64,000 nucleotides of DNA from an uncultured Burkholderiales bacterium (GTDB lineage: Bacteria; Pseudomonadota; Gammaproteobacteria; Burkholderiales; Thiobacillaceae). The stretch is taken from the NCBI GenBank assembly GCA_937949525.1, contig CALEDT010000049.1, positions 1 through 64,000 on the forward strand, given 5' to 3'. The position numbers were made by a program, and so were the translations under genes. Below, in pieces: positions 1 through 64,000 of this stretch; position 1 is the first letter of the stretch; every line of letters starts with the position of its first letter. Below the pieces are notes generated by a model. It saw nothing but the letters and a program-made list of their open reading frames with translations. It did not search any database and had not been told where the DNA came from.

Positions 1-1
1 C

Positions 2-3000
2 AGCTACACGGCGGGCGCCCAAAACGGCCGTGACGTGATTCGCGCCACCGCAAGTAACGGTTTGCAGCGGACGGTGGATATCGACGTGAATGCCGGCAAT
101 GCGGTGGTCGGCTCGCTTGCGGTCACCAGCACCAAACCCAACATTGCCGTCGTAACGGGGACCAGCGAAATACGCGCTACTGTGCGCGACACCGCCGGTC
201 AGCCCTTGTCCGGTATCCCCGTCCACTTTGCCGCCAGCGCGGGTAGCATCGATGCATCGGCAGTGACCGACCCGACCGGTACGGCCACCGTCACACTCAC
301 GGCCGGCGCGCAGATGCTCGTTGCCCGCATCGAAGCCAGCGCAGCCGGTTTCAGCGCAACCACGCAGGTGACCTATCGCGCTGGCGCGCCAGCCAACGTA
401 TCGGTCAGCGCTGCGCCCTCCACCACCCGTCCGGCCCTGGCATCGAATATCTTCGCTTATGTCACCGACGCGCAGGGTAACCCTGTTAGCGGCGAAACGG
501 TGACCTTCGCCGTGACGGCGGCTGGTAGCGGCCAACCCTCGCTCAGTGCACTGACCGCAGTCACCAACGTCGATGGCTTGGCGACGATCGTTTACACCGC
601 CGGTAACGGAGCCGGCACGGATACGATTACCGCACGCAGCAGTGTTGCCAACGTCTCGGGCACCGCGAGCGTCGCCGTCAGCGGCGACGCCGTGGTGGTC
701 GGCAACATCACCCTGGGGACGGAGGGTGGCGTTGCCACCCTGGCTGCCGACGGTGTCAGCAGCCTGACGTTGCGCGCAACGGTCACGGATCGCACCGGCT
801 CGCCAGCGGCCAACGTCACGGTCCGGTTCTTGACGACCGGCGGTAGTTTAAGTGCGGCCCAAGCCACCACCGATGCCAACGGCGTGGTCGAAGTATCGTT
901 GACCGGCACGGTCCCCGGACGAGTCACGGTGAGGGCCAACGCGGATGGGTTCGTCGATGCCATCGATGTCGACTTCGTCGCCGGCCCGCCGGCGGCGGAG
1001 AGGTTTGGCCTGGTGCTGATGCCGGACCGTGTCATCACGGGCGGGTCATCCGACATTTATGGCATCGTCCTGGATGCGAATGACAATCCGGTGATTGGCC
1101 AGACCGTGACGTTTACGGTCTCCACCAATGCCAGCGGCGGCGGTTTCCCTGTGGCCACATCCGTAACGGCGGTCACCAATGCGGATGGCGTTGCCACGCG
1201 CCGATATACCGCCGGCCCGACGGCGGGCGCCGACACGATCCGGGCTACCGTGGCGGGAGGCATCCAACGCACCGCAAATCTGACGGTGCTCGCCGGTGTG
1301 CAGGCCACGAACCTGTCGATTGCTACGGACCGCACGACCATACGCTCGGACGACAGTCAGTCGGCAACCATAACGGTTACCGCGCTATCCTCGGCAAATG
1401 TCGCCGTTCCCGGTGTTTTGGTCACCTTTTCTGCAGACGGTGGTGTTTTGAGCGCGTACCAGGTATCCACGGATGCGGCAGGCCAGGCACGAGTCACGCT
1501 GCGTGCCGGAACCCTGGACAAGTCCAACCGTACGGTGACCGTCACCGCCTCGGCCGAGGGGACGGAGCCTCGATTGATCCCGGTTCGGGTGGTGGGCTCG
1601 ACCGTCGAGTTGGATTCCGGGGCAATGGCGCTGACGGCCGGCGCGGCAGGGGTGCAGGTGACGGTGACGGCGCGCGACGCCAGCGGACTGGGTATTTTCA
1701 ATGTGCCGGTCCAACTGGCTCAGGCCGGAACGGGAAGCATCGCTTTCAATCCGGCCAGTGGTAACACGGACGTCAATGGCCGTTTTACCACGACCGTTAC
1801 CGGGTTGAACGCGGGTGACGTGACCATGACTGCGGAGGCACTGGGTGCGACAGCCGGCGTGGCCATTGCGGTTGCGCCCGGTAGCGTTTTCGGTTTCAAC
1901 ACGCCGCTTCCTGATCGCATGAGCACCGGTGAGGCGTACGTCTTCCGTGTCAACGCACCCGAGCCGGTAACGCGGGTTCGTTTTGCGTCGACGCTGGGGG
2001 GCTGGGCCGATGCGTCGTGTGCTGGCCGGAGCGCCTGCGAGGTTGGCGTCGCGGGTGGAACCGCGTCCGCGACCTTGAGTTCCCCCAGTGCCGGTATCGC
2101 TACCGTGCAGGCGCAAGGTCTCGACGCCTCGGGCGCGGTGGTCGGAACGGATAGCCACGTCGCGCCGATCAGCTCGGCTACTGCCGCTGCCATCAGCGTG
2201 CAGGCAAGCGCCACCAATGTGCAGCCGAGCAGTGGCGGCAATGACAACAGTGTGGCGGTTATCGCGACCGTGCGCGATGCGGCAGGCCAGGTGGTGGGCG
2301 GTGCACCCGTCGCGTTCAGCCTGTCCAACACCACGGGGGGTGGAGAAACCATCAGCCCGGCCATCGTCCTGTCTTCCGATGGCGTGAACACGAGCATCCC
2401 CATTGGTCAGGCGATTGCCACTTTTACCGCGGGATCGTTGTCTTCCGCCTCGAGTGGTGTGCGTGTCGAGGCACGGGTGGCCGGCACCGCCCTGCCGCCG
2501 GCATCCGTCGACATTGTGATCGGAGGTACGGCGGGCTCGGTGGCGATCGGCCGAGCGACGCATATCGACGGAAATCAGTCGACCACCACACACTATGTTT
2601 TGCCGATGTCCCTATTGGTGGCCGACACAAACGGCAATCCGATGCCGAACAGGGTGGTGTCGCTCAGTGCTTGGCCAACCCAGTATGGTGTTGGGAGATG
2701 GCGTCGCGTTGGTGATCTGTGTGAGCCCGAAGGTACCGTTGCCAATACCCCGGTGGATTGGAGAGACAACGAGGATCAAGACGAGAGCCTGTTGTTTGCG
2801 GCGTGGAAAGATACCAATGGCGATGGCATGCTCACGCCGCCGAACAGCGCTGCGGGCAGCGTGCCGTCGTCCGTATTGACCGACGCCAACGGTCTCGCGC
2901 GGTTCGATCTGGTCTATCTCAAACAGTACGCGGCGTGGATACGCGTGCGTATTCGGGCGGCGACGGTGGTGCTCGGAACTGAGAGCAGGGGTGAAATTCA

Positions 3001-3067
3001 GTTCGTGTTGCCGTACTCGAGGCAAGACGCAGAAAACTGCTCGCTGCCGAATTCGCCTTTCCAGTGA
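2..3067 (+). CDS. Ig-like (Big_1/invasin-type) repeat surface protein, 3' part
   Basis: The reading frame is open from the first base, so the N-terminus lies outside the window and at least 1,021 residues are present. The visible part is a string of roughly seven or eight beta-sandwich units of about 100 residues. Each carries a Big_1-like signature such as 'GNPVSGETVTF' followed by 'TNVDGLATIVYTAG' and 'GADTIRATV'. Such arrays form rigid stalks of adhesins or of type IV pilus or outer-membrane-linked surface proteins. The last 150 residues differ: they hold four cysteines in all with the preceding region, an acidic 'DTNGDGM' loop and no obvious LPXTG, autotransporter or PEP-CTERM tail. Codon use is visibly less GC-rich than in the metabolic genes that follow. 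A small lipoprotein gene follows 15 bases downstream. Function as an adhesin or matrix protein is inference from the repeats. Confidence 0.8.
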   Translation, partial: SYTAGAQNGRDVIRATASNGLQRTVDIDVNAGNAVVGSLAVTSTKPNIAVVTGTSEIRATVRDTAGQPLSGIPVHFAASAGSIDASAVTDPTGTATVTLTAGAQMLVARIEASAAGFSATTQVTYRAGAPANVSVSAAPSTTRPALASNIFAYVTDAQGNPVSGETVTFAVTAAGSGQPSLSALTAVTNVDGLATIVYTAGNGAGTDTITARSSVANVSGTASVAVSGDAVVVGNITLGTEGGVATLAADGVSSLTLRATVTDRTGSPAANVTVRFLTTGGSLSAAQATTDANGVVEVSLTGTVPGRVTVRANADGFVDAIDVDFVAGPPAAERFGLVLMPDRVITGGSSDIYGIVLDANDNPVIGQTVTFTVSTNASGGGFPVATSVTAVTNADGVATRRYTAGPTAGADTIRATVAGGIQRTANLTVLAGVQATNLSIATDRTTIRSDDSQSATITVTALSSANVAVPGVLVTFSADGGVLSAYQVSTDAAGQARVTLRAGTLDKSNRTVTVTASAEGTEPRLIPVRVVGSTVELDSGAMALTAGAAGVQVTVTARDASGLGIFNVPVQLAQAGTGSIAFNPASGNTDVNGRFTTTVTGLNAGDVTMTAEALGATAGVAIAVAPGSVFGFNTPLPDRMSTGEAYVFRVNAPEPVTRVRFASTLGGWADASCAGRSACEVGVAGGTASATLSSPSAGIATVQAQGLDASGAVVGTDSHVAPISSATAAAISVQASATNVQPSSGGNDNSVAVIATVRDAAGQVVGGAPVAFSLSNTTGGGETISPAIVLSSDGVNTSIPIGQAIATFTAGSLSSASSGVRVEARVAGTALPPASVDIVIGGTAGSVAIGRATHIDGNQSTTTHYVLPMSLLVADTNGNPMPNRVVSLSAWPTQYGVGRWRRVGDLCEPEGTVANTPVDWRDNEDQDESLLFAAWKDTNGDGMLTPPNSAAGSVPSSVLTDANGLARFDLVYLKQYAAWIRVRIRAATVVLGTESRGEIQFVLPYSRQDAENCSLPNSPFQ

Positions 3068-3082
3068 CATTGATGGACTGAA

Positions 3083-3385
3083 GTGAGCCAAATGTTCAAA
3101 TTACGGTGTTTGCGTGGACAGATCAGGGATTTTCGTTGGCGCCCGCGGGTGTTGTCACCCGCTCCCGGATTCCTGCGGTTAGCCTGGATTCCTTTGGTTG
3201 CGTTCGCGTTCGCCGGCTGCGGCGATCAAGAACGTCCCGCCATGGAAGCGGAGTCCAACATGCAGATGCAGGCGGAACGGGCACGTCTGAAGCTACAAGA
3301 GAAAGCCGATGAACTGGCGCGTAACCCGCCACCCGAACTGATCGAAGCCGCGCGCCGGGAGGCCCAGCAAAGCGGCACGAAATAA
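3083..3385 (+). CDS. small predicted lipoprotein
   Basis: A 100-residue protein if the GTG at 3083 is used, or 97 from the ATG at 3092. A basic N-terminal stretch leads into a hydrophobic segment (about residues 31-44) ending in a lipobox-like 'AFAGC', so lipid attachment at that cysteine is likely. The mature part is only about 55 residues, charged and probably helical ('ERARLKLQEKADELARNPP'). The basic region before the hydrophobic core is unusually long, so the true start may lie further inside. It follows the repeat protein by 15 bases and is probably co-transcribed with it, perhaps as an assembly or anchoring partner. I recognise no family. Confidence 0.55.
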   Translation: MSQMFKLRCLRGQIRDFRWRPRVLSPAPGFLRLAWIPLVAFAFAGCGDQERPAMEAESNMQMQAERARLKLQEKADELARNPPPELIEAARREAQQSGTK

Positions 3386-3548
3386 ACCGGAGAACGCGCA
3401 AACCATCGGGGCCGCCCCCCGGTTTACCCCGACGAACCGGCCGGCCGCGGCGCGCGACCGCTAAGCCCTGCGGCGTGCCGTCCGCCGGGCATTCACGGCC
3501 CCGCCCGGATGCGGCACACTCGCACTTTCCCCGCACGCTCGCGTTCCG

Positions 3549-4397
3549 ATGAAATTCACACCCACGATGTTCCGCGCCTGGCAGACCAAGCGCATCACGC
3601 TGCTCGGCATGTCCGGGGTCGGCAAGACGCACATCTCGTCGCTGTTGCGTCGCCATGACTGGTTCCACTATTCCGGCGATTACCGCATCGGCACGCGTTA
3701 TCTGGACGAGCCCATCCTCGATCTGATCAAGCAGCAGGCCATGCAGGTGCCGTTCCTGCGCGAACTGCTGCGCAACGACTGGATCGACATCCGCAACAAC
3801 ATCAAGATCGTCGATCTGGGGCCGGTGCTGTCGTTCGTCGGCAAACTCGGCAACCCGGATTTCGGCGGGTTGTCGCTGGCGGAGTTCAGCCGACGTCAGG
3901 CGCTATACCGCGAAGCCGAGATCGCCGCCATGCGCGATGTGCCGGAGTTCATCCGCAAGGCGCGCGAGATCTACGGTTATGCCCACTTCGTCAACGACGT
4001 CGGCGGCAGCCTGTGCGAGCTGGAGGACGACCGCGTCGTGCAGCTGCTGGCGGAGCACACGCTGATCCTGTACATCCAGGTGACCACGCGCGACGAGGAG
4101 AACACGCTGATCCACCGCGCGCAGTCGGACCCCAAGCCGCTGTACTACCGCCCGGCCTTCCTGGCCGAGAACCTGCCCATCTACATGGCCGAGCGCGGGC
4201 TGGAATACGTCGCGCAGATCGAGCCGGACGATTTCACGCGCTGGGTGTTCCCGCGTCTGTTCCATGCGCGTGTGCCGCGCTATCAGGCCATCGCCGAGCC
4301 GCATGGCTATACCGTCACGTCGCGCGAGATCGCCCAGGTGCGCTGCGAGGCGGATTTTCTCGATCTGGTGGAAGCCGCCATCGCGCGCAGCCAGTGA
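3549..4397 (+). CDS. P-loop ATPase/kinase-like protein next to metA
   Basis: A 282-residue soluble protein with a Walker A motif near the N-terminus ('GMSGVGKT', residues 20-27), followed by 'FHYSGDYRIGTRYL', which resembles the substrate-binding part of small nucleoside or shikimate-type kinases. No helicase or ABC signature is visible. It ends 21 bases before the MetA-type gene, so the two are probably one operon. That suggests a role connected with methionine or acyl-homoserine metabolism, but this is guilt by association. I cannot name the family more closely than a conserved P-loop NTPase. Confidence 0.65.
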   Translation: MKFTPTMFRAWQTKRITLLGMSGVGKTHISSLLRRHDWFHYSGDYRIGTRYLDEPILDLIKQQAMQVPFLRELLRNDWIDIRNNIKIVDLGPVLSFVGKLGNPDFGGLSLAEFSRRQALYREAEIAAMRDVPEFIRKAREIYGYAHFVNDVGGSLCELEDDRVVQLLAEHTLILYIQVTTRDEENTLIHRAQSDPKPLYYRPAFLAENLPIYMAERGLEYVAQIEPDDFTRWVFPRLFHARVPRYQAIAEPHGYTVTSREIAQVRCEADFLDLVEAAIARSQ

Positions 4398-4418
4398 CCG
4401 GACCGCCAGGACGCCATC

Positions 4419-5495
4419 ATGCCCATCGTCGCCCATAACGAACTGCCCACGCTGCAACGCCTGCGCGCCGCCGGCAGCAACGTCGTGCTGCCGGCGGAGC
4501 GCGCCGCGCATCAGGACATCCGGGAACTGCACGTCGGCCTGCTCAACATGATGCCGGACGCCGCACTGGAAGCGACCGAGCGCCAGTTCTTCCGGCTGGT
4601 GGGCGAGAGCAACCCGATCGCCCAGTTCCATGTGCATCCGTTCACGCTGGCGCAGATTCCGCGCGGTGACCAGGCTGCCGCGCACATCGCGCGCTACTAC
4701 GAGTCGTTCGACCAACTGCGCGCGCAGGGGCTGGATGCCCTGATCATCACCGGCGCCAACGTCGCCGGCGAGGACTTGTCCAAGGAGCCGTTCTGGCAGC
4801 CGCTGGGAGAAGTCATCGAATGGGCCTGGGACAACGTCACCACCACGCTGTTGTCCTGTCTGGCCACCCATGCCGTGCTGCATTTCCGTCATGAGCAGGC
4901 GCGCGTGAAACAGCCGAGCAAGCGTTGGGGTGTGTTCTCCCACCGCGTGCTGGACCCCCGCCACCCGCTGGTGGCGGATGTCAACACGCGCTTCGATGTG
5001 CCGCATTCGCGCTGGAACGACATCTCGCGCGCGCAGTTCGAGACTGCCGGGCTGCGCGTGCTGGTGGAGAGCGAAGAGGTCGGCGTGCATCTGGCCACCA
5101 GTCATGACGGTCTGCGCATGGTGTTCTTCCAGGGGCATCCGGAGTACGACACCATTTCGCTGTTGAAGGAATACAAGCGCGATGCCTTGCTGTATGCCCA
5201 AGGCCACCTGCGCGACTACCCGCCGTTTCCGGCGCATTACCTGCGGCCACGCGAGCAGGCCATCCTGCTGGAATGGCGCGACCGTCTGTTGGCCGCGACG
5301 GCGCGGGGCGAGCCGGCGCCGGCCTTCCCGGAACACCTGGTGGCGCCGCATCTGGACAACACCTGGCACGATACCGCCGAGGCGGTCATCGGCAACTGGC
5401 TGGGGTGCATGTATCAGGTCACCCACCATGAACGCACCAGGCCGTTCATGGATGGCATCGATGCCAATGACCCATTGGGTTTGTATGGCGCGTGA
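4419..5495 (+). CDS. metA: homoserine O-acyltransferase, MetA family
   Basis: Activates the hydroxyl of homoserine with an acyl group in the first committed step of methionine synthesis. The 358 residues follow the MetA family throughout: 'HVGLLNMMPDAALEATERQF', the nucleophile Cys147 in 'LLSCLATHA', and the His-Glu part of the triad in 'FFQGHPEYD'. Near 'ITGANVAGED' the position that discriminates acyl-CoA donors in this family (Gly in E. coli, Glu in acetyl-CoA users) looks like Ala116 by eye, so I would not assign succinyl or acetyl transfer. The sulfhydrylase MetY lies 28 kb downstream, consistent with direct sulfhydrylation of the product. It sits in a probable operon with the P-loop gene upstream. 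Confidence 0.85.
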   Translation: MPIVAHNELPTLQRLRAAGSNVVLPAERAAHQDIRELHVGLLNMMPDAALEATERQFFRLVGESNPIAQFHVHPFTLAQIPRGDQAAAHIARYYESFDQLRAQGLDALIITGANVAGEDLSKEPFWQPLGEVIEWAWDNVTTTLLSCLATHAVLHFRHEQARVKQPSKRWGVFSHRVLDPRHPLVADVNTRFDVPHSRWNDISRAQFETAGLRVLVESEEVGVHLATSHDGLRMVFFQGHPEYDTISLLKEYKRDALLYAQGHLRDYPPFPAHYLRPREQAILLEWRDRLLAATARGEPAPAFPEHLVAPHLDNTWHDTAEAVIGNWLGCMYQVTHHERTRPFMDGIDANDPLGLYGA

Positions 5496-5553
5496 ACATG
5501 GCATAATCCGCCGCTAGCCCAATTTGCGCAGTCCGACTACGGAGGAATCGATC

Positions 5554-6180
5554 GTGGCATCCACAGCCAAGAAGCCGACCGGCAAGAGCGCATCGAGCAG
5601 CGCCAGCAAGGCCACTGCCGGCAAGGCGGCGCCGGCCAAAGCCGGGCGCGCGGACGCGCCGTCCGAAGCGCCAGCCGTCGTCGCCGCAGCAAGCACCGGC
5701 AAGACCATGAAAGCGACCGCCCCCGGTTCCGGGAAAGCCACCGCCAAGAGCGCCAAAGCGCCCGCCGATGCCATCCCGCGCAACGATGCCGAACTGCTGG
5801 CCATGCCGGAATCGGCCTACATGAACGAGGCCCAGCTCGCCTATTTCAAGGCCAAGCTGATCGCCATGCGCGATGAGATCCTGCAGAACGCGCGCGAGAC
5901 GGGCGAACACCTGAAAGAGAACGAGGTGTTCGCCGATCCCAACGACCGCGCCACCGTGGAGGAGGAGAACCTGCTGGAACAGCGCGTGCGTGACCGCGAG
6001 CGCAAGCTGCTGAAGAAGATCAACGCCTCGCTGGCGCGCATCGAGGAAGGCGAGTACGGCTATTGCCTGGAAACCGGCGAACCCATCGGCCTGCCCCGGC
6101 TGCTGGCGCGTCCCACCGCCGAACTGTCGATCGAGGCGCAGGAGAAGCACGAGCGCATGGAAAAGCTGTACGCCGACTGA
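5554..6180 (+). CDS. dksA: DksA-family RNA polymerase-binding factor with a single cysteine
   Basis: Binds in the RNA polymerase secondary channel and, with ppGpp, adjusts initiation at growth-controlled promoters. I take the GTG at 5554 because GGAGG lies at 5541-5545, giving 208 residues. Residues 1-75 are rich in Ala, Lys and Ser and probably disordered. The rest has the coiled coil with the tip motif 'DPNDRATVEEE', which keeps both tip aspartates, and the tail 'RLLARPTAELSIEAQEKHE'. The C4 zinc finger of E. coli DksA (CxxC...CxxC) is reduced to CxxT...SxxA, leaving only about Cys171. This is the zinc-free form known from Rhodobacter and similar to Pseudomonas DksA2. A terminator follows at 6194. 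Confidence 0.88.
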   Translation: MASTAKKPTGKSASSSASKATAGKAAPAKAGRADAPSEAPAVVAAASTGKTMKATAPGSGKATAKSAKAPADAIPRNDAELLAMPESAYMNEAQLAYFKAKLIAMRDEILQNARETGEHLKENEVFADPNDRATVEEENLLEQRVRDRERKLLKKINASLARIEEGEYGYCLETGEPIGLPRLLARPTAELSIEAQEKHERMEKLYAD

Positions 6181-6193
6181 GCGGCGCTTCCCG

Positions 6194-6226
6194 ACGAAAA
6201 AGCCGGGCGATGCCCGGCTTTTTCGT
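6194..6226. terminator. bidirectional intrinsic terminator between dksA and acs
   Basis: A perfect 15-bp stem (6194-6208 with 6212-6226) closes a 3-base loop. The A-run on the left arm and T-run on the right give a U-tract in either direction, so it can end both dksA (+) and the convergent acs (-). Confidence 0.9.
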
Positions 6227-6270
6227 TGATGCGGTGGCGCGCCGTTCGCGCCCCGGTGCGCTGGCGCGGC

Positions 6271-8259
<1,989 letters not shown>

Positions 8260-8369
8260 GGCTCGGCGTCTCCTCAGACGGCAGATGGATGGATGGATCG
8301 CTTCCTCCCCCTAGGAAGCGGCAAAATTAGGCCACTTCCGCCATTTTGGCAAATCGCCGGAGCCGCGCC

Positions 8370-11060
8370 ATGACGCCAGCCGAACCGCCAGACCTGATCG
8401 AACATGCCGCCGCCTACAGCCGCTGGCTGCGCCGTCGCCTCGACGCCTCGCCGGCCTTGGGCGGATGGCTGGCGGAGCACCTGGCGACGCCGTGTGAGCG
8501 CGCGTCCATGGCGGCCTGGCTGGGTGACGCCATCGGCGACGAGGCCACGCTCAGGACGCGCCTGCGCCGGCTACGCGAACGCGTGTTCGCGCGGGTCATG
8601 ACGCGTGATCTGAACGGGCTGGCGGACCTCGCCGAGGTCACGCGCACGTTGAGCGATCTGGCCGAACTGTGCGTGCGCACGGCACTCGACTGCCTGCACC
8701 GCGATCTCGCCGGCGTGCATGGCGAGCCGCTCGATTCCGCCGGCCGGGCGCAGCGCATGATGGTGGTGGCCATGGGCAAACTCGGCGGCGGCGAACTCAA
8801 CGCCTCGTCCGACATCGACCTGATTTTCGTCTACCCGGAGGACGGTGAGACCGCCGGGCCGCGCCGCATCGGCAACTTCGAGTTCTTCCGCCGCCTGGGC
8901 CGGCGCCTGATCCTGGCGCTGGACGACGCCACGGCGGACGGTCATGTGTTCCGCGTCGACATGCGCCTGCGTCCCTACGGCGATTCCGGCCCGCTGGTGT
9001 CCAGCCTGGCCATGCTGGAGGACTACTTCTACACCCAGGCGCGTGAATGGGAGCGCTACGCCTGGATCAAGGGCCGGGCGATCACCGGCGACGCGGCGCG
9101 CATCGACGAACTGGAACGGCTGCGCGTGCCGTTCGTGTTCCGCAAGTATCTCGACTTCGGCGTGTTCCGCTCCATGCGCGAACTGCACGAGCAAATCCGG
9201 CGCGAGGTGGCGCGCAAGGACATGGCCGACAACATCAAGCTCGGTCCCGGCGGCATCCGCGAGATCGAGTTCATCGCCCAGGTGTTCCAGCTCATCCGCG
9301 GCGGCCAGAAACCCTCGCTGCGCATGCGGCCGACGCGCACCCTGCTGCACCAGCTCGCTGCCTATGAGCTGCTGCCGGAAGCCCAGGCCACGGCGCTGGA
9401 GGAAGCCTATGTGTTCCTGCGCAACTTGGAACATCGTCTGCAATATCTGGACGATGCGCAGACGCAGCGTCTTCCGGGCAACGACGCGGACCGCGCGCGC
9501 GTGGCCGGCGCCATGGGCTACGCCGACTGGGCCGGCCTGCTGGCGCGTCTCGATCCGCTGCGGCGCCGGGTGTCCGGCCAGTTCGAACAGGTGTTCGGCG
9601 CACCGCAGGCGGATCAGTCGGCGCACCCGCTGGCCGGCCTGTGCGATCTGCCGGCGGCCGATGCGCGGGATCGCCTGGCCCTGGCCGGCTATGTCGAGCC
9701 GGACGAGGCGCTGGCCCTGCTCGAAGGTTTTCGCCGCAGCGCGCGCTATGCCGGCCTGCCGGCGGCCAACCAGCAGGCGCTGGACGGCCTGCTGCCGCCG
9801 CTGATCGAAGTGATCGCGCCGCTGCCCAACGCACGCGACACGCTGGGGCGGGTACTGACGCTGCTGGAGGCCATCGCACGCCGCGTCACCTACCTGTCGC
9901 TGCTCAAGGAATATCCGCAGACATTGCGCCAGCTCGTGCGTCTGCTGGCCGCCAGCCCGTGGGCGGCGCAGTACCTGACCAGCCAGCCGCACCTGCTCGA
10001 CGAACTGCTCGATCACCGCCAGCTCATGGCGCCCCCGGACTGGGCGCGCGCGCGCCTGGAACTGCGCGAGCGTCTGGCCGCGCACGCCGGCGACGTCGAA
10101 CGCCAGATGGACGAACTGCGCCATTTCAAGCACTCCGAGACCTTCCGCCTGCTGGCCCAGGATCTGGCCGGCGTGTGGAGCGTGGAAAAGCTGTCCGACC
10201 AGCTCACCGCGCTGGCCGACCTGCTGGTGCAGGCCACGCTCGACCTGGTGTGGGCCGGCTTGTCGGGGCGCCACCGCGAGCAGCCCGCATTCGCGGTCAT
10301 CGCCTACGGCAAGCTGGGCGGCAAGGAACTGGGTTACGCCTCCGACCTGGATCTGGTGTTCCTGCACGACGACCCGCACCCGTCCGCGCAGGAAATCTAC
10401 GCCCGGCTGGGCAAGCGTCTGATCACCTGGATGAGCACGCACACCGCCGCCGGCACGCTGTACGACACCGATCTGCGCCTGCGCCCGGACGGCGCCGCCG
10501 GCCTGCTGGTCAGCGGCGTCGAGGCTTTCGCCGAGTATCAGGCGCGGCAGGCCTGGACCTGGGAACACCAGGCGCTGACACGCGCCCGCTACTGCTGCGG
10601 CGACGCCGGCGTGGGCGAGCGCTTCGAGACCATCCGCGACGACGTGCTGGCGCAGCCGCGCGATCCCGACCGGTTGCGCGCCGACGTGCTCGCCATGCGC
10701 GCCAAGATGCACGCCGGCCATCCCAATGACAGTGGCCTGTTCGATCTGAAGCACGACGCCGGCGGACTGGTGGACGTCGAGTTCGCGGTGCAATACCTGG
10801 TGCTGGCCCATGCCGGCGCGCACGCGGAACTGCGCGCCAACGTCGGCAACATCGCCCTGCTGCGTCGCGCCGGTGCGCTGGGCCTGATCCCGGCCGTCAT
10901 TGGTGATGCCGCCGCCGATGCCTACCGCGAACTGCGTCGCCGCCAGCATGCCCTCAAGCTGCAGGGCGCCGAACACGCACGCACCGAACACGGCGGCCTG
11001 GCGCAGGAGATCAACGCGGTGCGGGCGCTGTGGACCAACGTGTTCGGGCCGGATGCATGA
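8370..11060 (+). CDS. glnE: bifunctional glutamine synthetase adenylyltransferase/deadenylase
   Basis: Adds and removes AMP on glutamine synthetase in response to PII and glutamine, matching ammonium assimilation to nitrogen supply. The 896 residues contain both nucleotidyltransferase halves: an N-terminal one with 'GKLGGGELNASSDIDL' (about residues 134-150) and a C-terminal one with 'GKLGGKELGYASDLDL' (about 646). Each keeps the paired aspartates. The ATG at 8370 has GGAG just upstream and matches the usual start. It fits the nitrogen theme at 51.8-61.4 kb, though it is not adjacent to it. Confidence 0.95.
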   Translation: MTPAEPPDLIEHAAAYSRWLRRRLDASPALGGWLAEHLATPCERASMAAWLGDAIGDEATLRTRLRRLRERVFARVMTRDLNGLADLAEVTRTLSDLAELCVRTALDCLHRDLAGVHGEPLDSAGRAQRMMVVAMGKLGGGELNASSDIDLIFVYPEDGETAGPRRIGNFEFFRRLGRRLILALDDATADGHVFRVDMRLRPYGDSGPLVSSLAMLEDYFYTQAREWERYAWIKGRAITGDAARIDELERLRVPFVFRKYLDFGVFRSMRELHEQIRREVARKDMADNIKLGPGGIREIEFIAQVFQLIRGGQKPSLRMRPTRTLLHQLAAYELLPEAQATALEEAYVFLRNLEHRLQYLDDAQTQRLPGNDADRARVAGAMGYADWAGLLARLDPLRRRVSGQFEQVFGAPQADQSAHPLAGLCDLPAADARDRLALAGYVEPDEALALLEGFRRSARYAGLPAANQQALDGLLPPLIEVIAPLPNARDTLGRVLTLLEAIARRVTYLSLLKEYPQTLRQLVRLLAASPWAAQYLTSQPHLLDELLDHRQLMAPPDWARARLELRERLAAHAGDVERQMDELRHFKHSETFRLLAQDLAGVWSVEKLSDQLTALADLLVQATLDLVWAGLSGRHREQPAFAVIAYGKLGGKELGYASDLDLVFLHDDPHPSAQEIYARLGKRLITWMSTHTAAGTLYDTDLRLRPDGAAGLLVSGVEAFAEYQARQAWTWEHQALTRARYCCGDAGVGERFETIRDDVLAQPRDPDRLRADVLAMRAKMHAGHPNDSGLFDLKHDAGGLVDVEFAVQYLVLAHAGAHAELRANVGNIALLRRAGALGLIPAVIGDAAADAYRELRRRQHALKLQGAEHARTEHGGLAQEINAVRALWTNVFGPDA

Positions 11061-11078
11061 CCCGCGGCTCGGGCGGGT

Positions 11079-11342
11079 TCACGCCATGCTGAACGCGACG
11101 AAGGCGATCTCGTCACCGCCGCGGATGGCCGTTTCGGCATCCGCGAACTGCTTGTTGACGGTGATGCGCATGCTCTCGCGCGGTTTTTCGAACACCGTGG
11201 TCCAGTGCTCGCCGCGTCGCGCCAGGTGCGCCATCAGTTGACCGACGGTCTTTACCGTCATGGGCAGGAACAGGATCTCGCTGTCGCGGTTGAGCATGCC
11301 GACCAGGTGGCCGAAATAGAGGATGGTGATCTGCTGGCTCAT
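11079..11342 (-). CDS. MoaD/ThiS-like ubiquitin-fold protein lacking the C-terminal GG
   Basis: An 87-residue protein starting 'MSQQITILYFGHLV' with a beta-grasp pattern and ending 'GGDEIAFVAFSMA'. The layout matches MoaD, the small subunit of molybdopterin synthase ('...DGDEVAFFPPVAGG'), but the protein stops without the terminal Gly-Gly that is adenylated and thiocarboxylated. I looked for a frameshift: downstream bases in the other frames do not restore GG. It is convergent with glnE (18-bp gap), and no moaE or other cofactor gene is adjacent. It may have a non-sulfur-carrier role, or the assignment to MoaD/ThiS may be only structural. Confidence 0.55.
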   Translation of the reverse strand: MSQQITILYFGHLVGMLNRDSEILFLPMTVKTVGQLMAHLARRGEHWTTVFEKPRESMRITVNKQFADAETAIRGGDEIAFVAFSMA

Positions 11343-11437
11343 GGGGAACACGGGAGTAGCGGAAACGGCGAGAGTATACGCAGCGCGGACGGGCACCGTT
11401 CGGCCGGCTGCCGGCCGGAATCCGGGATAATGCGCGC

Positions 11438-13552
11438 ATGCCTGCCGATCTGCTGGAGACCCTCAATCCCGAACAACGCGCCGCGGTCACCGCGCCCGGT
11501 TCCGCGCTGGTGCTGGCCGGCGCCGGTTCCGGCAAGACGCGGGTGCTGACCACGCGCATCGCCTGGCTGATCCAGACGGCCCAGGTCAGCCCCATGGGGC
11601 TGATGGCGGTGACCTTCACCAACAAGGCCGCGAAGGAGATGCTCACGCGCCTGTCCGCGTTGCTGCCGATCAACACGCGCGGCATGTGGGTGGGCACCTT
11701 TCACGGCCTGTGCAACCGCCTGCTGCGTATCCACCACCGCGACGCCGGGCTGCCGCAACGGTTCACCATCCTGGATGGCGGCGACCAGTTGGCGGCGGTC
11801 AAACGCGCGTTGCGTGCGCTCGATGTCGATACCGACAAGTACGACCCGCGCAAGGTGCAGAGCTTCATCAACCAGCACAAGGAGGCCGGGGTGCGCGCCG
11901 ACCGGGTGGAGGCCTGGGATCCCTACAGCCGCCACCTGGCCGAGTATTACGCCGCCTACGATGCGCAATGCCAGCGCGAAGGCGCGGTCGATTTCGCCGA
12001 ACTGCTGCTGCGCGCATTCGAGCTGCTGTCGCGCAACGCGCTGCTGCGCGAACACTATCAGGCGCGCTTCCGGCACATCCTGGTGGACGAATTCCAGGAC
12101 ACCAGCCGGCTGCAATACGAATGGCTCAAGCTGTTCAAGGGGCCGCAGGGCGCGTTGTTCGCGGTGGGCGACGACGACCAGTCGATCTACGCCTTCCGCG
12201 GCGCCCACGTCGCCAACATGCGTCTGTTCCTGCATGACCTGGCCATTGCCGAGCCGATCAAGCTGACACGCAACTACCGCTCGGTGTCCACCATACTCGA
12301 TGCCGCCAATGCCGTGATCAGCCACAACGCCGACCGTCTGGGCAAGGACTTGTGGACCGACGCTGGCGCGGGCGAGCCCATCCGCCATTTCGAGGCGGGC
12401 GACGATGCCGAGGAGGCGCGCTTCATCGCCAGCGAGATCGAGGCGCGCAGAAGCGACGGCGAGCCTTACCGGCAACAGGCGGTGCTGTATCGCGCCAACG
12501 CACAGTCGCGCGCCATCGAACATGCGCTGTTCTCCGCCGGCATCCCCTATCGCGTCTATGGCGGCCTGCGTTTCTTCGAACGCGCCGAGATCAAGCATGC
12601 GCTCGCCTACCTGCGTCTGGCGGCCTGGCCGGACGACGACAACGCGCTGCTGCGCGTGGTCAATTTTCCGGCGCGCGGCATTGGCGCGCGCAGCCTCGAA
12701 CAGCTCGCGGACGATGCCGCGGCGGCCGGCACCAGCCTGTGGGCGGCGGCCTGCCGCGCCGGGCGCAAGTTCGTGCCATTCGTGCAACTGATCGAGGCGC
12801 TGCGCCAGGAGGTCACCGGCCTCGGCCTGGTGGCGGCGGTCGAGCACGTGGTCGTGCGCAGCGGCCTGCTGGAACACTACGGCAACGACAGGGACGGCGC
12901 CGAGCGCATCGACAACCTCACCGAACTGGCCAACGCAGCCGGCGCCTACGCCGCGGAGAGCGATGACCAGAGCCTGGAAGGCTTCCTCGCCCATGCCGCG
13001 TTGGAAGCCGGCGAGCACGAGGCGGCGCAGGGCCAGGATGCGGTGCAGTTGATGAGCGTGCATGCCGCCAAGGGGCTGGAATTCTTCAGCGTGTACCTCA
13101 CCGGCCTGGAGGAGGGGCTGTTCCCGCACGACAACAGCCTGAATCAGCAGGGCGGGCTGGAGGAGGAACGCCGGCTGATGTACGTCGCCATCACGCGCGC
13201 GCGGCGCCAGCTCTACCTGACGCACGCGCGCGCGCGTCTGTTGCACGGCCAGACGCGCTACGCCCTGCCGTCACGCTTTCTCGACGAAATCCCGGCCGGC
13301 CTGGTGCGCTCGCTGTCCCGCCGCATCGCGCCGGCGCCGTCCGTCGCCGTCGCACCCGCGGCCGCGCCGGTCCGCCGCACGGCGTCACAGCCGTTCCAGG
13401 TGGGCGCGCGGGTGCTGCACCCGCGCTATGGCGAAGGCGTGGTCGGCGCCTATCAGGGACAGGGACCGGACACGGAGATCCGTGTCCGCTTTCCCAAGGT
13501 GGGCGACAAGTGGTTCATTCTCGATTACGCCCGTCTGACGGCGGTGGGATGA
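11438..13552 (+). CDS. uvrD: DNA helicase II (UvrD/Rep family)
   Basis: A superfamily 1A 3'-5' helicase that removes excised strands in nucleotide excision and mismatch repair and strips RecA. The 704 residues include Walker A 'AGAGSGKT' (27-34), Walker B 'DEFQDTSRLQYEW' (about 217), 'GDDDQSIYAFRGA', the motif V/VI pair 'VHAAKGLEF' and 'LMYVAITRARRQLYL', and a C-terminal Tudor-like UvrD tail ('VLHPRYGEGVV'). The length is typical. Its stop codon overlaps the ATG of the next, broken gene (ATGA). Confidence 0.93.
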   Translation: MPADLLETLNPEQRAAVTAPGSALVLAGAGSGKTRVLTTRIAWLIQTAQVSPMGLMAVTFTNKAAKEMLTRLSALLPINTRGMWVGTFHGLCNRLLRIHHRDAGLPQRFTILDGGDQLAAVKRALRALDVDTDKYDPRKVQSFINQHKEAGVRADRVEAWDPYSRHLAEYYAAYDAQCQREGAVDFAELLLRAFELLSRNALLREHYQARFRHILVDEFQDTSRLQYEWLKLFKGPQGALFAVGDDDQSIYAFRGAHVANMRLFLHDLAIAEPIKLTRNYRSVSTILDAANAVISHNADRLGKDLWTDAGAGEPIRHFEAGDDAEEARFIASEIEARRSDGEPYRQQAVLYRANAQSRAIEHALFSAGIPYRVYGGLRFFERAEIKHALAYLRLAAWPDDDNALLRVVNFPARGIGARSLEQLADDAAAAGTSLWAAACRAGRKFVPFVQLIEALRQEVTGLGLVAAVEHVVVRSGLLEHYGNDRDGAERIDNLTELANAAGAYAAESDDQSLEGFLAHAALEAGEHEAAQGQDAVQLMSVHAAKGLEFFSVYLTGLEEGLFPHDNSLNQQGGLEEERRLMYVAITRARRQLYLTHARARLLHGQTRYALPSRFLDEIPAGLVRSLSRRIAPAPSVAVAPAAAPVRRTASQPFQVGARVLHPRYGEGVVGAYQGQGPDTEIRVRFPKVGDKWFILDYARLTAVG

Positions 13553-14191
13553 ACCAGACCGAACGGTTCTGCCGCATCGACCAGTTGCTCAGCGAGCGGG
13601 CGCCGGTGACCTTCCGCGCGCTGCAGGCGGCGCTGGAGGTCTCGCGCGCCACCTTGCGGCGCGATCTCGTCTATATGCGCGACCGGCTCAATGCGCCCAT
13701 CGTCTACGACCGCCTGGCCGGCGGTTACCGCTTCGCCCAGGATCGCGGGCGGGTCGGCAAAGCCTATGAACTGCCCGGCCTGTGGTTCTCGGCGGCGGAG
13801 ATCCATGCGCTGCTGACCATGCGGCATCTGCTCGCCAACCTCGACCCCGGCGGCATCCTGACGCCGCACGTCGAGCCGCTGATGGCGCGTCTGAACGCGC
13901 TGCTCGGCAGCGCGGCCGATGCGGCCGAGGAAATCCGTCGCCGCGTGCTGGTGGCGGGTGTCGGCCAGCGTCGCTTCGAACTGGCGCATTTCCAGCGCGT
14001 CGGCTCCGCCCTGCTGCGGCGCAAGCGTCTGCACATCACCTATCTGGCCAAGGGTAGCGGCGAACGCAGCGAGCGCGAGGTGTCGCGCCGCAGCGTCGAC
14101 CAGGTGCTCGGCCCCGGCCTCGCTGCGCGAACGGGTGCGGGCGGAGCTTGTGCGCGCGGCGGCACGGTACGGCGCAGCGACGCCGCCGTAG
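13549..14191 (+). pseudogene. YafY-type HTH-WYL transcriptional regulator, internally deleted and frameshifted
   Basis: The start overlaps the uvrD stop. Residues 1-65 form a DeoR-type winged helix ('FRALQAALEVSRATLRRDL'), followed by the linker and the opening of a WYL domain ('LLRRKRLHITYLAKGSGE'). The frame then jumps directly to the end of the family: 'RSVDQVLGP', and after one extra base in the CCCC run near 14117 the next frame reads 'ASLRERVRAELVRAAARYG' before a TAG at 14189. Intact relatives carry well over 100 residues between these two pieces, including the WYL motif itself. I infer a deletion plus a one-base shift. Read straight through, the first frame continues as arginine-rich nonsense to 14928. 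Confidence 0.75.
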
Positions 14192-14207
14192 CGCCCGGTG
14201 GTGTCGA

Positions 14208-14239
14208 CCGGGCCAGCGGTGGAAACCGCTACCGCCCGG
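14208..14239. terminator. hairpin between convergent genes, no U-run
   Basis: CCGGGC-C-AGCGGT, a GGAA loop, then ACCGCT-ACC-GCCCGG. It lies between the WYL pseudogene (+) and the AddA-like gene (-). A strong stem without a T-tract, so termination is only a guess. Confidence 0.4.
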
Positions 14240-14269
14240 CCCGCCACCGGAGAAGCGCAGCGGCGCCGC

Positions 14270-17200
14270 TCACAGCCAGTGCACGCGCGCGTCGGCGTAG
14301 ACCAGCGCCACGCGCACCAGCTTGGCGGGGAACAGGGCCTCGGCGGCGCGGCGGTAGCGCGCCATCTGTTCCAGGTGGGGTAGCGAGCGGCGTGCCAGAT
14401 CGGCTTCGTCGAGCCCGCCGGTCTTGTAGTCCAGCACCCAGACTTCGCGTTCGAACTCGACCAGCCGGTCGATGCGTGCGATGCCGCCGTCCGGGTCGAG
14501 GAACTCCAGCTCGTCGCGCGCGCGCAGGTGCTGACCGGGCTGGAACGCCGGCGCCAGTTCGGGAATCGCCAGTATGGCGCGGGCACAGCGCACCACCCGT
14601 GCCGCTTCCGCGTCATCCAGATCGGCCAAACGGGCGGCCGCGTCGGCACCCTGAGTGTGCGCCTCCAGCCAGGCATGCACGCGGATGCCGAAGGCCGTCT
14701 CCGGCCCGGAGGCGGGCGTACGCTCGCCCACGCGCGGCGGCGCACACGGCGGCGGCGCATCGGCTGCTGCCGATGGGGCCGGCCCGCGTGCCGGACCGGC
14801 CGCGTCGAGCCAACGCATCTCCGGCAACGACGCCAATTCCGCGCGTGCCAGCGCGGCGCGCGCCTGCGCCAGCCAGTGGCCGGATGCGGGCTGATCGGCG
14901 TCGTCGCCAGCACCGTCGATGCCGCTGATGAACAGCGCCTGGCGCGCGCGCGTCATGGCCACGTACAGCAGGTTGAGCCGTTCCCGCCCGGCTTGCTCGC
15001 GTTCCTGCGCGAACAGCGCGTCGCGTCCGGGGCCGCGCCAGTCCTTGCCGCCGTACAGCGAGAAATGCGTCGGCCGCTCGGCGTCCGCCGGCCAGGCGAG
15101 CGCCACGCCGCTTGCATCGCCGTCGCGCGTCTCCTGGTCCGCCTTGATCACGAACACCACCGGCGCCTCCAGGCCCTTGGCGGCATGGATGGTGAGCATG
15201 CGCACCGCATCACCGCTGGCCGATGGGGGTTCGTCCGGCCCCTCATGGCCGGCCACGTCGCGCAAGCGGCGCAGTTCATCGAGGAAGCGCGGCAGGCTGG
15301 GATAGCGCCCACCGCCCAGGGCCAGGGCCAGGTCGAGCAGGGCACGCAGGTTGGCCGACACGCCGGCGACCCGATGCGCCGGCACGGCCATGGCGTAGCG
15401 CGCCGGCAGGTCGGCCTGGTGATAGATGCGATCGAGCAGGTCGTGTGCCGGCAACACGCCCGCCACTTGCCGCCAGGCGTGCAGCAGCGCGGCGGCGCGC
15501 AGCACGTGCGCGGGCGCACCGGGGCCGCACGCCCAGCGTTCCAGCGCCGCCCACCAGCCGCCGCGCGCGGCATCGCGCGCCAGCCGGGCGAGATCGTCGT
15601 CGTCGCAGCCGAACACCGGTGACCGCAACGCGCGGGCCAGCGCCAGGTCGTCGTGCGGGGTCAACAGCGCCTGCAGCAGTGCGGCGATGTCACCGGCTTC
15701 CAGCGTGTCGAGCAGGCCGCCGCGCCGGTCGCCGACATAAGGAATGCCGGCGCGGCGGAAGGCGTCCTCGAACACATCCAGATCGGCGCGGGTGGCGAAC
15801 AACACCAGCACGTCGCTGAAACGCGCCGGGCGTCCGCCTTGCTCGGCCAGTTGCAGGTGGCCGACCAGCTCGACGATGCGCGCCGCCACGCGCCGTGCCT
15901 CCTCCGTGCGCCGGTGAGGCAGCGCCGGCGGCGGCTCGGACAGTGGCGCGCGCCAGGCCGCTGCCGGCGGCGCGGCCGGCACGGGCACCGCCGGCATCAC
16001 CTCGCACCAACCCGGCAGCGCGCTCTGGTGCGCCCGGTGCGGGCGGAAATCCGGGTAGTCCGCACGGTCGGCGAACAGCGCGTTGACCCAGGCGACCACG
16101 CGCGGCGCGCAGCGGCGCGTCTCGTCGTGGGGAAAGTGACGCGCGTCGTAATGGCGCGCCAGCCAGTCGGCGGCGACGGCGAACAGGCGCGGCTCGGCGC
16201 GCCGGAAACGGTAGATGGACTGCTTGGCGTCACCCACGAGGAACACGCTGGGGCGCGCGCCATCGGCCCCGTAGGCGTCCAGCCAGGCACGCAGGACGCG
16301 CCACTGCAACGGGTTGGTATCCTGGAACTCGTCCAGCAGCAGGTGTCGCCAGCGCGCGTCCAGCTTCATCAGCAGCGCGGCGGCGGCTTCGTCGTCGGCG
16401 AGCAGGCGGGCGGCCTCGATCTCGGCATCGGTGAAATCCAGGCCGGCGCGTGCCTCCTTGAGCTGCTGGTAGACGTTCAGGTAAGCCACGCCGGCGGTCA
16501 GGCCGAGCCGGTTCAGACGCAGCGCGCGCCTTTCCCGCAACGTATCCCGGCAGGCCAGCACGCGCGCGCACAGGCGTTCGTGCAGCGCGACGTAACGTTC
16601 CGCCCGCGCGTCGCCCAGACTGGCGCGCAGCGCCTTGCCGGCGTTCAACTTGCGCGCATCGCCGGTGGTGGTCAGCAACGCCCCGGTCAGCGCCGCGAAC
16701 GCCGCTTCGAGTGCGGCGGCGTCGTCACCGCCCGGCTGTGCCGTCGGCCACGCGCGTTGCAGCCGCACCAGACGCTCCGCTTCGCGCGGCACCCGTCCGG
16801 CCTCGATGGCCAGCAGCTCGCGGTACGCGTCCAGTTCGGCCAGGAAGGCGCGGTCACGGTACAGCTCGCCCAGGGGGTCGGCCGCCTCATCGACCCCGAG
16901 CAGTTCGGCCAGGTGCGCGCAGGCGGCCGCCACCGGGTCGGCCTCGCCCTCGCTTACCGCCCACCATTCCGCGCGCCGCGCCAGCAGCGCGTCCAGCAAG
17001 CCGCGCGTGCCGGCCAGCGACGTCTCAGCGGTGAGCGCGGCGAACGCGGTCTCCGCCGCGCTGCCGCGCTCGCGGCCCAGGCGCTGGGCGAAGGCATACC
17101 AGGCTTCCTCGCGCAGCAATGCGACGTCGTCGATCACCTCCGTCGCCGGCCGCAGCGGCAATGGCGCCGCGGTCAACAGGTGCAGGAACCAGCCGTGGAA

Positions 17201-17560
17201 CGTGGTGATCATCGGCCCCGGCGCGGCATCCAGCACCTGTTCCAACAGTCCGCGCGCGCGCGGCAGCGTGGCGCGCGCAGCCGCCTCGTCCAGTCCGCGC
17301 TGCATCAGAAAATCCAGGGCATCCACTTCCGGCAACAAGGCCAGATCGCGCAGCCAGGCATCCAGGCGCTGGCGCATCTCCGCCGCCGCCTTGCGCGTGA
17401 AGGTGATCGCCAGGATCTCCGACGGCGCCGCACCGGCCAGCAGCAGCCGCAGCAGGCGTGATACCAGCAGCCAGGTCTTGCCGCTGCCGGCACAGGCGGA
17501 CACCACCGCGTTGGTGGTGGGGTCCAGCGCGGGCAGCAGCGGGTTGTCCGGGGGCGTCAT
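14270..17560 (-). CDS. AddA-like ATP-dependent helicase-nuclease
   Basis: A 1,096-residue UvrD-type helicase with a C-terminal nuclease, the architecture of AddA, which with AddB processes double-strand breaks for RecA. Visible motifs are Walker A 'ACAGSGKTW' (22-30), 'DEFQDTNPLQW' (about 408), 'GDAKQSIYRFRRA' (about 445), 'IHAAKGLEAPVVF', 'LLYVAMTRARQAL' and the PD-(D/E)xK core 'GIARIDRLVEF' with 'VLDYKTGG' (about 1042). In many proteobacteria this type pairs with the probable DNA repair protein family (TIGR03623-like), a candidate for which lies at 30198. The two genes are 13 kb apart here, whereas they are usually neighbours. Confidence 0.88.
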   Translation of the reverse strand: MTPPDNPLLPALDPTTNAVVSACAGSGKTWLLVSRLLRLLLAGAAPSEILAITFTRKAAAEMRQRLDAWLRDLALLPEVDALDFLMQRGLDEAAARATLPRARGLLEQVLDAAPGPMITTFHGWFLHLLTAAPLPLRPATEVIDDVALLREEAWYAFAQRLGRERGSAAETAFAALTAETSLAGTRGLLDALLARRAEWWAVSEGEADPVAAACAHLAELLGVDEAADPLGELYRDRAFLAELDAYRELLAIEAGRVPREAERLVRLQRAWPTAQPGGDDAAALEAAFAALTGALLTTTGDARKLNAGKALRASLGDARAERYVALHERLCARVLACRDTLRERRALRLNRLGLTAGVAYLNVYQQLKEARAGLDFTDAEIEAARLLADDEAAAALLMKLDARWRHLLLDEFQDTNPLQWRVLRAWLDAYGADGARPSVFLVGDAKQSIYRFRRAEPRLFAVAADWLARHYDARHFPHDETRRCAPRVVAWVNALFADRADYPDFRPHRAHQSALPGWCEVMPAVPVPAAPPAAAWRAPLSEPPPALPHRRTEEARRVAARIVELVGHLQLAEQGGRPARFSDVLVLFATRADLDVFEDAFRRAGIPYVGDRRGGLLDTLEAGDIAALLQALLTPHDDLALARALRSPVFGCDDDDLARLARDAARGGWWAALERWACGPGAPAHVLRAAALLHAWRQVAGVLPAHDLLDRIYHQADLPARYAMAVPAHRVAGVSANLRALLDLALALGGGRYPSLPRFLDELRRLRDVAGHEGPDEPPSASGDAVRMLTIHAAKGLEAPVVFVIKADQETRDGDASGVALAWPADAERPTHFSLYGGKDWRGPGRDALFAQEREQAGRERLNLLYVAMTRARQALFISGIDGAGDDADQPASGHWLAQARAALARAELASLPEMRWLDAAGPARGPAPSAAADAPPPCAPPRVGERTPASGPETAFGIRVHAWLEAHTQGADAAARLADLDDAEAARVVRCARAILAIPELAPAFQPGQHLRARDELEFLDPDGGIARIDRLVEFEREVWVLDYKTGGLDEADLARRSLPHLEQMARYRRAAEALFPAKLVRVALVYADARVHWL

Positions 17561-17646
17561 GATCGGCGCGGGAGGGTGGGAATCGGGGGCATTCTATTGG
17601 AGCCGGTGAAGCGAGGGGTCGGCGTGGAGGCCAACGCTCCAAACGC

Positions 17647-17666
17647 TTGACAATCATTCTCATTAA
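17647..17666 (+). promoter_or_regulatory. Fur box upstream of bfd
   Basis: TTGACAATCATTCTCATTAA; on the other strand it contains AATGAGAATGATTGTC, a close match to the Fur consensus. It lies 40 bases before the bfd ATG, so iron repression of bfd is likely. Confidence 0.8.
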
Positions 17667-17706
17667 CCGCAAGAATGCGGTCATCGTTGCAGCAGGGAAG
17701 CTCGTC

Positions 17707-17904
17707 ATGTACGTCTGTATCTGTCAGGCCGTGACCGAACGGCAGGTGCGCGATGCGGTGCAGAACGGTGTGCAGTCCATGCGCGCACTGCGCGAACATC
17801 TGGGCGTCGCCGCGGAATGCGGCAAGTGCGCGCGCTGCGCGCATGGCATCCTGAAGGAGTGCCGCAACTGCCCGCGCGACGAACAGGCGGCCTGCGCCGC
17901 TTGA
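17707..17904 (+). CDS. bfd: bacterioferritin-associated ferredoxin
   Basis: A 65-residue [2Fe-2S] protein that docks on bacterioferritin and reduces its core to release iron. The cluster ligands are Cys4, Cys6, Cys38 and Cys41 ('MYVCICQAV' and 'ECGKCARC'); three further cysteines follow (44, 52, 55) near the C-terminus, more than in E. coli Bfd. I chose the ATG at 17707 because the family always begins just before the CxC; an upstream in-frame start would run through the Fur box. Its partner bfr is 171 bases downstream. Confidence 0.92.
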   Translation: MYVCICQAVTERQVRDAVQNGVQSMRALREHLGVAAECGKCARCAHGILKECRNCPRDEQAACAA

Positions 17905-17943
17905 GTCGGCCGGCGCCGGCCGCGGAATTCGCCTGCGTTTGCC

Positions 17944-17949
17944 TATAAT
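17944..17949 (+). promoter_or_regulatory. -10 element upstream of bfr
   Basis: A perfect TATAAT 127 bases before the bfr start. No convincing -35 is present 17 bases upstream, so it may give bfr a promoter separate from the Fur-controlled bfd one. Confidence 0.45.
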
Positions 17950-18075
17950 GCCGGCACACGCCGCCGTCGCGGCGTCGCGGTCTCCCCAGCCAGCCGGCTT
18001 GCCGGCAAGCCACGGCCCGCCACGCGCGGGTGCTCCCATGCGAGCCGCTCTGATCCCCATGAGAGGAGTGTTCCC

Positions 18076-18555
18076 ATGAAAGGCGACAAAAAGGTCATCC
18101 AGTTGCTCAACAAGGCGCTCACCGTCGAGCTCACCGCCATCAACCAGTATTTCCTGCACGCGCGCATGTACAAGAACTGGGGCCTCACCGCCCTGGGACG
18201 GCACGAGTACGAGGAATCCATCGAGGAGATGAAACACGCCGACAAGCTGATCGAGCGCATCCTGTTCCTCGAAGGGCTGCCCAACCTGCAGACCCTCAAC
18301 AAGCTGGCGATCGGCGAGAACGTGCCGGAATGCCTGGCCGGCGATCTCAAACTGGAGCTGGCCGGCCGCGAGCTGTACCTGGAGGCCATCCAGTACTGCG
18401 AGTCGGTGCGCGATTACGTGTCGCGGGAAATCCTGGACGACATCCTCGAGGACACCGAGGCGCACATCGACTTCCTGGAGACCCAGATCGAACTGATCGA
18501 CAAGGTCGGTCTGCAGAACTACCTGCAAAGCGCGATGGGTGAACTGGGCAGTTGA
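18076..18555 (+). CDS. bfr: bacterioferritin
   Basis: A heme-containing ferritin subunit that oxidises and stores iron in a 24-mer. The 159 residues carry the ferroxidase ligands Glu18, Glu51, His54, Glu94-region and the '[10 protein letters not shown]' Glu/His pair, and the axial heme ligand Met52 ('EEMKHADKL'). The start has GAGAGGAG upstream. With bfd it makes a storage-and-release pair; only bfd has a clear Fur box, which suits iron release on starvation. It is convergent with the next gene. Confidence 0.95.
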
Positions 18556-18561
18556 CGCCAT

Positions 18562-18579
18562 GCCCGCCCCGGGGCGGGC
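18562..18579. terminator. GC-rich hairpin between convergent bfr and the HPPD-like gene
   Basis: A perfect palindrome GCCCGCC-CCGG-GGCGGGC seven bases after the bfr stop. No U-run on either strand, so the assignment is tentative. Confidence 0.45.
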
Positions 18580-18597
18580 GACCGGGGGCGTCGCCGG

Positions 18598-19851
18598 TCA
18601 GCCTGTCGCCTCGGCCGCGCGCGCCGCGGCGTCCATCGCGCGCAAACCTTCCTCCACGCCGGCGGCATGGGTCAGGCGCGCGACGTTGTCCTTGGTGAAG
18701 AAACCCTGGAAGTCGCCGAAGCGCTGCACGTACTCGATGATCAGGCTGGAGTACTCGGATGCGCTGGAGAAGATCTGCTTCAACCCGGCCTCCTCGCTGC
18801 CGATCACGTCCAGCAGGAAGCTCTGGCCGCAATCGCGCAGGGCATCCACCACGTAGTCGATGTTGGCCTTGCCGGCGGTGCGGCCGTCGTTCACCGCCAC
18901 GGCCAGGTGGTGCAGGCGCGGGCCGTAGTTGCGCACGAAGGCTTCCGTGGGCGAGGGCAGTTGCAGCAGGTGGTTGACGAAGTAGGGATGATTGGCGGCG
19001 GTGAACACCTTGGCCGGGCTCTCCAGCTCGTTGGCGTGGTGCACGCTCTTGGTGACGTTGGTCGAGGAATTCTGGTCGGCGATGTCGTAGGAGCCCCAGT
19101 AGTAGTAGCTGGTCAAGGTCAGGTACTCCAGGATCGCCGCCTCGCGGTTCTGGCTGTACACGCGCGTGGCCAGGTGATCGATGGGCAGCAGCCGCTCGGC
19201 CAGCCCGAGCCGCTGCTGCGTGTCCTTGGCCGCCTCATAGGCGGCCTGCACGTCGGCGCGGATGCTGGACAGGCCCAGCGCATACACGCGCAGTTCGTCC
19301 TCCGGGCGCTCCCAGTAGCCGACGATGTTGTGGGTATACGGACTGGGTTTCGCCACCGCCATGTTGCCCGGCAGTTCCAGCTTGCGGATCTGGTCCTGGT
19401 TGAAGAAGCGCACGTCGCGCGCCTTTTGCAGCTCCACCACGTCGTGCAGGCTGGTGACGCGGAAGATCTCGCCCATGTAGCGCGAGTTGGGCTTCTGCGC
19501 GCCGATCGGATAGACCTCGTTGAGGCTGCGGAAGATGCCGCGGGTGTTGGCATCCTTGACCTCGCGCACCAGCACGTCCGGTGCGCGCATGTCGATGCGC
19601 AGCACGTGGGTGTAATGGCTTTCCGACTCCAGCGTCACCAGATAATGGTAGGGCGTCATCAGGCACAGCTCGCCGACGTAGGCGATGGAATGACCGGGCT
19701 CCACGGTGATCATCAGGGTGTCGATCTGCCGGATCCGGCTGGTGAGCCCGCCGCGGTCGCGCTCCTCCAGGAGCCGCACCAGATACTCCTCGAAGAAGTC
19801 CGAATTCTGCTTGTCGCCGTAGCGGGGAAAGTCGAGCGAGGCGGAGATCAT
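18598..19851 (-). CDS. HPPD-like VOC-superfamily protein in the Anbu locus
   Basis: A 417-residue protein, last gene of a three-gene minus-strand operon; its ATG overlaps the stop of the alpha-E gene. Residues 1-200 match nothing I recognise. Residues 220-400 follow the C-terminal half of 4-hydroxyphenylpyruvate dioxygenase: 'IDHLATRVY' (His226), 'GPRLHHLAVAV' (His315) and 'IIEYVQRFGDFQGFF' (Glu373). These correspond to the two histidines and one glutamate that hold Fe(II) in HPPD. The order and spacing suggest a real metal centre and perhaps dioxygenase activity, but the substrate is unknown and tyrosine catabolism genes are absent. The usual third partner of Anbu loci is a transglutaminase-like peptidase, which this is not. 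Confidence 0.65.
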   Translation of the reverse strand: MISASLDFPRYGDKQNSDFFEEYLVRLLEERDRGGLTSRIRQIDTLMITVEPGHSIAYVGELCLMTPYHYLVTLESESHYTHVLRIDMRAPDVLVREVKDANTRGIFRSLNEVYPIGAQKPNSRYMGEIFRVTSLHDVVELQKARDVRFFNQDQIRKLELPGNMAVAKPSPYTHNIVGYWERPEDELRVYALGLSSIRADVQAAYEAAKDTQQRLGLAERLLPIDHLATRVYSQNREAAILEYLTLTSYYYWGSYDIADQNSSTNVTKSVHHANELESPAKVFTAANHPYFVNHLLQLPSPTEAFVRNYGPRLHHLAVAVNDGRTAGKANIDYVVDALRDCGQSFLLDVIGSEEAGLKQIFSSASEYSSLIIEYVQRFGDFQGFFTKDNVARLTHAAGVEEGLRAMDAAARAAEATG

Positions 19852-20816
19852 TGGGTCATTCCCTGTTCCTGGATGGCGGTCTTCTGGTGCAGATAGAAAT
19901 ACTGCCGCGAGATGGCGTCGTGCAGCGCGGCAAGATCGGCCTGCAACTGGTCGAGATTGTGGTGCAGGGTCTCCGGCGAAACGTCGCTGAAATCCATGGC
20001 GCCGAGCCGGCGCCAGGCGTGGCGCGCCACGTTGAGCGGCTTGTGGTAGTTGACCAGTTCCGACAGGCAGCTCTCGATTTCGCCCAGGCAGTGTTCCACC
20101 GTGCGCGGGAAATGCGGATCGGTGAGCAGGAACCTGACCACGGCCGGACCGGACACGTGCACGCCGACATGCTGGCGATACATCTGGTAGGCCGACAACG
20201 CGTTCAGCGTACTCATCCACAGGCGTTCGCGCGCCGCCTCGGCGGCGGCCGGGTCATCCGGCAGGCGCACGGCGGAGTTGACGTCGATGATGCGCGTGGT
20301 CATGTCGGCGCGCTCCAGATTGCGTCCCAGCTTGGTGAACTGGTAGGCGAGGTCGTGGCTCATCGAACCCATCAGCAGACCGATCACCGATTGGCGCCGT
20401 TCGATGATGCCGTTGAGTACCTCGTAACGTTGGCTGCGGCCATGCGTGGCGCGCGCGGCGTTGTCGCGAACGTACAGGTACAGCGCGTTGATGCGTTCCC
20501 AGATCTCCATGGGCAGCACTTCGCGGAAGGTGCGCGTGTTCTCGCGCGCGCTGTGGATGCTGGCGATGATGGAGCCGGGGTTGCGTGCATCCAGGATCAG
20601 GAAGCGCAGGATGTCGGCTTCGTTGGCGCTGGCGTAATGCTCGTGATAGAGCTGGTCCAGGCCGGCCACCTTGAGCAGCACGTCCCAGCCGATGGATGCG
20701 GCGCGCGGCAGATCCAGCAGCACCTGCGTGGTGCTGTTGATGAAGCGCGCGGTGTTCTCCGCGCGCTCCAGGTAGCGCGCCATCCAGTAGAGGTTTTCGG
20801 CGACTCGGGAAAGCAT
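19848..20816 (-). CDS. alpha-E domain protein (Anbu locus)
   Basis: 322 residues, all helical in appearance, beginning 'MLSRVAENLYWMARYLERAENTAR', the hallmark of the alpha-E family. Related proteins are encoded beside circularly permuted ATP-grasp enzymes and are thought to work with them in making or ligating peptide-like products; the biochemistry is not settled. It lies 9 bases downstream of the ATP-grasp gene and overlaps the HPPD-like gene by 4 bases, so all three should be translated together. Confidence 0.88.
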   Translation of the reverse strand: MLSRVAENLYWMARYLERAENTARFINSTTQVLLDLPRAASIGWDVLLKVAGLDQLYHEHYASANEADILRFLILDARNPGSIIASIHSARENTRTFREVLPMEIWERINALYLYVRDNAARATHGRSQRYEVLNGIIERRQSVIGLLMGSMSHDLAYQFTKLGRNLERADMTTRIIDVNSAVRLPDDPAAAEAARERLWMSTLNALSAYQMYRQHVGVHVSGPAVVRFLLTDPHFPRTVEHCLGEIESCLSELVNYHKPLNVARHAWRRLGAMDFSDVSPETLHHNLDQLQADLAALHDAISRQYFYLHQKTAIQEQGMTQ

Positions 20817-20825
20817 GTCGGGCTC

Positions 20826-22271
20826 CTAATCCACGTCGACGATCCAGGTATCCTTGGCGCCGCCGCCCTGCGAAGAATTGACCACCAGCGAGCCGGCCTG
20901 CATGGCCACGCGCGTGAGCCCGCCGGTGGTGGCGTACAGGCGGTCGGATTGCAGCACGAACGGGCGCAGATCCAGGTGGCGCGGCTCCAGGTGGTCGTCG
21001 ATCAGGGTCGGCGCGGTGGACAGCGCCAGCGTCGGCTGGGCCATGTAGTTGCGCGGGTTGGCGCGGATCAGCCCGGCGAAGGTGGCGCGCTCCTGCGCCG
21101 TCGCGCGCGGGCCGATCAGCATGCCGTAGCCGCCCGACTCGTTGGCCGGTTTGACCACCAGGCGGTCCAGGTTGGCGAGCACGTGGTCGCGCTCGTCGTC
21201 GTGCATGCACAGGTAGCTGGGCACGTTGGGGATGATCGGGTCCTGGTCCAGGTAGTAGCGGATCACCTTGGGCACGTAGGCATACACCACCTTGTCGTCG
21301 GCCACGCCGGCGCCGGGGGCATTGGCGATGCCGACGTTGCCGGCGCGCCAGGCGCGCATCAGTCCGGCCACGCCCAGCACGGAATCGGTGCGGAACACCT
21401 CGGGATCGAGAAAGTCGTCGTCGATGCGCCGGTAGATCACGTCCACCCGGCGCAGGCCGGCGATGGTCTTCATGTATACGCAATCGTCGTCGTCGACCAC
21501 CAGGTCGCTGCCCTCCACCAGGAAGGCGCCCATCTTCTGCGCCAGGTAGCTGTGTTCGAAGTAGGCGGAGTTGAAGATGCCCGGCGTCAGCACCGCGATC
21601 ACCGGCCGCACGCCGGTGCGCGGCGACAGCGCTGCCAGCGTGTCGTGCAGCCGGGTGGGGTAATCGTCCACCGGCGCGATGGCGGTCTCCTGGAACAGTT
21701 CGGGAAACAGGCGTTTCATCAACTGGCGGTTTTCCAGCATGTAGGACACGCCGGACGGTACGCGCAGGTTGTCCTCCAATACGTAGACCGTGCCGTCGCG
21801 GTCACGCACCAGATCGGTGCCGCAGACGTGCGCCCACACCCCAAAACGGGGCGTCATGCCCACGCACTGCGCGCGAAAACTGCGCGAGCCCTCCAGCACC
21901 TCGCGCGGGAACACCCCGTCCCGGATGATGCGCTGCGCGTTGTACAGGTCGTCGATGAACAGGTTGAGCGCGGTGAGCCGCTGTTTCAGGCCCGCCTCGA
22001 TGCGCGCCCATTCCTTGCGCGCCATCACCCGCGGAATGATGTCGAACGGCCAGGCGCGGTCGATGTTGCCCGCTTCGCTGTACACCGTGAAGGTGATGCC
22101 CATGGTCATGATCGCCGCGTTGACGGCCTGGCGACGGGCCTCCAGCGTGGCCCCGTCGAGCGCGCCCAGATGCGCGAACAGCGCACGCGCGGCCGGGCGC
22201 GGTTGGCCGTCGGCGTCGATCAGTTCGTCGAAGAATCCCCCGGCATCGTAGCGGCTGGCGGTCAAGCTCAT
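20826..22271 (-). CDS. circularly permuted ATP-grasp protein (Anbu locus)
   Basis: A 481-residue protein of the CP_ATPgrasp type. The start at 22271 has AGGAG nine bases upstream; the frame also opens further up but without a ribosome site. Conserved stretches include 'RAWPFDIIPRVM', 'FIDDLYNAQRI', 'VLEDNLRVPSGVSYMLENR', 'VKPANESGGYGMLIG' and 'NSSQGGGAKDTW', covering the nucleotide-binding and grasp elements. Family members are predicted amide- or peptide-bond-forming ligases. It leads the minus-strand operon and is divergent from the Anbu gene across a 115-bp shared control region. Confidence 0.9.
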   Translation of the reverse strand: MSLTASRYDAGGFFDELIDADGQPRPAARALFAHLGALDGATLEARRQAVNAAIMTMGITFTVYSEAGNIDRAWPFDIIPRVMARKEWARIEAGLKQRLTALNLFIDDLYNAQRIIRDGVFPREVLEGSRSFRAQCVGMTPRFGVWAHVCGTDLVRDRDGTVYVLEDNLRVPSGVSYMLENRQLMKRLFPELFQETAIAPVDDYPTRLHDTLAALSPRTGVRPVIAVLTPGIFNSAYFEHSYLAQKMGAFLVEGSDLVVDDDDCVYMKTIAGLRRVDVIYRRIDDDFLDPEVFRTDSVLGVAGLMRAWRAGNVGIANAPGAGVADDKVVYAYVPKVIRYYLDQDPIIPNVPSYLCMHDDERDHVLANLDRLVVKPANESGGYGMLIGPRATAQERATFAGLIRANPRNYMAQPTLALSTAPTLIDDHLEPRHLDLRPFVLQSDRLYATTGGLTRVAMQAGSLVVNSSQGGGAKDTWIVDVD

Positions 22272-22386
22272 GGTCTGTGCTCCTGTGTCTGGCACCAACC
22301 CTGCAAGGACCATGCCATTGTCGCGGCGCAGCCCGGCCATGGGGTATGCTTGCCCGAACTCACCCCGACCGGAACGAGGAACGACC

Positions 22387-23127
22387 ATGACCTATTGCGT
22401 GGCCATGCTGATGGAAGCCGGCCTGGTATTCCTGTCCGACACCCGCACCAATGCCGGTGTCGACCAGATCAACACCTTTCGCAAGATGAGCGTGTTCTCG
22501 CAGCCCGGCGAGCGCGTGCTGGTGCTGCTGTCCGCCGGCAACCTGGCGCTGACCCAGTCGGTGGTCAGTCTGCTGTACGAGCGGCAGGGGCGCGAGGGCG
22601 AGAACCTGCTCAACGTGCCCAACCTGTTCGAGGCCGCGCGCCACGTCGGCGACTGCCTGCGCGAGGCGCACCGGCGCGACGCCGAGGCGTTCAGGGCGTT
22701 CGGCATCGATTTCAATGCCGGCTTCCTGCTCGGCGGCCAGATCCGCGGCGAGCGCATGCGCCTGTTCAACCTCTATGCCGCCGGCAACTTCGTCGAGGCC
22801 ACGCCCGACACGCCCTATTTCCAGATCGGCGAATCCAAGTACGGCAAACCCATCCTCGACCGCGTGTTCCATTGGCACAGCAGCCTGGAAGAAGCCGCCA
22901 AATGCGCGCTGATCTCCATGGATTCGACGCTGAAGTCCAACCTCTCGGTGGGCATGCCGCTGGACATGCTGTGCTACGCGCGCGATACGCACAAGGTGGA
23001 ACGGCGCGCGCGCATCAACGCCGACGATGCCTATTTCAACCGCCTGCGCGAAGCCTGGGGCGAACGCATCAAGCAGGCTTTCGCCGAACTGCCGGCGTTG
23101 GACTGGGATCGTTGCGGCCACCCCTGA
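22387..23127 (+). CDS. Anbu, proteasome-type peptidase
   Basis: 246 residues of the bacterial ancestral proteasome beta-subunit family. The protein starts 'MTYCVAMLMEAGLVFLSDTRT', so removal of Met1 exposes Thr2, the expected N-terminal nucleophile, and the nearby Asp and Arg of 'SDTRTNAG' fit the family. The rest ('VLLSAGNLALTQSV', 'FLLGGQIRGE', 'GESKYGKPILDR') is typical. GAGGA precedes the ATG. It is divergent from the ATP-grasp/alpha-E/HPPD-like operon. Anbu subunits assemble into open rings; the natural substrate is not known. Confidence 0.9.
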   Translation: MTYCVAMLMEAGLVFLSDTRTNAGVDQINTFRKMSVFSQPGERVLVLLSAGNLALTQSVVSLLYERQGREGENLLNVPNLFEAARHVGDCLREAHRRDAEAFRAFGIDFNAGFLLGGQIRGERMRLFNLYAAGNFVEATPDTPYFQIGESKYGKPILDRVFHWHSSLEEAAKCALISMDSTLKSNLSVGMPLDMLCYARDTHKVERRARINADDAYFNRLREAWGERIKQAFAELPALDWDRCGHP

Positions 23128-23140
23128 CACGCCGGCCCTG

Positions 23141-23986
23141 ATGGTGGCACCTCGCCCCATCGTGCTGATCATCGGCTCCGGCCGGTCCGGCACGTCGCTG
23201 ACCATGCAGGTCCTGGCCGCGTTGGGACTGCGCACCGGTGTCGATCTGATCCCCGCCGACGCCAGCAACCCGCGCGGGTTCTACGAGGATCGCGCCATCG
23301 TGCGACTACACGCGGACCTGCTGCGCGCGCTGGGCACGCCGCTGTACGCGCCCCTGCCGGCCGACTGGCTGCATACACCGGTGGCAAGGGCGACGTGCGA
23401 CGCGCTCGGCCGGCTGTTGTGCCAACGGCTGGCGCAGACCGAAGGCCCATACGGCATCAAGGATCCCCGGCTGAGCACGCTGTATCCGCTTTGGCACGAC
23501 GTGTTCGATCGGCTCGGCCTGCAACCCCGTGTCATCCTCGCCGTGCGCGACCCGCGCAGCGTGGTGGCGTCGCTGCGGCGGCACTACGGCTTTTCCGCCG
23601 ACCAAGCCGAGTGGCTCTGGCTGGCGCGCAACAGCGACGCGCTGCTCAACAGCGGCGGGCGCTGCCTGGTGGTGCATTACGAACGGTGGTTCGACCAGCC
23701 GCTGCCGCTCGCGCAGGCGCTGTTGCGCCACACCGGGCTCGCGCTGTCCGACGGCAGCGATCCGTCGGCGGTCATCGCCGATCGGGTTTGCGCTGGACTG
23801 GACCGCAGCGGCAATGGGATGCCGCTGCCGCGCAATCCCTGGGTACGCAGGTTGTATGGCGCACTCCAGACGCACAGTCCCGCGCCGCATGACGTGGGCG
23901 AGCTGTTGTCACTGGCGGGCGACTGCCGGACGGCGCTGGCCCGCGCCACACGCGGCGACCTCCGGTCCGCGCATGCGGGTCTATAA
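23141..23986 (+). CDS. sulfotransferase family protein
   Basis: 281 residues with the two PAPS-binding signatures: the 5'-phosphosulfate loop 'GSGRSGTSLTMQVLAALG' close to the N-terminus and the 3'-phosphate motif 'AVRDPRSVVASLRRHYG' around residue 130. Enzymes of this kind move a sulfuryl group from PAPS to a hydroxyl or amine; others of this family act on glycans. It starts 13 bases after the Anbu gene and is probably co-transcribed with it. The acceptor is unknown. The last 40 residues are poorly conserved in character and may be disordered. Confidence 0.7.
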   Translation: MVAPRPIVLIIGSGRSGTSLTMQVLAALGLRTGVDLIPADASNPRGFYEDRAIVRLHADLLRALGTPLYAPLPADWLHTPVARATCDALGRLLCQRLAQTEGPYGIKDPRLSTLYPLWHDVFDRLGLQPRVILAVRDPRSVVASLRRHYGFSADQAEWLWLARNSDALLNSGGRCLVVHYERWFDQPLPLAQALLRHTGLALSDGSDPSAVIADRVCAGLDRSGNGMPLPRNPWVRRLYGALQTHSPAPHDVGELLSLAGDCRTALARATRGDLRSAHAGL

Positions 23987-24020
23987 AATCAAATACCTCG
24001 TCCAACCAAGCGTGTGTCCC

Positions 24021-27000
24021 ATGCGCCCCACGATCCGTTTCCTGCTCGCGTCGTTCGTTGCGGGCGTCCTGGTGTCCATCGCACCGCCGTCTCGCGCGTC
24101 GGCCGACGCCGGGGCGTCCGCGGCGCGCGTGCCCGCCGCCACCCTGTCCGCGTTGCGCGCCAAGGCGCGCGAGCAGGGCAGGGTGCGCGTGTTGGTGGAA
24201 CTGGCGCCGGACGCGACGCTGCGCGCGTTGCAGCAGGAGCTGGCACCGCCACCGCTCGACGACCACGCGCCCCGCCGCCACAAGCCTTTGCCGGCCGCGC
24301 GCGTGGAGGCGCGTGCCGAGACCATCGCCCGGCTGCGCGACCGCCTGCTCACCCGGCTGCCGGCGCGCGACGTGCGCGCCGCCCGCGGCTACCGCCATGT
24401 GCCGTTACTGGCGCTGGAGGTCACGCCCGAGGGCCTGGACCACCTGGCCGGCCTGGCGCTGGTGCGGTCGCTGCGCGAGGACGGCGTGCGCCTGCCGCAG
24501 CTCACCTCGACCTTGCCGGTCATCGCCGCCGCGCAGGCGTGGAGCCTGGGCGCCACCGGCGCCGGTCAGGCCGTCGCCGTGCTCGATACCGGCGTCGATG
24601 CACAGCACCCGTTCCTGCAAGGCAAGGTGATCGCCGAGGCGTGCTACTCGTCCACCTTCGCGCCGCACGGTGCCAGCGCGTTGTGCGCGCCGCGCGGTGG
24701 CTCCGGCGCCGGCGCCGCCGCGCCCTGCACTGGTGTTGCCGCGTGCGATCACGGCACGCACGTCGCCGGTATCGCGGCCGGCGACGACGGCAGCTTCAGC
24801 GGGGTGGCACCGCAGGCCGGCGTCATTGCCATCCAGGTGTTCAGCCGCTTCGACAACCCCAGCTTCTGCGGCGCATCCAACCCCTGTCTGCTGGCTTACG
24901 ACTCCGACGTGATCGGCGCCCTGGATCACCTCTTTTCGCTACGCGACACGCACGCCATCGCCGCCGCCAACCTCAGCCTGGGCGGCGGTCTGTACGCCAG
25001 CAACAGCGAATGCGACAACGGCTTCAGTGGCTACCGGCAAGCGTTCGACAACCTGCGCGCCGCCGGCATCGCGCCGGTGGTCGCGGCCGGCAACGGCTCC
25101 GGCGCCACGGCGCTGGCCGCACCCGGCTGCCTGTCCGGCGCCATCGCCGTGGGCGCCACCAGTGATGGCGACGTCGTGCCGGGCTGGAGCAACAGCGCGT
25201 CCTGGCTCAGCCTGCTGGCGCCTGGTGTCAGCGTGTACTCGGCGATTCCCGGCGGCGGTTACGCCAACAAGAGCGGCACCAGCATGGCCACGCCCCATGT
25301 CGCCGGTGCGTTCGCCGCGCTGCGCAGCGCGCGCCCGCAGGCCAGCATGGAGAGCCTGCTCGCCGCGCTGATCGGCCAGGGCATGCCGGTCATCGATGGG
25401 CGAAACGGCTTCACCCACCCGCGCATCCGCCTGGATGCAGCCACGGACGCCAGCCTGGACGACGTTCCGCCCTACCTCGCCACGCTCGACCACACCGCCG
25501 CCGTCACGTTGAGCGGCGGTTTCCAAAGCGTCAGCACCAGCATGGCCTACGGCGGTACCGCCCTGGTCAGCAATGCCGCAGACAGCGTGCGCCGCTACAC
25601 GCCCACGCTCGCCACGGCCGGCCGCTACCGCATCAGCGTCTGGTACCCGGCCGACGCCGGCTACAGCGATCAGGCGGCCATCGACATCCTGCACGCCTAC
25701 GGCAGCACCGCCCTGGTGATCGACCAGCGTGTCGGCGGCGGGCGCTGGCTGGAGCTGGGCGAGTACGTGTTCGACCCGGATCTGCCCGCCTGGGTGGAGA
25801 TCTCCAACCGCCATGGCGGCACCGTGGCGGCGGACGGCGTGCGCTTCGAATACGTCGGCCCTGGCGTTGCGCCGTTGCAGATGCCCGCACAGACGCTGGC
25901 CGAGGCGCGCGTGGGTGAGCCGTACTCGGTCACGTTGCAGGCCCAGGGCGGCGTGGCGCCCTACACCTGGCAACTGGTCGGCGGCCGTTTGCCGGAAGGG
26001 CTGCGCCTGGATGCGCACACCGGCGAGATTCACGGCACCCCGACGCTGGCGGATGCCCAGACGTTCACCGTGCAGGTGCGCGATGCGCTGCGGAGCGCGA
26101 CTCTGGAACTCGAACTGACGGCAACCGCTGGTGACGTGCTGTTCGCGGACGATTTCCAGGACGGCACGTTGGCGCCCTGGCGCCCGCTGCGCAACGGTGT
26201 CGTGCAACTGTTCGATGACGGCGATGGCGGCCGATCGCTGCGCAAGACCGGCTACGGCGACCCGCATGGCGGCTGGGCGCCGCTGTCGCTGCCCAGCGGG
26301 GATTTCGAGCTGCTGCTGCATACGCGCAAGGTCGACACGCTGGGCGGAAACGGTCTGCGTTACAGCCTGACCGATGCCGCCGGCAACGGTTACGGCCTCA
26401 CGCTCGGTTATCCCAGCGGCACGCTGATCCTGGAGCGGCGCACCCAGTGGAGCGCAACCGAGCTGGCGCGCAGCGCCGGCGGCCTGCCCGGCGGCATGAA
26501 ACTGGGCGACTGGTACACCCTGCGCCTGCTGCGGCAGGGCAATCAGCTCACGGCCCAGGTCCATGTCGGTCGGGTCGCGCCCGGTACCGCGCCGCCGGCG
26601 CACACCGTGTTCACCATCGACGGCGTCCACGCCACGGTCACGCAGGTGAATGTGCATGGCGGCCATGCATACGACACCGACGATGTGCGCGTCGCCATCC
26701 CCGCGATGCCGAGCCCGCCGGCGTCCGACGTGTTGTTCGCCGACGACTTCGAGGATGGCGAAGCCACACGCTGGACCCAGCTCAGAAACGGCGCGGTGAT
26801 GCGGATCCAGGACGCCAGCGTGGGCGGTGTGCTGCGCAAGATCGGCAACAACGACCCGCACGGCGGCTGGGCGCCGTTGGTGCGCGCCGCCAGCGATTTC
26901 GAACTGCGGTTGCATACCCGCAAGGTCAACACCGCCGGCGGCAGCGCGCTGCGCTACAGCCTGACCGACGGTTCGGGCAACGGCTATGGCGTCCACCTGA

Positions 27001-27293
27001 GCTATTCCAGCGGCACGCTGATCCTGGAGCGTCGTGACCAATGGGTGGCCACCGAACTGGCCCGTAGCGCCGGCGGCGTACCCGGCGGCATGAAGCTGGG
27101 CGACTGGTACACCCTGCGTCTGACCCGGCAGGACGGCGCGCTGGCCGCCCACGTCTACGTCGGCCGCGTCGATCCGGATAGCGCCACGCCGGCGCGCACG
27201 GTCAGCGCCGAGGACTCCGCGCATGCCCTGTTCACCCAAGTCAACATCAACGGCGGCCATGAGTTCGACACCGATGATGTGCGTGTGCGTTGA
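24021..27293 (+). CDS. secreted subtilisin-like (S8) protease with golvesin-type, Ig-like and duplicated LamG-like modules
   Basis: 1,090 residues with a signal peptide at the ATG at 24021 (basic start, hydrophobic core, 'SRASADA'). A propeptide (about 35-165) precedes the catalytic domain with the triad Asp189 ('VAVLDTGVD'), His244 ('DHGTHVAG') and Ser421 ('SGTSMATPH'). Several cysteines in the catalytic part may form disulfides. Then come a golvesin C-terminal-like domain (about 490-615), a putative Ig domain ('PEGLRLDAHTGEIHGTP', about 620-705) and two copies of a roughly 190-residue jelly-roll module, each with 'LRYSLTD', 'SGTLILERR' and 'PGGMKLGDWYTLRL'. An exported degradative enzyme with binding modules is likely. 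Confidence 0.88.
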   Translation: MRPTIRFLLASFVAGVLVSIAPPSRASADAGASAARVPAATLSALRAKAREQGRVRVLVELAPDATLRALQQELAPPPLDDHAPRRHKPLPAARVEARAETIARLRDRLLTRLPARDVRAARGYRHVPLLALEVTPEGLDHLAGLALVRSLREDGVRLPQLTSTLPVIAAAQAWSLGATGAGQAVAVLDTGVDAQHPFLQGKVIAEACYSSTFAPHGASALCAPRGGSGAGAAAPCTGVAACDHGTHVAGIAAGDDGSFSGVAPQAGVIAIQVFSRFDNPSFCGASNPCLLAYDSDVIGALDHLFSLRDTHAIAAANLSLGGGLYASNSECDNGFSGYRQAFDNLRAAGIAPVVAAGNGSGATALAAPGCLSGAIAVGATSDGDVVPGWSNSASWLSLLAPGVSVYSAIPGGGYANKSGTSMATPHVAGAFAALRSARPQASMESLLAALIGQGMPVIDGRNGFTHPRIRLDAATDASLDDVPPYLATLDHTAAVTLSGGFQSVSTSMAYGGTALVSNAADSVRRYTPTLATAGRYRISVWYPADAGYSDQAAIDILHAYGSTALVIDQRVGGGRWLELGEYVFDPDLPAWVEISNRHGGTVAADGVRFEYVGPGVAPLQMPAQTLAEARVGEPYSVTLQAQGGVAPYTWQLVGGRLPEGLRLDAHTGEIHGTPTLADAQTFTVQVRDALRSATLELELTATAGDVLFADDFQDGTLAPWRPLRNGVVQLFDDGDGGRSLRKTGYGDPHGGWAPLSLPSGDFELLLHTRKVDTLGGNGLRYSLTDAAGNGYGLTLGYPSGTLILERRTQWSATELARSAGGLPGGMKLGDWYTLRLLRQGNQLTAQVHVGRVAPGTAPPAHTVFTIDGVHATVTQVNVHGGHAYDTDDVRVAIPAMPSPPASDVLFADDFEDGEATRWTQLRNGAVMRIQDASVGGVLRKIGNNDPHGGWAPLVRAASDFELRLHTRKVNTAGGSALRYSLTDGSGNGYGVHLSYSSGTLILERRDQWVATELARSAGGVPGGMKLGDWYTLRLTRQDGALAAHVYVGRVDPDSATPARTVSAEDSAHALFTQVNINGGHEFDTDDVRVR
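26143..27290 (+). repeat. tandem duplication inside the protease gene
   Basis: Two copies, about 26143-26700 and 26728-27290, encode near-identical modules separated by a short Pro-rich linker ('PAMPSPPAS'). Blocks such as 'ELARSAGG(L/V)PGGMKLGDWYTLRL' are the same in both. Confidence 0.8.
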
Positions 27294-27384
27294 GACCGCG
27301 GCGCGAAGTCCGGCGCCGTGATTCGCCGATCGGGACGAAGAATCGGCCCGAAGATCTGGCGCGCCCGGGCGGATCGGCTTCCGT

Positions 27385-27538
27385 GATCTTCTCGCGGGTA
27401 GCCAAACCGCGTCAGCATGCCGGTAATGTGCCGGTATCTGCCGTCCTGACCCGCATCTGCCGCGCCAAAACCAACCTCGGCCGTCCCCGCAAGAAACGCC
27501 CGTATCTGGTCCGGCATCGTGAGCTTCGTTTCGTTCAT
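27385..27538 (-). pseudogene. transposase/integrase N-terminal fragment
   Basis: The minus strand reads 'MNETKLTMPDQIRAFLAG' and 'RYRHITGMLTRFGYP', which resembles the opening of a group of DDE integrase-type transposases ('...VRAFL.GT....RY..I...L.RF.Y'). Similarity ends abruptly after 'GYP', where such proteins continue with a conserved arginine-rich helix and the DDE core; neither is present. It is about 50 codons, in the 386-bp gap (27294-27679) between the protease and apeB. The rest of that gap shows nothing to me. No flanking terminal repeats could be recognised. Confidence 0.45.
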
Positions 27539-27679
27539 GTCGATCGCCATGCTTCCGATGATCGATCCCTTCTCCGCGCTTCCGGCTCATCCCATGTTGG
27601 AAAAGACCCGCTGCACCGCGGCGATGCCGGTCGGCGGTGATGGTGCCGGTCCGACGCGGCGCCCCGAAGGCGGGGCCGG

Positions 27680-29002
27680 TCAGGGCGATGACGCGCGTTG
27701 CTCCGCGCCGGGGTCGGAGAAAACCTGTGCCAGCGCCCGCGCCATGTAGTGCTGGTCGAGCACGCCGGCGCTTTCGCGCGCGCTGTGCATGGCCCACATC
27801 GGTGAGCCCACGTCGACGCCGGGCACGCCCAGACGGGACGCGACCAGTGGGCCGATGGTGCTGCCGCAGCCGAGATCGGTGCGGTGTGCGTAATGCTGCC
27901 AGGGTACGCCGGCGCGTTCGCAGCAGGTAATGAAGCGGGCGGCGCCGTCGATGCCGGTGGTGTAGCGCTGATTGGCGTTGACCTTGATCACCGGTCCGGC
28001 GTTGACCATCACGCGATGGTTGGGCTCGTAGGCGGCGGGGAAGTTGGGGTGCCAGGCATGCGCCATGTCGGCGCTGACGAAGAAGCTGCGCGCCAGCGTG
28101 CGCCGCCGGTCCTCGACATCCAGCTCGCGCGCCGCGCAGATGCGTTCGATGACGTCCTCGATGAAACTGCCGTCCGCACCGGTGGCGCTGGTGCTGCCCA
28201 CTTCCTCGTGGTCGAAGAAGGCCGCGACGCAGGTGGCCGTGGGTGCGTCCGTCGCCAGCAGTGCACACAGCGCGGCATGGCAGGAGGCCAGGTTGTCGAG
28301 CTGGCGGCTGGCGATGAAGGCATCCTCGGTGCCCCAGAATCCGCCCGGTTGGGTATCGTGCACGTTGAATTCCCAGCCCAGGATATCCTCGGCCCGGCAG
28401 CCGAGGTGCTGGCCGATCAAGCGGCGGAAATCGCCTGCCGGATCGTTCGTCGCCGCGCCGATCAGCAGCGGTAACTCCGCCTGCTTGTCGAGCTTGAGTC
28501 CTTGTTCGTTGACCTCGCGGTTCATGTGGATGGCCAGATTCGGCAGGCGCGCCAGAGGCTGGTCGAAACGCAGCAGGCGGATCACGTGCGTATCGCCTTC
28601 GCGCACGCTGATGCGCCCGGCCAGGCCGAGATCCCGGTCGGCGAAGGTGGCGAGTATCGGCCCGCCGTAGACTTCCACGCCCAGGCGGGTCAGACCTTCG
28701 GCGACGTGGGGCGCGTTGGGCTTCAGCCGCAGTCCGGGTGAGTCGGTGTGGGCGCCGACCAGACGGATGCCCGTTTCCGGCAACGCGCCGCTGCCGGGCA
28801 TGAAGGCGATCAGCGATGCGCCGGCGCGGATGACGTAGTAACGTCCGCCGGGGACCAGGTGCCAGCGTGCCGCTTCGTCCAGGCGCAGGTAGCCGGCGGC
28901 ATCCAGCCGTAACGCCAGCGTCGCTACGGCGTGCCAGGGACTGGGGCTGGCGTCGATCAGGTCGAGCAGGTCGCGGGCATGGGCGCGTGGCGTGGCGGGC
29001 AT
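27680..29002 (-). CDS. apeB: M18 family aspartyl aminopeptidase
   Basis: A 440-residue zinc metalloaminopeptidase that removes N-terminal residues, preferring acidic ones in characterised relatives. Metal-binding segments are visible: 'LVGAHTDSPGLRLKP' (His and Asp), 'FFDHEEVGSTSATGA' (Glu pair) and 'VSADMAHAWHPNFP' with the late 'RTDLGCGSTIGP'. The start at 29002 fits the family N-terminus 'ARDLLDLIDASPSPWHAV'. It is convergent with the protease region and divergent from the next gene. Confidence 0.93.
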   Translation of the reverse strand: MPATPRAHARDLLDLIDASPSPWHAVATLALRLDAAGYLRLDEAARWHLVPGGRYYVIRAGASLIAFMPGSGALPETGIRLVGAHTDSPGLRLKPNAPHVAEGLTRLGVEVYGGPILATFADRDLGLAGRISVREGDTHVIRLLRFDQPLARLPNLAIHMNREVNEQGLKLDKQAELPLLIGAATNDPAGDFRRLIGQHLGCRAEDILGWEFNVHDTQPGGFWGTEDAFIASRQLDNLASCHAALCALLATDAPTATCVAAFFDHEEVGSTSATGADGSFIEDVIERICAARELDVEDRRRTLARSFFVSADMAHAWHPNFPAAYEPNHRVMVNAGPVIKVNANQRYTTGIDGAARFITCCERAGVPWQHYAHRTDLGCGSTIGPLVASRLGVPGVDVGSPMWAMHSARESAGVLDQHYMARALAQVFSDPGAEQRASSP

Positions 29003-29149
29003 CGATGGTATGGTGCGGCGGTCAACGGGCGCAGCATACCCGAGTCCCGTGCGCTGGCAATCGCCGGTACGCGTGGGGCGCGGATGGCGATTGACGCGCG
29101 TCGGTGGCCGGCGCACAGTTCCGCTCCCACATCCCGTCAGGAGCTGGCC

Positions 29150-29752
29150 ATGTCGCGCCGCACGTTGCTCGGACTTCCGCTGTTCGCGTTCTGTCTCACG
29201 GCCCATGCGGACTCCTCCGCCAGGCTCGCGCAGGCCGCGCCGATGTTTCCATGGGGCGCGCCGTTCGGCTGGCAGCAGCCGATGCCCAACGTACAGGGCC
29301 TGCCACCGGGCTTCGGCGCGCCGGGGCAGGCGCCGTTCTTCGCCCAGCCGCAATCGTCGCCGCTGTACCCCGGCCTGGCACCCGCGCCCGCCTTGCCCAG
29401 GGCCGGTATGACGGAGACGGCGCCGTCGCCGCTGACCTTGCTGGCACAGCCGCAGACCCTGGACGTACTGGCGCGCCTGCTGCCCCTGCTGTCCAATCCG
29501 CCGGTGATCGACGGCATGGTCAAGCTGGCGACGGTGGCGGCCGATCCGCGCACCGCCGAGGGTTTCCTCAAGCTGGCCGCCGCAGTGGCCGACCCGCGCA
29601 CGCTGGAGACCATGTCGCGGCTGGTCACGGCGCTGGGCGACCCGCGTCTGGGCGAGGCCATGACGGTGCTGGCCGATCCGCGTGTGCTGGCCGCGGTGGT
29701 GAACGTGACGGCGGTGGTCGGCTCGGCGATGGCCGCACCGCCGGGGCGGTGA
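29150..29752 (+). CDS. exported protein with DPR repeats, unknown function
   Basis: 200 residues; AGGAG stands eight bases before the ATG. A signal peptide ('MSRRTLLGLPLFAFCLTAHA') is followed by a Pro/Gly/Phe-rich region (about 30-90) and then four units around 'ADPR' ('VAADPRTAEGFLKLA', 'VADPRTLETMSRLV', 'LGDPRLGEAMTVL', 'LADPRVLAAVVNV') spaced about 18-22 residues, each likely a helix. I do not recognise the family. It is monocistronic. Confidence 0.6.
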   Translation: MSRRTLLGLPLFAFCLTAHADSSARLAQAAPMFPWGAPFGWQQPMPNVQGLPPGFGAPGQAPFFAQPQSSPLYPGLAPAPALPRAGMTETAPSPLTLLAQPQTLDVLARLLPLLSNPPVIDGMVKLATVAADPRTAEGFLKLAAAVADPRTLETMSRLVTALGDPRLGEAMTVLADPRVLAAVVNVTAVVGSAMAAPPGR

Positions 29753-29988
29753 GCCCGCGGGCCAAGCCGATGTCCTGACGCGTCAGCGCGATGACGCCCT
29801 CAGCGCCGTGATCCTGGACGAAGGCGGCACCATCGGCCGAGCTTGGGGCGCCAGGACCACGCCGCACCGGGACGCCATCGCCCCGCGCGGAATGCTCGTG
29901 TCCAAGGTGGGCATCGACGCGTCCCCGTCATGGTTGTTCTGTGAAGAATCGAGCGCGTGCCCGCGAGATGAACCGGTCGAAATTCCCT

Positions 29989-30017
29989 TTGACAGACGTG
30001 GATTAATTTCATACATT
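29989..30017 (+). promoter_or_regulatory. sigma-70 promoter ahead of a possible small RNA
   Basis: TTGACA (29989-29994), a 17-base spacer and TACATT (30012-30017). It is in a locally AT-rich patch within the 445-bp gap 29753-30197. Expected start near 30024. Confidence 0.6.
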
Positions 30018-30023
30018 CACATC

Positions 30024-30171
30024 TGAAATACGTCATGTGTTTCATGTTGGTTCCCCCCTCGGTCACCCTCAGCCATCGGGTGGCCGGGTCGGGATGGTTG
30101 GTTGTACCCGACCGGTACGGCTGACATCCTCCTCCTCTCTTGTCCCCGGCTTCACGCCGGGGTTTTTTTTT
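30024..30171 (+). ncRNA. candidate small RNA or leader, about 148 nt
   Basis: Bounded by the promoter at 29989-30017 and an intrinsic terminator. It contains a 7-bp stem (30087-30093 with 30107-30113) and, just before the terminator, an unpaired CU-rich tract with CCTCCTCCTC, which could pair with Shine-Dalgarno sequences. A 29-codon ORF (30035-30124) lacks a ribosome site. It might instead be an attenuated leader of the AddB-like gene, which starts 27 bases after the terminator. Confidence 0.4.
30144..30171 (+). terminator. intrinsic terminator
   Basis: CCCCGGC (30144-30150), loop TTCAC, GCCGGGG (30156-30162), then an unbroken run of nine T. A textbook rho-independent terminator on the + strand. 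Confidence 0.88.
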
Positions 30172-30197
30172 GCCGGCGCGGCCCCGACAATGGCGCG

Positions 30198-32882
30198 ATG
30201 TCCAGCGACCCAGCACCTGCGGCGGCCCCGGTTACAACTCGGTCCGGCGGTGCGCCCCACACCCTCGATGCCGCCGCGCGCGCGTTTCTCGCGCATGAGG
30301 GCGGACGGGCGCCGGATTTCTCCGCCAGCGTCATCCTGGTGCCGCATCACCACGCCGGCATCGCGCTGCGCCGTGCGCTGAGCGCGCAATTGCCGGGCCG
30401 CCATGTGCTGCCACCGCGGCTGATGACGCTGCCGGACTTCGCCGCCACCGCGCCGGGCGGTCAGCGCGCCGAGGCGGACAGCCTGCGCCTCGCTCAGGTA
30501 CGCGATTTCCTGGCGCTCACCGGGCAGTTGCCGGCGCGGGCGCTGTGGCCGGCGGCGCGTGAACTGCTCGATCTGGTCGACCAATTGGACGGCGCCGCGG
30601 CCGTGCCGGACGAGGCGATCCTGGCGCGCGGGCTGGCCAACCGCTATCTGACGCTGGAGGCGCGCCTGGTCTATGAAGTGTGGCGCGCGTTCGCCGGTGG
30701 TGCCGGTGGTGCGCGCGTATACGCGGCGCGCCTGCAACAGCTCGCGCAGTCCGCGGCGATGCCGCTGTACCTGCTCGGCCTGCGCCGGCTGAGTGGCGTC
30801 GAGCGGGCGTTTCTGGCGGCCTGGCAAACACGCGCGCCGGTGCTCGAACTGCCGGCGCAGCCGCCCGACGCGGCGCGCCGCGCGACGTTGTGCGCCGTCT
30901 GGGATGCGCTCGAACCGCCGCTGGCGGAACGCGCGGCGGCGCACGCGCGGGCGTGGCCGACGTCACCGTTCACCGATGCGCTGGAACTGGTCGCCGCGCC
31001 GGGCCTGGAAGCGGCGGCCGAAGCGGCGCGCGACGTGCTGTTGCGCTGGCTCGGCGCCGGGCGGCGCGACATCGCGCTGATCGCGCCCGACCGGGTCATG
31101 GCGCGCCGCCTGCGCGCGCTGCTGGAGCGGCATGACATCCTGGCGCGGGACGAGACCGGCTGGGCCTTCTCCACCGCCACGGTCAGTCATGTGATCGAGC
31201 GTTGGCTGCGTCTGATCGACGAGGACGCCTGGTACCGCGATCTGCTCGATCTGCTGAAATCGCCGTTCCTGTTCGCCGATGCCGCCCAGGCGCGTCTGCA
31301 CGCCGCGCGCGAACTGGACGACGCGTTCCGCCGCCACGGTGCGCCGGCCGGCTTCGACGGCCATATCGATCTGGCCGAGCGGCTCGGCCTGGTGCACGCG
31401 CCGGCGTTGTTGCGGCGCATGCGCGCCGCCGCCGCACCACTCGCCGCCGGGCGGGCGACGCTCGGCGTGTGGAACGAGCGCCTGCTGCGGGCGCTGGCCG
31501 CGCTGGGCATCGACAGCGCGCTGGCGGCGGACCCGGTGGGCGCGCAACTGCTGCATCTGCTGCGCGTGCTGACGCGCGACAGTGCGCCGCACGCCCAGCG
31601 CTACCCGCGCGCGGACTGGCGCCAGTGGCTGTTCCAGCATCTGGAGGAGGCCACCTTCGTCGACGCCGGCGTGACCAGTCCGATCCGCATCACCCATCTC
31701 GGCGCCGCGCATACCCGCGACCTGGAAGGCGCTATCGTGCTCGGCGTGGGGGCGCAGCAGTTGCCGGCGAGTGAACGTGCCGGCGTGTTCAACGACGCCG
31801 TGCGGGCACAACTCGGCCTGCCCACGGCGCACCAGCGCAACGCCGACGCGCGCGCCGATCTGGCCGACCTGTTGGCGCGCGTGCCGCGCGTCAGCCTGAT
31901 CTGGCAGGCCGAGCAGGACGGCGAGGCGGCGCCGTTGTCGCCCTGGCTGCTGCGCCTGGAAGCCTTTCACCAGGCCGCCTGGGGCACCAGCCTGATGCGC
32001 CGGGTGGATATGTGCGCCACCCTGCCGGCGTCGCCGGCGCCGCTCGCCGCCCGCCCGGCACCGCGCGCGCCGGGCGCGCCGGCGCGCCTGAGCGTGAGCG
32101 CCTGGCAGAGCCTGGTGGCCTGTCCCTACCAGTTCTGGGCGCGCCATCTGTTGCATCTGAACGAGCGTGACGAGGTGCCGGAAGACCTGGACAAGGCCGA
32201 CTACGGCCAACTGCTGCACGCGCTGCTGGCCGACTTCCATCGTGCGCACCCGCGCCTCGCCGACCACGACCCGGCACGGCTGCGCGCGGACCTGCTGGCC
32301 GGCGGCGAGCGCGTATTCGGCGCGGCCATGGGGCGCGGCTATCTGACGCTGGCCTGGCAACAGCGCTGGTTGCGTCAGGTCGATGGCTATCTCGCCTGGG
32401 CACTGGCCTGGGAGCGGGCGGGCCATGCATTCGAGGCGGCGGAGGCGCCGGTCGCGCGCACGATCGAGCGCGCCGACGGCGGCGTCACCAGACTGGAAGG
32501 GCGCATCGACCGAGTCGATCGGAGCGAGTGGGGCGCGTGCGTGCTCGACTACAAGACCCAGACCCGCGCCAGGCTCAGGCGCAAGCTGGCCACGCCCGGC
32601 GAGGATGTGCAGCTTGGCGCCTATGCCTGGCTTGCCGATGCCGCCGAGGCCGCCTTCGTCGCGCTCGACGAGGCGCCGGTGGCCGAGCTGGGCTGGCCCG
32701 GCGACCTGCGTGCCGCCGCTGAACGGGAAGGCGAGCGTCTGGGCGCCACGCTCGACGCCCTGGCCGGCGGCGCGCCGTTGCCGGCCTGGGGCGCGCCGGG
32801 CACCTGTGCCTGGTGCGAGATGGTCGGCCTGTGCCGGCGTCCGCACCGCGAAGACACCCCCGGGGGCTTCGCTGCCGGATAA
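30198..32882 (+). CDS. AddB-like PD-(D/E)xK nuclease with iron-sulfur cysteines
   Basis: 894 residues of the type annotated as probable DNA repair protein (TIGR03623-like), a distant relative of AddB. The N-terminal two thirds resemble an inactive helicase fold. The C-terminal nuclease has 'RLEGRIDRVDR' and 'CVLDYKTQTR'. Four cysteines frame it in the AddB pattern: one in 'LVACPYQFWARH' (about 641) and a Cx2Cx5C cluster in 'TCAWCEMVGLC' (about 869-878), expected to hold a 4Fe-4S cluster. The ATG at 30198 is chosen over upstream in-frame codons because those run through the terminator. The likely partner is the AddA-like gene at 14270-17560. Confidence 0.82.
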   Translation: MSSDPAPAAAPVTTRSGGAPHTLDAAARAFLAHEGGRAPDFSASVILVPHHHAGIALRRALSAQLPGRHVLPPRLMTLPDFAATAPGGQRAEADSLRLAQVRDFLALTGQLPARALWPAARELLDLVDQLDGAAAVPDEAILARGLANRYLTLEARLVYEVWRAFAGGAGGARVYAARLQQLAQSAAMPLYLLGLRRLSGVERAFLAAWQTRAPVLELPAQPPDAARRATLCAVWDALEPPLAERAAAHARAWPTSPFTDALELVAAPGLEAAAEAARDVLLRWLGAGRRDIALIAPDRVMARRLRALLERHDILARDETGWAFSTATVSHVIERWLRLIDEDAWYRDLLDLLKSPFLFADAAQARLHAARELDDAFRRHGAPAGFDGHIDLAERLGLVHAPALLRRMRAAAAPLAAGRATLGVWNERLLRALAALGIDSALAADPVGAQLLHLLRVLTRDSAPHAQRYPRADWRQWLFQHLEEATFVDAGVTSPIRITHLGAAHTRDLEGAIVLGVGAQQLPASERAGVFNDAVRAQLGLPTAHQRNADARADLADLLARVPRVSLIWQAEQDGEAAPLSPWLLRLEAFHQAAWGTSLMRRVDMCATLPASPAPLAARPAPRAPGAPARLSVSAWQSLVACPYQFWARHLLHLNERDEVPEDLDKADYGQLLHALLADFHRAHPRLADHDPARLRADLLAGGERVFGAAMGRGYLTLAWQQRWLRQVDGYLAWALAWERAGHAFEAAEAPVARTIERADGGVTRLEGRIDRVDRSEWGACVLDYKTQTRARLRRKLATPGEDVQLGAYAWLADAAEAAFVALDEAPVAELGWPGDLRAAAEREGERLGATLDALAGGAPLPAWGAPGTCAWCEMVGLCRRPHREDTPGGFAAG

Positions 32883-32888
32883 TCACGC

Positions 32889-32909
32889 CGCCGCGCGACA
32901 CGCGCGGCG
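32889..32909 (+). other. leader hairpin before metY
   Basis: A perfect 9-bp stem CGCCGCGCG-ACA-CGCGCGGCG between a GATAAT-like -10 (32878-32883) and the metY ribosome site. No U-run, and no resemblance to a known SAM riboswitch. Confidence 0.4.
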
Positions 32910-32931
32910 ACCACCACCAACAGGAGACCAC

Positions 32932-34206
32932 ATGAAGATCGAAACCCTGGCCGTGCATGGCGGCTACGGCCCCGAACCCACCACCAAGGCGGTGGCGGTG
33001 CCCATCTACCAGACCACCTCTTACGCCTTCGATTCCACCCAGCACGGCGCCGACCTGTTCGACCTGAAGGTGGCGGGCAACATCTACACGCGCATCATGA
33101 ACCCGACCACCGACGTGCTGGAGAAGCGCGTCGCGGCGATGGAGGGCGGCGTCGGCGCGCTGGCGTTGGCATCCGGCATGGCGGCCATCACCTACGCCAT
33201 CATGACCATCGCCGAGGCGGGCGACAACATCGTCACCAGTTCGACGCTGTACGGCGGCACTTACAACCTATTCGCGCACACGCTGCCGCGTTACGGCATC
33301 GAGGTACGCTTCGCCGACTACCGCCAGCCGGACAGTTTCGAATCGCTGATCGATGCGCGCACCAAGGCGCTGTTCTGCGAATCGGTCGGCAATCCGCTCG
33401 GCAACATCACCGACTTCGAGCGGCTGGCGCAACTGGCGCATGCCCATGGCGTGCCCCTGATCGTCGACAACACCGTGCCCAGCCCCTATCTGTGCCGGCC
33501 GTTCGAGCACGGCGCCGACATCGTCGTGCACGCGCTGACCAAGTATCTGGGCGGCCACGGCAACAGCATCGGCGGCTGCATCGTCGATTCCGGCAAATTC
33601 CCCTGGGCCGAGCACAAGACCCGCTTCGCCCGCCTGAACGAGCCGGATGCCTCCTATCACGGCGTGGTCTACACCGAGGCGCTGGGTCCGGCCGCCTACA
33701 TCGGCCGCGCGCGCGTGGTGCCGCTGCGCAACATGGGCGCGGCGATCTCGCCGTTCAACAGTTTCCTGATCCTGCAGGGCATCGAGACCCTGCCGCTGCG
33801 CATGGAACGCATCTGCGCCAACGCGCTGGCCATCGCCGAGTATCTGCGCGGTCATGCGCAGGTGTCCTGGGTGCGCTACGCCGGTCTGGCGGATTCAGCG
33901 GACAAGCCGCTGGTCGATCAGTATCTCGGCGGCAAGGCGTCCGGCATCGTGTCCTTCGGCATCCGAGGCGGGCGCGAGGCCGGCGCGCGTTTCATCGACG
34001 CGCTCGGACTGATCGTGCGTCTGGTCAACATCGGCGACGCCAAGTCGCTGGCCTGCCATCCGGCCACCACCACGCACCGCCAGTTGTCGACCGACGAACT
34101 GGCCAAGGCCGGTGTGTCCGAGGACATGGTGCGGCTGTCGATCGGCATCGAACACATCGACGACCTGATGGCGGACATCGATCAGGCGCTGGCCGCGGCG
34201 CGCTGA
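32932..34206 (+). CDS. metY: O-acetylhomoserine sulfhydrylase (aminocarboxypropyltransferase)
   Basis: A PLP enzyme that joins sulfide to an activated homoserine to give homocysteine, bypassing cystathionine. The 424 residues and the insertion pattern ('FDLKVAGNIYTRIMNPTTDVLEKR', 'SSTLYGGTYNLF') fit MetY rather than MetB or MetZ. The Schiff-base lysine is Lys204 in 'HALTKYLGGHGN'. GGAG precedes the ATG. The activated substrate would come from the MetA-type enzyme at 4419. It is convergent with metK, the next step toward S-adenosylmethionine. Confidence 0.92.
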   Translation: MKIETLAVHGGYGPEPTTKAVAVPIYQTTSYAFDSTQHGADLFDLKVAGNIYTRIMNPTTDVLEKRVAAMEGGVGALALASGMAAITYAIMTIAEAGDNIVTSSTLYGGTYNLFAHTLPRYGIEVRFADYRQPDSFESLIDARTKALFCESVGNPLGNITDFERLAQLAHAHGVPLIVDNTVPSPYLCRPFEHGADIVVHALTKYLGGHGNSIGGCIVDSGKFPWAEHKTRFARLNEPDASYHGVVYTEALGPAAYIGRARVVPLRNMGAAISPFNSFLILQGIETLPLRMERICANALAIAEYLRGHAQVSWVRYAGLADSADKPLVDQYLGGKASGIVSFGIRGGREAGARFIDALGLIVRLVNIGDAKSLACHPATTTHRQLSTDELAKAGVSEDMVRLSIGIEHIDDLMADIDQALAAAR

Positions 34207-34215
34207 GGCCGGCAA

Positions 34216-34236
34216 ACGGGCGGCCGCGCCGCCCGT
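34216..34236. terminator. hairpin between convergent metY and metK
   Basis: Perfect 9-bp stem ACGGGCGGC-CGC-GCCGCCCGT in the 39-bp gap between the two stop codons. Little U-run; probably bidirectional. Confidence 0.55.
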
Positions 34237-34245
34237 CGTTCACGG

Positions 34246-35439
34246 TCACAGGCCGGCGTCCGCCTTCAGCGCATCCGCCTTGTCGGTGGCTTCCCAGGTG
34301 AATTCCGGCTCGTCGCGGCCGAAGTGGCCGTAGGCCGCGGTCTTGCGGTAGATCGGGCGCAGCAGGTCGAGCATGCCGACGATGCCTTTGGGACGCAGGT
34401 CGAAATGTTTGAGCACCAGTTCGGTCAGGCGCTCGTCGCTGATCTTGCCGGTACCGTAGGTATCGACCATGACCGAGGTCGGCCTGGCCACGCCGATGGC
34501 GTAGGACACCTGGATCAGGCAGCGCTCGGCCAGGCCGGCGGCGACGATGTTCTTGGCCACGTAGCGGCCGGCATAGGCGGCGGAACGGTCGACCTTGGAC
34601 GGATCCTTGCCCGAGAACGCGCCGCCGCCGTGCGGTGCGGCGCCGCCATAGGTGTCGACGATGATCTTGCGCCCGGTCAGGCCGCAGTCGCCCTGCGGGC
34701 CGCCGACCACGAAGGCGCCGGTGGGGTTGACCAGATACTTGATGTCGCCCTTGATCAGATCCGCCGGCAACACCGGCTTGATGATGTCCTCGATGATCGC
34801 CTCGATGGCGGCCGGCTTCATGCGCTTGCTGCCGTTGACCATCTCCGCCATTTCCGGCGCATGCTGCGTGGACAGCACCACGGTGTCGATGCTGTGCGGC
34901 TTGCCGTCGACGTAGCGCAGCGTGACCTGCGACTTGGCGTCCGGGCGCAGCCAGGGCAGGCGGCCGTCCTTGCGCAGCAGCGACTGGCGCTCGACCAGGC
35001 GGTGCGCCAGGTAGATGGGCATGGGCATCAGCGCCGGTGTCTCGTCGCAGGCGTAGCCGAACATCAGGCCCTGGTCGCCGGCGCCCTGGTTGAGATAGTC
35101 GTCCGAGGCGCGATCCACACCCTGGGCGATGTCCGGGCTCTGCTTGTCGTAGGCCACCAGCACCGCGCAGCCCTTGTAGTCGATGCCGAACTCGGTGTTG
35201 TCGTAACCGATACGGCGCAGCGTTTCACGCGCCACGTGGATGTAGTCGACGTTGGCGCTGGTGGTGATCTCCCCGGCCAGCACCACCAGGCCGGTGTTGC
35301 ACAGCGTTTCCGCAGCCACGCGGGCGGTGGGATCCTGCGCCAGGATGGCGTCCAGGATGGCGTCGGAAATCTGGTCGGAGACCTTGTCGGGATGACCTTC
35401 GGAAACCGATTCCGAGGTGAAGAAGTAGTCCTTGCTCAT
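34246..35439 (-). CDS. metK: S-adenosylmethionine synthetase
   Basis: Makes S-adenosylmethionine from methionine and ATP with release of phosphate and pyrophosphate. 397 residues, full length, with '[20 protein letters not shown]' at the N-terminus, the signatures '[16 protein letters not shown]' and '[16 protein letters not shown]', and metal/phosphate ligands in their expected places. No SAM-responsive RNA could be recognised in the 189 bases upstream. It is divergent from the lipid acyltransferase operon. Confidence 0.97.
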
Positions 35440-35628
35440 GGCATTGCCCCTGTGTCGTTTTCCCCGTTGCGAAACCGGCGTGACCGGCTTCGGGGAACAG
35501 AAGCGGGACGCTTTAGCTGCATTTGTATCCCGCCCGCAATTTGTCTACAGCTTGCCCGTGGCATTGCTGCAATGAACTCGGCGGCGAGATAATTCTAGGC
35601 CCGCTCCCGCCCATGGGTCAAACCGGCC

Positions 35629-36483
35629 TTGACTTTCCTGTTCAATCTGCTTGCCCGTCTGCCGTTGTCTTGGGTGCACGGGCTGGGGGCCCTGGCCGGC
35701 CTCGCGTTGTTGCTGTCGCCGCGCTCCCGCGCGGTGATCGCCGGCAATCTGCGCAGCGCCGGACTGTATTCGACACGCGCGCTGCTGCGTGGCGCCGCCG
35801 GCGTCGGCCGCGGCATCCTGGAGATGGCGCCGGTCTGGCTGCAGCCGGTGGAGCGCGTGCGCGCGCTGGTGCGCGCCTGTTCCGGCTGGGAGCACATCGA
35901 AGCGGCGCTGGCGCGCGGGCGCGGCGTGCTGTTGCTGACGCCGCACCTGGGCTGTTCGGAACTGGCCGGCATCTACACGGCCGCGCGCGTGCCGCTCACC
36001 GCGTTGTACCGGCCGCCGCGCCAGGACTGGGTGCACGCCCTGATGAAACGCGGACGCGAGCGCGGCCGGCTGCGCACCGTACCGCCGGCGCGCGCCGGCG
36101 TGCGCGCGCTGCTGGGGGCGTTGAAACGCAACGAGGTGGCGTTCATCCTGCCCGATCAGGCGGCCGGCAAGGGCGAGGGCGCATGGACGCATTTCCTCGG
36201 CCGCGACGCTTACATGCCGACGCTGCCCTACCGCCTGCTCGCCAGCACCGGCGCCACGCCGCTGTTGTGCTTCTGCGAGCGTCTGCCGTGGGGGCGCGGT
36301 TACCGTCTCCGGATCGAGGCGCTGGACGGCCTGCCGGACGACACCGCCGCGGCCATGGGCCGAGTCAACGCGCGCATCGAGGCGTGGATACGCCGGCATC
36401 CGGATCAGTATCTGTGGACCTACCGCATCCATCGCCGCGTGCCGCCGGCCGGCGGCGAGGCGACGGCCGGGAGCGCGGCATGA
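35629..36483 (+). CDS. LpxL/HtrB-family lipid acyltransferase, first copy
   Basis: 284 residues, with an N-terminal membrane-anchoring helix ('LGALAGLALLLSPRS') and the family active-site motif HX4E in 'LLTPHLGCSELAG'. These enzymes add a secondary acyl chain to lipid A or related lipids at the cytoplasmic face of the inner membrane. I start it at TTG 35629 because the conserved N-terminus 'FLFNLLARLPLSWVHGLG' begins there and no ATG or GTG is in frame nearby. Its stop overlaps the start of a second family member. Confidence 0.82.
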   Translation: MTFLFNLLARLPLSWVHGLGALAGLALLLSPRSRAVIAGNLRSAGLYSTRALLRGAAGVGRGILEMAPVWLQPVERVRALVRACSGWEHIEAALARGRGVLLLTPHLGCSELAGIYTAARVPLTALYRPPRQDWVHALMKRGRERGRLRTVPPARAGVRALLGALKRNEVAFILPDQAAGKGEGAWTHFLGRDAYMPTLPYRLLASTGATPLLCFCERLPWGRGYRLRIEALDGLPDDTAAAMGRVNARIEAWIRRHPDQYLWTYRIHRRVPPAGGEATAGSAA

Positions 36484-37349
36484 ACCGGCCGGTGCTGAGC
36501 CTGCTGCGCTTGCTGCATGCGACGCTGTCGGCGCGTGCGCTGGGGCGCCTGGGCGATGCGCTGGGCGTGGCGCTGTTCCATCTGGCGCGCGCGCGCCGGC
36601 GCATCGGCGCGATCAACCTGGCGCTGTGTTTTCCCGAACTGGACGAGGCGGCGCGGCGCAGGCTGCTGCGCGCGCATTTTCGCGCGCTGGGGCGGGCGAC
36701 GTTGCAGGAGACGATATCCTGGTGGGGTAGCCGTGCCGAGGTGGAGCGGTTGACCCGCTTCGAGGGTGAGGAGCACATGGCACCCCACGTCGGCAAGCCG
36801 GTGATCTGGCTGGCGCCGCATTTCGTCGGCCTCAACATCGGCGGCGTGCGCGTGTCCGTGGCCTATGCGCCGGCGGTGTCGATCTACGCGCGCATCAAGA
36901 ATCCGCACCTCGACCGGCTGATGCTGCATGCGCGCACGCGCTTCGGCCAGTCGGAACTGTATGCCCGCCACGACGGCATCAAACCGGTGATCCGCGCGGT
37001 GCGGCGCGGCCTGCCGCTGTACTACCTGCCGGACTTGGATTTCGGCCGCAAGGATGCCGTGTTCGTGCCGTTCTTCGGCGTGCCCGCGGCCACGGTCACC
37101 GGCCTGGCGCGCATCGCCCGCGCCACCGGCGCGGTGGTGGTGCCGTGCATCACGCGCCAGGCCGGCGACGGTTACGTGGTGCGCTTCTATCCGGCCTGGC
37201 AGGATTTCCCCAGCGGCGATGTCGAGGCCGACACGCGCCGCATGAACGCCTTCATCGAGGACCGGGTACGCGAAATGCCGGAGCAGTATTTCTGGCTGCA
37301 CAAGCGCTTCAAGACCCGTCCGCCGGGCGAGGCCGGCCCGTATGCCTGA
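36480..37349 (+). CDS. LpxL/HtrB-family lipid acyltransferase, second copy
   Basis: 289 residues; ATGA overlap with the preceding paralogue implies coupled translation. Family features are the N-terminal helix, 'RRIGAINLALCFPELDE', and 'DLDFGRKDAVFVPFFGV'. The catalytic dyad position reads 'APHFVGLNIGG', so the acidic residue of HX4(D/E) is Asn here. The base may therefore be lost or supplied differently; the protein could still be functional. Substrate (lipid A or another lipid) cannot be told. Confidence 0.82.
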   Translation: MNRPVLSLLRLLHATLSARALGRLGDALGVALFHLARARRRIGAINLALCFPELDEAARRRLLRAHFRALGRATLQETISWWGSRAEVERLTRFEGEEHMAPHVGKPVIWLAPHFVGLNIGGVRVSVAYAPAVSIYARIKNPHLDRLMLHARTRFGQSELYARHDGIKPVIRAVRRGLPLYYLPDLDFGRKDAVFVPFFGVPAATVTGLARIARATGAVVVPCITRQAGDGYVVRFYPAWQDFPSGDVEADTRRMNAFIEDRVREMPEQYFWLHKRFKTRPPGEAGPYA

Positions 37350-37851
37350 CGTCGTGCTGGGCAATCTGCGCCTGGACGAGGCCGAGGCGCTGGTGGCGCT
37401 GGCGCAGCGGGTCTGGCGTGCGCACTATCCCGGCATCATCACGCCGGCGCAGATCGAGTACATGCTGGCGCAGCGCTACAAGCCCGGCCTGGTGCGGCAA
37501 CTGCTGGCACGCGGCGACCTGTGGCTGGCGGCGCGTGCCAGCGCGGAGCTGGTCGGCTTCGCCCATGGCCATGCGCTCGCGCAGGGCGATTACAAGCTCG
37601 ACAAGCTGTACGTCGATAACGGCTGGCAGCGCCACGGCATCGGCGGCCTGTTGATCGCCGAGGTGGCGCGGCGCGCCGGCGCGCACGGTTATGATCGTCT
37701 GGTGCTGCGCGTCAACCGCCGCAACCAGCAGGCCATCGACGCCTACCTGAAACATGGCTTCCAGGTCGCCACGGTGGTGGTGGAGGACATCGGCGGCGGC
37801 TACGTGATGGACGATTACGTGATGGTGCGCGCGCTGCGCGCCGTGACCTGA
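37342..37851 (+). CDS. GNAT-family N-acetyltransferase
   Basis: 169 residues. The acetyl-CoA pyrophosphate loop is 'WQRHGIGGLLIAEVARRAG', followed by 'LVLRVNRRNQQAIDAYLKHGF', the usual motif B of the GNAT fold. It overlaps the preceding gene by 8 bases and precedes the CoA-binding gene by 11. The acceptor is unknown. Confidence 0.85.
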   Translation: MPDVVLGNLRLDEAEALVALAQRVWRAHYPGIITPAQIEYMLAQRYKPGLVRQLLARGDLWLAARASAELVGFAHGHALAQGDYKLDKLYVDNGWQRHGIGGLLIAEVARRAGAHGYDRLVLRVNRRNQQAIDAYLKHGFQVATVVVEDIGGGYVMDDYVMVRALRAVT

Positions 37852-37862
37852 GAGGTGGACCC

Positions 37863-38279
37863 ATGCCGTTCCAGAATCCCGATGACCAGGGTCTGCGTGC
37901 GCTGCTGCAATCGGTGCGCACCATCGCCGTGGTGGGACTGTCGCCCAAACCGGAGCGACCCAGCCAAGGCGTCGCGCGCGCATTGCAGCGTTTCGGCTAC
38001 CGCATCGTGCCGGTGCGTCCCGGCGTGCGCGAGGTGCTGGGCGAACCGGCCTATCCACGGCTGGCCGACGTGCCGTTCGCGCTCGATCTGGTCGACGTGT
38101 TCCGCGAGGCATCGGCCATACCCGCCATCGTCGATGAATGTCTGGCCATCGGCGCGCCGGCCATCTGGATCCAGGAGGGCATCGTGCACGAGGCGGCGGC
38201 CGAGCGGGCGCGTGCCGCCGGCCTGACCGTGGTGATGGATCGCTGCATCTACAAGGACCATGTGCGCCTGATGCCATGA
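37863..38279 (+). CDS. CoA-binding protein, YccU family
   Basis: 138 residues with the Rossmann-like CoA-binding fold: 'IAVVGLSPKPERPSQGVAR' and 'GAPAIWIQEGIVHEAA'. Members bind CoA but have no proven reaction. Its stop overlaps the start of the next gene, within the same run of closely spaced genes. Confidence 0.85.
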   Translation: MPFQNPDDQGLRALLQSVRTIAVVGLSPKPERPSQGVARALQRFGYRIVPVRPGVREVLGEPAYPRLADVPFALDLVDVFREASAIPAIVDECLAIGAPAIWIQEGIVHEAAAERARAAGLTVVMDRCIYKDHVRLMP

Positions 38280-38758
38280 GCGCGGCCACCTGGGAATTGC
38301 TGTCCTACGTCGTCACCGTGATCGGCCTGCCGCTGGCCATCGGCGTGTTTCTTTTCGAGCAGCGCAAGGAACGGGAGAACGAGGAGGAGGCGACCTGGCA
38401 GCAGTTGTCCGACGCCTATGTCGATTTCCTCGGGATCGTGCTCGCCAACCCCGATCTCAAGCTGCGCAGCCAGGCCACGGTGACCCATCTGACCGACGAG
38501 CAGATGGAGCGCAAACTGGTGATCTTCGACATGCTGATCTCGCTGTTCGAGCGCGCCTACCTGCTGGCCTGGGAACCGGACATGGACGAGAAGCAGCGGC
38601 GACGCTGGCATTCCTGGGAGGACTACATGCGCGAGTGGTGCCGGCGCGAGGATTTCCGCGCCCGCCTGCCGGAACTGCTGCGCGGCGAGGATGAGGATTT
38701 CGCCCACTACATCCAGCGCCTGGCGCAGGAGGAGTCGTGCCCAGCGTCTACGACCTGA
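38276..38758 (+). CDS. single-span membrane protein, unknown
   Basis: 160 residues. One N-terminal transmembrane segment (about 6-27, 'LLSYVVTVIGLPLAIGVFLF') is followed by a charged, Glu/Arg-rich helical part with many tryptophans and tyrosines. No family recognised. The gene overlaps its neighbours on both sides by 4 and 22 bases, so it is embedded in the lipid operon. The overlaps suggest it belongs functionally to that operon. Confidence 0.65.
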   Translation: MSAATWELLSYVVTVIGLPLAIGVFLFEQRKERENEEEATWQQLSDAYVDFLGIVLANPDLKLRSQATVTHLTDEQMERKLVIFDMLISLFERAYLLAWEPDMDEKQRRRWHSWEDYMREWCRREDFRARLPELLRGEDEDFAHYIQRLAQEESCPASTT

Positions 38759-39342
38759 AACCGGCGTTCCAGCGACGGCTGCGGCCGCTGGTGCGCAAGC
38801 TGGCGGCGGCCGGCGTCAGCGCCAACCAGGTCACCGTCGCGGCCGTGGTGCTGTCGTGTCTCGCCGGCGCGCTGATCGCCACACGGCCGCATGAGCCGCA
38901 CTGGCTGCTGTTGTTGCCCGGCGTATCGTTCGCGCGCATGGCGCTCAACGCCGTCGACGGCATGCTGGCGCGCGAGCACGGCCAGCAATCGCGCCTGGGC
39001 GCGCTGCTCAACGAGCTCGGCGACGTGCTGTCCGATGCCGCGCTGTACCTGCCGCTGGCGTTGGTCACCGGTTTTTCGCCCGCGCTGGTGGTGACCATCG
39101 TCGTGCTGGCCGGCATGGTGGAGCTGACCGGCGTGCTCGGCCAGACCGTCGGCGGCAGCCGCCGATACGATGGGCCGATGGGCAAGAGCGACCGCGCCCT
39201 GGTTTTCGGCGCGCTGGGCCTGATACTCGGCCTGGGCGCGCCGGCCGGGCCCTGGCTCGACGCCGTGCTGGCGCTGGTGCTGGCGTTGTCGCTGTGGACC
39301 GTGCTCAATCGGGCGCGGCGCGCGCTGGCCGAGGCAGGCTGA
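38737..39342 (+). CDS. CDP-alcohol phosphatidyltransferase-like protein (YnbA-like)
   Basis: 201 residues, five to six membrane segments, GTG start with GAGGAG upstream. The family motif is present but altered: 'NAVDGMLAREHGQQSRLG' and 'LLNELGDVLSD'. In the standard DxxDGxxAR...GxxxDxxxD motif the first and third aspartates appear as asparagine here; the second and fourth remain. As I recall, E. coli YnbA has the same pattern, and there too CdsA-like and acyltransferase genes follow. It probably transfers a phosphatidyl group to an unknown alcohol. Confidence 0.78.
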   Translation: MPSVYDLKPAFQRRLRPLVRKLAAAGVSANQVTVAAVVLSCLAGALIATRPHEPHWLLLLPGVSFARMALNAVDGMLAREHGQQSRLGALLNELGDVLSDAALYLPLALVTGFSPALVVTIVVLAGMVELTGVLGQTVGGSRRYDGPMGKSDRALVFGALGLILGLGAPAGPWLDAVLALVLALSLWTVLNRARRALAEAG

Positions 39343-39343
39343 G

Positions 39344-40282
39344 ATGTTCGCCGCGCTGACCGCCAACGCCGCCGCATTTCTCGCCGGCATCTTCGCCATG
39401 CTGCTCATCGCCAGCGGCGTCGTGTATCTGCTGCGGCGCGCGCATCCCGAACGCGATTACGGCGAACTGGCCGCGCGCGTGCGTTCATGGTGGGTGATGG
39501 CCGGCATCTTCGCCGCGGCCATGGCGCTGTCGCCGACCCTGTCGCTGATCTTCCTGGGTTTCGTCAGCTTCCTCGCGCTCAAGGAATACCTGTCGCTGAT
39601 CCCCACCCGGCGCGCCGACCGGCGCGTACTGTTCTGGGCCTATCTGGCCATACCCGTGCAGTTCTGGTGGGTGGCGATCGGCTGGTACGGCATGTTCATC
39701 ATCTTCATCCCGGTCTATCTGTTCCTGCTGCTGCCCCTGCGCATGGTACTGATCGGCGAGACCGCCGGCTTCCTGCGCGCCGCCGGCAGCCTGCATTGGG
39801 GCCTGATGCTGACGGTGTTCAACCTGTCGCACATGGCCTTCCTGCTGGCCTTGCCCGCAGCGGTCAACCCCGCTGGCGGCGGTGCCGGCCTGGTGCTGTT
39901 CCTGATGTTCCTGACCCAGTTCAACGATGTCGCGCAGTACGTCTGGGGCAAACTGTTCGGGCGGCACCCGATCATCCCCAAGGTCAGCCCCGCGAAGACC
40001 TGGGAAGGCTTCGTCGGCGGTGTCGCCACCACCACGCTGGCGGCCGGGCTGCTGGCGCCTTGGCTGACGCCGCTGGTCGGCTGGCAGGCGCCGGCGGCCG
40101 GTCTGTTGATCGGCCTGGCGGGCTTCGTCGGCGACGTCAACATCTCGGCGCTGAAGCGCGATCTCGGCATCAAGGACAGCGGCAAACTGATTCCCGGCCA
40201 TGGCGGCGTGCTCGACCGGGTGGACAGCCTGACCTTCACCGCGCCGCTGTTCTTCCACTTTCTCTATTACCTGCACTACTGA
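39344..40282 (+). CDS. cdsA: phosphatidate cytidylyltransferase (CdsA family)
   Basis: Forms CDP-diacylglycerol from phosphatidic acid and CTP, the donor used by the preceding phosphatidyltransferase. 312 residues, about eight membrane segments, with the signature '[19 protein letters not shown]' and '[14 protein letters not shown]' at the C-terminus. It starts one base after the upstream gene ends. Being beside a YnbA-like enzyme, it may be a second, dedicated CdsA (YnbB-like) rather than the housekeeping one. Confidence 0.88.
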
Positions 40283-40290
40283 CACGACCG

Positions 40291-40986
40291 ATGCGACGGC
40301 TGGTGCGCTTCGCCTTCTGGCTGTTGATCGCGCGCCCGGTGGCGCTGCTGCTGCTGGGGCTCAACGTGCGCCACCGGCAACGTCTGCCCCGTGCCGGGCC
40401 GGCCATCGTCGCCGCCAACCACAACAGCCATCTGGACACCCTGGTGCTGCTATCGCTGTTTCCGCTGGCGCTGCTGCCCCGGCTGCGGCCGGTGGCGGCG
40501 GCCGACTACTTCCTGCGCAACCGGCTGCTGGCCTGGTTCGCGCTCGAGGTGATCGGCATCCTGCCCATCGCGCGCACGGCACAGGGCGGCCGCGATCCGC
40601 TCAGGCCGTGCGAACGGGCGCTCGACCGCGGCGACATCCTGATCCTGTTTCCCGAGGGCAGCCGCGGCGAGCCGGAAGTGCTCGGCCGTTTCAAGCGCGG
40701 CATCGCGGTGCTGGCCGCGCGCCGGCCCGAAGTGCCGGTGACGCCGGTGTTCCTGCACGGCCTGGGCAAGGCGCTGCCCAAGGGTGACCCGCTGCTGGTG
40801 CCGTTTTTCTGCGATGTCTTCGTCGGCGAGCCGCTGCATGGCGGCGACGCCGATTTCCTGGCCACGCTGGAAGCGCGCATGCGGGAGCTGGCGCAGGCAT
40901 TGCCGTCGGCGGCGGCGGAGGATGCCGTTCACGGCGGCCGGCCGGTGGACGCCGCTTCTCCGTGCGGACGCGCGTCGGGTGAATGA
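40291..40986 (+). CDS. 1-acyl-glycerol-3-phosphate acyltransferase (PlsC family)
   Basis: 231 residues with one N-terminal membrane segment, the HX4D active site in '[13 protein letters not shown]' and the glycerophosphate-binding '[13 protein letters not shown]'. It makes phosphatidic acid or a related acylated phospholipid, the substrate for the CdsA encoded 8 bases upstream. The last 25 residues look unconserved. Confidence 0.88.
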
Positions 40987-41006
40987 TTCAAGGATAATCT
41001 GCGCGC

Positions 41007-41852
41007 ATGAAGCTGAACTTCACCAAGATGCAGGGTGCCGGCAACGACTTCGTCGTGTTCGACGGCATCCGTCAGCGCGTCGCGCTGACGCCGGCGCAAT
41101 GCCGCGCGCTGGCCGACCGGCATTTCGGCATCGGCTGCGACCAGATCCTGCTGGTCGAGGCGGCAACCCGACCGGACTGCGATTTCCGTTACCGCATCTT
41201 CAACGCCGATGGCGGCGAGGTGCAGCAGTGCGGCAACGGCGCGCGCTGTTTCGTGCGCTTCGTCCATGAACAGGGGCTGACACCCAAGCGCTCGATCCGC
41301 GTCGAGACCGTCGCCGGCGTCATCGAGCCCCGTCTGGAGGACGATGGCCGGGTCACCGTGGACATGGGGCCGCCGCGTTTCGCGCCGGCCGATGTCCCGT
41401 TCCTGCCGGAGCGGGCCGCGCCGGCGACGCTGCCGCACAGCCATGTGCTCGACGTCGCCGGCGAGCCGGTCGAAGTCAGCGTGCTGTCCATGGGCAATCC
41501 GCATGCGGTGCGCGTGGTGTGCAACGTCGATACCGCGCCGGTGCGCGAGCTGGGCGCACGCATCGAGCAGCACCCGGCTTTCCCCGAGCGGGTCAACGTC
41601 GGTTTCATGCAGGTGCTGCACCGGCGTGAGATCGCCCTGCGCGTATTCGAACGCGGCGCCGGCGAGACCCTGGCATGCGGCACCGGTGCCTGTGCCGCCG
41701 CGGTCGCCGGCATCGTGCGCGGCCTGCTCGACTCCCCCGTCACCGTGCATGCGCGCGGCGGCGACCTGTCCATCCGCTGGGACGGCGGCGCCGGCCACGT
41801 CTTGCTGACCGGCCCGGCGGTCACCGTATTCCATGGCGAAATCGAGATATGA
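41007..41852 (+). CDS. dapF: diaminopimelate epimerase
   Basis: Converts LL- to meso-diaminopimelate for lysine and peptidoglycan. 281 residues. The two catalytic cysteines are in '[11 protein letters not shown]' (Cys75) and '[14 protein letters not shown]' (about 224). A GATAAT-like -10 lies a few bases upstream (40993-40998), so the mRNA leader may be very short. It overlaps the DUF484 gene by 4 bases. Confidence 0.96.
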
Positions 41853-42496
41853 ACATCACGCCCGAACAGATCAAGGAGTTCCTCAAGCTCAACCCGGATT
41901 TCTTCGCCGGCCATCCGGAACTGCTCACCGAGATCAGCGTGCCGCACCCTTACAGCGGCCAGGCCATCTCGCTGGGCGAGCGTCAGGTGCTGGCCTTGCG
42001 CGACAAGTCGCGCAACCTGGAGCTGAAACTGCGCGAGTTCATCCGTTTCGCCGAGGAGAACGACGCCATCGGCGACAAGCTGCACCGGCTGGCGCTCGAC
42101 CTGATGCGCGCACGCGGCCTGGACGCGGTGTTCCAGGCGTTGTACCTGAACCTGACCGACAGCTTCGCCGTGCCGCATGCCAGTCTGCGCATCTGGACCG
42201 AGCATGCGCCCGACATGCCCGAGTTCGCGCCGGTCAGCACCGACGTGAAGGTACTGATGACCGGTCTGACCGCGCCGCGTTGCGGCGCCGACGCGCCGGA
42301 CGAGATCCGCGCCTGGTTCGGCGCACAGGGGCCGCACCAGCAGTCGTTCGCGCTGGCGCCGATGCGCGAGGACAATCTGAACGGTCTGCTGGTGTTGGCG
42401 TCCGAGGATGCCAAACGCTTCTATCCCGAGATGGGCACGCTCTACCTGTCCTGGCTGGCGCAGCTCACGGCGGCCGCCTGTTCGCGTTTCATCTGA
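41849..42496 (+). CDS. DUF484 (GAF-like) protein
   Basis: 215 residues of the conserved dapF-xerC spacer gene (E. coli yigA). N-terminal '[15 protein letters not shown]' and a central coiled region lead into a GAF-like domain. Function not established. It overlaps both neighbours (ATGA, TGATG), so the trio is one translational unit. Confidence 0.9.
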
Positions 42497-43401
42497 TGGC
42501 CGACGGCGCGCTCAGCCGCTGCATCGACGCCTATCTGGCCAGCCTGGCGGCGCACCATTACAGCCCGGCCACGCTCGTCACCTACGCCATGGGCCTGCAG
42601 CACCTGCGGCACTGCGTCGGCGAGGTGGCGCCGGCGACACTGGATACCCACGCCATCCGCCGCGCCTTGGCCACGCTGCGCGCGCGCGGCCTGGCGCCGC
42701 GCACGCTGGCGCGCACGCTGTCGTCCTGGCGTGGGCTGTTCCATTTTTTGGCGCGCGCCGGCGAGGTCGCGCACAACCCGTGCATTGGCCTGCGTCCGCC
42801 CAAGGCCGAGAAACGCCTGCCCAACACGCCGTCGGTGGACGACATGGCGCGTCTGCTGGCGTCCGGCGAAACGCCCGGGGATGCACAGGCGGCGGTGTGG
42901 CAGGCGCGTGACCTGGCCATGTTCGAACTGATGTACTCCTCCGGTCTGCGCCGCGCGGAATTGATCGGGCTGAACCTCGGCGACGTCGACCTCGACGCCG
43001 GCGAAGTCAAGGTGCTGGGCAAGGGCGCCAAGACGCGCGTGGTGCCGGTGGGCAGCCGTGCGCTGCATGCGTTGCGGTACTGGCTGTCGCTGCGCGACCG
43101 GGTCGCGCGCGACACGCCGGCACTGTTCGTCGGCCGGCGCGGCGCGCGCATCGCGCCATCGCCGTTGCACCTTGCGTTGAGGCGGCTCGCGGTGCGTCAG
43201 GGGGTGAGCGCGCATCTGCACCCGCACGCCCTGCGCCACGCCTTCGCCAGCCACCTGTTGCAATCCTCCGGCGACCTGCGCGCGGTGCAGGAGATGCTGG
43301 GCCATGCCAGCCTGTCGACCACGCAGGTCTACACGCATCTGGATTTCCAGCACTTGGCCCAGGTGTACGACCAGGCCCATCCGCGCGCCAGGAAGAAGTA
43401 G
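42496..43401 (+). CDS. xerC: tyrosine recombinase XerC
   Basis: With XerD, resolves chromosome dimers at dif. 301 residues with an N-terminal SAM-like core-binding domain and the catalytic set: Arg in 'YSSGLRRAELIGL', Lys in 'LGKGAKTRVVPVG', HxxR in 'HPHALRHAFASHLL', His in 'LGHASLSTTQVYTH' and the tyrosine of 'QVYTHLD'. Context dapF-DUF484-xerC supports XerC over XerD. In many relatives hslV-hslU follow; here they do not. Confidence 0.94.
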   Translation: MADGALSRCIDAYLASLAAHHYSPATLVTYAMGLQHLRHCVGEVAPATLDTHAIRRALATLRARGLAPRTLARTLSSWRGLFHFLARAGEVAHNPCIGLRPPKAEKRLPNTPSVDDMARLLASGETPGDAQAAVWQARDLAMFELMYSSGLRRAELIGLNLGDVDLDAGEVKVLGKGAKTRVVPVGSRALHALRYWLSLRDRVARDTPALFVGRRGARIAPSPLHLALRRLAVRQGVSAHLHPHALRHAFASHLLQSSGDLRAVQEMLGHASLSTTQVYTHLDFQHLAQVYDQAHPRARKK

Positions 43402-43610
43402 CGGCGATTACCCGGGCAGGCCGGTCAGATCGATCGCCGCCGCCGGCAGCGCCTGGGGCGCCAGGGTGCGTGGTTCACGCACGGTGTCGACTTCGGCATG
43501 GCCACCCACCGTCGGCTGCCGATGCACGTGCAGGGCACGTGCCGGGGACATCCAGCACCCACATCTCCGGCACGCGATGGCGCGCGTACCGTGGGGTCGC
43601 TGCCGGCGGG

Positions 43611-44351
43611 TCAGTCGACCTTGTAGCCGACGTGCAGCGCGACCACGCCGGCGGTCATGTTGAAGTAATCGACCCGCCGGAAACCGGCGGCTTCCATCAT
43701 CGCCTTGAGCGTTTCCTGGTCCGGATGCATGCGGATGGATTCGGCCAGGTAGCGGTAACTGGCCGCGTCCTTGGCCACCAGTTCGCCCATGCGCGGCAGC
43801 AACTGGAAGGAATACAGGTCGTACAGCGGTGCCAGCGGTTTCCAGACCTTGGAGAACTCCAGCACCATCAGCTTGCCGCCCGGCTTGAGCACGCGCCGCA
43901 TCTCCGCCAGTGCGTCCTCCTTGTGCGTCATGTTGCGCAGGCCGAAGGCGACCGTGACCAGATCGAAGTAATCGGCGGGAAACGGCAGCTTCTCCGCGTC
44001 GCACTGCGCCACCGGCAGCAGCAGCCCGTGGTCGAGCATGCGGTCGCGGCCGACGCCGAGCATGGAGCCGTTGATATCGGTCAGCCATACCTCGCCACTC
44101 GGTCCCGCCTCCTGCGCCAGCAGGCGGGCGACGTCACCGGTGCCGCCGGCGATGTCCAGCACCCGGGCACCCGGACGCAGCGCGGCGTGCAGGCTGAGAA
44201 AGCGCTTCCACAGCCGGTGCAGACCCACGGACATCAGATCGTTCATCACGTCGTAGCGGTCGGCCACGGAGTGGAACACCTGCGCGACCTTGCGCGCCTT
44301 CTCGTGTTCGGCGACGGTCTCGTAACCGAAATGGGTCTGGTTGTCGGCCAT
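43611..44351 (-). CDS. ubiE: ubiquinone/menaquinone C-methyltransferase
   Basis: 246 residues. SAM-dependent methyl transfer to the ring of demethylmenaquinone or 2-polyprenyl-benzoquinol. SAM motif I is '[16 protein letters not shown]'; '[16 protein letters not shown]' and '[13 protein letters not shown]' are UbiE signatures. The 209-bp gap 43402-43610 between xerC and ubiE shows nothing I can name. It lies 11 bases from yggX in the same direction. Confidence 0.95.
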
Positions 44352-44362
44352 GGCGGCAGGGC

Positions 44363-44629
44363 TCAGTGCGGGCGGTAGCCTTCCGGATTGCCGACACCTT
44401 CGCCGAAGAAATACTTTTCCGCCTGTTCCATCAGGTACTTGCGGTGCTGCGCATCGGCCAGATTGAGCCGGTTCTCATTGATGATCATGGTCTGCAACTT
44501 GATCCAGCCCTGCCAGGCTTCCTTGGACACGCTGTCGAACACGCGTTTGCCGAGTTCGCCGGGCAGCGGCGGGAAATCCATGCCTTCGGCCTCGCGGCCG
44601 AGTTTCACGCATTGCACCATGCGGGCCAT
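44363..44629 (-). CDS. yggX: Fe(II)-trafficking protein YggX
   Basis: 88 residues with the conserved Cys7 of '[16 protein letters not shown]' and '[18 protein letters not shown]'. It protects iron-sulfur clusters and may deliver iron. Start at 44629, preceded by GGAG. Probable operon with ubiE downstream. Confidence 0.93.
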
Positions 44630-44688
44630 CTCGTTTGCTCCTGTGGCAGATCGATGAACGGAATGGTAGCCGAACGCGACGAGCGACG

Positions 44689-45015
44689 TCACCCGCCGGC
44701 CAGACGTTTCTCGATGCGGCGTGCGAACACCGTCATCTCCTTGGCGGCCTGGATGTCGCCCTTGGCTTCGGCGGCGGCGATGCCCTGGCGGTACGTGGTC
44801 AGCGCGTCCTGGGCAGCACCGCTGTCGTCCAGTGCCTTGCCCAGCAGTTTCCACGCGGCGGAGTAGGTGGCATCGAAGGCCAGCGCGGCGCGCAGGTGTG
44901 TGACCGCATCGCCGGCGCGGCCGGCCTTGAGGCATTCGTTGCCGAGCGCATAACGCAGCAGGGCGTTGTCCTTGCCCTGGGCCAACATCTTTTCGAAGGT
45001 CTCCAACGGGGTCAT
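44689..45015 (-). CDS. small tetratricopeptide-repeat protein
   Basis: 108 residues, about two TPR units ('[28 protein letters not shown]' span and '[19 protein letters not shown]') plus a C-terminal helix. A protein-interaction scaffold, no signal peptide. Partner unknown. Confidence 0.75.
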
Positions 45016-45130
45016 GGGGGTGTCCTCGGGTCCGTGGTCACGCGCGGACGGGGCAGGCGGCGCCCCGCCGTCAGTCAGAGCATGGGGGCGTGCCGCGCGG
45101 AAGCAACCCCGGCGGCCGCAGGGGCACCCC

Positions 45131-45598
45131 TCATGGCGCCGCGCCGGCGTAGCCGTTCTGGCGCCACGCCTCGAATACCGCCACGGCCACGGCGTTGGAC
45201 AGGTTGAGGCTGCGCTGGCCGGCGCGCATGGGGATGCGCACGCGCGCCTGCGGCGCGAACTCGGCCAGGATGTCGGCCGGCAGGCCGCACGTCTCGGCGC
45301 CGAACACCAGCGCATCGTCCGGTTCGAACGCGCTGGCAGCCAGGCTGCCGCTGCCCTTGGTGGTGAACGCGAACAGCCGCCGTCCGGCCAGTGCTGCGCG
45401 CGCCGCGGCCCAGTCGTCGTGCACGCGCAGGTCGGCGAACTCGTGGTAGTCCAGCCCGGCACGGCGCAGGCGGCGGTCGTCGATGCCGAATCCCAGCGGC
45501 CGCACCAGATGCAGACGGCAGCCGGTATTGGCGGCCAGGCGGATGACGTTGCCGGTGTTGGGCGGGATTTCGGGGTGAACCAGAACGATGTCGAACAT
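45131..45598 (-). CDS. trmL: tRNA (cytidine(34)/uridine(34)-2'-O)-methyltransferase
   Basis: 155 residues, a minimal SPOUT methyltransferase that 2'-O-methylates the wobble base of tRNA-Leu. 'HPEIPPNTGNVIRLAANTG', 'FGAETCGLPADIL' and 'IPMRAGQRSLNLSNAVAV' form the knot. Start at 45598; upstream in-frame codons lengthen the ORF without conserved sequence. Divergent from gshA. Confidence 0.93.
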   Translation of the reverse strand: MFDIVLVHPEIPPNTGNVIRLAANTGCRLHLVRPLGFGIDDRRLRRAGLDYHEFADLRVHDDWAAARAALAGRRLFAFTTKGSGSLAASAFEPDDALVFGAETCGLPADILAEFAPQARVRIPMRAGQRSLNLSNAVAVAVFEAWRQNGYAGAAP

Positions 45599-45707
45599 GG
45601 CGGCGCGGCGGGGGCGACGGGCCCACCATTTTCCGCCAGGCTGAGGCGAGCGGGATGGCGGGATTCCGGTTATCTTGTCACGCTTTCCGACGCACCGACG
45701 ACGACCC

Positions 45708-47012
45708 ATGGTCCCTCATCTCACCACCGCGCTGACCGGCCCGCTGCTGGAGCTGGAACGGCATGTCATCGACGCACAGCCGGACATCGAGCACTGGTTC
45801 CGCAAGCAATGGATGGAACATGCGGCGCCGTTCTACAGTTCGGTGGATCTGCGCAACGCCGGCTTCAAGCTGGCGCCGGTGGACACCAACCTGTTTCCCG
45901 GCGGCTTCAACAACCTCAATCCGGATTTCCTGCCGCTGGCGGTGCAGGCGGCACAGATCGCGGTGGAAAAGATGTGCGTCACCGCCAAGCGCTTTCTGAT
46001 CATCCCGGAAAACCACACGCGCAACCTGTTCTATCTGCAGAACGTCGCCGCGCTGGCCGACATCGTGCGCAAGACCGGCCTGACCGTGCGTTTCGGCAGC
46101 CTCATCCCCGATCTCGCTGCGCCGCTGACGCTGGATCTGCCGGACGGCGGCCGGCTGACGCTGGAGCCGGTGCGACGCGACGGCAACCGTCTGTACCTGG
46201 CGGACGGCGAGGCCGGCGCGGCGTTCGATCCCTGCGCCATCCTGCTCAACAATGATCTGTCGGCCGGCGCACCGGCCCTGCTGCGCGGCCTCGATCCGGC
46301 GCAGACCATGCTGCCGCCGCTGCACGCGGGCTGGGCCACGCGGCGCAAATCCAAGCATTTCGCCGCCTACGACCAGGTCGCGCATGCGTTCGCCGGCGTC
46401 ATCGGCATCGATCCTTGGCTGATCAACCCCTACCATGCCCGTTGCGGTGAAGTGGATTTCCACGCCCGGGTCGGCGAGGAATGCCTGGCCGAGCACGTCG
46501 AGCAGGTGCTCGCGCGCATCCGCGTCAAGTACCGCGAATACGGCATCGAACGCGCACCCTACGTGGTGGTCAAGGCCGATGCCGGCACTTACGGCATGGG
46601 CATCATGACGGTGAAGTCCGCCGACGACGTGCGCGATCTGAACCGCCGCCAGCGCAACAAGATGGCCGTGGTCAAGGAGGGCCTGGAGGTCACCCAGGTG
46701 CTGGTGCAGGAAGGCGTGCACACCTTCGAGAGCATCAACGAGGCGGTGGCCGAGCCGGTGGTATACATGATCGACCATTTCGTCATCGGCGGCTTCTACC
46801 GCGTGCATACCGGGCGCGGCGCCGACGAGAACCTCAATTCGGCGGGCATGCACTTCGTGCCGCTGGCGTTCGACGCCGCCGGAAGTTACTGCGATTGCGG
46901 CCTGCGACCCGATGCGCCGGTGAACCGTTTCTACACCTATGGCGTGCTGGCGCGCCTGGCCGCGCTGGCGGCGGCCATCGAACTGGAACAGACCGATCCG
47001 GAGCGGGCATGA
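45708..47012 (+). CDS. gshA: glutamate-cysteine ligase (Acidithiobacillus/betaproteobacterial type)
   Basis: First step of glutathione synthesis. The 434 residues do not look like E. coli GshA; they match the separate type found in Acidithiobacillus and many betaproteobacteria ('VDTNLFPGGFNNLNPDFL', 'IIPENHTRNLFYLQNV', 'VVVKADAGTYGMGIMTV'). ATG 45708 is chosen; a GTG 33 bases upstream is possible. It overlaps gshB by 4 bases. Confidence 0.9.
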   Translation: MVPHLTTALTGPLLELERHVIDAQPDIEHWFRKQWMEHAAPFYSSVDLRNAGFKLAPVDTNLFPGGFNNLNPDFLPLAVQAAQIAVEKMCVTAKRFLIIPENHTRNLFYLQNVAALADIVRKTGLTVRFGSLIPDLAAPLTLDLPDGGRLTLEPVRRDGNRLYLADGEAGAAFDPCAILLNNDLSAGAPALLRGLDPAQTMLPPLHAGWATRRKSKHFAAYDQVAHAFAGVIGIDPWLINPYHARCGEVDFHARVGEECLAEHVEQVLARIRVKYREYGIERAPYVVVKADAGTYGMGIMTVKSADDVRDLNRRQRNKMAVVKEGLEVTQVLVQEGVHTFESINEAVAEPVVYMIDHFVIGGFYRVHTGRGADENLNSAGMHFVPLAFDAAGSYCDCGLRPDAPVNRFYTYGVLARLAALAAAIELEQTDPERA

Positions 47013-47956
47013 GACTGCTGTTCATCGCCGATCCGCTGGAAAGCTTCAAGGTCCACAAGGATTCCACCTACGCCATGATGGCGGAGGCGGCCCGCCGTGG
47101 CCATGCGCTGTACGCCATGGTGGCGGAAGGGTTGGCCTGGCGCGACGGGCGGGTGCATGGCCAATGCGCCGAAGTCCACCTGACCGGCGGCAATCCCTGG
47201 TTCACCCGCGCCGAGCCCACCTGGCGCGATCTGGCCGGGTTCGACGCGGTGCTGATGCGCAAGGATCCGCCGTTCGATCAGGGTTATCTGACCGCGACCT
47301 GGCTGTTGGACATGGCCGAGCGCGGCGGCGCGCGCGTGTACAACCGGCCGGCGGCATTGCGCGATTACAACGAGAAGCTGGCGATCGCGCGTTTCGCCGA
47401 GTTCATCGCGCCCAGCCTGGTGAGTGCGGATGCCGCGCTGATCCGCGCCTTCCTGGCCGAACAGGGCGACATCATCGTCAAGCCGCTCGACGCGATGGGT
47501 GGGGCGGGCATCTTCCGCCTGCGTCCAGGCGACCCCAACCTCGGCGCCATCCTGGAGACCGCTACGCGCCACGGCCGGGTGGCGGTCATGGCGCAGCGCT
47601 ATCTGCCGGAGATCGCCGACGGCGACAAGCGCATCCTGTTGATCGATGGCGCGGCCGTGCCCTATTGCCTGGCGCGCATCCCGGCGCAGGGCGAGACGCG
47701 CGGCAATCTGGCGGCCGGCGGTACCGGCGTGGCGCGGCCGCTCACGGCGCGCGACCGCGACATCGCCGCCGCGCTGGGGCCGCCGTTGCGCGCCGCCGGG
47801 CTGCTGCTGGTGGGTCTGGACGTGATCGGCGCGCATCTGACCGAGGTCAACGTCACCAGCCCGACCTGTTTCCGCGAGATCAGCGCGCAGACCGATTGCG
47901 ACGTCGCCGCGCTGTTCGTCGATGCGCTGGAGCGGGTGGCGCGGGAGCGGATGTGA
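47009..47956 (+). CDS. gshB: glutathione synthetase
   Basis: ATP-grasp enzyme adding glycine to gamma-glutamylcysteine. 315 residues with 'FIADPLESFKVHKDSTYAMM', 'MRKDPPFDQGYLTATWLLD', 'DIIVKPLDAMGGAGIF' and 'LTEVNVTSPTCFREI'. Translationally coupled to gshA upstream (ATGA) and to apbE downstream. Confidence 0.96.
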   Translation: MRLLFIADPLESFKVHKDSTYAMMAEAARRGHALYAMVAEGLAWRDGRVHGQCAEVHLTGGNPWFTRAEPTWRDLAGFDAVLMRKDPPFDQGYLTATWLLDMAERGGARVYNRPAALRDYNEKLAIARFAEFIAPSLVSADAALIRAFLAEQGDIIVKPLDAMGGAGIFRLRPGDPNLGAILETATRHGRVAVMAQRYLPEIADGDKRILLIDGAAVPYCLARIPAQGETRGNLAAGGTGVARPLTARDRDIAAALGPPLRAAGLLLVGLDVIGAHLTEVNVTSPTCFREISAQTDCDVAALFVDALERVARERM

Positions 47957-49005
47957 ACGCGGCCCGGTGGCTCGGCTGGCCGCACGCGCTGCTGCTGGGC
48001 CTGTTGCTGCTCGCCGGCTGCGGCCCGTCCGTGCACCGGCAGCAGGCTTACGTGTTCGGCACGCTGGTGGAGGTGACCATCCACGGCGCGTCGCCGACGC
48101 AGGCGCGGGCCGCCGCCGACGCGGTGCTGCGCGAATTCGACCACCTGCACCGACGGTTGCACGCCTGGCAACCCGGCGCGCTGGACAGCCTCAATGCGCA
48201 GATCGCCCACGCGCCGACGCGCGGCGCGCTGCCGGCCGAACTGGCACCGGTATTGCGGGATGCGGCGCAGTTTGCCGAGCGTTCGGAACACCTGTTCAAC
48301 CCCGCCATCGGCAATCTGGTGCGTCTGTGGGGTTTTCACGACGACGACTTCGCGCCGCGTCTGCCAGATGCGGACGCGATCGCGCGGCTGGTGGCGGCCA
48401 ACCCGCGCATGACCGATCTCGACATCGGCGACGATACCTTCGTCGCGCGCAATGCCGCGGTGCGCATCGATCTCGGCGGTCACGCCAAGGGCTGGGCGCT
48501 GGAACGCGCGGCCGAGACGTTGCGTCGGCACGGCATCGCCGACGCGCTCGTCAATATCGGCGGCAACGTCCTTGCGCTGGGCAGCAAGGGCGGGCGGCCG
48601 TGGAAAGTCGGCATCCAGCACCCGCGCCAGGCCGGCGTGCTGGCGACGCTGGAACTGCGGGACGGCGAGGCCATCGGCACCTCGGGCGACTATCAGCGCT
48701 ATTTTGAGCTCGACGGCCGGCGTTACGGTCATCTCATCGACCCGCGCAGCGGCTGGCCGGTGACGCATACCCAGGCGGTGACCGTGCTGGTCGGCGGGCC
48801 GCGCGCCGGCACGCTGTCCGACGTCGCCAGCAAGCCGATCTTCATTGCCGGCGCCGACGACTGGCGCCGTCTGGCGGGCCTCATGGGAGTGGAGGCGGTG
48901 CTGCGCATCGATGCCGATGGCGGTATCGCCGTCACGCGTGCGCTGGCCACACGCCTGCACTGGGTCGACCGGGCCGCCGAGGCGCGCGCGCGCGTACTCG
49001 ACTGA
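47953..49005 (+). CDS. apbE: FAD:protein FMN transferase, lipoprotein
   Basis: 350 residues, GTG start overlapping the gshB stop. A lipoprotein signal ('LLLGLLLLAGC') precedes the ApbE domain with 'VRIDLGGHAKGWALERA' and 'LIDPRSGWPV'. It attaches FMN covalently to threonine of exported flavoproteins such as Nqr or Rnf subunits. No such target is in the window. Confidence 0.9.
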   Translation: MNAARWLGWPHALLLGLLLLAGCGPSVHRQQAYVFGTLVEVTIHGASPTQARAAADAVLREFDHLHRRLHAWQPGALDSLNAQIAHAPTRGALPAELAPVLRDAAQFAERSEHLFNPAIGNLVRLWGFHDDDFAPRLPDADAIARLVAANPRMTDLDIGDDTFVARNAAVRIDLGGHAKGWALERAAETLRRHGIADALVNIGGNVLALGSKGGRPWKVGIQHPRQAGVLATLELRDGEAIGTSGDYQRYFELDGRRYGHLIDPRSGWPVTHTQAVTVLVGGPRAGTLSDVASKPIFIAGADDWRRLAGLMGVEAVLRIDADGGIAVTRALATRLHWVDRAAEARARVLD

Positions 49006-49081
49006 ACCGTGCCGGTAAGGCGCGCTTGGGCTATAGTCCGCGGAAACCCGCGGCAGTCGTCAACAACGGGAGAGCGTGAAC

Positions 49082-49624
49082 ATGTATAGCTGGAAAAACT
49101 ACTTCGTCGTGCAGGCCGACTACCAGCACTGGGCCAATGAGGTGCTGTTCGGTTCGCTCGATCACCTGCGCGACGAGGTCATCGGCAGCGAACAGGGTCT
49201 GTTCTTCGGCAGCATCCACCACACCGTCGATCACATGCTGGTGGTCAGCCAGTCGTGGCAGGCGCGCCTGCGCGGCGAGTCGCTGACCGTGAACTACAAG
49301 GTCATCCATCATCCGGACTGGCGCGAGCTGAAGATCGCGTTGCGGCGCGAGACGCGCCGGTTGCAGACCTGGCTGGACGAACAGGCGCCGGCGTTGTTCG
49401 ACGGCCGGATCGAATTCAACGGCAGCGACGGCAAACCGCGTGACATGTGGGTGCGCGACGCGCTGACCCACCTGTTCACGCATTACGTGCATCACCGCGG
49501 CCAGATCTCGGCGGTGGCCACGCGCCTGGGTGCGCCGTGTCCGGAGATGGACTTCGTCTATTACCGGCGCGAGATGGAACGCCTGCTCAGCGAGGTGAAG
49601 CTGGCGCGTCCAGGAGCGGAATGA
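49082..49624 (+). CDS. DinB-family protein
   Basis: 180 residues, a four-helix metal-binding protein. Candidate ligands are in 'GSIHHTVDHMLVV' and 'HYVHHRGQISAV'. Members include thiol-dependent S-transferases using bacillithiol, mycothiol or glutathione, which would suit the nearby gsh genes. The start at 49082 is preferred to GTG 49076 by the GGGAG spacing. Its 3' end overlaps the convergent tlpA-like gene by 38 bases. Confidence 0.82.
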   Translation: MYSWKNYFVVQADYQHWANEVLFGSLDHLRDEVIGSEQGLFFGSIHHTVDHMLVVSQSWQARLRGESLTVNYKVIHHPDWRELKIALRRETRRLQTWLDEQAPALFDGRIEFNGSDGKPRDMWVRDALTHLFTHYVHHRGQISAVATRLGAPCPEMDFVYYRREMERLLSEVKLARPGAE

Positions 49625-50117
49625 TCAACCGTTCCAGGCGGCCGGCGTGCACCTGCCCGGCGATCTTGTGCCGGATCACGCCGTCGCGGTCGATCACGAA
49701 CGACAATGGCACGCGCGTGACGCCGCCGAACGCCTCGGTCACCGCCGGCGTGGCCAGCGGCGCCGGGAAGGTGTAGCCCTTGTCGCGCATGAATTGGTCC
49801 ACCTCGACCTGGGTTTTGTCCAGACTGTAGGCGACAATCTCGAAGCCGCGCGCGCGGTGGTCGTCGTAGAAGCGCTGCATCGCCGGCATCTCGTGCCGGC
49901 AGTAGGGGCACCAGGTGGCCCAGAAGTTGACCAGCACCACCTGCCCGCGCAGTGTGTCCAGACGGTGATCGCCCAGGGCCGGCGCCGCCGGCAGCGGCTC
50001 GGCGAGGTCATCGACCAGCGCCGGCGGGCGGAACCAGAGGTATACGATCAGGCCCAGCAGGATCGCGGTGACCGGGCCGGGGATCAGTTTCTTGAGGAAA
50101 GCCGTTGTCTTCGTCAT
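49587..50117 (-). CDS. TlpA-like thioredoxin-fold protein
   Basis: 176 residues; one N-terminal anchor ('PGPVTAILLGLIVYLWF') puts the thioredoxin domain in the periplasm. Redox motif 'FWATWCPYCRHEM' (CPYC) and cis-proline region 'GVTRVPLSFVIDRDG'. Probably reduces apocytochrome or other periplasmic disulfides. ATG at 50117 taken; GTG codons just upstream are alternatives. The 5' end overlaps the divergent methyltransferase gene by 13 bases. Confidence 0.88.
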   Translation of the reverse strand: MTKTTAFLKKLIPGPVTAILLGLIVYLWFRPPALVDDLAEPLPAAPALGDHRLDTLRGQVVLVNFWATWCPYCRHEMPAMQRFYDDHRARGFEIVAYSLDKTQVEVDQFMRDKGYTFPAPLATPAVTEAFGGVTRVPLSFVIDRDGVIRHKIAGQVHAGRLERLIIPLLDAPASPR

Positions 50118-51781
50118 CACCACCACCCAAACGCAAAGTACTGCGCATCAAACCCGATGCGGGCAAGGAAACGCAAGGAGAATCGCGGCGCGCGCCGGTG
50201 CGCGGCCGGCATCAGCCGCGCGTGCGCGCCGCGCTGATCGCCGCGCGCGCGCAGGCGGCAGCGGATGCGCCGGTGCCGGCGGAGCGGCCGGCCGGCAAGT
50301 CGCCGCGGCGCAAACCGGATGCCACCGACCGTCCGGGGCGTCGCGCGCCGGTTGACGCGCCCCAACCCCGCCCGGGCAAGCCGCGCACGCGTGATGCCGG
50401 CGCACCTGCCGCGCCGCACGACCGAGGCGCCGCCAAGCCCGCCGCGCGCGGCGACACCCGCCCTCCGGGTGACGGCGCAGGCGGCCAGCCGCCGCGTCGG
50501 CAGACCTCGGCGCGCGCCACCGTGGCGCAGCGCCGGCCGCGCACCTGGAGCTACTTCGCCTCCTGCCCGCGCGGGCTGGAGCAGGAACTGGCGCGCGAGC
50601 TCGCCGGGCTGGGTGCCGCCGACATCACTCCGGCGTCCGGCGGCGTCGCCTTCGGCGGCGATGTGGTACTGGGCTGGAAGGTCAATCTGTGGAGCCGGCT
50701 GGCCATCCGCGTGCTGTTGCGTGTCGCCGAAGGCCGCTACCAGCGCGAGGAAGACCTCTATCAGGCGGCGCTGGCGGTGGACTGGCCGGCCTGGTTCGCG
50801 GTCGAGCGCACGCTGGCGGTGACCACCGTGGGCAGGAACAGCCCGCTGAAAAGCCTCAACTTCGTCAGCCTGCGCGTCAAGGACGCGGTGTGCGACCGCT
50901 TCCGCCAGGTCATGGACGCGCGTCCCAGCGTCGACACCCGCCACCCCGACGTGCCGCTGACGCTGTTTTTGAGCAGCGACCGCTACACGCTATACATCGA
51001 CCTGTCCGGCGAGCCGCTCAACCGCCGCGGCTACCGCGTGGCGCCGTCGCCGGCGCCGCTCAACGAAAACCTCGCCGCCGGCATGCTGCTGCTGTCCGGC
51101 TGGACGCCGGATACGCCGCTGTACGATCCGATGATGGGCGGCGGCACGCTGCTGCTGGAGGCCGCGCTGATGGCGCTGAAGCGCGCGCCCGGTCTGCATC
51201 GCCATTTCGCCTTCGAACACCTGCGCGACTTCGACCGCGTCGCCTGGGCGCGGCTGCGCAAGGACGCCGAGGCCGTGGCGCTAAAGGCGCGGCCGCTGCC
51301 GATATTCGGTTCCGACATCGATCCCGCCATGGTGCGCGCGGCCGGGCTCAACCTGCGTGCCGCCGGTCTGCTCGACTGCGTGCGCCTGATGCAGGCCGAC
51401 TTTCTCAACGTCGATCCGCCCGCGCCGGAGGGCATCATCGTCAGCAACCCGCCCTACGGCGTGCGCATGGGCGCCCGTGGCGATGCCGGCGAGCGCGCCG
51501 GCCGGCGGCGCGGCGCCGCGACCGAGGCCGAAGCGCCTCGGACCGCGGTCGAGGCGTCCGTCGCCGACACCGATCTGCCGGCGTTCTACCGGGCGCTGGG
51601 CGACAACCTCAAGCAGCATTTCCCCGGCTGGACCGCCTGGCTGCTGTCGGCCGATCCGGAACTGCCCAAACGCATCGGTCTGCAGGCCGCGCGCCGCATT
51701 CCGCTGTTCAACGGTCCCTTGGAGTGCCGCCTGCTGCAATACCGCGTGATCGCCGGCAGCCATCGGCGCGTGGTGGACTGA
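50105..51781 (+). CDS. THUMP-domain rRNA N2-guanine methyltransferase (RlmL-like)
   Basis: 558 residues. After a Pro/Arg/Ala-rich, probably disordered N-terminus of about 140 residues comes a THUMP domain ('SYFASCPRGLEQELARELAG') and a Rossmann methyltransferase with 'YDPMMGGGTLLLEAALMA', 'GSDIDPAMVRAAGLN' and the catalytic 'IIVSNPPYGVRMG'. A charged insert follows the NPPY motif. It modifies 23S rRNA in E. coli (RlmL N-terminal enzyme); the RlmK half is missing. TTG start at 50105 has GAGGA upstream; a later start in the disordered part is possible. Confidence 0.85.
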   Translation: MSSSSPPPKRKVLRIKPDAGKETQGESRRAPVRGRHQPRVRAALIAARAQAAADAPVPAERPAGKSPRRKPDATDRPGRRAPVDAPQPRPGKPRTRDAGAPAAPHDRGAAKPAARGDTRPPGDGAGGQPPRRQTSARATVAQRRPRTWSYFASCPRGLEQELARELAGLGAADITPASGGVAFGGDVVLGWKVNLWSRLAIRVLLRVAEGRYQREEDLYQAALAVDWPAWFAVERTLAVTTVGRNSPLKSLNFVSLRVKDAVCDRFRQVMDARPSVDTRHPDVPLTLFLSSDRYTLYIDLSGEPLNRRGYRVAPSPAPLNENLAAGMLLLSGWTPDTPLYDPMMGGGTLLLEAALMALKRAPGLHRHFAFEHLRDFDRVAWARLRKDAEAVALKARPLPIFGSDIDPAMVRAAGLNLRAAGLLDCVRLMQADFLNVDPPAPEGIIVSNPPYGVRMGARGDAGERAGRRRGAATEAEAPRTAVEASVADTDLPAFYRALGDNLKQHFPGWTAWLLSADPELPKRIGLQAARRIPLFNGPLECRLLQYRVIAGSHRRVVD

Positions 51782-51809
51782 CCCGATATCGGGCGCCCTC
51801 CCCGCCCTG

Positions 51810-51826
51810 TGCACCGCGATGGTGCG
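51810..51826 (+). promoter_or_regulatory. NtrC-type enhancer site, nir-nas operon
   Basis: TGCACCGCGATGGTGCG, 16 of 17 positions of TGCACC-N4-TGGTGCA. It lies about 95 bases before the expected start, a usual distance for NtrC. Confidence 0.75.
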
Positions 51827-51878
51827 CTCGGTGCCCGCGCCCGGCGCGAAGCGGCCCATTTTGCAGGGGTCCGATGCA

Positions 51879-51894
51879 TGGCACGCAGCTTGCT
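51879..51894 (+). promoter_or_regulatory. sigma-54 promoter, nir-nas operon
   Basis: TGGCACGCAGCTTGCT, a full match to TGGCACG-N4-TTGCW with GG at -24 and GC at -12. Expected start near 51905. Confidence 0.88.
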
Positions 51895-51904
51895 ATGAGC
51901 CTGT

Positions 51905-51976
51905 CAGGCTTCCTCGCCTAAGCGATCTTGGACAACGGCGTCCGCTCCCCTTTCAGGGCGGCCGCCGTTTTTTTTT
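51905..51976 (+). promoter_or_regulatory. ANTAR-type attenuator leader of nirB
   Basis: Downstream of the sigma-54 promoter, GGAC-AACGGC-GTCC (51930-51943) forms a hexaloop with A at position 1 and G at 4, the ANTAR target form. The same bases open a terminator whose stem ACGGCG (51935-51940) pairs with CGCCGT (51963-51968), followed by nine T. A first hairpin could form at 51906-51919, but its loop is not canonical. NasT would stabilise the hexaloop hairpin and block termination. Confidence 0.75.
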
Positions 51977-52000
51977 CGCCCCTTGCATCGAGGCACTGGC

Positions 52001-54493
52001 ATGACACGCATGAAACTGGTTCTGGTGGGCAACGGCATGGCCGGGGTCCGGGTTGTGGAGGAGCTGCTCAAGGCGGCCCCGGATCTGTATGACATCACGG
52101 TGTTCGGCGACGAGCCGCACCCCAATTACAACCGCATCATGCTGTCGCCGGTGCTGGCCGGCGAACAGCGGGTAGAGCAGATCGTGCTCAACCCGCTCGA
52201 CTGGTACGCGGCCAACGGCATCGTGCTGCACGCCGGCAAGCGCGTGGTGCGGATCGACCGCGCGCGCCGCTACGTCGAGGCCGAGGACGGCACCCGCGCC
52301 GACTACGACCGCCTGCTGCTGGCCACCGGCTCCAAGCCGTTCATGCTGCCGGTGCCCGGCGCCGACCTCAAGGGCGTGATCGGTTTTCGCGACATCGCCG
52401 ACGTCGAGACCATGATCGACGCCGCCGGTCGCTATCGTCACGCGGTGGTGATTGGCGGCGGGCTGCTCGGGCTGGAGGCGGCCAACGGTCTCAAGGCGCG
52501 CGGCATGGAGGTCAGCGTCGTGCACCTCGGCGACTGGCTACTGGAGCGGCAACTGGACGAGCCGGCGGCGCGCCTGTTGCAGCGCAACCTAGAGGCGAAG
52601 GGACTGAAGTTCCTGCTCGGCCGGCACACGGCGGAACTGCTGCCGGCGCCCTGCGGCACACGCGTCGGCGCGGTGCGTTTCAAGGACGGCGACGAGATCC
52701 CCGCCGACTTGGTGGTGATGGCGGTCGGCATCCGCCCCAACACCGCGCTGGCGGAAGCCGCCGGCCTGCGTTGCGAACGCGGCATCGTGGTCGACGACAC
52801 CTTGCAGACCTACGACCCGCGCATCTACGCGGTGGGCGAGTGCGTCAGCCATCGCGGCGTCGCCTACGGCCTGGTGGCACCATTGTTCGAGCAGGCCAAG
52901 GCTTGCGCCAACCATCTGGCGCAGCATGGCGTGGCGCGCTACCGGGGTTCGATGACCTCGACCAAGCTCAAGGTCACCGGCATCGACCTGTTCTCGGCCG
53001 GCAACTTCATGGGCGGCGAGGGCTTCGAACAGATCGTGTTCCAGGATGCCGGCCGCGGTGCCTACAAGAAGCTGGTGCTCAAGGGCAACCAGCTGGCCGG
53101 CGCCTGCCTGTACGGCGACACCCTGGACGGCGCCTGGTACTTCGAGCTGATGCGCGACGGCACCGATGTCGCCGACTTCCGCGACAAGCTGCTGTTCGGC
53201 CGCCACCACATCGGCGACTCCGGCGCCGGCGGCGGCGACGAGAAGACGCGCGTGCTATCGCTGCCCGACGGCGCCGAGATCTGCGGCTGCAACGGCGTGT
53301 GCAAGGGCGACATCGTCGCCAGCATCCGCGCCAACAAGCTGTTCACGCTAGACGAGGTGCGCGCGCACACCAAGGCGTCGTCGTCCTGCGGCTCCTGCAC
53401 CGGCCTGGTGGAAACGCTGCTGGCCGCCACCGTCGGCGGCGACTACTCCACGGCACCGTCGAAAAAGCCGCTGTGCGGTTGCACCGAGCACACGCACGAC
53501 GAAATCCGCGCCGCCATCATCGAACGACGTCTGATATCACTGCCCGAGGTCATGCGCGCGCTGGACTGGAAGACTGCGGACGGTTGCAACAAATGCCGTC
53601 CGGCGCTGAACTATTACCTGCTGTGCGCCTGGCCGGGCAAATACCGCGACGACGCGCAGTCGCGCTTCATCAACGAGCGCGCGCACGGCAACATCCAGAA
53701 GGACGGCAGCTTCTCGGTGGTGCCGCGCATGTGGGGCGGACTGACCAACCCGCGCGAGCTGCGCGCCATCGCCGACGTCGCCGAGAAGTTCGCGGTGGCG
53801 GAGATCAAGCTGACCGGCGGCCAGCGCATCGACCTGTTCGGCGTGCGCAAGGAGGATCTGCCGGCGGTGTGGCGCGACCTCACCGCCGCCGGCTTCGTCT
53901 CCGGCCACGCCTACGGCAAGGCGCTGCGCACCGTGAAGACCTGCGTCGGCAGCCAGTGGTGCCGCTTCGGCACGCAGGATTCCACCGGTCTGGGCGTCAA
54001 GCTGGAACACATGACCTGGGGTTCGTGGATGCCGCACAAGTTCAAGCTGGCGGTGTCCGGCTGCCCGAGGAATTGCGCCGAGGCCACCATCAAAGACTTC
54101 GGCGTGGTGTGCGTGGAATCCGGCTACGAGCTGCACGTCGGCGGCAACGGCGGCATCAAGGTGCGGGTCACCGACCTGCTGGCCAAGGTGGAGACCGAGG
54201 CGCAGGTGCTGGAATACTGCGCCGCCTTCATCCAGCTCTACCGCGAGGAAGGGCATTATCTGGAACGCACCGCGCCATGGGTGGAGCGGGTCGGCCTGGC
54301 GCACGTCAGGGCGCGGGTGGTGGAGGACGCCGCCAGCCGCGCGGCGCTGGCCGAGCGCTTCCGCGCGTCGCAGCAGTACGCGCAGATCGACCCGTGGCGG
54401 CAACCGGACGCGCGGGAATTCGCGCCGCTGCGGCTGCCGTCCAACGGCATCGAACGTTCCCACCCGCAGCCCGAACCGACCGCCGCCGCCTGA
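52001..54493 (+). CDS. nirB: assimilatory nitrite reductase [NAD(P)H] large subunit
   Basis: Reduces nitrite to ammonium in the cytoplasm with siroheme and 4Fe-4S. The 830 residues contain an FAD/NAD oxidoreductase (residues 4-380, 'VGNGMAGVRVVEELL'), two Bfd-like [2Fe-2S] modules ('CGCNGVCKGDIV' with 'CGSCTG'; 'CGCTEHTHDEI' with 'GCNKCRP') and the siroheme part with Cx5C 'TCVGSQWCRFG' and Cx3C 'SGCPRNCAEA'. ATG 52001 has GAGG upstream; 52010 is an alternative. First gene of the operon with nirD, nasA and nasT. Confidence 0.95.
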   Translation: MTRMKLVLVGNGMAGVRVVEELLKAAPDLYDITVFGDEPHPNYNRIMLSPVLAGEQRVEQIVLNPLDWYAANGIVLHAGKRVVRIDRARRYVEAEDGTRADYDRLLLATGSKPFMLPVPGADLKGVIGFRDIADVETMIDAAGRYRHAVVIGGGLLGLEAANGLKARGMEVSVVHLGDWLLERQLDEPAARLLQRNLEAKGLKFLLGRHTAELLPAPCGTRVGAVRFKDGDEIPADLVVMAVGIRPNTALAEAAGLRCERGIVVDDTLQTYDPRIYAVGECVSHRGVAYGLVAPLFEQAKACANHLAQHGVARYRGSMTSTKLKVTGIDLFSAGNFMGGEGFEQIVFQDAGRGAYKKLVLKGNQLAGACLYGDTLDGAWYFELMRDGTDVADFRDKLLFGRHHIGDSGAGGGDEKTRVLSLPDGAEICGCNGVCKGDIVASIRANKLFTLDEVRAHTKASSSCGSCTGLVETLLAATVGGDYSTAPSKKPLCGCTEHTHDEIRAAIIERRLISLPEVMRALDWKTADGCNKCRPALNYYLLCAWPGKYRDDAQSRFINERAHGNIQKDGSFSVVPRMWGGLTNPRELRAIADVAEKFAVAEIKLTGGQRIDLFGVRKEDLPAVWRDLTAAGFVSGHAYGKALRTVKTCVGSQWCRFGTQDSTGLGVKLEHMTWGSWMPHKFKLAVSGCPRNCAEATIKDFGVVCVESGYELHVGGNGGIKVRVTDLLAKVETEAQVLEYCAAFIQLYREEGHYLERTAPWVERVGLAHVRARVVEDAASRAALAERFRASQQYAQIDPWRQPDAREFAPLRLPSNGIERSHPQPEPTAAA

Positions 54494-54522
54494 GACGCCG
54501 CGCATACCCAGGAGCCACCGCC

Positions 54523-54861
54523 ATGACCACCGACTGGATCGACATCGCCCATCTCGACGACATCCCGCGCCAGGGCGCGCGCGTCGTCGCCACGCCGGCG
54601 GGCGACATCGCCCTGTTCCGCACGTTCGACGACGAGCTGTTCGCGTTGCTCGACCGCTGCCCGCACAAGGGCGGCCCGCTGTCGCAGGGTATCGTTCATG
54701 GCAAGCGCGTCGCCTGCCCGTTGCACGACTGGAAGATCGCGCTCGACACCGGCCTGGCGGTGGCGCCAGACGTCGGCTGTGCCGCGCGCTTCCCGGTACG
54801 GCTGACGGAGGGGCGCGTCAGCCTGTCGCTGACGCCGGTTGCGGATTGCATCGACGTCTGA
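54523..54861 (+). CDS. nirD: nitrite reductase small subunit (Rieske)
   Basis: 112 residues. Rieske [2Fe-2S] motif 'RCPHKGGPLSQG' and 'CPLHDWKI'. Pairs with NirB. AGGAG ten bases before the ATG. Confidence 0.93.
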   Translation: MTTDWIDIAHLDDIPRQGARVVATPAGDIALFRTFDDELFALLDRCPHKGGPLSQGIVHGKRVACPLHDWKIALDTGLAVAPDVGCAARFPVRLTEGRVSLSLTPVADCIDV

Positions 54862-54871
54862 GGCCTCCGCC

Positions 54872-57505
54872 ATGAACGCACCCGCCATCCGTACCACCTG
54901 CCCTTACTGCGGCGTCGGCTGCGGCGTGCTGGTCGAGCGCGCGGGCGAGGGTTACGCGGTGCGCGGCGATCCGGATCACCCGGCCAATCTCGGCCGCCTG
55001 TGCTCCAAGGGCGCGGCGCTGGCGGACACCCTGGGCCTGGACGACCGCATCACCCACGCCCGCGTCGACGGTCGCACTGCGCCGCTGGCCACGGCCCTGG
55101 ACACCGTCGCGCGGCGCTTGCGTGCGGTGATCGACGCGCACGGTCCGCAGGCCGTGGCCTTCTATGTGTCGGGCCAGTTGCTCACCGAGGACTACTACGT
55201 CGCCAACAAACTGATGAAGGGGTTCATCGGCGGCGGCAACATCGACACCAATTCGCGGTTGTGCATGTCTTCGGCGGTGGCTGGCCACAAGCGCGGCTTC
55301 GGCGCCGACGCGGTGCCCGGCTGCTACGAAGACGTCGAACTGGCCGATCTGGTGGTGCTGGCCGGATCCAACGCGGCGTGGACGCATCCGGTGCTGTTCC
55401 AACGCCTGGCGGCGGCGAAGAAGGCACGGCCGGCGATGCGGGTGGTGCTGATCGACCCGCGCCGCACCGCCACCGCCGAACTCGCCGATCTGCATCTGGC
55501 GCTCGCGCCCGGCAGCGACGCCTGGCTGTTCCACGGCCTGCTCAACCATCTGCGCCGCGACAACGCCATCGACTGGCGCTACCTGGAAACCCGCGTCAGC
55601 GGCTTCGGCGCGGCGCTGGCCGAGGTCGCCGGCCTCGATCCCGCGCGGGTGGCCGAGCATTGCGCGCTGCCGCCGGCCGACGTGGCGACGTTCTACGACT
55701 GGTTCGCGCGCACGCCGCGCACCGTCACGTTGTTCTCGCAGGGCATCAACCAGTCCTCCTCCGGCGTCGACAAGGTCAACGCCATCCTCAACGTACACCT
55801 CGCCACCGGCCGCGTCGGCCTGCACGGCGCCTCGCCGATCTCGCTCACCGGCCAGCCCAACGCCATGGGTGGACGCGAGGTCGGTGGCCTGGCCAACCAG
55901 CTCGCCGCGCACATGGACTACACCCCGGACGACGTCGACCGGGTCGGCCGTTTCTGGCGCGCCCCGGCCATGGCGCAGGCGGACGGCCTGAAGGCGGTGG
56001 AGCTGTTCGAGGCGGTGCGTACCGGGCGCGTCAAGGCCCTGTGGATCATGGCCACCAATCCGGCAGTGAGTCTGCCGGAAGCGGACGCGGTGGTGGAGGC
56101 GCTGCGCGCCTGCGAATTCCTGGTGGTCTCCGACGTCACCGCGCGCACCGACACCGCCCGTCATGCCCACGTACTGTTGCCGGCCGCAGCCTGGGGCGAG
56201 AAGGACGGCACGGTGACCAATTCCGAGCGGCGCATCTCGCGCCAGCGCGCGTTCATGGCGCCGCCCGGCGAGGCGCGCCCGGACTGGTGGCTGGTGGCCG
56301 AGGTGGCGCGCCGCCTGGGTCACGGCGACACCTTCGCCTATCGCGGTCCGGCCGACATCCTGCGCGAACACGCCGCGCTGTCGGCGTTCGAGAACGGCGG
56401 CCGCCGGGTGTTCGACATCGGCGCACTGGCCGCCCTGGACGACGCCGGCTACGAGCGTCTGGCGCCGGTGCAATGGCCGCTGCCCGCGGGCTGCAAGACC
56501 GGGGCGCAACGGCTGTTCGCATCCGGCGGCTATGCCCATGGCGACGGCCGCGCGCGCATGCTGGCGGCGCCGCCGCGCGGTCCCGCCCTGGCCACCGAGG
56601 CGAGCCGGCCGCTGCGCCTGAATACCGGCCGCATCCGCGACCAGTGGCACAGCATGACCCGTACCGGCAGCAGCGCGCGCCTGTTCGCACACCTGGACGA
56701 ACCCTATGTCGAGCTCAATCCGCGCGACGCGCGTGCGGCCGGCGTCGAGCACGGCGGCCTCGCGCGGCTTGCCGGCGGGCAGGGCGAACTGCTGGCACGC
56801 GTGCGCGTGACCGCCGATCAGCCGGCGGGCTCCGCGTTCGTGCCGATCCATTGGAACGATCGGTTCTGCGCGCGCGGCCGCGTCGATGCGCTGATCGACG
56901 CCATCACCGACCCGATCTCCGGACAACCGGAATTCAAACACGCGCCGGTGGCGCTGGCGCCCTACGTCGCCGCCTGGCACGGTTTCGTCATGGCGCGGCG
57001 GCCGCTGGATTGCGCCGGTCACGACTACTGGGCGCGCGCGCGCGGCGTCGCCCATTGGCGCCACGAGCTCGCCGACACAGCGCCCTGCACCTGGGTGGAA
57101 CGCCTGCGCGCCGAATTCGGCGCCGACGGCGATTGGATCGAACTGCGCGATGCTGCCGCCGGACGCCATCGACTGGCGCTGTTGCGCGACGGCCGCGTCG
57201 AACTGGTCGCGTTCATCGAGCGCAGCGCCGCGCAATTGCCGCCGCGTGCCTGGCTCGCCGGCCTGTTCGCGCGCGCGCGTTTGGACGCGGCCGAACGCGC
57301 TGGCCTGCTCGCCGGCCGGCCGGCCGATTCCGCCGCCGACGTCGGCCGGGTGGTGTGCGCCTGCTTCGGCGTCGGCGAGAAGACCCTGCTTGCCGCCATC
57401 GCTGCCGGCGCCGGTTCGGTCGAGGCGCTGGGCATCGCACTCAAGGCCGGCAGCAACTGCGGTTCCTGCGTGCCGGAGCTGACGCGGATGCTGGAGGCGA
57501 GATGA
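54872..57505 (+). CDS. nasA: assimilatory nitrate reductase catalytic subunit
   Basis: 877 residues; reduces nitrate to nitrite at a Mo-bis-MGD centre. N-terminal 4Fe-4S site 'CPYCGVGCGV' and 'LCSKG', Mo ligand Cys131 in 'NSRLCMSSA', 'GINQSSSGVDKVNAI' and 'LTGQPNAMGGREVGG' are NasA-like. A C-terminal Bfd-like [2Fe-2S] domain ('CACFGVGEKT', 'SNCGSCVPEL') accepts electrons. No export signal, so cytoplasmic. Overlaps nasT by 4 bases. Confidence 0.95.
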   Translation: MNAPAIRTTCPYCGVGCGVLVERAGEGYAVRGDPDHPANLGRLCSKGAALADTLGLDDRITHARVDGRTAPLATALDTVARRLRAVIDAHGPQAVAFYVSGQLLTEDYYVANKLMKGFIGGGNIDTNSRLCMSSAVAGHKRGFGADAVPGCYEDVELADLVVLAGSNAAWTHPVLFQRLAAAKKARPAMRVVLIDPRRTATAELADLHLALAPGSDAWLFHGLLNHLRRDNAIDWRYLETRVSGFGAALAEVAGLDPARVAEHCALPPADVATFYDWFARTPRTVTLFSQGINQSSSGVDKVNAILNVHLATGRVGLHGASPISLTGQPNAMGGREVGGLANQLAAHMDYTPDDVDRVGRFWRAPAMAQADGLKAVELFEAVRTGRVKALWIMATNPAVSLPEADAVVEALRACEFLVVSDVTARTDTARHAHVLLPAAAWGEKDGTVTNSERRISRQRAFMAPPGEARPDWWLVAEVARRLGHGDTFAYRGPADILREHAALSAFENGGRRVFDIGALAALDDAGYERLAPVQWPLPAGCKTGAQRLFASGGYAHGDGRARMLAAPPRGPALATEASRPLRLNTGRIRDQWHSMTRTGSSARLFAHLDEPYVELNPRDARAAGVEHGGLARLAGGQGELLARVRVTADQPAGSAFVPIHWNDRFCARGRVDALIDAITDPISGQPEFKHAPVALAPYVAAWHGFVMARRPLDCAGHDYWARARGVAHWRHELADTAPCTWVERLRAEFGADGDWIELRDAAAGRHRLALLRDGRVELVAFIERSAAQLPPRAWLAGLFARARLDAAERAGLLAGRPADSAADVGRVVCACFGVGEKTLLAAIAAGAGSVEALGIALKAGSNCGSCVPELTRMLEAR

Positions 57506-58107
57506 CCGGGCCGGTCGCCTCTTCCGCCAGTGAGGAACTGGTCATCCTGGTCATCGGCCCGTCGCGCCGGCGGCTCGACGACCTGATGGCCACGCTCGCC
57601 GCCGCCAGCCCGGACTATCGCCTGGTCGGCCGGCTCGACCGAGCCATCGATCTGCCGCGCTGGGTGGACGAGCTGCAACCCGACGCGATCATCATGGACA
57701 CCGACTCGCCCAGCCGCGACACGCTGGAACAGGTGTGTCTGATGAGCGAATCCAGCCCGCGCCCCATCGTCATGTTCAGCCAGGACGCCTCCGACGCGGC
57801 GATGCGTTCGGCGGTGAACGCCGGTGTGGCCTGCTACGTGGTCGGCGGCCTGCGCGCCGAGCGCCTGCAACCCCTGCTGCATTTGGCGCGCGTGCGTTTC
57901 GAGGCCTGGCAGGCCCTGCGCGACGACGTGTTGCGTGCACGCCTGGAGTTGCAGGAACACAAGCTGATCGAGCAGGCCAAGCGCCGGCTGATGAAGGCGC
58001 GCGGGTTGTCGGAGGAGGCCGCCTATCAGGCCCTGCGGCGCGAGGCCATGACCCAGCGCCGGCGCGTGGTGGACGTCGCGCGGCAGTTGCTGGAGATGTT
58101 GCGATGA
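57502..58107 (+). CDS. nasT: NasT-like ANTAR antiterminator
   Basis: 201 residues. A receiver-like domain (about 12-125) lacks the acidic pair near the N-terminus ('VIGPSRRR' instead of a DD pair) although Asp66 is kept, so it is probably a pseudo-receiver. The ANTAR domain (about 148-200, 'HKLIEQAKRRLMKARGLSEE' and 'AYQALRREAMTQRRRVVDVA') binds paired RNA hairpins and prevents termination. The two leaders at 51905 and 58242 are the expected targets. The usual partner NasS is not in the window. Confidence 0.9.
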   Translation: MTGPVASSASEELVILVIGPSRRRLDDLMATLAAASPDYRLVGRLDRAIDLPRWVDELQPDAIIMDTDSPSRDTLEQVCLMSESSPRPIVMFSQDASDAAMRSAVNAGVACYVVGGLRAERLQPLLHLARVRFEAWQALRDDVLRARLELQEHKLIEQAKRRLMKARGLSEEAAYQALRREAMTQRRRVVDVARQLLEMLR

Positions 58108-58115
58108 AGCCGGCA

Positions 58116-58132
58116 TGTGCCGCGATGGTGCG
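58116..58132 (+). promoter_or_regulatory. NtrC-type enhancer site, nrt operon
   Basis: TGTGCCGCGATGGTGCG, 15 of 17 bases shared with the site at 51810; about 110 bases before the expected start. Confidence 0.65.
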
Positions 58133-58196
58133 CGTTGCCCCCGAAGCGGGCATCGACACCCGCGCAGAGCCCATGGTGGAAGTTGAAACCACGCAA

Positions 58197-58209
58197 AATC
58201 AGTTGCTTG
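58197..58209 (+). promoter_or_regulatory. IHF-like site, nrt operon
   Basis: AATCAGTTGCTTG fits WATCAR-N4-TTR and lies between the NtrC site and the sigma-54 promoter, where DNA bending is needed. Confidence 0.5.
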
Positions 58210-58215
58210 TGTATT

Positions 58216-58231
58216 TGGCACGCGGATTGCT
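58216..58231 (+). promoter_or_regulatory. sigma-54 promoter, nrt operon
   Basis: TGGCACGCGGATTGCT, a full match to the -24/-12 consensus. Expected start near 58242. Confidence 0.88.
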
Positions 58232-58241
58232 TTGAACTGAC

Positions 58242-58337
58242 TGACCGGTGCAACGGCGCATCGGCCATGTCGCTCCTTCGCTGAGGTAACTTGGACAACG
58301 GCGTCCCGCCCCTCGGGGTTGGACGCCGCTTTTTTTT
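58242..58337 (+). promoter_or_regulatory. ANTAR-type attenuator leader of nrtA
   Basis: The same GGAC-AACGGC-GTCC hairpin as in the nirB leader (58293-58306) overlaps a terminator with an 8-bp perfect stem CGGCGTCC (58299-58306) / GGACGCCG (58321-58328) and eight T. A first hairpin near 58270-58284 is possible (CCU-UCGCUG-AGG). Confidence 0.78.
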
Positions 58338-58349
58338 GGAGTACCGCAA

Positions 58350-59624
58350 ATGGACCAGACCCCGCCCCCCAACGCGCCGGCCGTCGATGACGACAAGCGC
58401 GATTTCCTGAAGAAAGCCGCCAGCATGTCCGCCGCCGCCGCCCTGATGGCCCTCGTTCCGCCCGGTGTGCGCAACGCCGCCTGGGCCGCCGGTTCCGACG
58501 CTCCGGAGAAGCCCGACCTGAAGATCGGCTTCATTCCGCTCACCGATTGCGCCAGCGTGGTGATGGCCGCGCACAAGGGCTTCGACAAGAAGTACGGCCT
58601 CAGGATCACCGCCACCAAGGAAGCATCCTGGGCCGGCGTGCGCGACAAGCTGGTCAACGGCGAGCTCGACGCCGCGCATGTGCTGTACGGTCTGATCTAC
58701 GGCGTGCAACTGGGCATCGGCGGGCCCAAGCGCGACATGTCGGTGCTGATGACCCTCAACAACAATGGCCAGGGCATCACCCTGTCCAACCCGTTGAAGG
58801 CCAAGGGCGTGGTCGACGGCCCCGGTCTGGCGAAGTTGGTCAAGGCCGAACCGCGCGAATACACCTTCGCGCAGACCTTCCCCACCGGCACGCACGCGAT
58901 GTGGTTGTACTACTGGCTGGCCACCTATGGCATCGACCCGTTCCGCGACGTCAAGACCATCGTCGTGCCGCCGCCGCAGATGGTGGCCAACATGCGCGTC
59001 GGCAACATGGACGGCTTTTGCGTCGGCGAGCCGTGGAACGCGCGCGCGATCCACGACAAGATCGGCTTTTCCGCCGCCACCAGCCAGGACGTCTGGGTGG
59101 ACCACCCGGAAAAGGTGCTGGGTACCACCGCCGAGTTCGTGCAGCGCTACCCCAATACCGCGCGGGCGATGACCGCCGCCGTGCTGGAAGCCTCGCGCTA
59201 TATCGACGTGGTCAGGAATCGCGCCGAGGTGGCCAAGGTGATTTCCGGCAAGGCTTACGTCAACGCGCCGTTCGAGGTCATCGAGGGCCGCATGAAGGGC
59301 GAGTACGACAACGGTAACGGCCGCAAGTGGCAGGACGCCAACTACATGAAGTTCTTCAACGATGGCGCCGTCACCTTCCCGTACCTGTCCGACGGCATGT
59401 GGTTCCTGACCCAGCACAAGCGCTGGGGCCTGTTGAAGGACCACCCGGATTACCTGGCGGTGGCGAAGGCTGTCAACCGCGTCGACGTGTACACCGATGC
59501 CGCGACCATGGCCAAGGTGGCGCTGCCCAAGTCGGACATGCGCAGTCACAAGCTGATCGACGGCGTGGTCTGGGACGGCAGGAACCCGGCTGCCTACGCC
59601 GACGCGTTCAAGATCAAAGCCTGA
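58350..59624 (+). CDS. nrtA: nitrate ABC transporter substrate-binding protein
   Basis: 424 residues of the NrtA/CmpA type ('LKIGFIPLTDCASVVMAAHK', 'MDGFCVGEPWNARAI', 'DHPEKVLGTTAEFVQRYP'). The N-terminus resembles a Tat signal with a lysine in place of the first arginine ('DKRDFLKKAASMSAAAALM'). It captures nitrate or nitrite outside the membrane. GGAG lies 11 bases before the ATG, just after the terminator. Confidence 0.9.
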   Translation: MDQTPPPNAPAVDDDKRDFLKKAASMSAAAALMALVPPGVRNAAWAAGSDAPEKPDLKIGFIPLTDCASVVMAAHKGFDKKYGLRITATKEASWAGVRDKLVNGELDAAHVLYGLIYGVQLGIGGPKRDMSVLMTLNNNGQGITLSNPLKAKGVVDGPGLAKLVKAEPREYTFAQTFPTGTHAMWLYYWLATYGIDPFRDVKTIVVPPPQMVANMRVGNMDGFCVGEPWNARAIHDKIGFSAATSQDVWVDHPEKVLGTTAEFVQRYPNTARAMTAAVLEASRYIDVVRNRAEVAKVISGKAYVNAPFEVIEGRMKGEYDNGNGRKWQDANYMKFFNDGAVTFPYLSDGMWFLTQHKRWGLLKDHPDYLAVAKAVNRVDVYTDAATMAKVALPKSDMRSHKLIDGVVWDGRNPAAYADAFKIKA

Positions 59625-59675
59625 TCCCGACCCGCTCCCGCGCGCGGGAGCGGGGACAACGACGAGGAGCCCGCG

Positions 59676-60587
59676 ATGAGCGCAGTCACTTTCCATGAAG
59701 ACCGTCTGGATACCGTCATGAAACGAGCCGATACCCACACCATCCCGCCCGCCGAGGCGCCGCCGCGGTCCCGTCCCACACCGTTCTTCGAGACCGAGCG
59801 CGGCCGTGCCTGGCTGGCCGGCGCGGGCGGCCTGCTGCGGGCTGCCGTGCCGCCCGGCATCGGGCTGGCGCTGTTCGTGCTGCTCTGGCACCTGGTGGCC
59901 GCCAGCAGCGACGGCCTGCCGGGTCCGGCGCCGACCTGGGAGGCGGCCAAGGCGTTGTTCGCCGATCCGTTCTACGACAACGGGCCCAACGACATGGGCA
60001 TCGGCTGGAACATCCTCCATTCACTGTACCGCGTCGGCGTCGGTTTCGGCCTGGCCGCGCTGGTCGGCATCCCGGCCGGTTTCCTGCTCGGCCGCTTCGC
60101 CTTCCTGTCGGGCATGGCCGCGCCCATCATCAGCCTGCTGCGACCAGTCAGCCCGCTGGCCTGGCTGCCGATCGGCCTGATGGTGTTCCAGGTGGCCGAG
60201 CCGGCGTCGATCTTCGTGATCTTCATCTCCAGCATCTGGCCGATCATCCTCAACACCGCCGCCGGCGTGGCGCGCGTGCCGCAGGACTACATGAACGTCG
60301 CGCGCGTGCTCAACCTGTCGGAGTGGAAGATCTTCACGCGCATCCTGTTCCCGTCGGTGCTGCCGCATCTGATGACCGGCATCCGCCTGTCCATCGGCGT
60401 CGCCTGGCTGGTGATCGTGGCCGCGGAAATGCTCACCGGCGGCGTCGGCATCGGCTTCTGGGTGTGGGACGAGTGGAACAACCTCAACGTCGAGCACATC
60501 CTGATCGCCATCTTCATCGTCGGCATCGTCGGCCTGCTGCTGGAGCAGACGCTGATGTGGGTGGCGAAACGGTTCAGCTATGCCTGA
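59676..60587 (+). CDS. nrtB: nitrate ABC transporter permease
   Basis: 303 residues, about six membrane segments, with the permease EAA-like loop 'VARVLNLSEWKIFTRILFPS'. A 45-residue N-terminal tail precedes the first segment. ATG 59676 with GAGGAG upstream. Confidence 0.92.
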   Translation: MSAVTFHEDRLDTVMKRADTHTIPPAEAPPRSRPTPFFETERGRAWLAGAGGLLRAAVPPGIGLALFVLLWHLVAASSDGLPGPAPTWEAAKALFADPFYDNGPNDMGIGWNILHSLYRVGVGFGLAALVGIPAGFLLGRFAFLSGMAAPIISLLRPVSPLAWLPIGLMVFQVAEPASIFVIFISSIWPIILNTAAGVARVPQDYMNVARVLNLSEWKIFTRILFPSVLPHLMTGIRLSIGVAWLVIVAAEMLTGGVGIGFWVWDEWNNLNVEHILIAIFIVGIVGLLLEQTLMWVAKRFSYA

Positions 60588-60638
60588 CGTCCGGCCGGCC
60601 GCCACGTCCGGCCGGCCCCAACCATGGAGTCGAGAAAA

Positions 60639-61436
60639 ATGCACCACTATCTGCAAATCGAAAACGCCAGCATGGTGTTCGACACCAAGAACGGCAAGTT
60701 CACCGCGCTTGCCGGCATCGACCTGCACATGCGCCAAGGCGAGTTCGTCAGCCTGATCGGCCATTCCGGCTGCGGCAAGAGCACGCTGCTCAATCTGGTC
60801 GCCGGCCTGAACGAGCCGACCGAAGGCGTGCTGCTGCTGGCCGAGAAGGAGATCAAGGGGCCGGGCCCGGAGCGCGGCGTGGTGTTCCAGAACCACAGCC
60901 TGCTGCCCTGGCTGAGCTGCTACGGCAACGTGCATCTGGCGGTGGAGCGGGTGTTCGGCGCCAGCGAGTCCAAGCGCCGCTTGCGCGAGCGCGCCATGGC
61001 GGCGCTGGAGCTGGTGGGCCTGGCGCATGCCGCACACAAGCATCCGCACGAGATCTCCGGCGGCATGAAACAGCGCGTCGGCATCGCCCGCGCGCTGGCC
61101 ATGGAACCCAAGGTGCTGCTGCTGGACGAGCCGTTCGGCGCGCTCGACGCACTGACCCGCGCCAGCCTGCAGGACGAGCTGATGCGCATCGTGCGCGACA
61201 CGGCGGCCACCGTGATCATGGTGACGCACGACGTCGACGAGGCGGTGCTGCTGTCCGACCGCATCGTCATGCTCACCAACGGGCCGGCCGCGACGATCGG
61301 CGAAATCCTCGAGGTCGATCTGCCGCGCCCGCGCGACCGGCTGCAACTGGCGGAAGACCCCGGCTACCATCACCTGCGCAGCCAGGTGCTGGCCTTCCTG
61401 TACCAGAAGCAGCGCCGGCCGGCCAAGGCGGCGTGA
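60639..61436 (+). CDS. nrtC: nitrate ABC transporter ATPase
   Basis: 265 residues from ATG 60639 (GGAG nine bases upstream; ATG 60624 also in frame). Walker A 'GHSGCGKSTLL', signature 'ISGGMKQRVGIARALA', Walker B 'VLLLDEPFGALD' and switch His in 'VMVTHDVDEAV'. Single-domain, so NrtD-like; one ATPase serves the transporter. Confidence 0.92.
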   Translation: MHHYLQIENASMVFDTKNGKFTALAGIDLHMRQGEFVSLIGHSGCGKSTLLNLVAGLNEPTEGVLLLAEKEIKGPGPERGVVFQNHSLLPWLSCYGNVHLAVERVFGASESKRRLRERAMAALELVGLAHAAHKHPHEISGGMKQRVGIARALAMEPKVLLLDEPFGALDALTRASLQDELMRIVRDTAATVIMVTHDVDEAVLLSDRIVMLTNGPAATIGEILEVDLPRPRDRLQLAEDPGYHHLRSQVLAFLYQKQRRPAKAA

Positions 61437-61577
61437 CGGCGGGGCTGGCCGCGACGGCCGGCCGTGCGGCGCGGTTGGCCGCCCGCCCCGAACTGTGCTC
61501 AAATCGGCCGCTTCCGCTGCACCGGCGTGGTGCGGGACGGCGCGCGCGCGCAGGTCCGCCCGCGCCCGATCCGTCTC

Positions 61578-63275
61578 ATGCAAGTCACCGTCAGCGAACT
61601 GCTGGTCCGTTATCTGCAACGTCTGGGCGTCGAGGTCGTCTTCGGCATGCCCGGCGCGCACGTGCTGCCGATCTATGACCGCCTGTACGACGCGCCCATC
61701 CGCACCGTGCTGGTCAAGCACGAACAGGGCGCCGCCTTCATGGCGGGCGGCTATGCACGTGTGTCGCACCGCGTCGCCGCCTGCATCGCCACGGCCGGCC
61801 CCGGCGCCACCAATCTGGTCACCGGCATCGCCAATGCCTACGCCGAACGCCAGCCGGTGCTGGCGCTGACCGGTGAAACACCGACCTATATCTTCGGCAA
61901 GGGCGGCCTGCAGGAGAGTTCCGGCGAGGGCGGCGCCATCGATCAGGCCGCGCTGTTCGCCGGCATCACGCGCTACCGCAAGCTGATCGAACGCACCGAT
62001 TACCTCGGCCAGGTGCTCAACCAGGCCACGCGCGCACTGCTGGGGCCGGAACCGGGACCGGTGCTGTTGAGCGTGCCCTACAACGTGCAGAAGGAGAAGG
62101 TGGCCGCGAGCGTGCTCGACGGCCTGCATTTCCCGCGCGCCGCCACGGCGGCCCGGCCGATCGGGGACGACTCGGTGCAGGCCCTGGCCGCGCTGCTGCG
62201 TGGCGCGGACTGTCCGGTGATCGTCGCCGGCTACGGCTGCATCCGTGCCGGCGCACGCCCGCTGGTGGCGCGCCTGGCCGAGCGCCTGGGCATCGGCGTG
62301 GCCACCAGCCTCAAGGGCAAGGGCGCGGTGGCGGAAGACTCGCCGTTGGCGCTGGGCTGCCTGGGCGTGACCTCGGACGGTGCCGCCTACCGCTTTCTGG
62401 TCGAGCATGCCGACCTGGTGCTGTTCCTGGGTGCCGGTTACAACGAACGCACCAGCTACCTGTGGGACGAACGCCTGCTGGCCGGCAAACGCGTGGTGCA
62501 GATCGATCACGACGCGGCGCAACTGGGCAAGGTGTATCGCCCGGATCTGACCATCCACGGCGACATCGCCGACGTGCTGACGCGCCTGCTGGCGCTGCCG
62601 GCCGGCGACGACGCGGCGCTGGCCGAGGCGCGTCTGACCCGGCTCAAAGCCTACCGGCGTGCCGCTCATGGCGCGCGCGTCGCCTGTCGGCAGGCGGCGG
62701 GCGGTGGCATGGACGGCGATGCGCGCTTCCACCTGATCCGGCATTTCTACGCCGGGCTGGCGGCGCGTTTCCCGCGCGACGCGCTGATCTTCGACGACAA
62801 CATCGTGTTCGCCCAGTCGTTCCTGCGCGTGTCGCATGCCAACCACTATTTCCCCAACGGCGGCATCTCCTCGCTCGGTCATGCCATCCCGGCGGCCATC
62901 GGCGCGCGCCTGCACGTTCGGGAGGGCGCGGTGTTCGCCATCCTCGGTGACGGCGGTTTCCAGATGTGCTGCATGGAACTGATGACGGCGGTGAACTATG
63001 GAATGCCGCTCAACGTCGTGGTGATCAACAACGGCACCATGGGCCTGATCCGCAAGAACCAGTTCCAGCTCTACCAGCAACGCTATCTCGACTGCGACTT
63101 CGTCAATCCCGATTTCGCGCTGCTCGCCGCGTCGTTCGGCATCCGTCACCACCGGCTCGACAGCGAGGCGGCGATCGACGCGTTGTTCGCCACGGCCGAC
63201 CTGGAAAACGCCATCAACCTGATCGAAATCCCGCTCGACAAGCATGCCTTCCCGTCCTACCTGTCCGGCCGCTGA
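61578..63275 (+). CDS. TPP-dependent acetolactate synthase-like enzyme
   Basis: 565 residues of the AHAS/pyruvate oxidase family. The TPP-activating glutamate is Glu49 in 'VLVKHEQGAAFMAGGYAR'. The TPP/Mg motif is 'ILGDGGFQMCCMEL' ending 'VVVINNGTMG'. No regulatory small subunit (ilvH) follows, and the C-terminus lacks the usual biosynthetic IlvB look, so a specialised decarboxylase or ligase of 2-oxo acids is more likely. The glycosyltransferase-like gene overlaps its 3' end by 32 bases. Confidence 0.78.
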   Translation: MQVTVSELLVRYLQRLGVEVVFGMPGAHVLPIYDRLYDAPIRTVLVKHEQGAAFMAGGYARVSHRVAACIATAGPGATNLVTGIANAYAERQPVLALTGETPTYIFGKGGLQESSGEGGAIDQAALFAGITRYRKLIERTDYLGQVLNQATRALLGPEPGPVLLSVPYNVQKEKVAASVLDGLHFPRAATAARPIGDDSVQALAALLRGADCPVIVAGYGCIRAGARPLVARLAERLGIGVATSLKGKGAVAEDSPLALGCLGVTSDGAAYRFLVEHADLVLFLGAGYNERTSYLWDERLLAGKRVVQIDHDAAQLGKVYRPDLTIHGDIADVLTRLLALPAGDDAALAEARLTRLKAYRRAAHGARVACRQAAGGGMDGDARFHLIRHFYAGLAARFPRDALIFDDNIVFAQSFLRVSHANHYFPNGGISSLGHAIPAAIGARLHVREGAVFAILGDGGFQMCCMELMTAVNYGMPLNVVVINNGTMGLIRKNQFQLYQQRYLDCDFVNPDFALLAASFGIRHHRLDSEAAIDALFATADLENAINLIEIPLDKHAFPSYLSGR

Positions 63276-64000
63276 CATCCCGCCAAGGACCGGAGCGGAT
63301 GCCCGCGTCGCGGGGTTGCGCGCGCGCATCGCCGAACTGGAGACGGCCCTGTGGCGCAACGGCTTCGATGCCGCGCTGCTGCCGTGTTACCAGGCCGCGT
63401 TCCGCGAACTGGAGGGCGTGATCGCGCAGGCGGGCGACGATGCGCGCCACGACTTCGTCATCGTCGTTCCGGTGGCGGACAACCCGCGTCAGACGCGCGC
63501 CTGCCTCGCCAGCCTGCTGGCGCTATGCCACGCCTACGCCTACGGCGGCATGGTCGATGGCGTGTACCGCAAGCTGTCCGTGCTGCTCGCCGACGACAGC
63601 GCCACGGCCGACGCCATCGGCGCGCACCGCGCGCTGGCCGACGAGTTCAGCGGCCGCGGCCTGCGGGTGGAGTACTTCGGGCGCGAGGCGCAGCTCGCCC
63701 TGCTCGACCGGCTGCACGGTGTGGCCGACCTGGCCGGCATCATCGGCACGCATGGGCGCGGGCGCTTCGCGCACAAGGGCCAGGCCATGATGCGCAACAT
63801 CGCCTATCTGGCCGTCGCCGCGCGCCGCCCCGCGCGCACGCTGATCTACACGGTGGATGCCGACCAGATGTTCGGTGTCAACGTGCCCGCGATGCAGGGC
63901 GGCGAGGCGGTGCACGCGCTCAACTACCTGTATCACCTGGACGAGATCTTCCGCACCCGTGACATCCTGGTGCTCACCGGCAAGGTGGTGGGCGATCCGC
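63244..64000 (+). CDS. glycosyltransferase-like protein, 5' part
   Basis: Open to the window edge (at least 252 residues). ATG 63244 lies inside the TPP enzyme gene; a TTG near 63316 is another candidate. Features are 'FVIVVPVADNPRQTRACL', 'LLADDSATAD' and 'IYTVDADQMFGVNV', whose DxD-like element and order suggest a family 2-type nucleotide-sugar transferase. The overlap implies co-expression with the TPP enzyme. The function is unknown. Confidence 0.6.
   Translation, partial: MPSRPTCPAADIPPRTGADARVAGLRARIAELETALWRNGFDAALLPCYQAAFRELEGVIAQAGDDARHDFVIVVPVADNPRQTRACLASLLALCHAYAYGGMVDGVYRKLSVLLADDSATADAIGAHRALADEFSGRGLRVEYFGREAQLALLDRLHGVADLAGIIGTHGRGRFAHKGQAMMRNIAYLAVAARRPARTLIYTVDADQMFGVNVPAMQGGEAVHALNYLYHLDEIFRTRDILVLTGKVVGDP

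Follow-up and report, generated by a model that had tools for sequence, protein, structure and literature searches.

An HPPD-like protein encoded with the Anbu amidoligase system, perhaps co-regulated with it in the setting of nitrogen limitation

Results

The window analysed here, a 64,000-nucleotide stretch of DNA from an uncultured Burkholderiales bacterium, carries three tightly spaced genes on the reverse strand. These encode a circularly permuted ATP-grasp protein of 481 aa (20826..22271 (-); PF14403, E 1.9e-164; PF04174, E 1.2e-136), an alpha-E protein of 322 aa (19848..20816 (-); PF04168, E 5.6e-85) and a 417-aa protein, P0001 (18598..19851 (-)), whose ATG overlaps the alpha-E stop codon (ATGA). 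The last is an open frame that aligns with HPPD by hhalign (E 6e-6), is probably a two-domain VOC protein and has 52 related loci. The coordinates assigned to these genes in an earlier note (18598-22271) are correct. Divergent from them lies the gene for a 246-aa Anbu proteasome-like subunit (22387..23127 (+)), whose best structure match is PDB 5loy, entitled 'Designed Anbu Protein' (E 3.1e-97), with 5nyw at E 2.6e-87. Among the window's open reading frames and Pfam matches, no transglutaminase-like gene was found from the start of the ATP-grasp gene to the end of the HPPD-like gene. In the genome to which the window belongs (G000), a transglutaminase-like gene accompanies a gene that fuses ATP-grasp and alpha-E, at G000:C3. 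A neighbouring bacterioferritin was rejected as a partner, having no match in the 52 related loci.

To evaluate the resemblance to HPPD, which had been claimed for the second half of the protein, we compared a 44-sequence family alignment of low diversity (Neff 1.6) with 30 HPPDs using hhalign. The score of 49.3 (E 6e-6) lies above the best of 200 column-shuffled controls (31.9), the reversed family alignment (17.1) and eight control alignments of other operon genes, partly overlapping one another (13.4 to 20.6). At the level of sequence profiles, the likeness thus exceeds chance. Profiles built from 15 and 30 HPPDs gave a consistent alignment, and a two-sequence profile gave a different one of 28 columns (E 0.017). 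Searches of single relatives with an HPPD HMM were set aside, the best two scoring 10.0 and 8.1 bits and one of 880 shuffles reaching 7.7.

The predicted C-terminal, catalytic-type VOC domain (residues ~215-390; 18682..19209 (-)) aligns with HPPD residues 124-347 at a relaxed threshold (-mact 0.1, residues 190-417), with 24% identity over 190 columns. In this alignment the three HPPD metal ligands are matched by His226, His315 and Glu373, as the earlier note had proposed. None of the three varies among the 44 aligned sequences, which is weak evidence, as the members are 66-90% identical to the window's protein and their loci do not count as independent cases. The default alignment spans only residues 296-397, so that His226 is aligned solely at the relaxed threshold, and residues 200-300 alone gave no HPPD signal. 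The matched tail comprises QIFS, the Glu ligand, QR-GD, GF and N. Of the HPPD pocket positions that recognise 4-hydroxyphenylpyruvate, Q359 and F361 are kept at the relaxed threshold and several aromatic and Gln positions are changed.

No curated family model matched the 417-aa protein or the 44 members above its cut-off. In Pfam the window's protein matched Glyoxalase_4, below cut-off (E 0.15); in NCBIfam it was unmatched, and TIGR01263 was absent from the matches of the 44 members. A PDB sequence search with the protein returned no match, nor did a search of the window's genome with TIGR01263.

The N-terminal half had been described as unfamiliar; it is probably a second, degenerate VOC domain (residues ~35-186; 19294..19749 (-)). 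It aligns colinearly with the C-terminal domain over 143 columns with a score of 23.5, reached by none of 100 shuffles (best 21.7), and a low-confidence AlphaFold model places a beta-alpha-beta-beta-beta pattern at residues 43-98. Against the HPPD profile itself, residues 1-200 score 18.3, which is noise. Both AlphaFold runs were of low confidence (mean pLDDT 45.4 and 48.7), and one of the paired beta-alpha-beta-beta-beta modules is visible in the full-length model. The first ten Foldseek matches of that model are HPPD or hydroxymandelate synthase; the HPPD matches are weak (best E 0.011, TM-scores 0.13-0.21). The similarly low-confidence model of the C-terminal domain lacks a VOC fold and returned nothing from Foldseek.

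To establish whether the association with the Anbu system recurs, neighbours were scored within the sequence stretch fetched for each of the 52 related loci. ATP-grasp, alpha-E or transglutaminase-DUF2126 genes are present in 46 of them; alpha-E precedes the HPPD-like gene on its strand, at most 1.3 kb upstream, in 42, and transglutaminase-DUF2126 lies directly downstream in 21. The adjacent genes are mainly these three partners; Anbu itself lies within the fetched stretch in only 14 of 52 loci. At the level of genomes the link does recur: Anbu was found somewhere in 47 of the 50 carrier genomes searched and DUF2126 in 49 of 50, and all 11 genomes in which alpha-E was not seen beside the HPPD-like gene still encode alpha-E. 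Among 61 relatives, alpha-E (fused forms counted) occurs in 16/16 carriers vs 18/45 non-carriers, and Anbu in 15/16 vs 16/45 (Fisher tests). In three loci (L028, L040, L057) no linked partner was found, with 7 kb available on both sides.

It had also been suggested that the HPPD-like gene holds the third place of the operon, that of the transglutaminase. This is so in the window, but many loci carry both genes, and we rejected a general replacement of the transglutaminase. The HPPD-like gene is an accessory part of the Anbu system, since four genomes of the same genus (G005, G009, G011, G015) have ATP-grasp, alpha-E and Anbu genes without it; in G009 and G015 the operon retains the window's arrangement. 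No relative of the 417-aa protein was found in viral contigs or plasmids, and no HPPD was found in viral contigs.

Across 18 loci conservation is higher for the HPPD-like protein than for ATP-grasp, alpha-E or Anbu. It is 67-91% identical to the window's copy, and the alpha-E found with it is either 53-84% or 31-34% identical to the window's; two alpha-E/ATP-grasp types accompany it. The third codon positions of the gene are 44% and 34% identical to those of two methylotroph copies, which indicates purifying selection.

We then searched for sigma-54-type sites, using the consensus as printed in PMC3224663. Two overlapping sites lie between the divergent ATP-grasp and Anbu genes: TGGCAT-N5-TTGCA (22302..22317 (-)), ahead of the ATP-grasp/alpha-E/VOC operon and agreeing at 10 of 11 consensus positions, and TGGCAC-N5-CTGCA (22290..22305 (+)), facing Anbu. 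The latter is the sole match to TGGCAC-N5-YTGCA in the window, where chance would give 0.13; of 100 shuffles, 12 contain such a match. A sigma-54-type site precedes 33 of 40 ATP-grasp genes, the other seven having none. By comparison, one occurs in 289 of 20000 random stretches and ahead of 21 of 329 other predicted ORFs. The window's genome encodes rpoN. The HPPD-like gene heads its own unit in twelve loci, six of which, including L028 and L040, have no sigma-54-type site nearby. In L055 and L057 the gene is unlinked and has its own site (10/11) 54 bp upstream, with a weaker one in L047; these sites indicate a tie to the same kind of promoter that is independent of position.

NtrC-like palindromes were examined in 21 loci. 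Seven have at most 2 mismatches, seen in none of 200 shuffles of one locus, and three more have 3 mismatches, seen in 7 of 200. None of these ten comes from the window's genus; six loci from within it (4 to 6 mismatches) and the window (5) gave no good site, and NtrC control is not claimed there.

A published listing of the sigma-54 regulon includes Anbu (COG3484; PMC12316311). In P. putida, a gene for a 'bacterial proteasome beta subunit', which we take to be Anbu, rises together with an ATP-grasp gene on nitrate relative to ammonium (PMC8050072, Table 2). With the motifs above, these reports suggest that the HPPD-like enzyme is perhaps co-regulated with the Anbu amidoligase system, with nitrogen limitation as the setting.

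Discussion

PMC5666114 and PMC6376114 describe an operon of Anbu, permuted ATP-grasp, alpha-E and transglutaminase genes, of which the first three are tightly spaced here too; unlike that operon, the window has the HPPD-like gene in the transglutaminase place and a divergent Anbu. Neither paper uses the word 'dioxygenase' in its main text, and no HPPD-like or VOC protein linked with Anbu appeared in the titles and abstract openings among the matches listed for the open-licence literature. In PMC6376114, Anbu from each of three organisms was negative in peptidase tests, and pull-downs identified no specific partner among the operon proteins.

By sequence, the protein resembles HPPD and would be a little-known relative of iron-dependent dioxygenases. 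With HPPD (EC 1.13.11.27; TIGR01263; 1cjx, 9qmf) and hydroxymandelate synthase (2r5v, 3zgj) it shares the likely two-domain layout, the His-His-Glu positions of the C-terminal VOC domain and the tail. It differs from HPPD in falling below the TIGR01263 and Pfam cut-offs and in being encoded in an amidoligase operon.

These data lead us to propose, with a probability of roughly one half, a two-domain HPPD-type Fe(II) VOC enzyme that is accessory to the Anbu/ATP-grasp/alpha-E/transglutaminase-DUF2126 system and made with it. The computed basis is homology to HPPD, aligned and invariant ligand positions, recurrent linkage, genome co-occurrence and sigma-54-type motifs. A degenerate N-terminal VOC domain would accompany a C-terminal domain in which His226, His315 and Glu373 hold a single metal, most likely Fe(II). 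Through shared sigma-54-type promoters the enzyme would be made alongside enzymes that form and cleave amide bonds, probably under nitrogen shortage, the signal we infer for this organism. By analogy with HPPD, it may act with O2 on a substrate bearing its own 2-oxo acid, decarboxylating and oxidising it. Hydroxyglutarate synthase is a VOC-like metal enzyme. It binds a 2-oxo acid, judging by the title of the entry for its complex with 2-oxoadipate (PDB 6w1h), which ranks 30th in the fold search, weakly (E 0.4). We infer action in the same pathway as the Anbu system; the substrate would be a compound that the amidoligase/Anbu enzymes make or release, or the carbon skeleton left after nitrogen removal.

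Somewhat unlikely, in our estimate, is that the enzyme serves nitrogen-limited growth in a separate pathway, for example by clearing 2-oxo acids left after deamination, and shares promoters and operon without acting on Anbu-system products. The unlinked copies in L028, L040 and L057, the sites particular to L055 and L057 and the Anbu operons of G009 and G015 that do without the gene all fit such a role; however, a general nitrogen-limitation enzyme would need neither alpha-E, encoded in every non-adjacent genome, nor Anbu, encoded in nearly all carriers. Less probable still is a VOC-fold protein that has other chemistry (epimerase, lyase, isomerase or hydrolase) or serves in binding or assembly, with a metal other than redox-active iron. 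Several aromatic pocket positions are lost, the sub-threshold Pfam match, seen in 22 of the 44 members with a best E of 0.024, is to the general Glyoxalase_4, one of the 44 weakly matches the NCBIfam methylmalonyl-CoA epimerase model (E 0.16), and such epimerases occur among the Foldseek matches of the low-confidence full-length model after the first ten; against this, the match covers the HPPD tail and all three ligand positions, HPPD being the sole VOC family profile compared. That the protein is not a VOC protein at all, its HPPD-like motif being convergent or spurious, is very improbable: the models are poor, that of the C-terminal domain is unmatched and Neff is 1.6, but no shuffle or control alignment approaches 49.3, HPPD structures head the full-length fold search, and the two halves align colinearly.

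Returning to the HPPD-type Fe(II) enzyme, a bolder extension, which we hold tentatively, is that the Anbu system is a pathway for nitrogen limitation in which a metabolite or peptide with an amide linkage is built or trimmed, and that in these bacteria a dedicated Fe(II) dioxygenase of HPPD-like type, with a new class of substrate, oxidises this compound. If so, an Anbu system would gain its first redox step within the literature surveyed. A gene that accompanies the cluster in many bacteria offers a new chemical handle on its function, and the predictable chemistry of an HPPD-like partner (metal, O2, 2-oxo acid) would permit assays without guessing the proteolytic substrate of Anbu. Relatives of the 417-aa protein occur in named Methylomonas strains, Methylomonas sp. 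LW13 (L060) among them, where genetics should be feasible.

Genomic linkage of the HPPD-like protein to Anbu

We mapped the operon of the 417-residue protein resembling 4-hydroxyphenylpyruvate dioxygenase (HPPD). Genes for a permuted ATP-grasp enzyme (20826-22271), an alpha-E protein (19848-20816) and the HPPD-like protein (18598-19851) follow one another on the reverse strand, with Anbu (22387-23127) divergent from them. As the earlier note had claimed, the association is tight: ATP-grasp and alpha-E are 9 bases apart, and alpha-E overlaps the HPPD-like gene by 4 bases (ATGA). Searching its own genome (64 contigs totalling 2.68 Mb, completeness rated 100%) with the HPPD-like protein gives a single match. 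That genome carries a second system (L083:4299-7723), in which a fused ATP-grasp/alpha-E gene adjoins a transglutaminase-like gene; the 13 kb fetched there contain neither an HPPD-like gene nor a sigma-54-type match of at least 10. A bacterioferritin gene (18076-18555, forward strand; TIGR00754, E = 8.3e-73) is convergent with the HPPD-like gene in the window, and no bacterioferritin match adjoins the HPPD-like gene in the 52 related loci.

The link recurs in other genomes. Named genome contigs yielded 52 related loci, and in 46 the fetched stretch (at most 7 kb a side) contained ATP-grasp, alpha-E or transglutaminase-DUF2126. In 42 an alpha-E gene in the same orientation lies upstream at a distance of 1.3 kb or less, in 21 transglutaminase-DUF2126 is directly downstream, and in 14 Anbu is within the stretch. 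Three of the six partnerless loci are on short contigs (L047, L055, L065), and three have 7 kb on both sides (L028, L040, L057). Genome-wide searches, covering 50 of the 52 genomes (L067 and L068 left out), found Anbu in 47 (none for L033, L044 and L055; fragmented for L035; weaker for L053, E = 7.6e-45) and DUF2126 in 49 (none for L035). In all 11 genomes where alpha-E had not previously been seen beside the HPPD-like gene it was present; in G096 and G270 it shares the contig of the HPPD-like gene, no more than about 8 kb away, and in G096 ATP-grasp and DUF2126 had already been seen adjoining the HPPD-like gene. In L047, L055 and L057 (Methylococcaceae) the HPPD-like gene adjoins a member of one gene cluster, which in L057, the only one submitted to a Pfam scan, is a malic enzyme. 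The Methylotenera locus L043 has two more transglutaminase-like genes (L043:1564-3231) upstream of its ATP-grasp operon and thus holds four of this type; similar ones occur in other Methylotenera loci.

Described Anbu operons comprise ATP-grasp, alpha-E and transglutaminase, and the word "dioxygenase" is absent from the main text of those reports (PMC5666114, PMC6376114), as it is from PMC8665760 and PMC12316311. Our search, mostly of open-access literature and with the primary amidoligase analysis outside its scope, found no paper that brings together any three of five subjects, namely the Anbu proteasome, ATP-grasp, transglutaminase-like proteins, vicinal oxygen chelate (VOC) proteins and HPPD; an earlier description elsewhere is possible.

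Distribution and conservation

The HPPD-like gene is accessory rather than core. It occurs in 16 of 61 relatives and in 7 of 398 genomes of a phylum sample. In four genomes of the same genus (G005, G009, G011, G015), ATP-grasp, alpha-E and Anbu are encoded by separate genes but the HPPD-like gene is missing; G009 and G015 share the window's arrangement. Among the 61 relatives, alpha-E (fused forms included) was found in 16/16 carriers versus 18/45 non-carriers, and Anbu in 15/16 versus 16/45 (one-sided Fisher p = 1e-5 and 5e-5; restricted to the genus, 0.007 and 0.012; shared ancestry ignored).

In each of the 18 loci compared, the HPPD-like protein was more conserved than ATP-grasp and alpha-E, and than Anbu where the locus has it. 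Seven of these (methylotrophs, a Gallionella and a Sulfuriferula) combine it with distinct alpha-E and ATP-grasp genes, identity to the window's proteins being 31-34% for alpha-E, 49-53% for ATP-grasp and 67-77% for the HPPD-like protein. Third codon positions of two methylotroph copies are 44% and 34% identical to those of the window's gene, and selection therefore maintains the protein sequence.

Predicted sigma-54 control

We evaluated regulation using the sigma-54 consensus TGGCACG-N4-TTGC printed in PMC3224663. We scored the 260 bases surrounding the start of ATP-grasp in 40 loci, leaving out 12 of the 52 in which this gene was missing, fused, truncated or located at the end of a contig. 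In 33 of the 40, at least 10 of the 11 scored positions matched, although these loci are related and so not independent. The exceptions were L025, L026, L027, L030, L031, L034 and L068. In the controls, such matches turned up in 289 of 20000 random stretches and upstream of 21 of 329 other predicted ORFs. In 12 loci the HPPD-like gene is the first of its own unit. Six of them (L042, L046, L047, L052, L055, L057) have a match of at least 9 at 54 to 67 bases upstream; L028, L040, L071 and L150-L152 have no such match within 250 bases. Of 20000 random 280-base stretches of these 12 loci, 888 contained such a match.

In the window, two overlapping back-to-back sites, each 10/11, lie between Anbu and ATP-grasp (22290-22317). 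L022 has the same opposed pair, both 11/11. Two other 11/11 matches occur at 51879 and 58216 on the forward strand, and rpoN is present in the genome. According to PMC12316311, the sigma-54 regulon of alpha-, beta- and gammaproteobacteria includes Anbu (COG3484). Two P. putida genes are more highly expressed on nitrate than on ammonium: PP_2685, named a bacterial proteasome beta subunit and presumed to be Anbu, by 4.4 log2 units, and PP_2688, a permuted ATP-grasp, by 4.0 (PMC8050072 Table 2). Given these entries, control of Anbu by sigma-54 was already known; what this analysis adds is its extension, through predicted sites, to the HPPD-like protein.

HPPD likeness and proposed role

The HPPD-like protein reached the cut-off of no curated family model and had no sequence match in the PDB. 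Profiles were also compared. With hhalign, a 44-sequence family alignment (the window's sequence and 43 of the 52 related) matched 30 HPPDs (kept by a filter from 32 loci examined) over residues 296-397 with E = 6e-6, probability 85% and score 49.3; none of 200 column shuffles scored above 31.9, and reversing the alignment gave 17.1. A profile of 15 sequences, a subset of the same 30 HPPDs, gave E = 7.5e-7, and eight partly overlapping control alignments of other operon genes scored 13.4 to 20.6. When only residues 190-417 were aligned, with a relaxed threshold, the match spanned the HPPD C-terminal domain, and His226, His315 and Glu373 fell on the HPPD metal ligands, as the earlier note had proposed. 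All three are invariant in 44/44 family sequences, as are many further columns.

HPPD works by holding its substrate's 2-oxo acid on Fe(II), cleaving O2, releasing CO2 and hydroxylating what remains. The aligned ligands, with Gln359 and Phe361, suggest an HPPD-type metal centre. Changes at pocket positions that face the aromatic ring in HPPD suggest a different substrate. Taken with the amide-forming and amide-cleaving enzymes of the Anbu/amidoligase system and the nitrogen-linked regulon, the protein would most likely oxidise a 2-oxo acid that this system makes or exposes.

Predicted structures were at odds, and neither was decisive. For the full-length model (mean pLDDT 45.4), hydroxymandelate synthase and HPPD took all of the first ten places among the Foldseek matches (lowest E 0.011, none at 0.001 or below; TM-scores 0.13-0.21), with unrelated proteins from rank 11 on. 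The C-terminal-domain model (mean pLDDT 48.7), in contrast, was almost entirely helical, with no useful Foldseek match.

The N-terminal half, previously called unfamiliar, did not match the HPPD profile (score 18.3). It is probably a second, degenerate VOC domain of the kind that HPPD has. Family residues 30-200 aligned colinearly with 215-400 (143 columns, score 23.5), a score reached by 0 of 100 shuffles (best 21.7); this is suggestive, not proof. Thr45 stands opposite His226 and Gly178 opposite Glu373, and a comparable metal site is therefore not expected in this half. A beta-alpha-beta-beta-beta run appears at residues 43-98 of the low-confidence model, with block pLDDT of 50 to 75.
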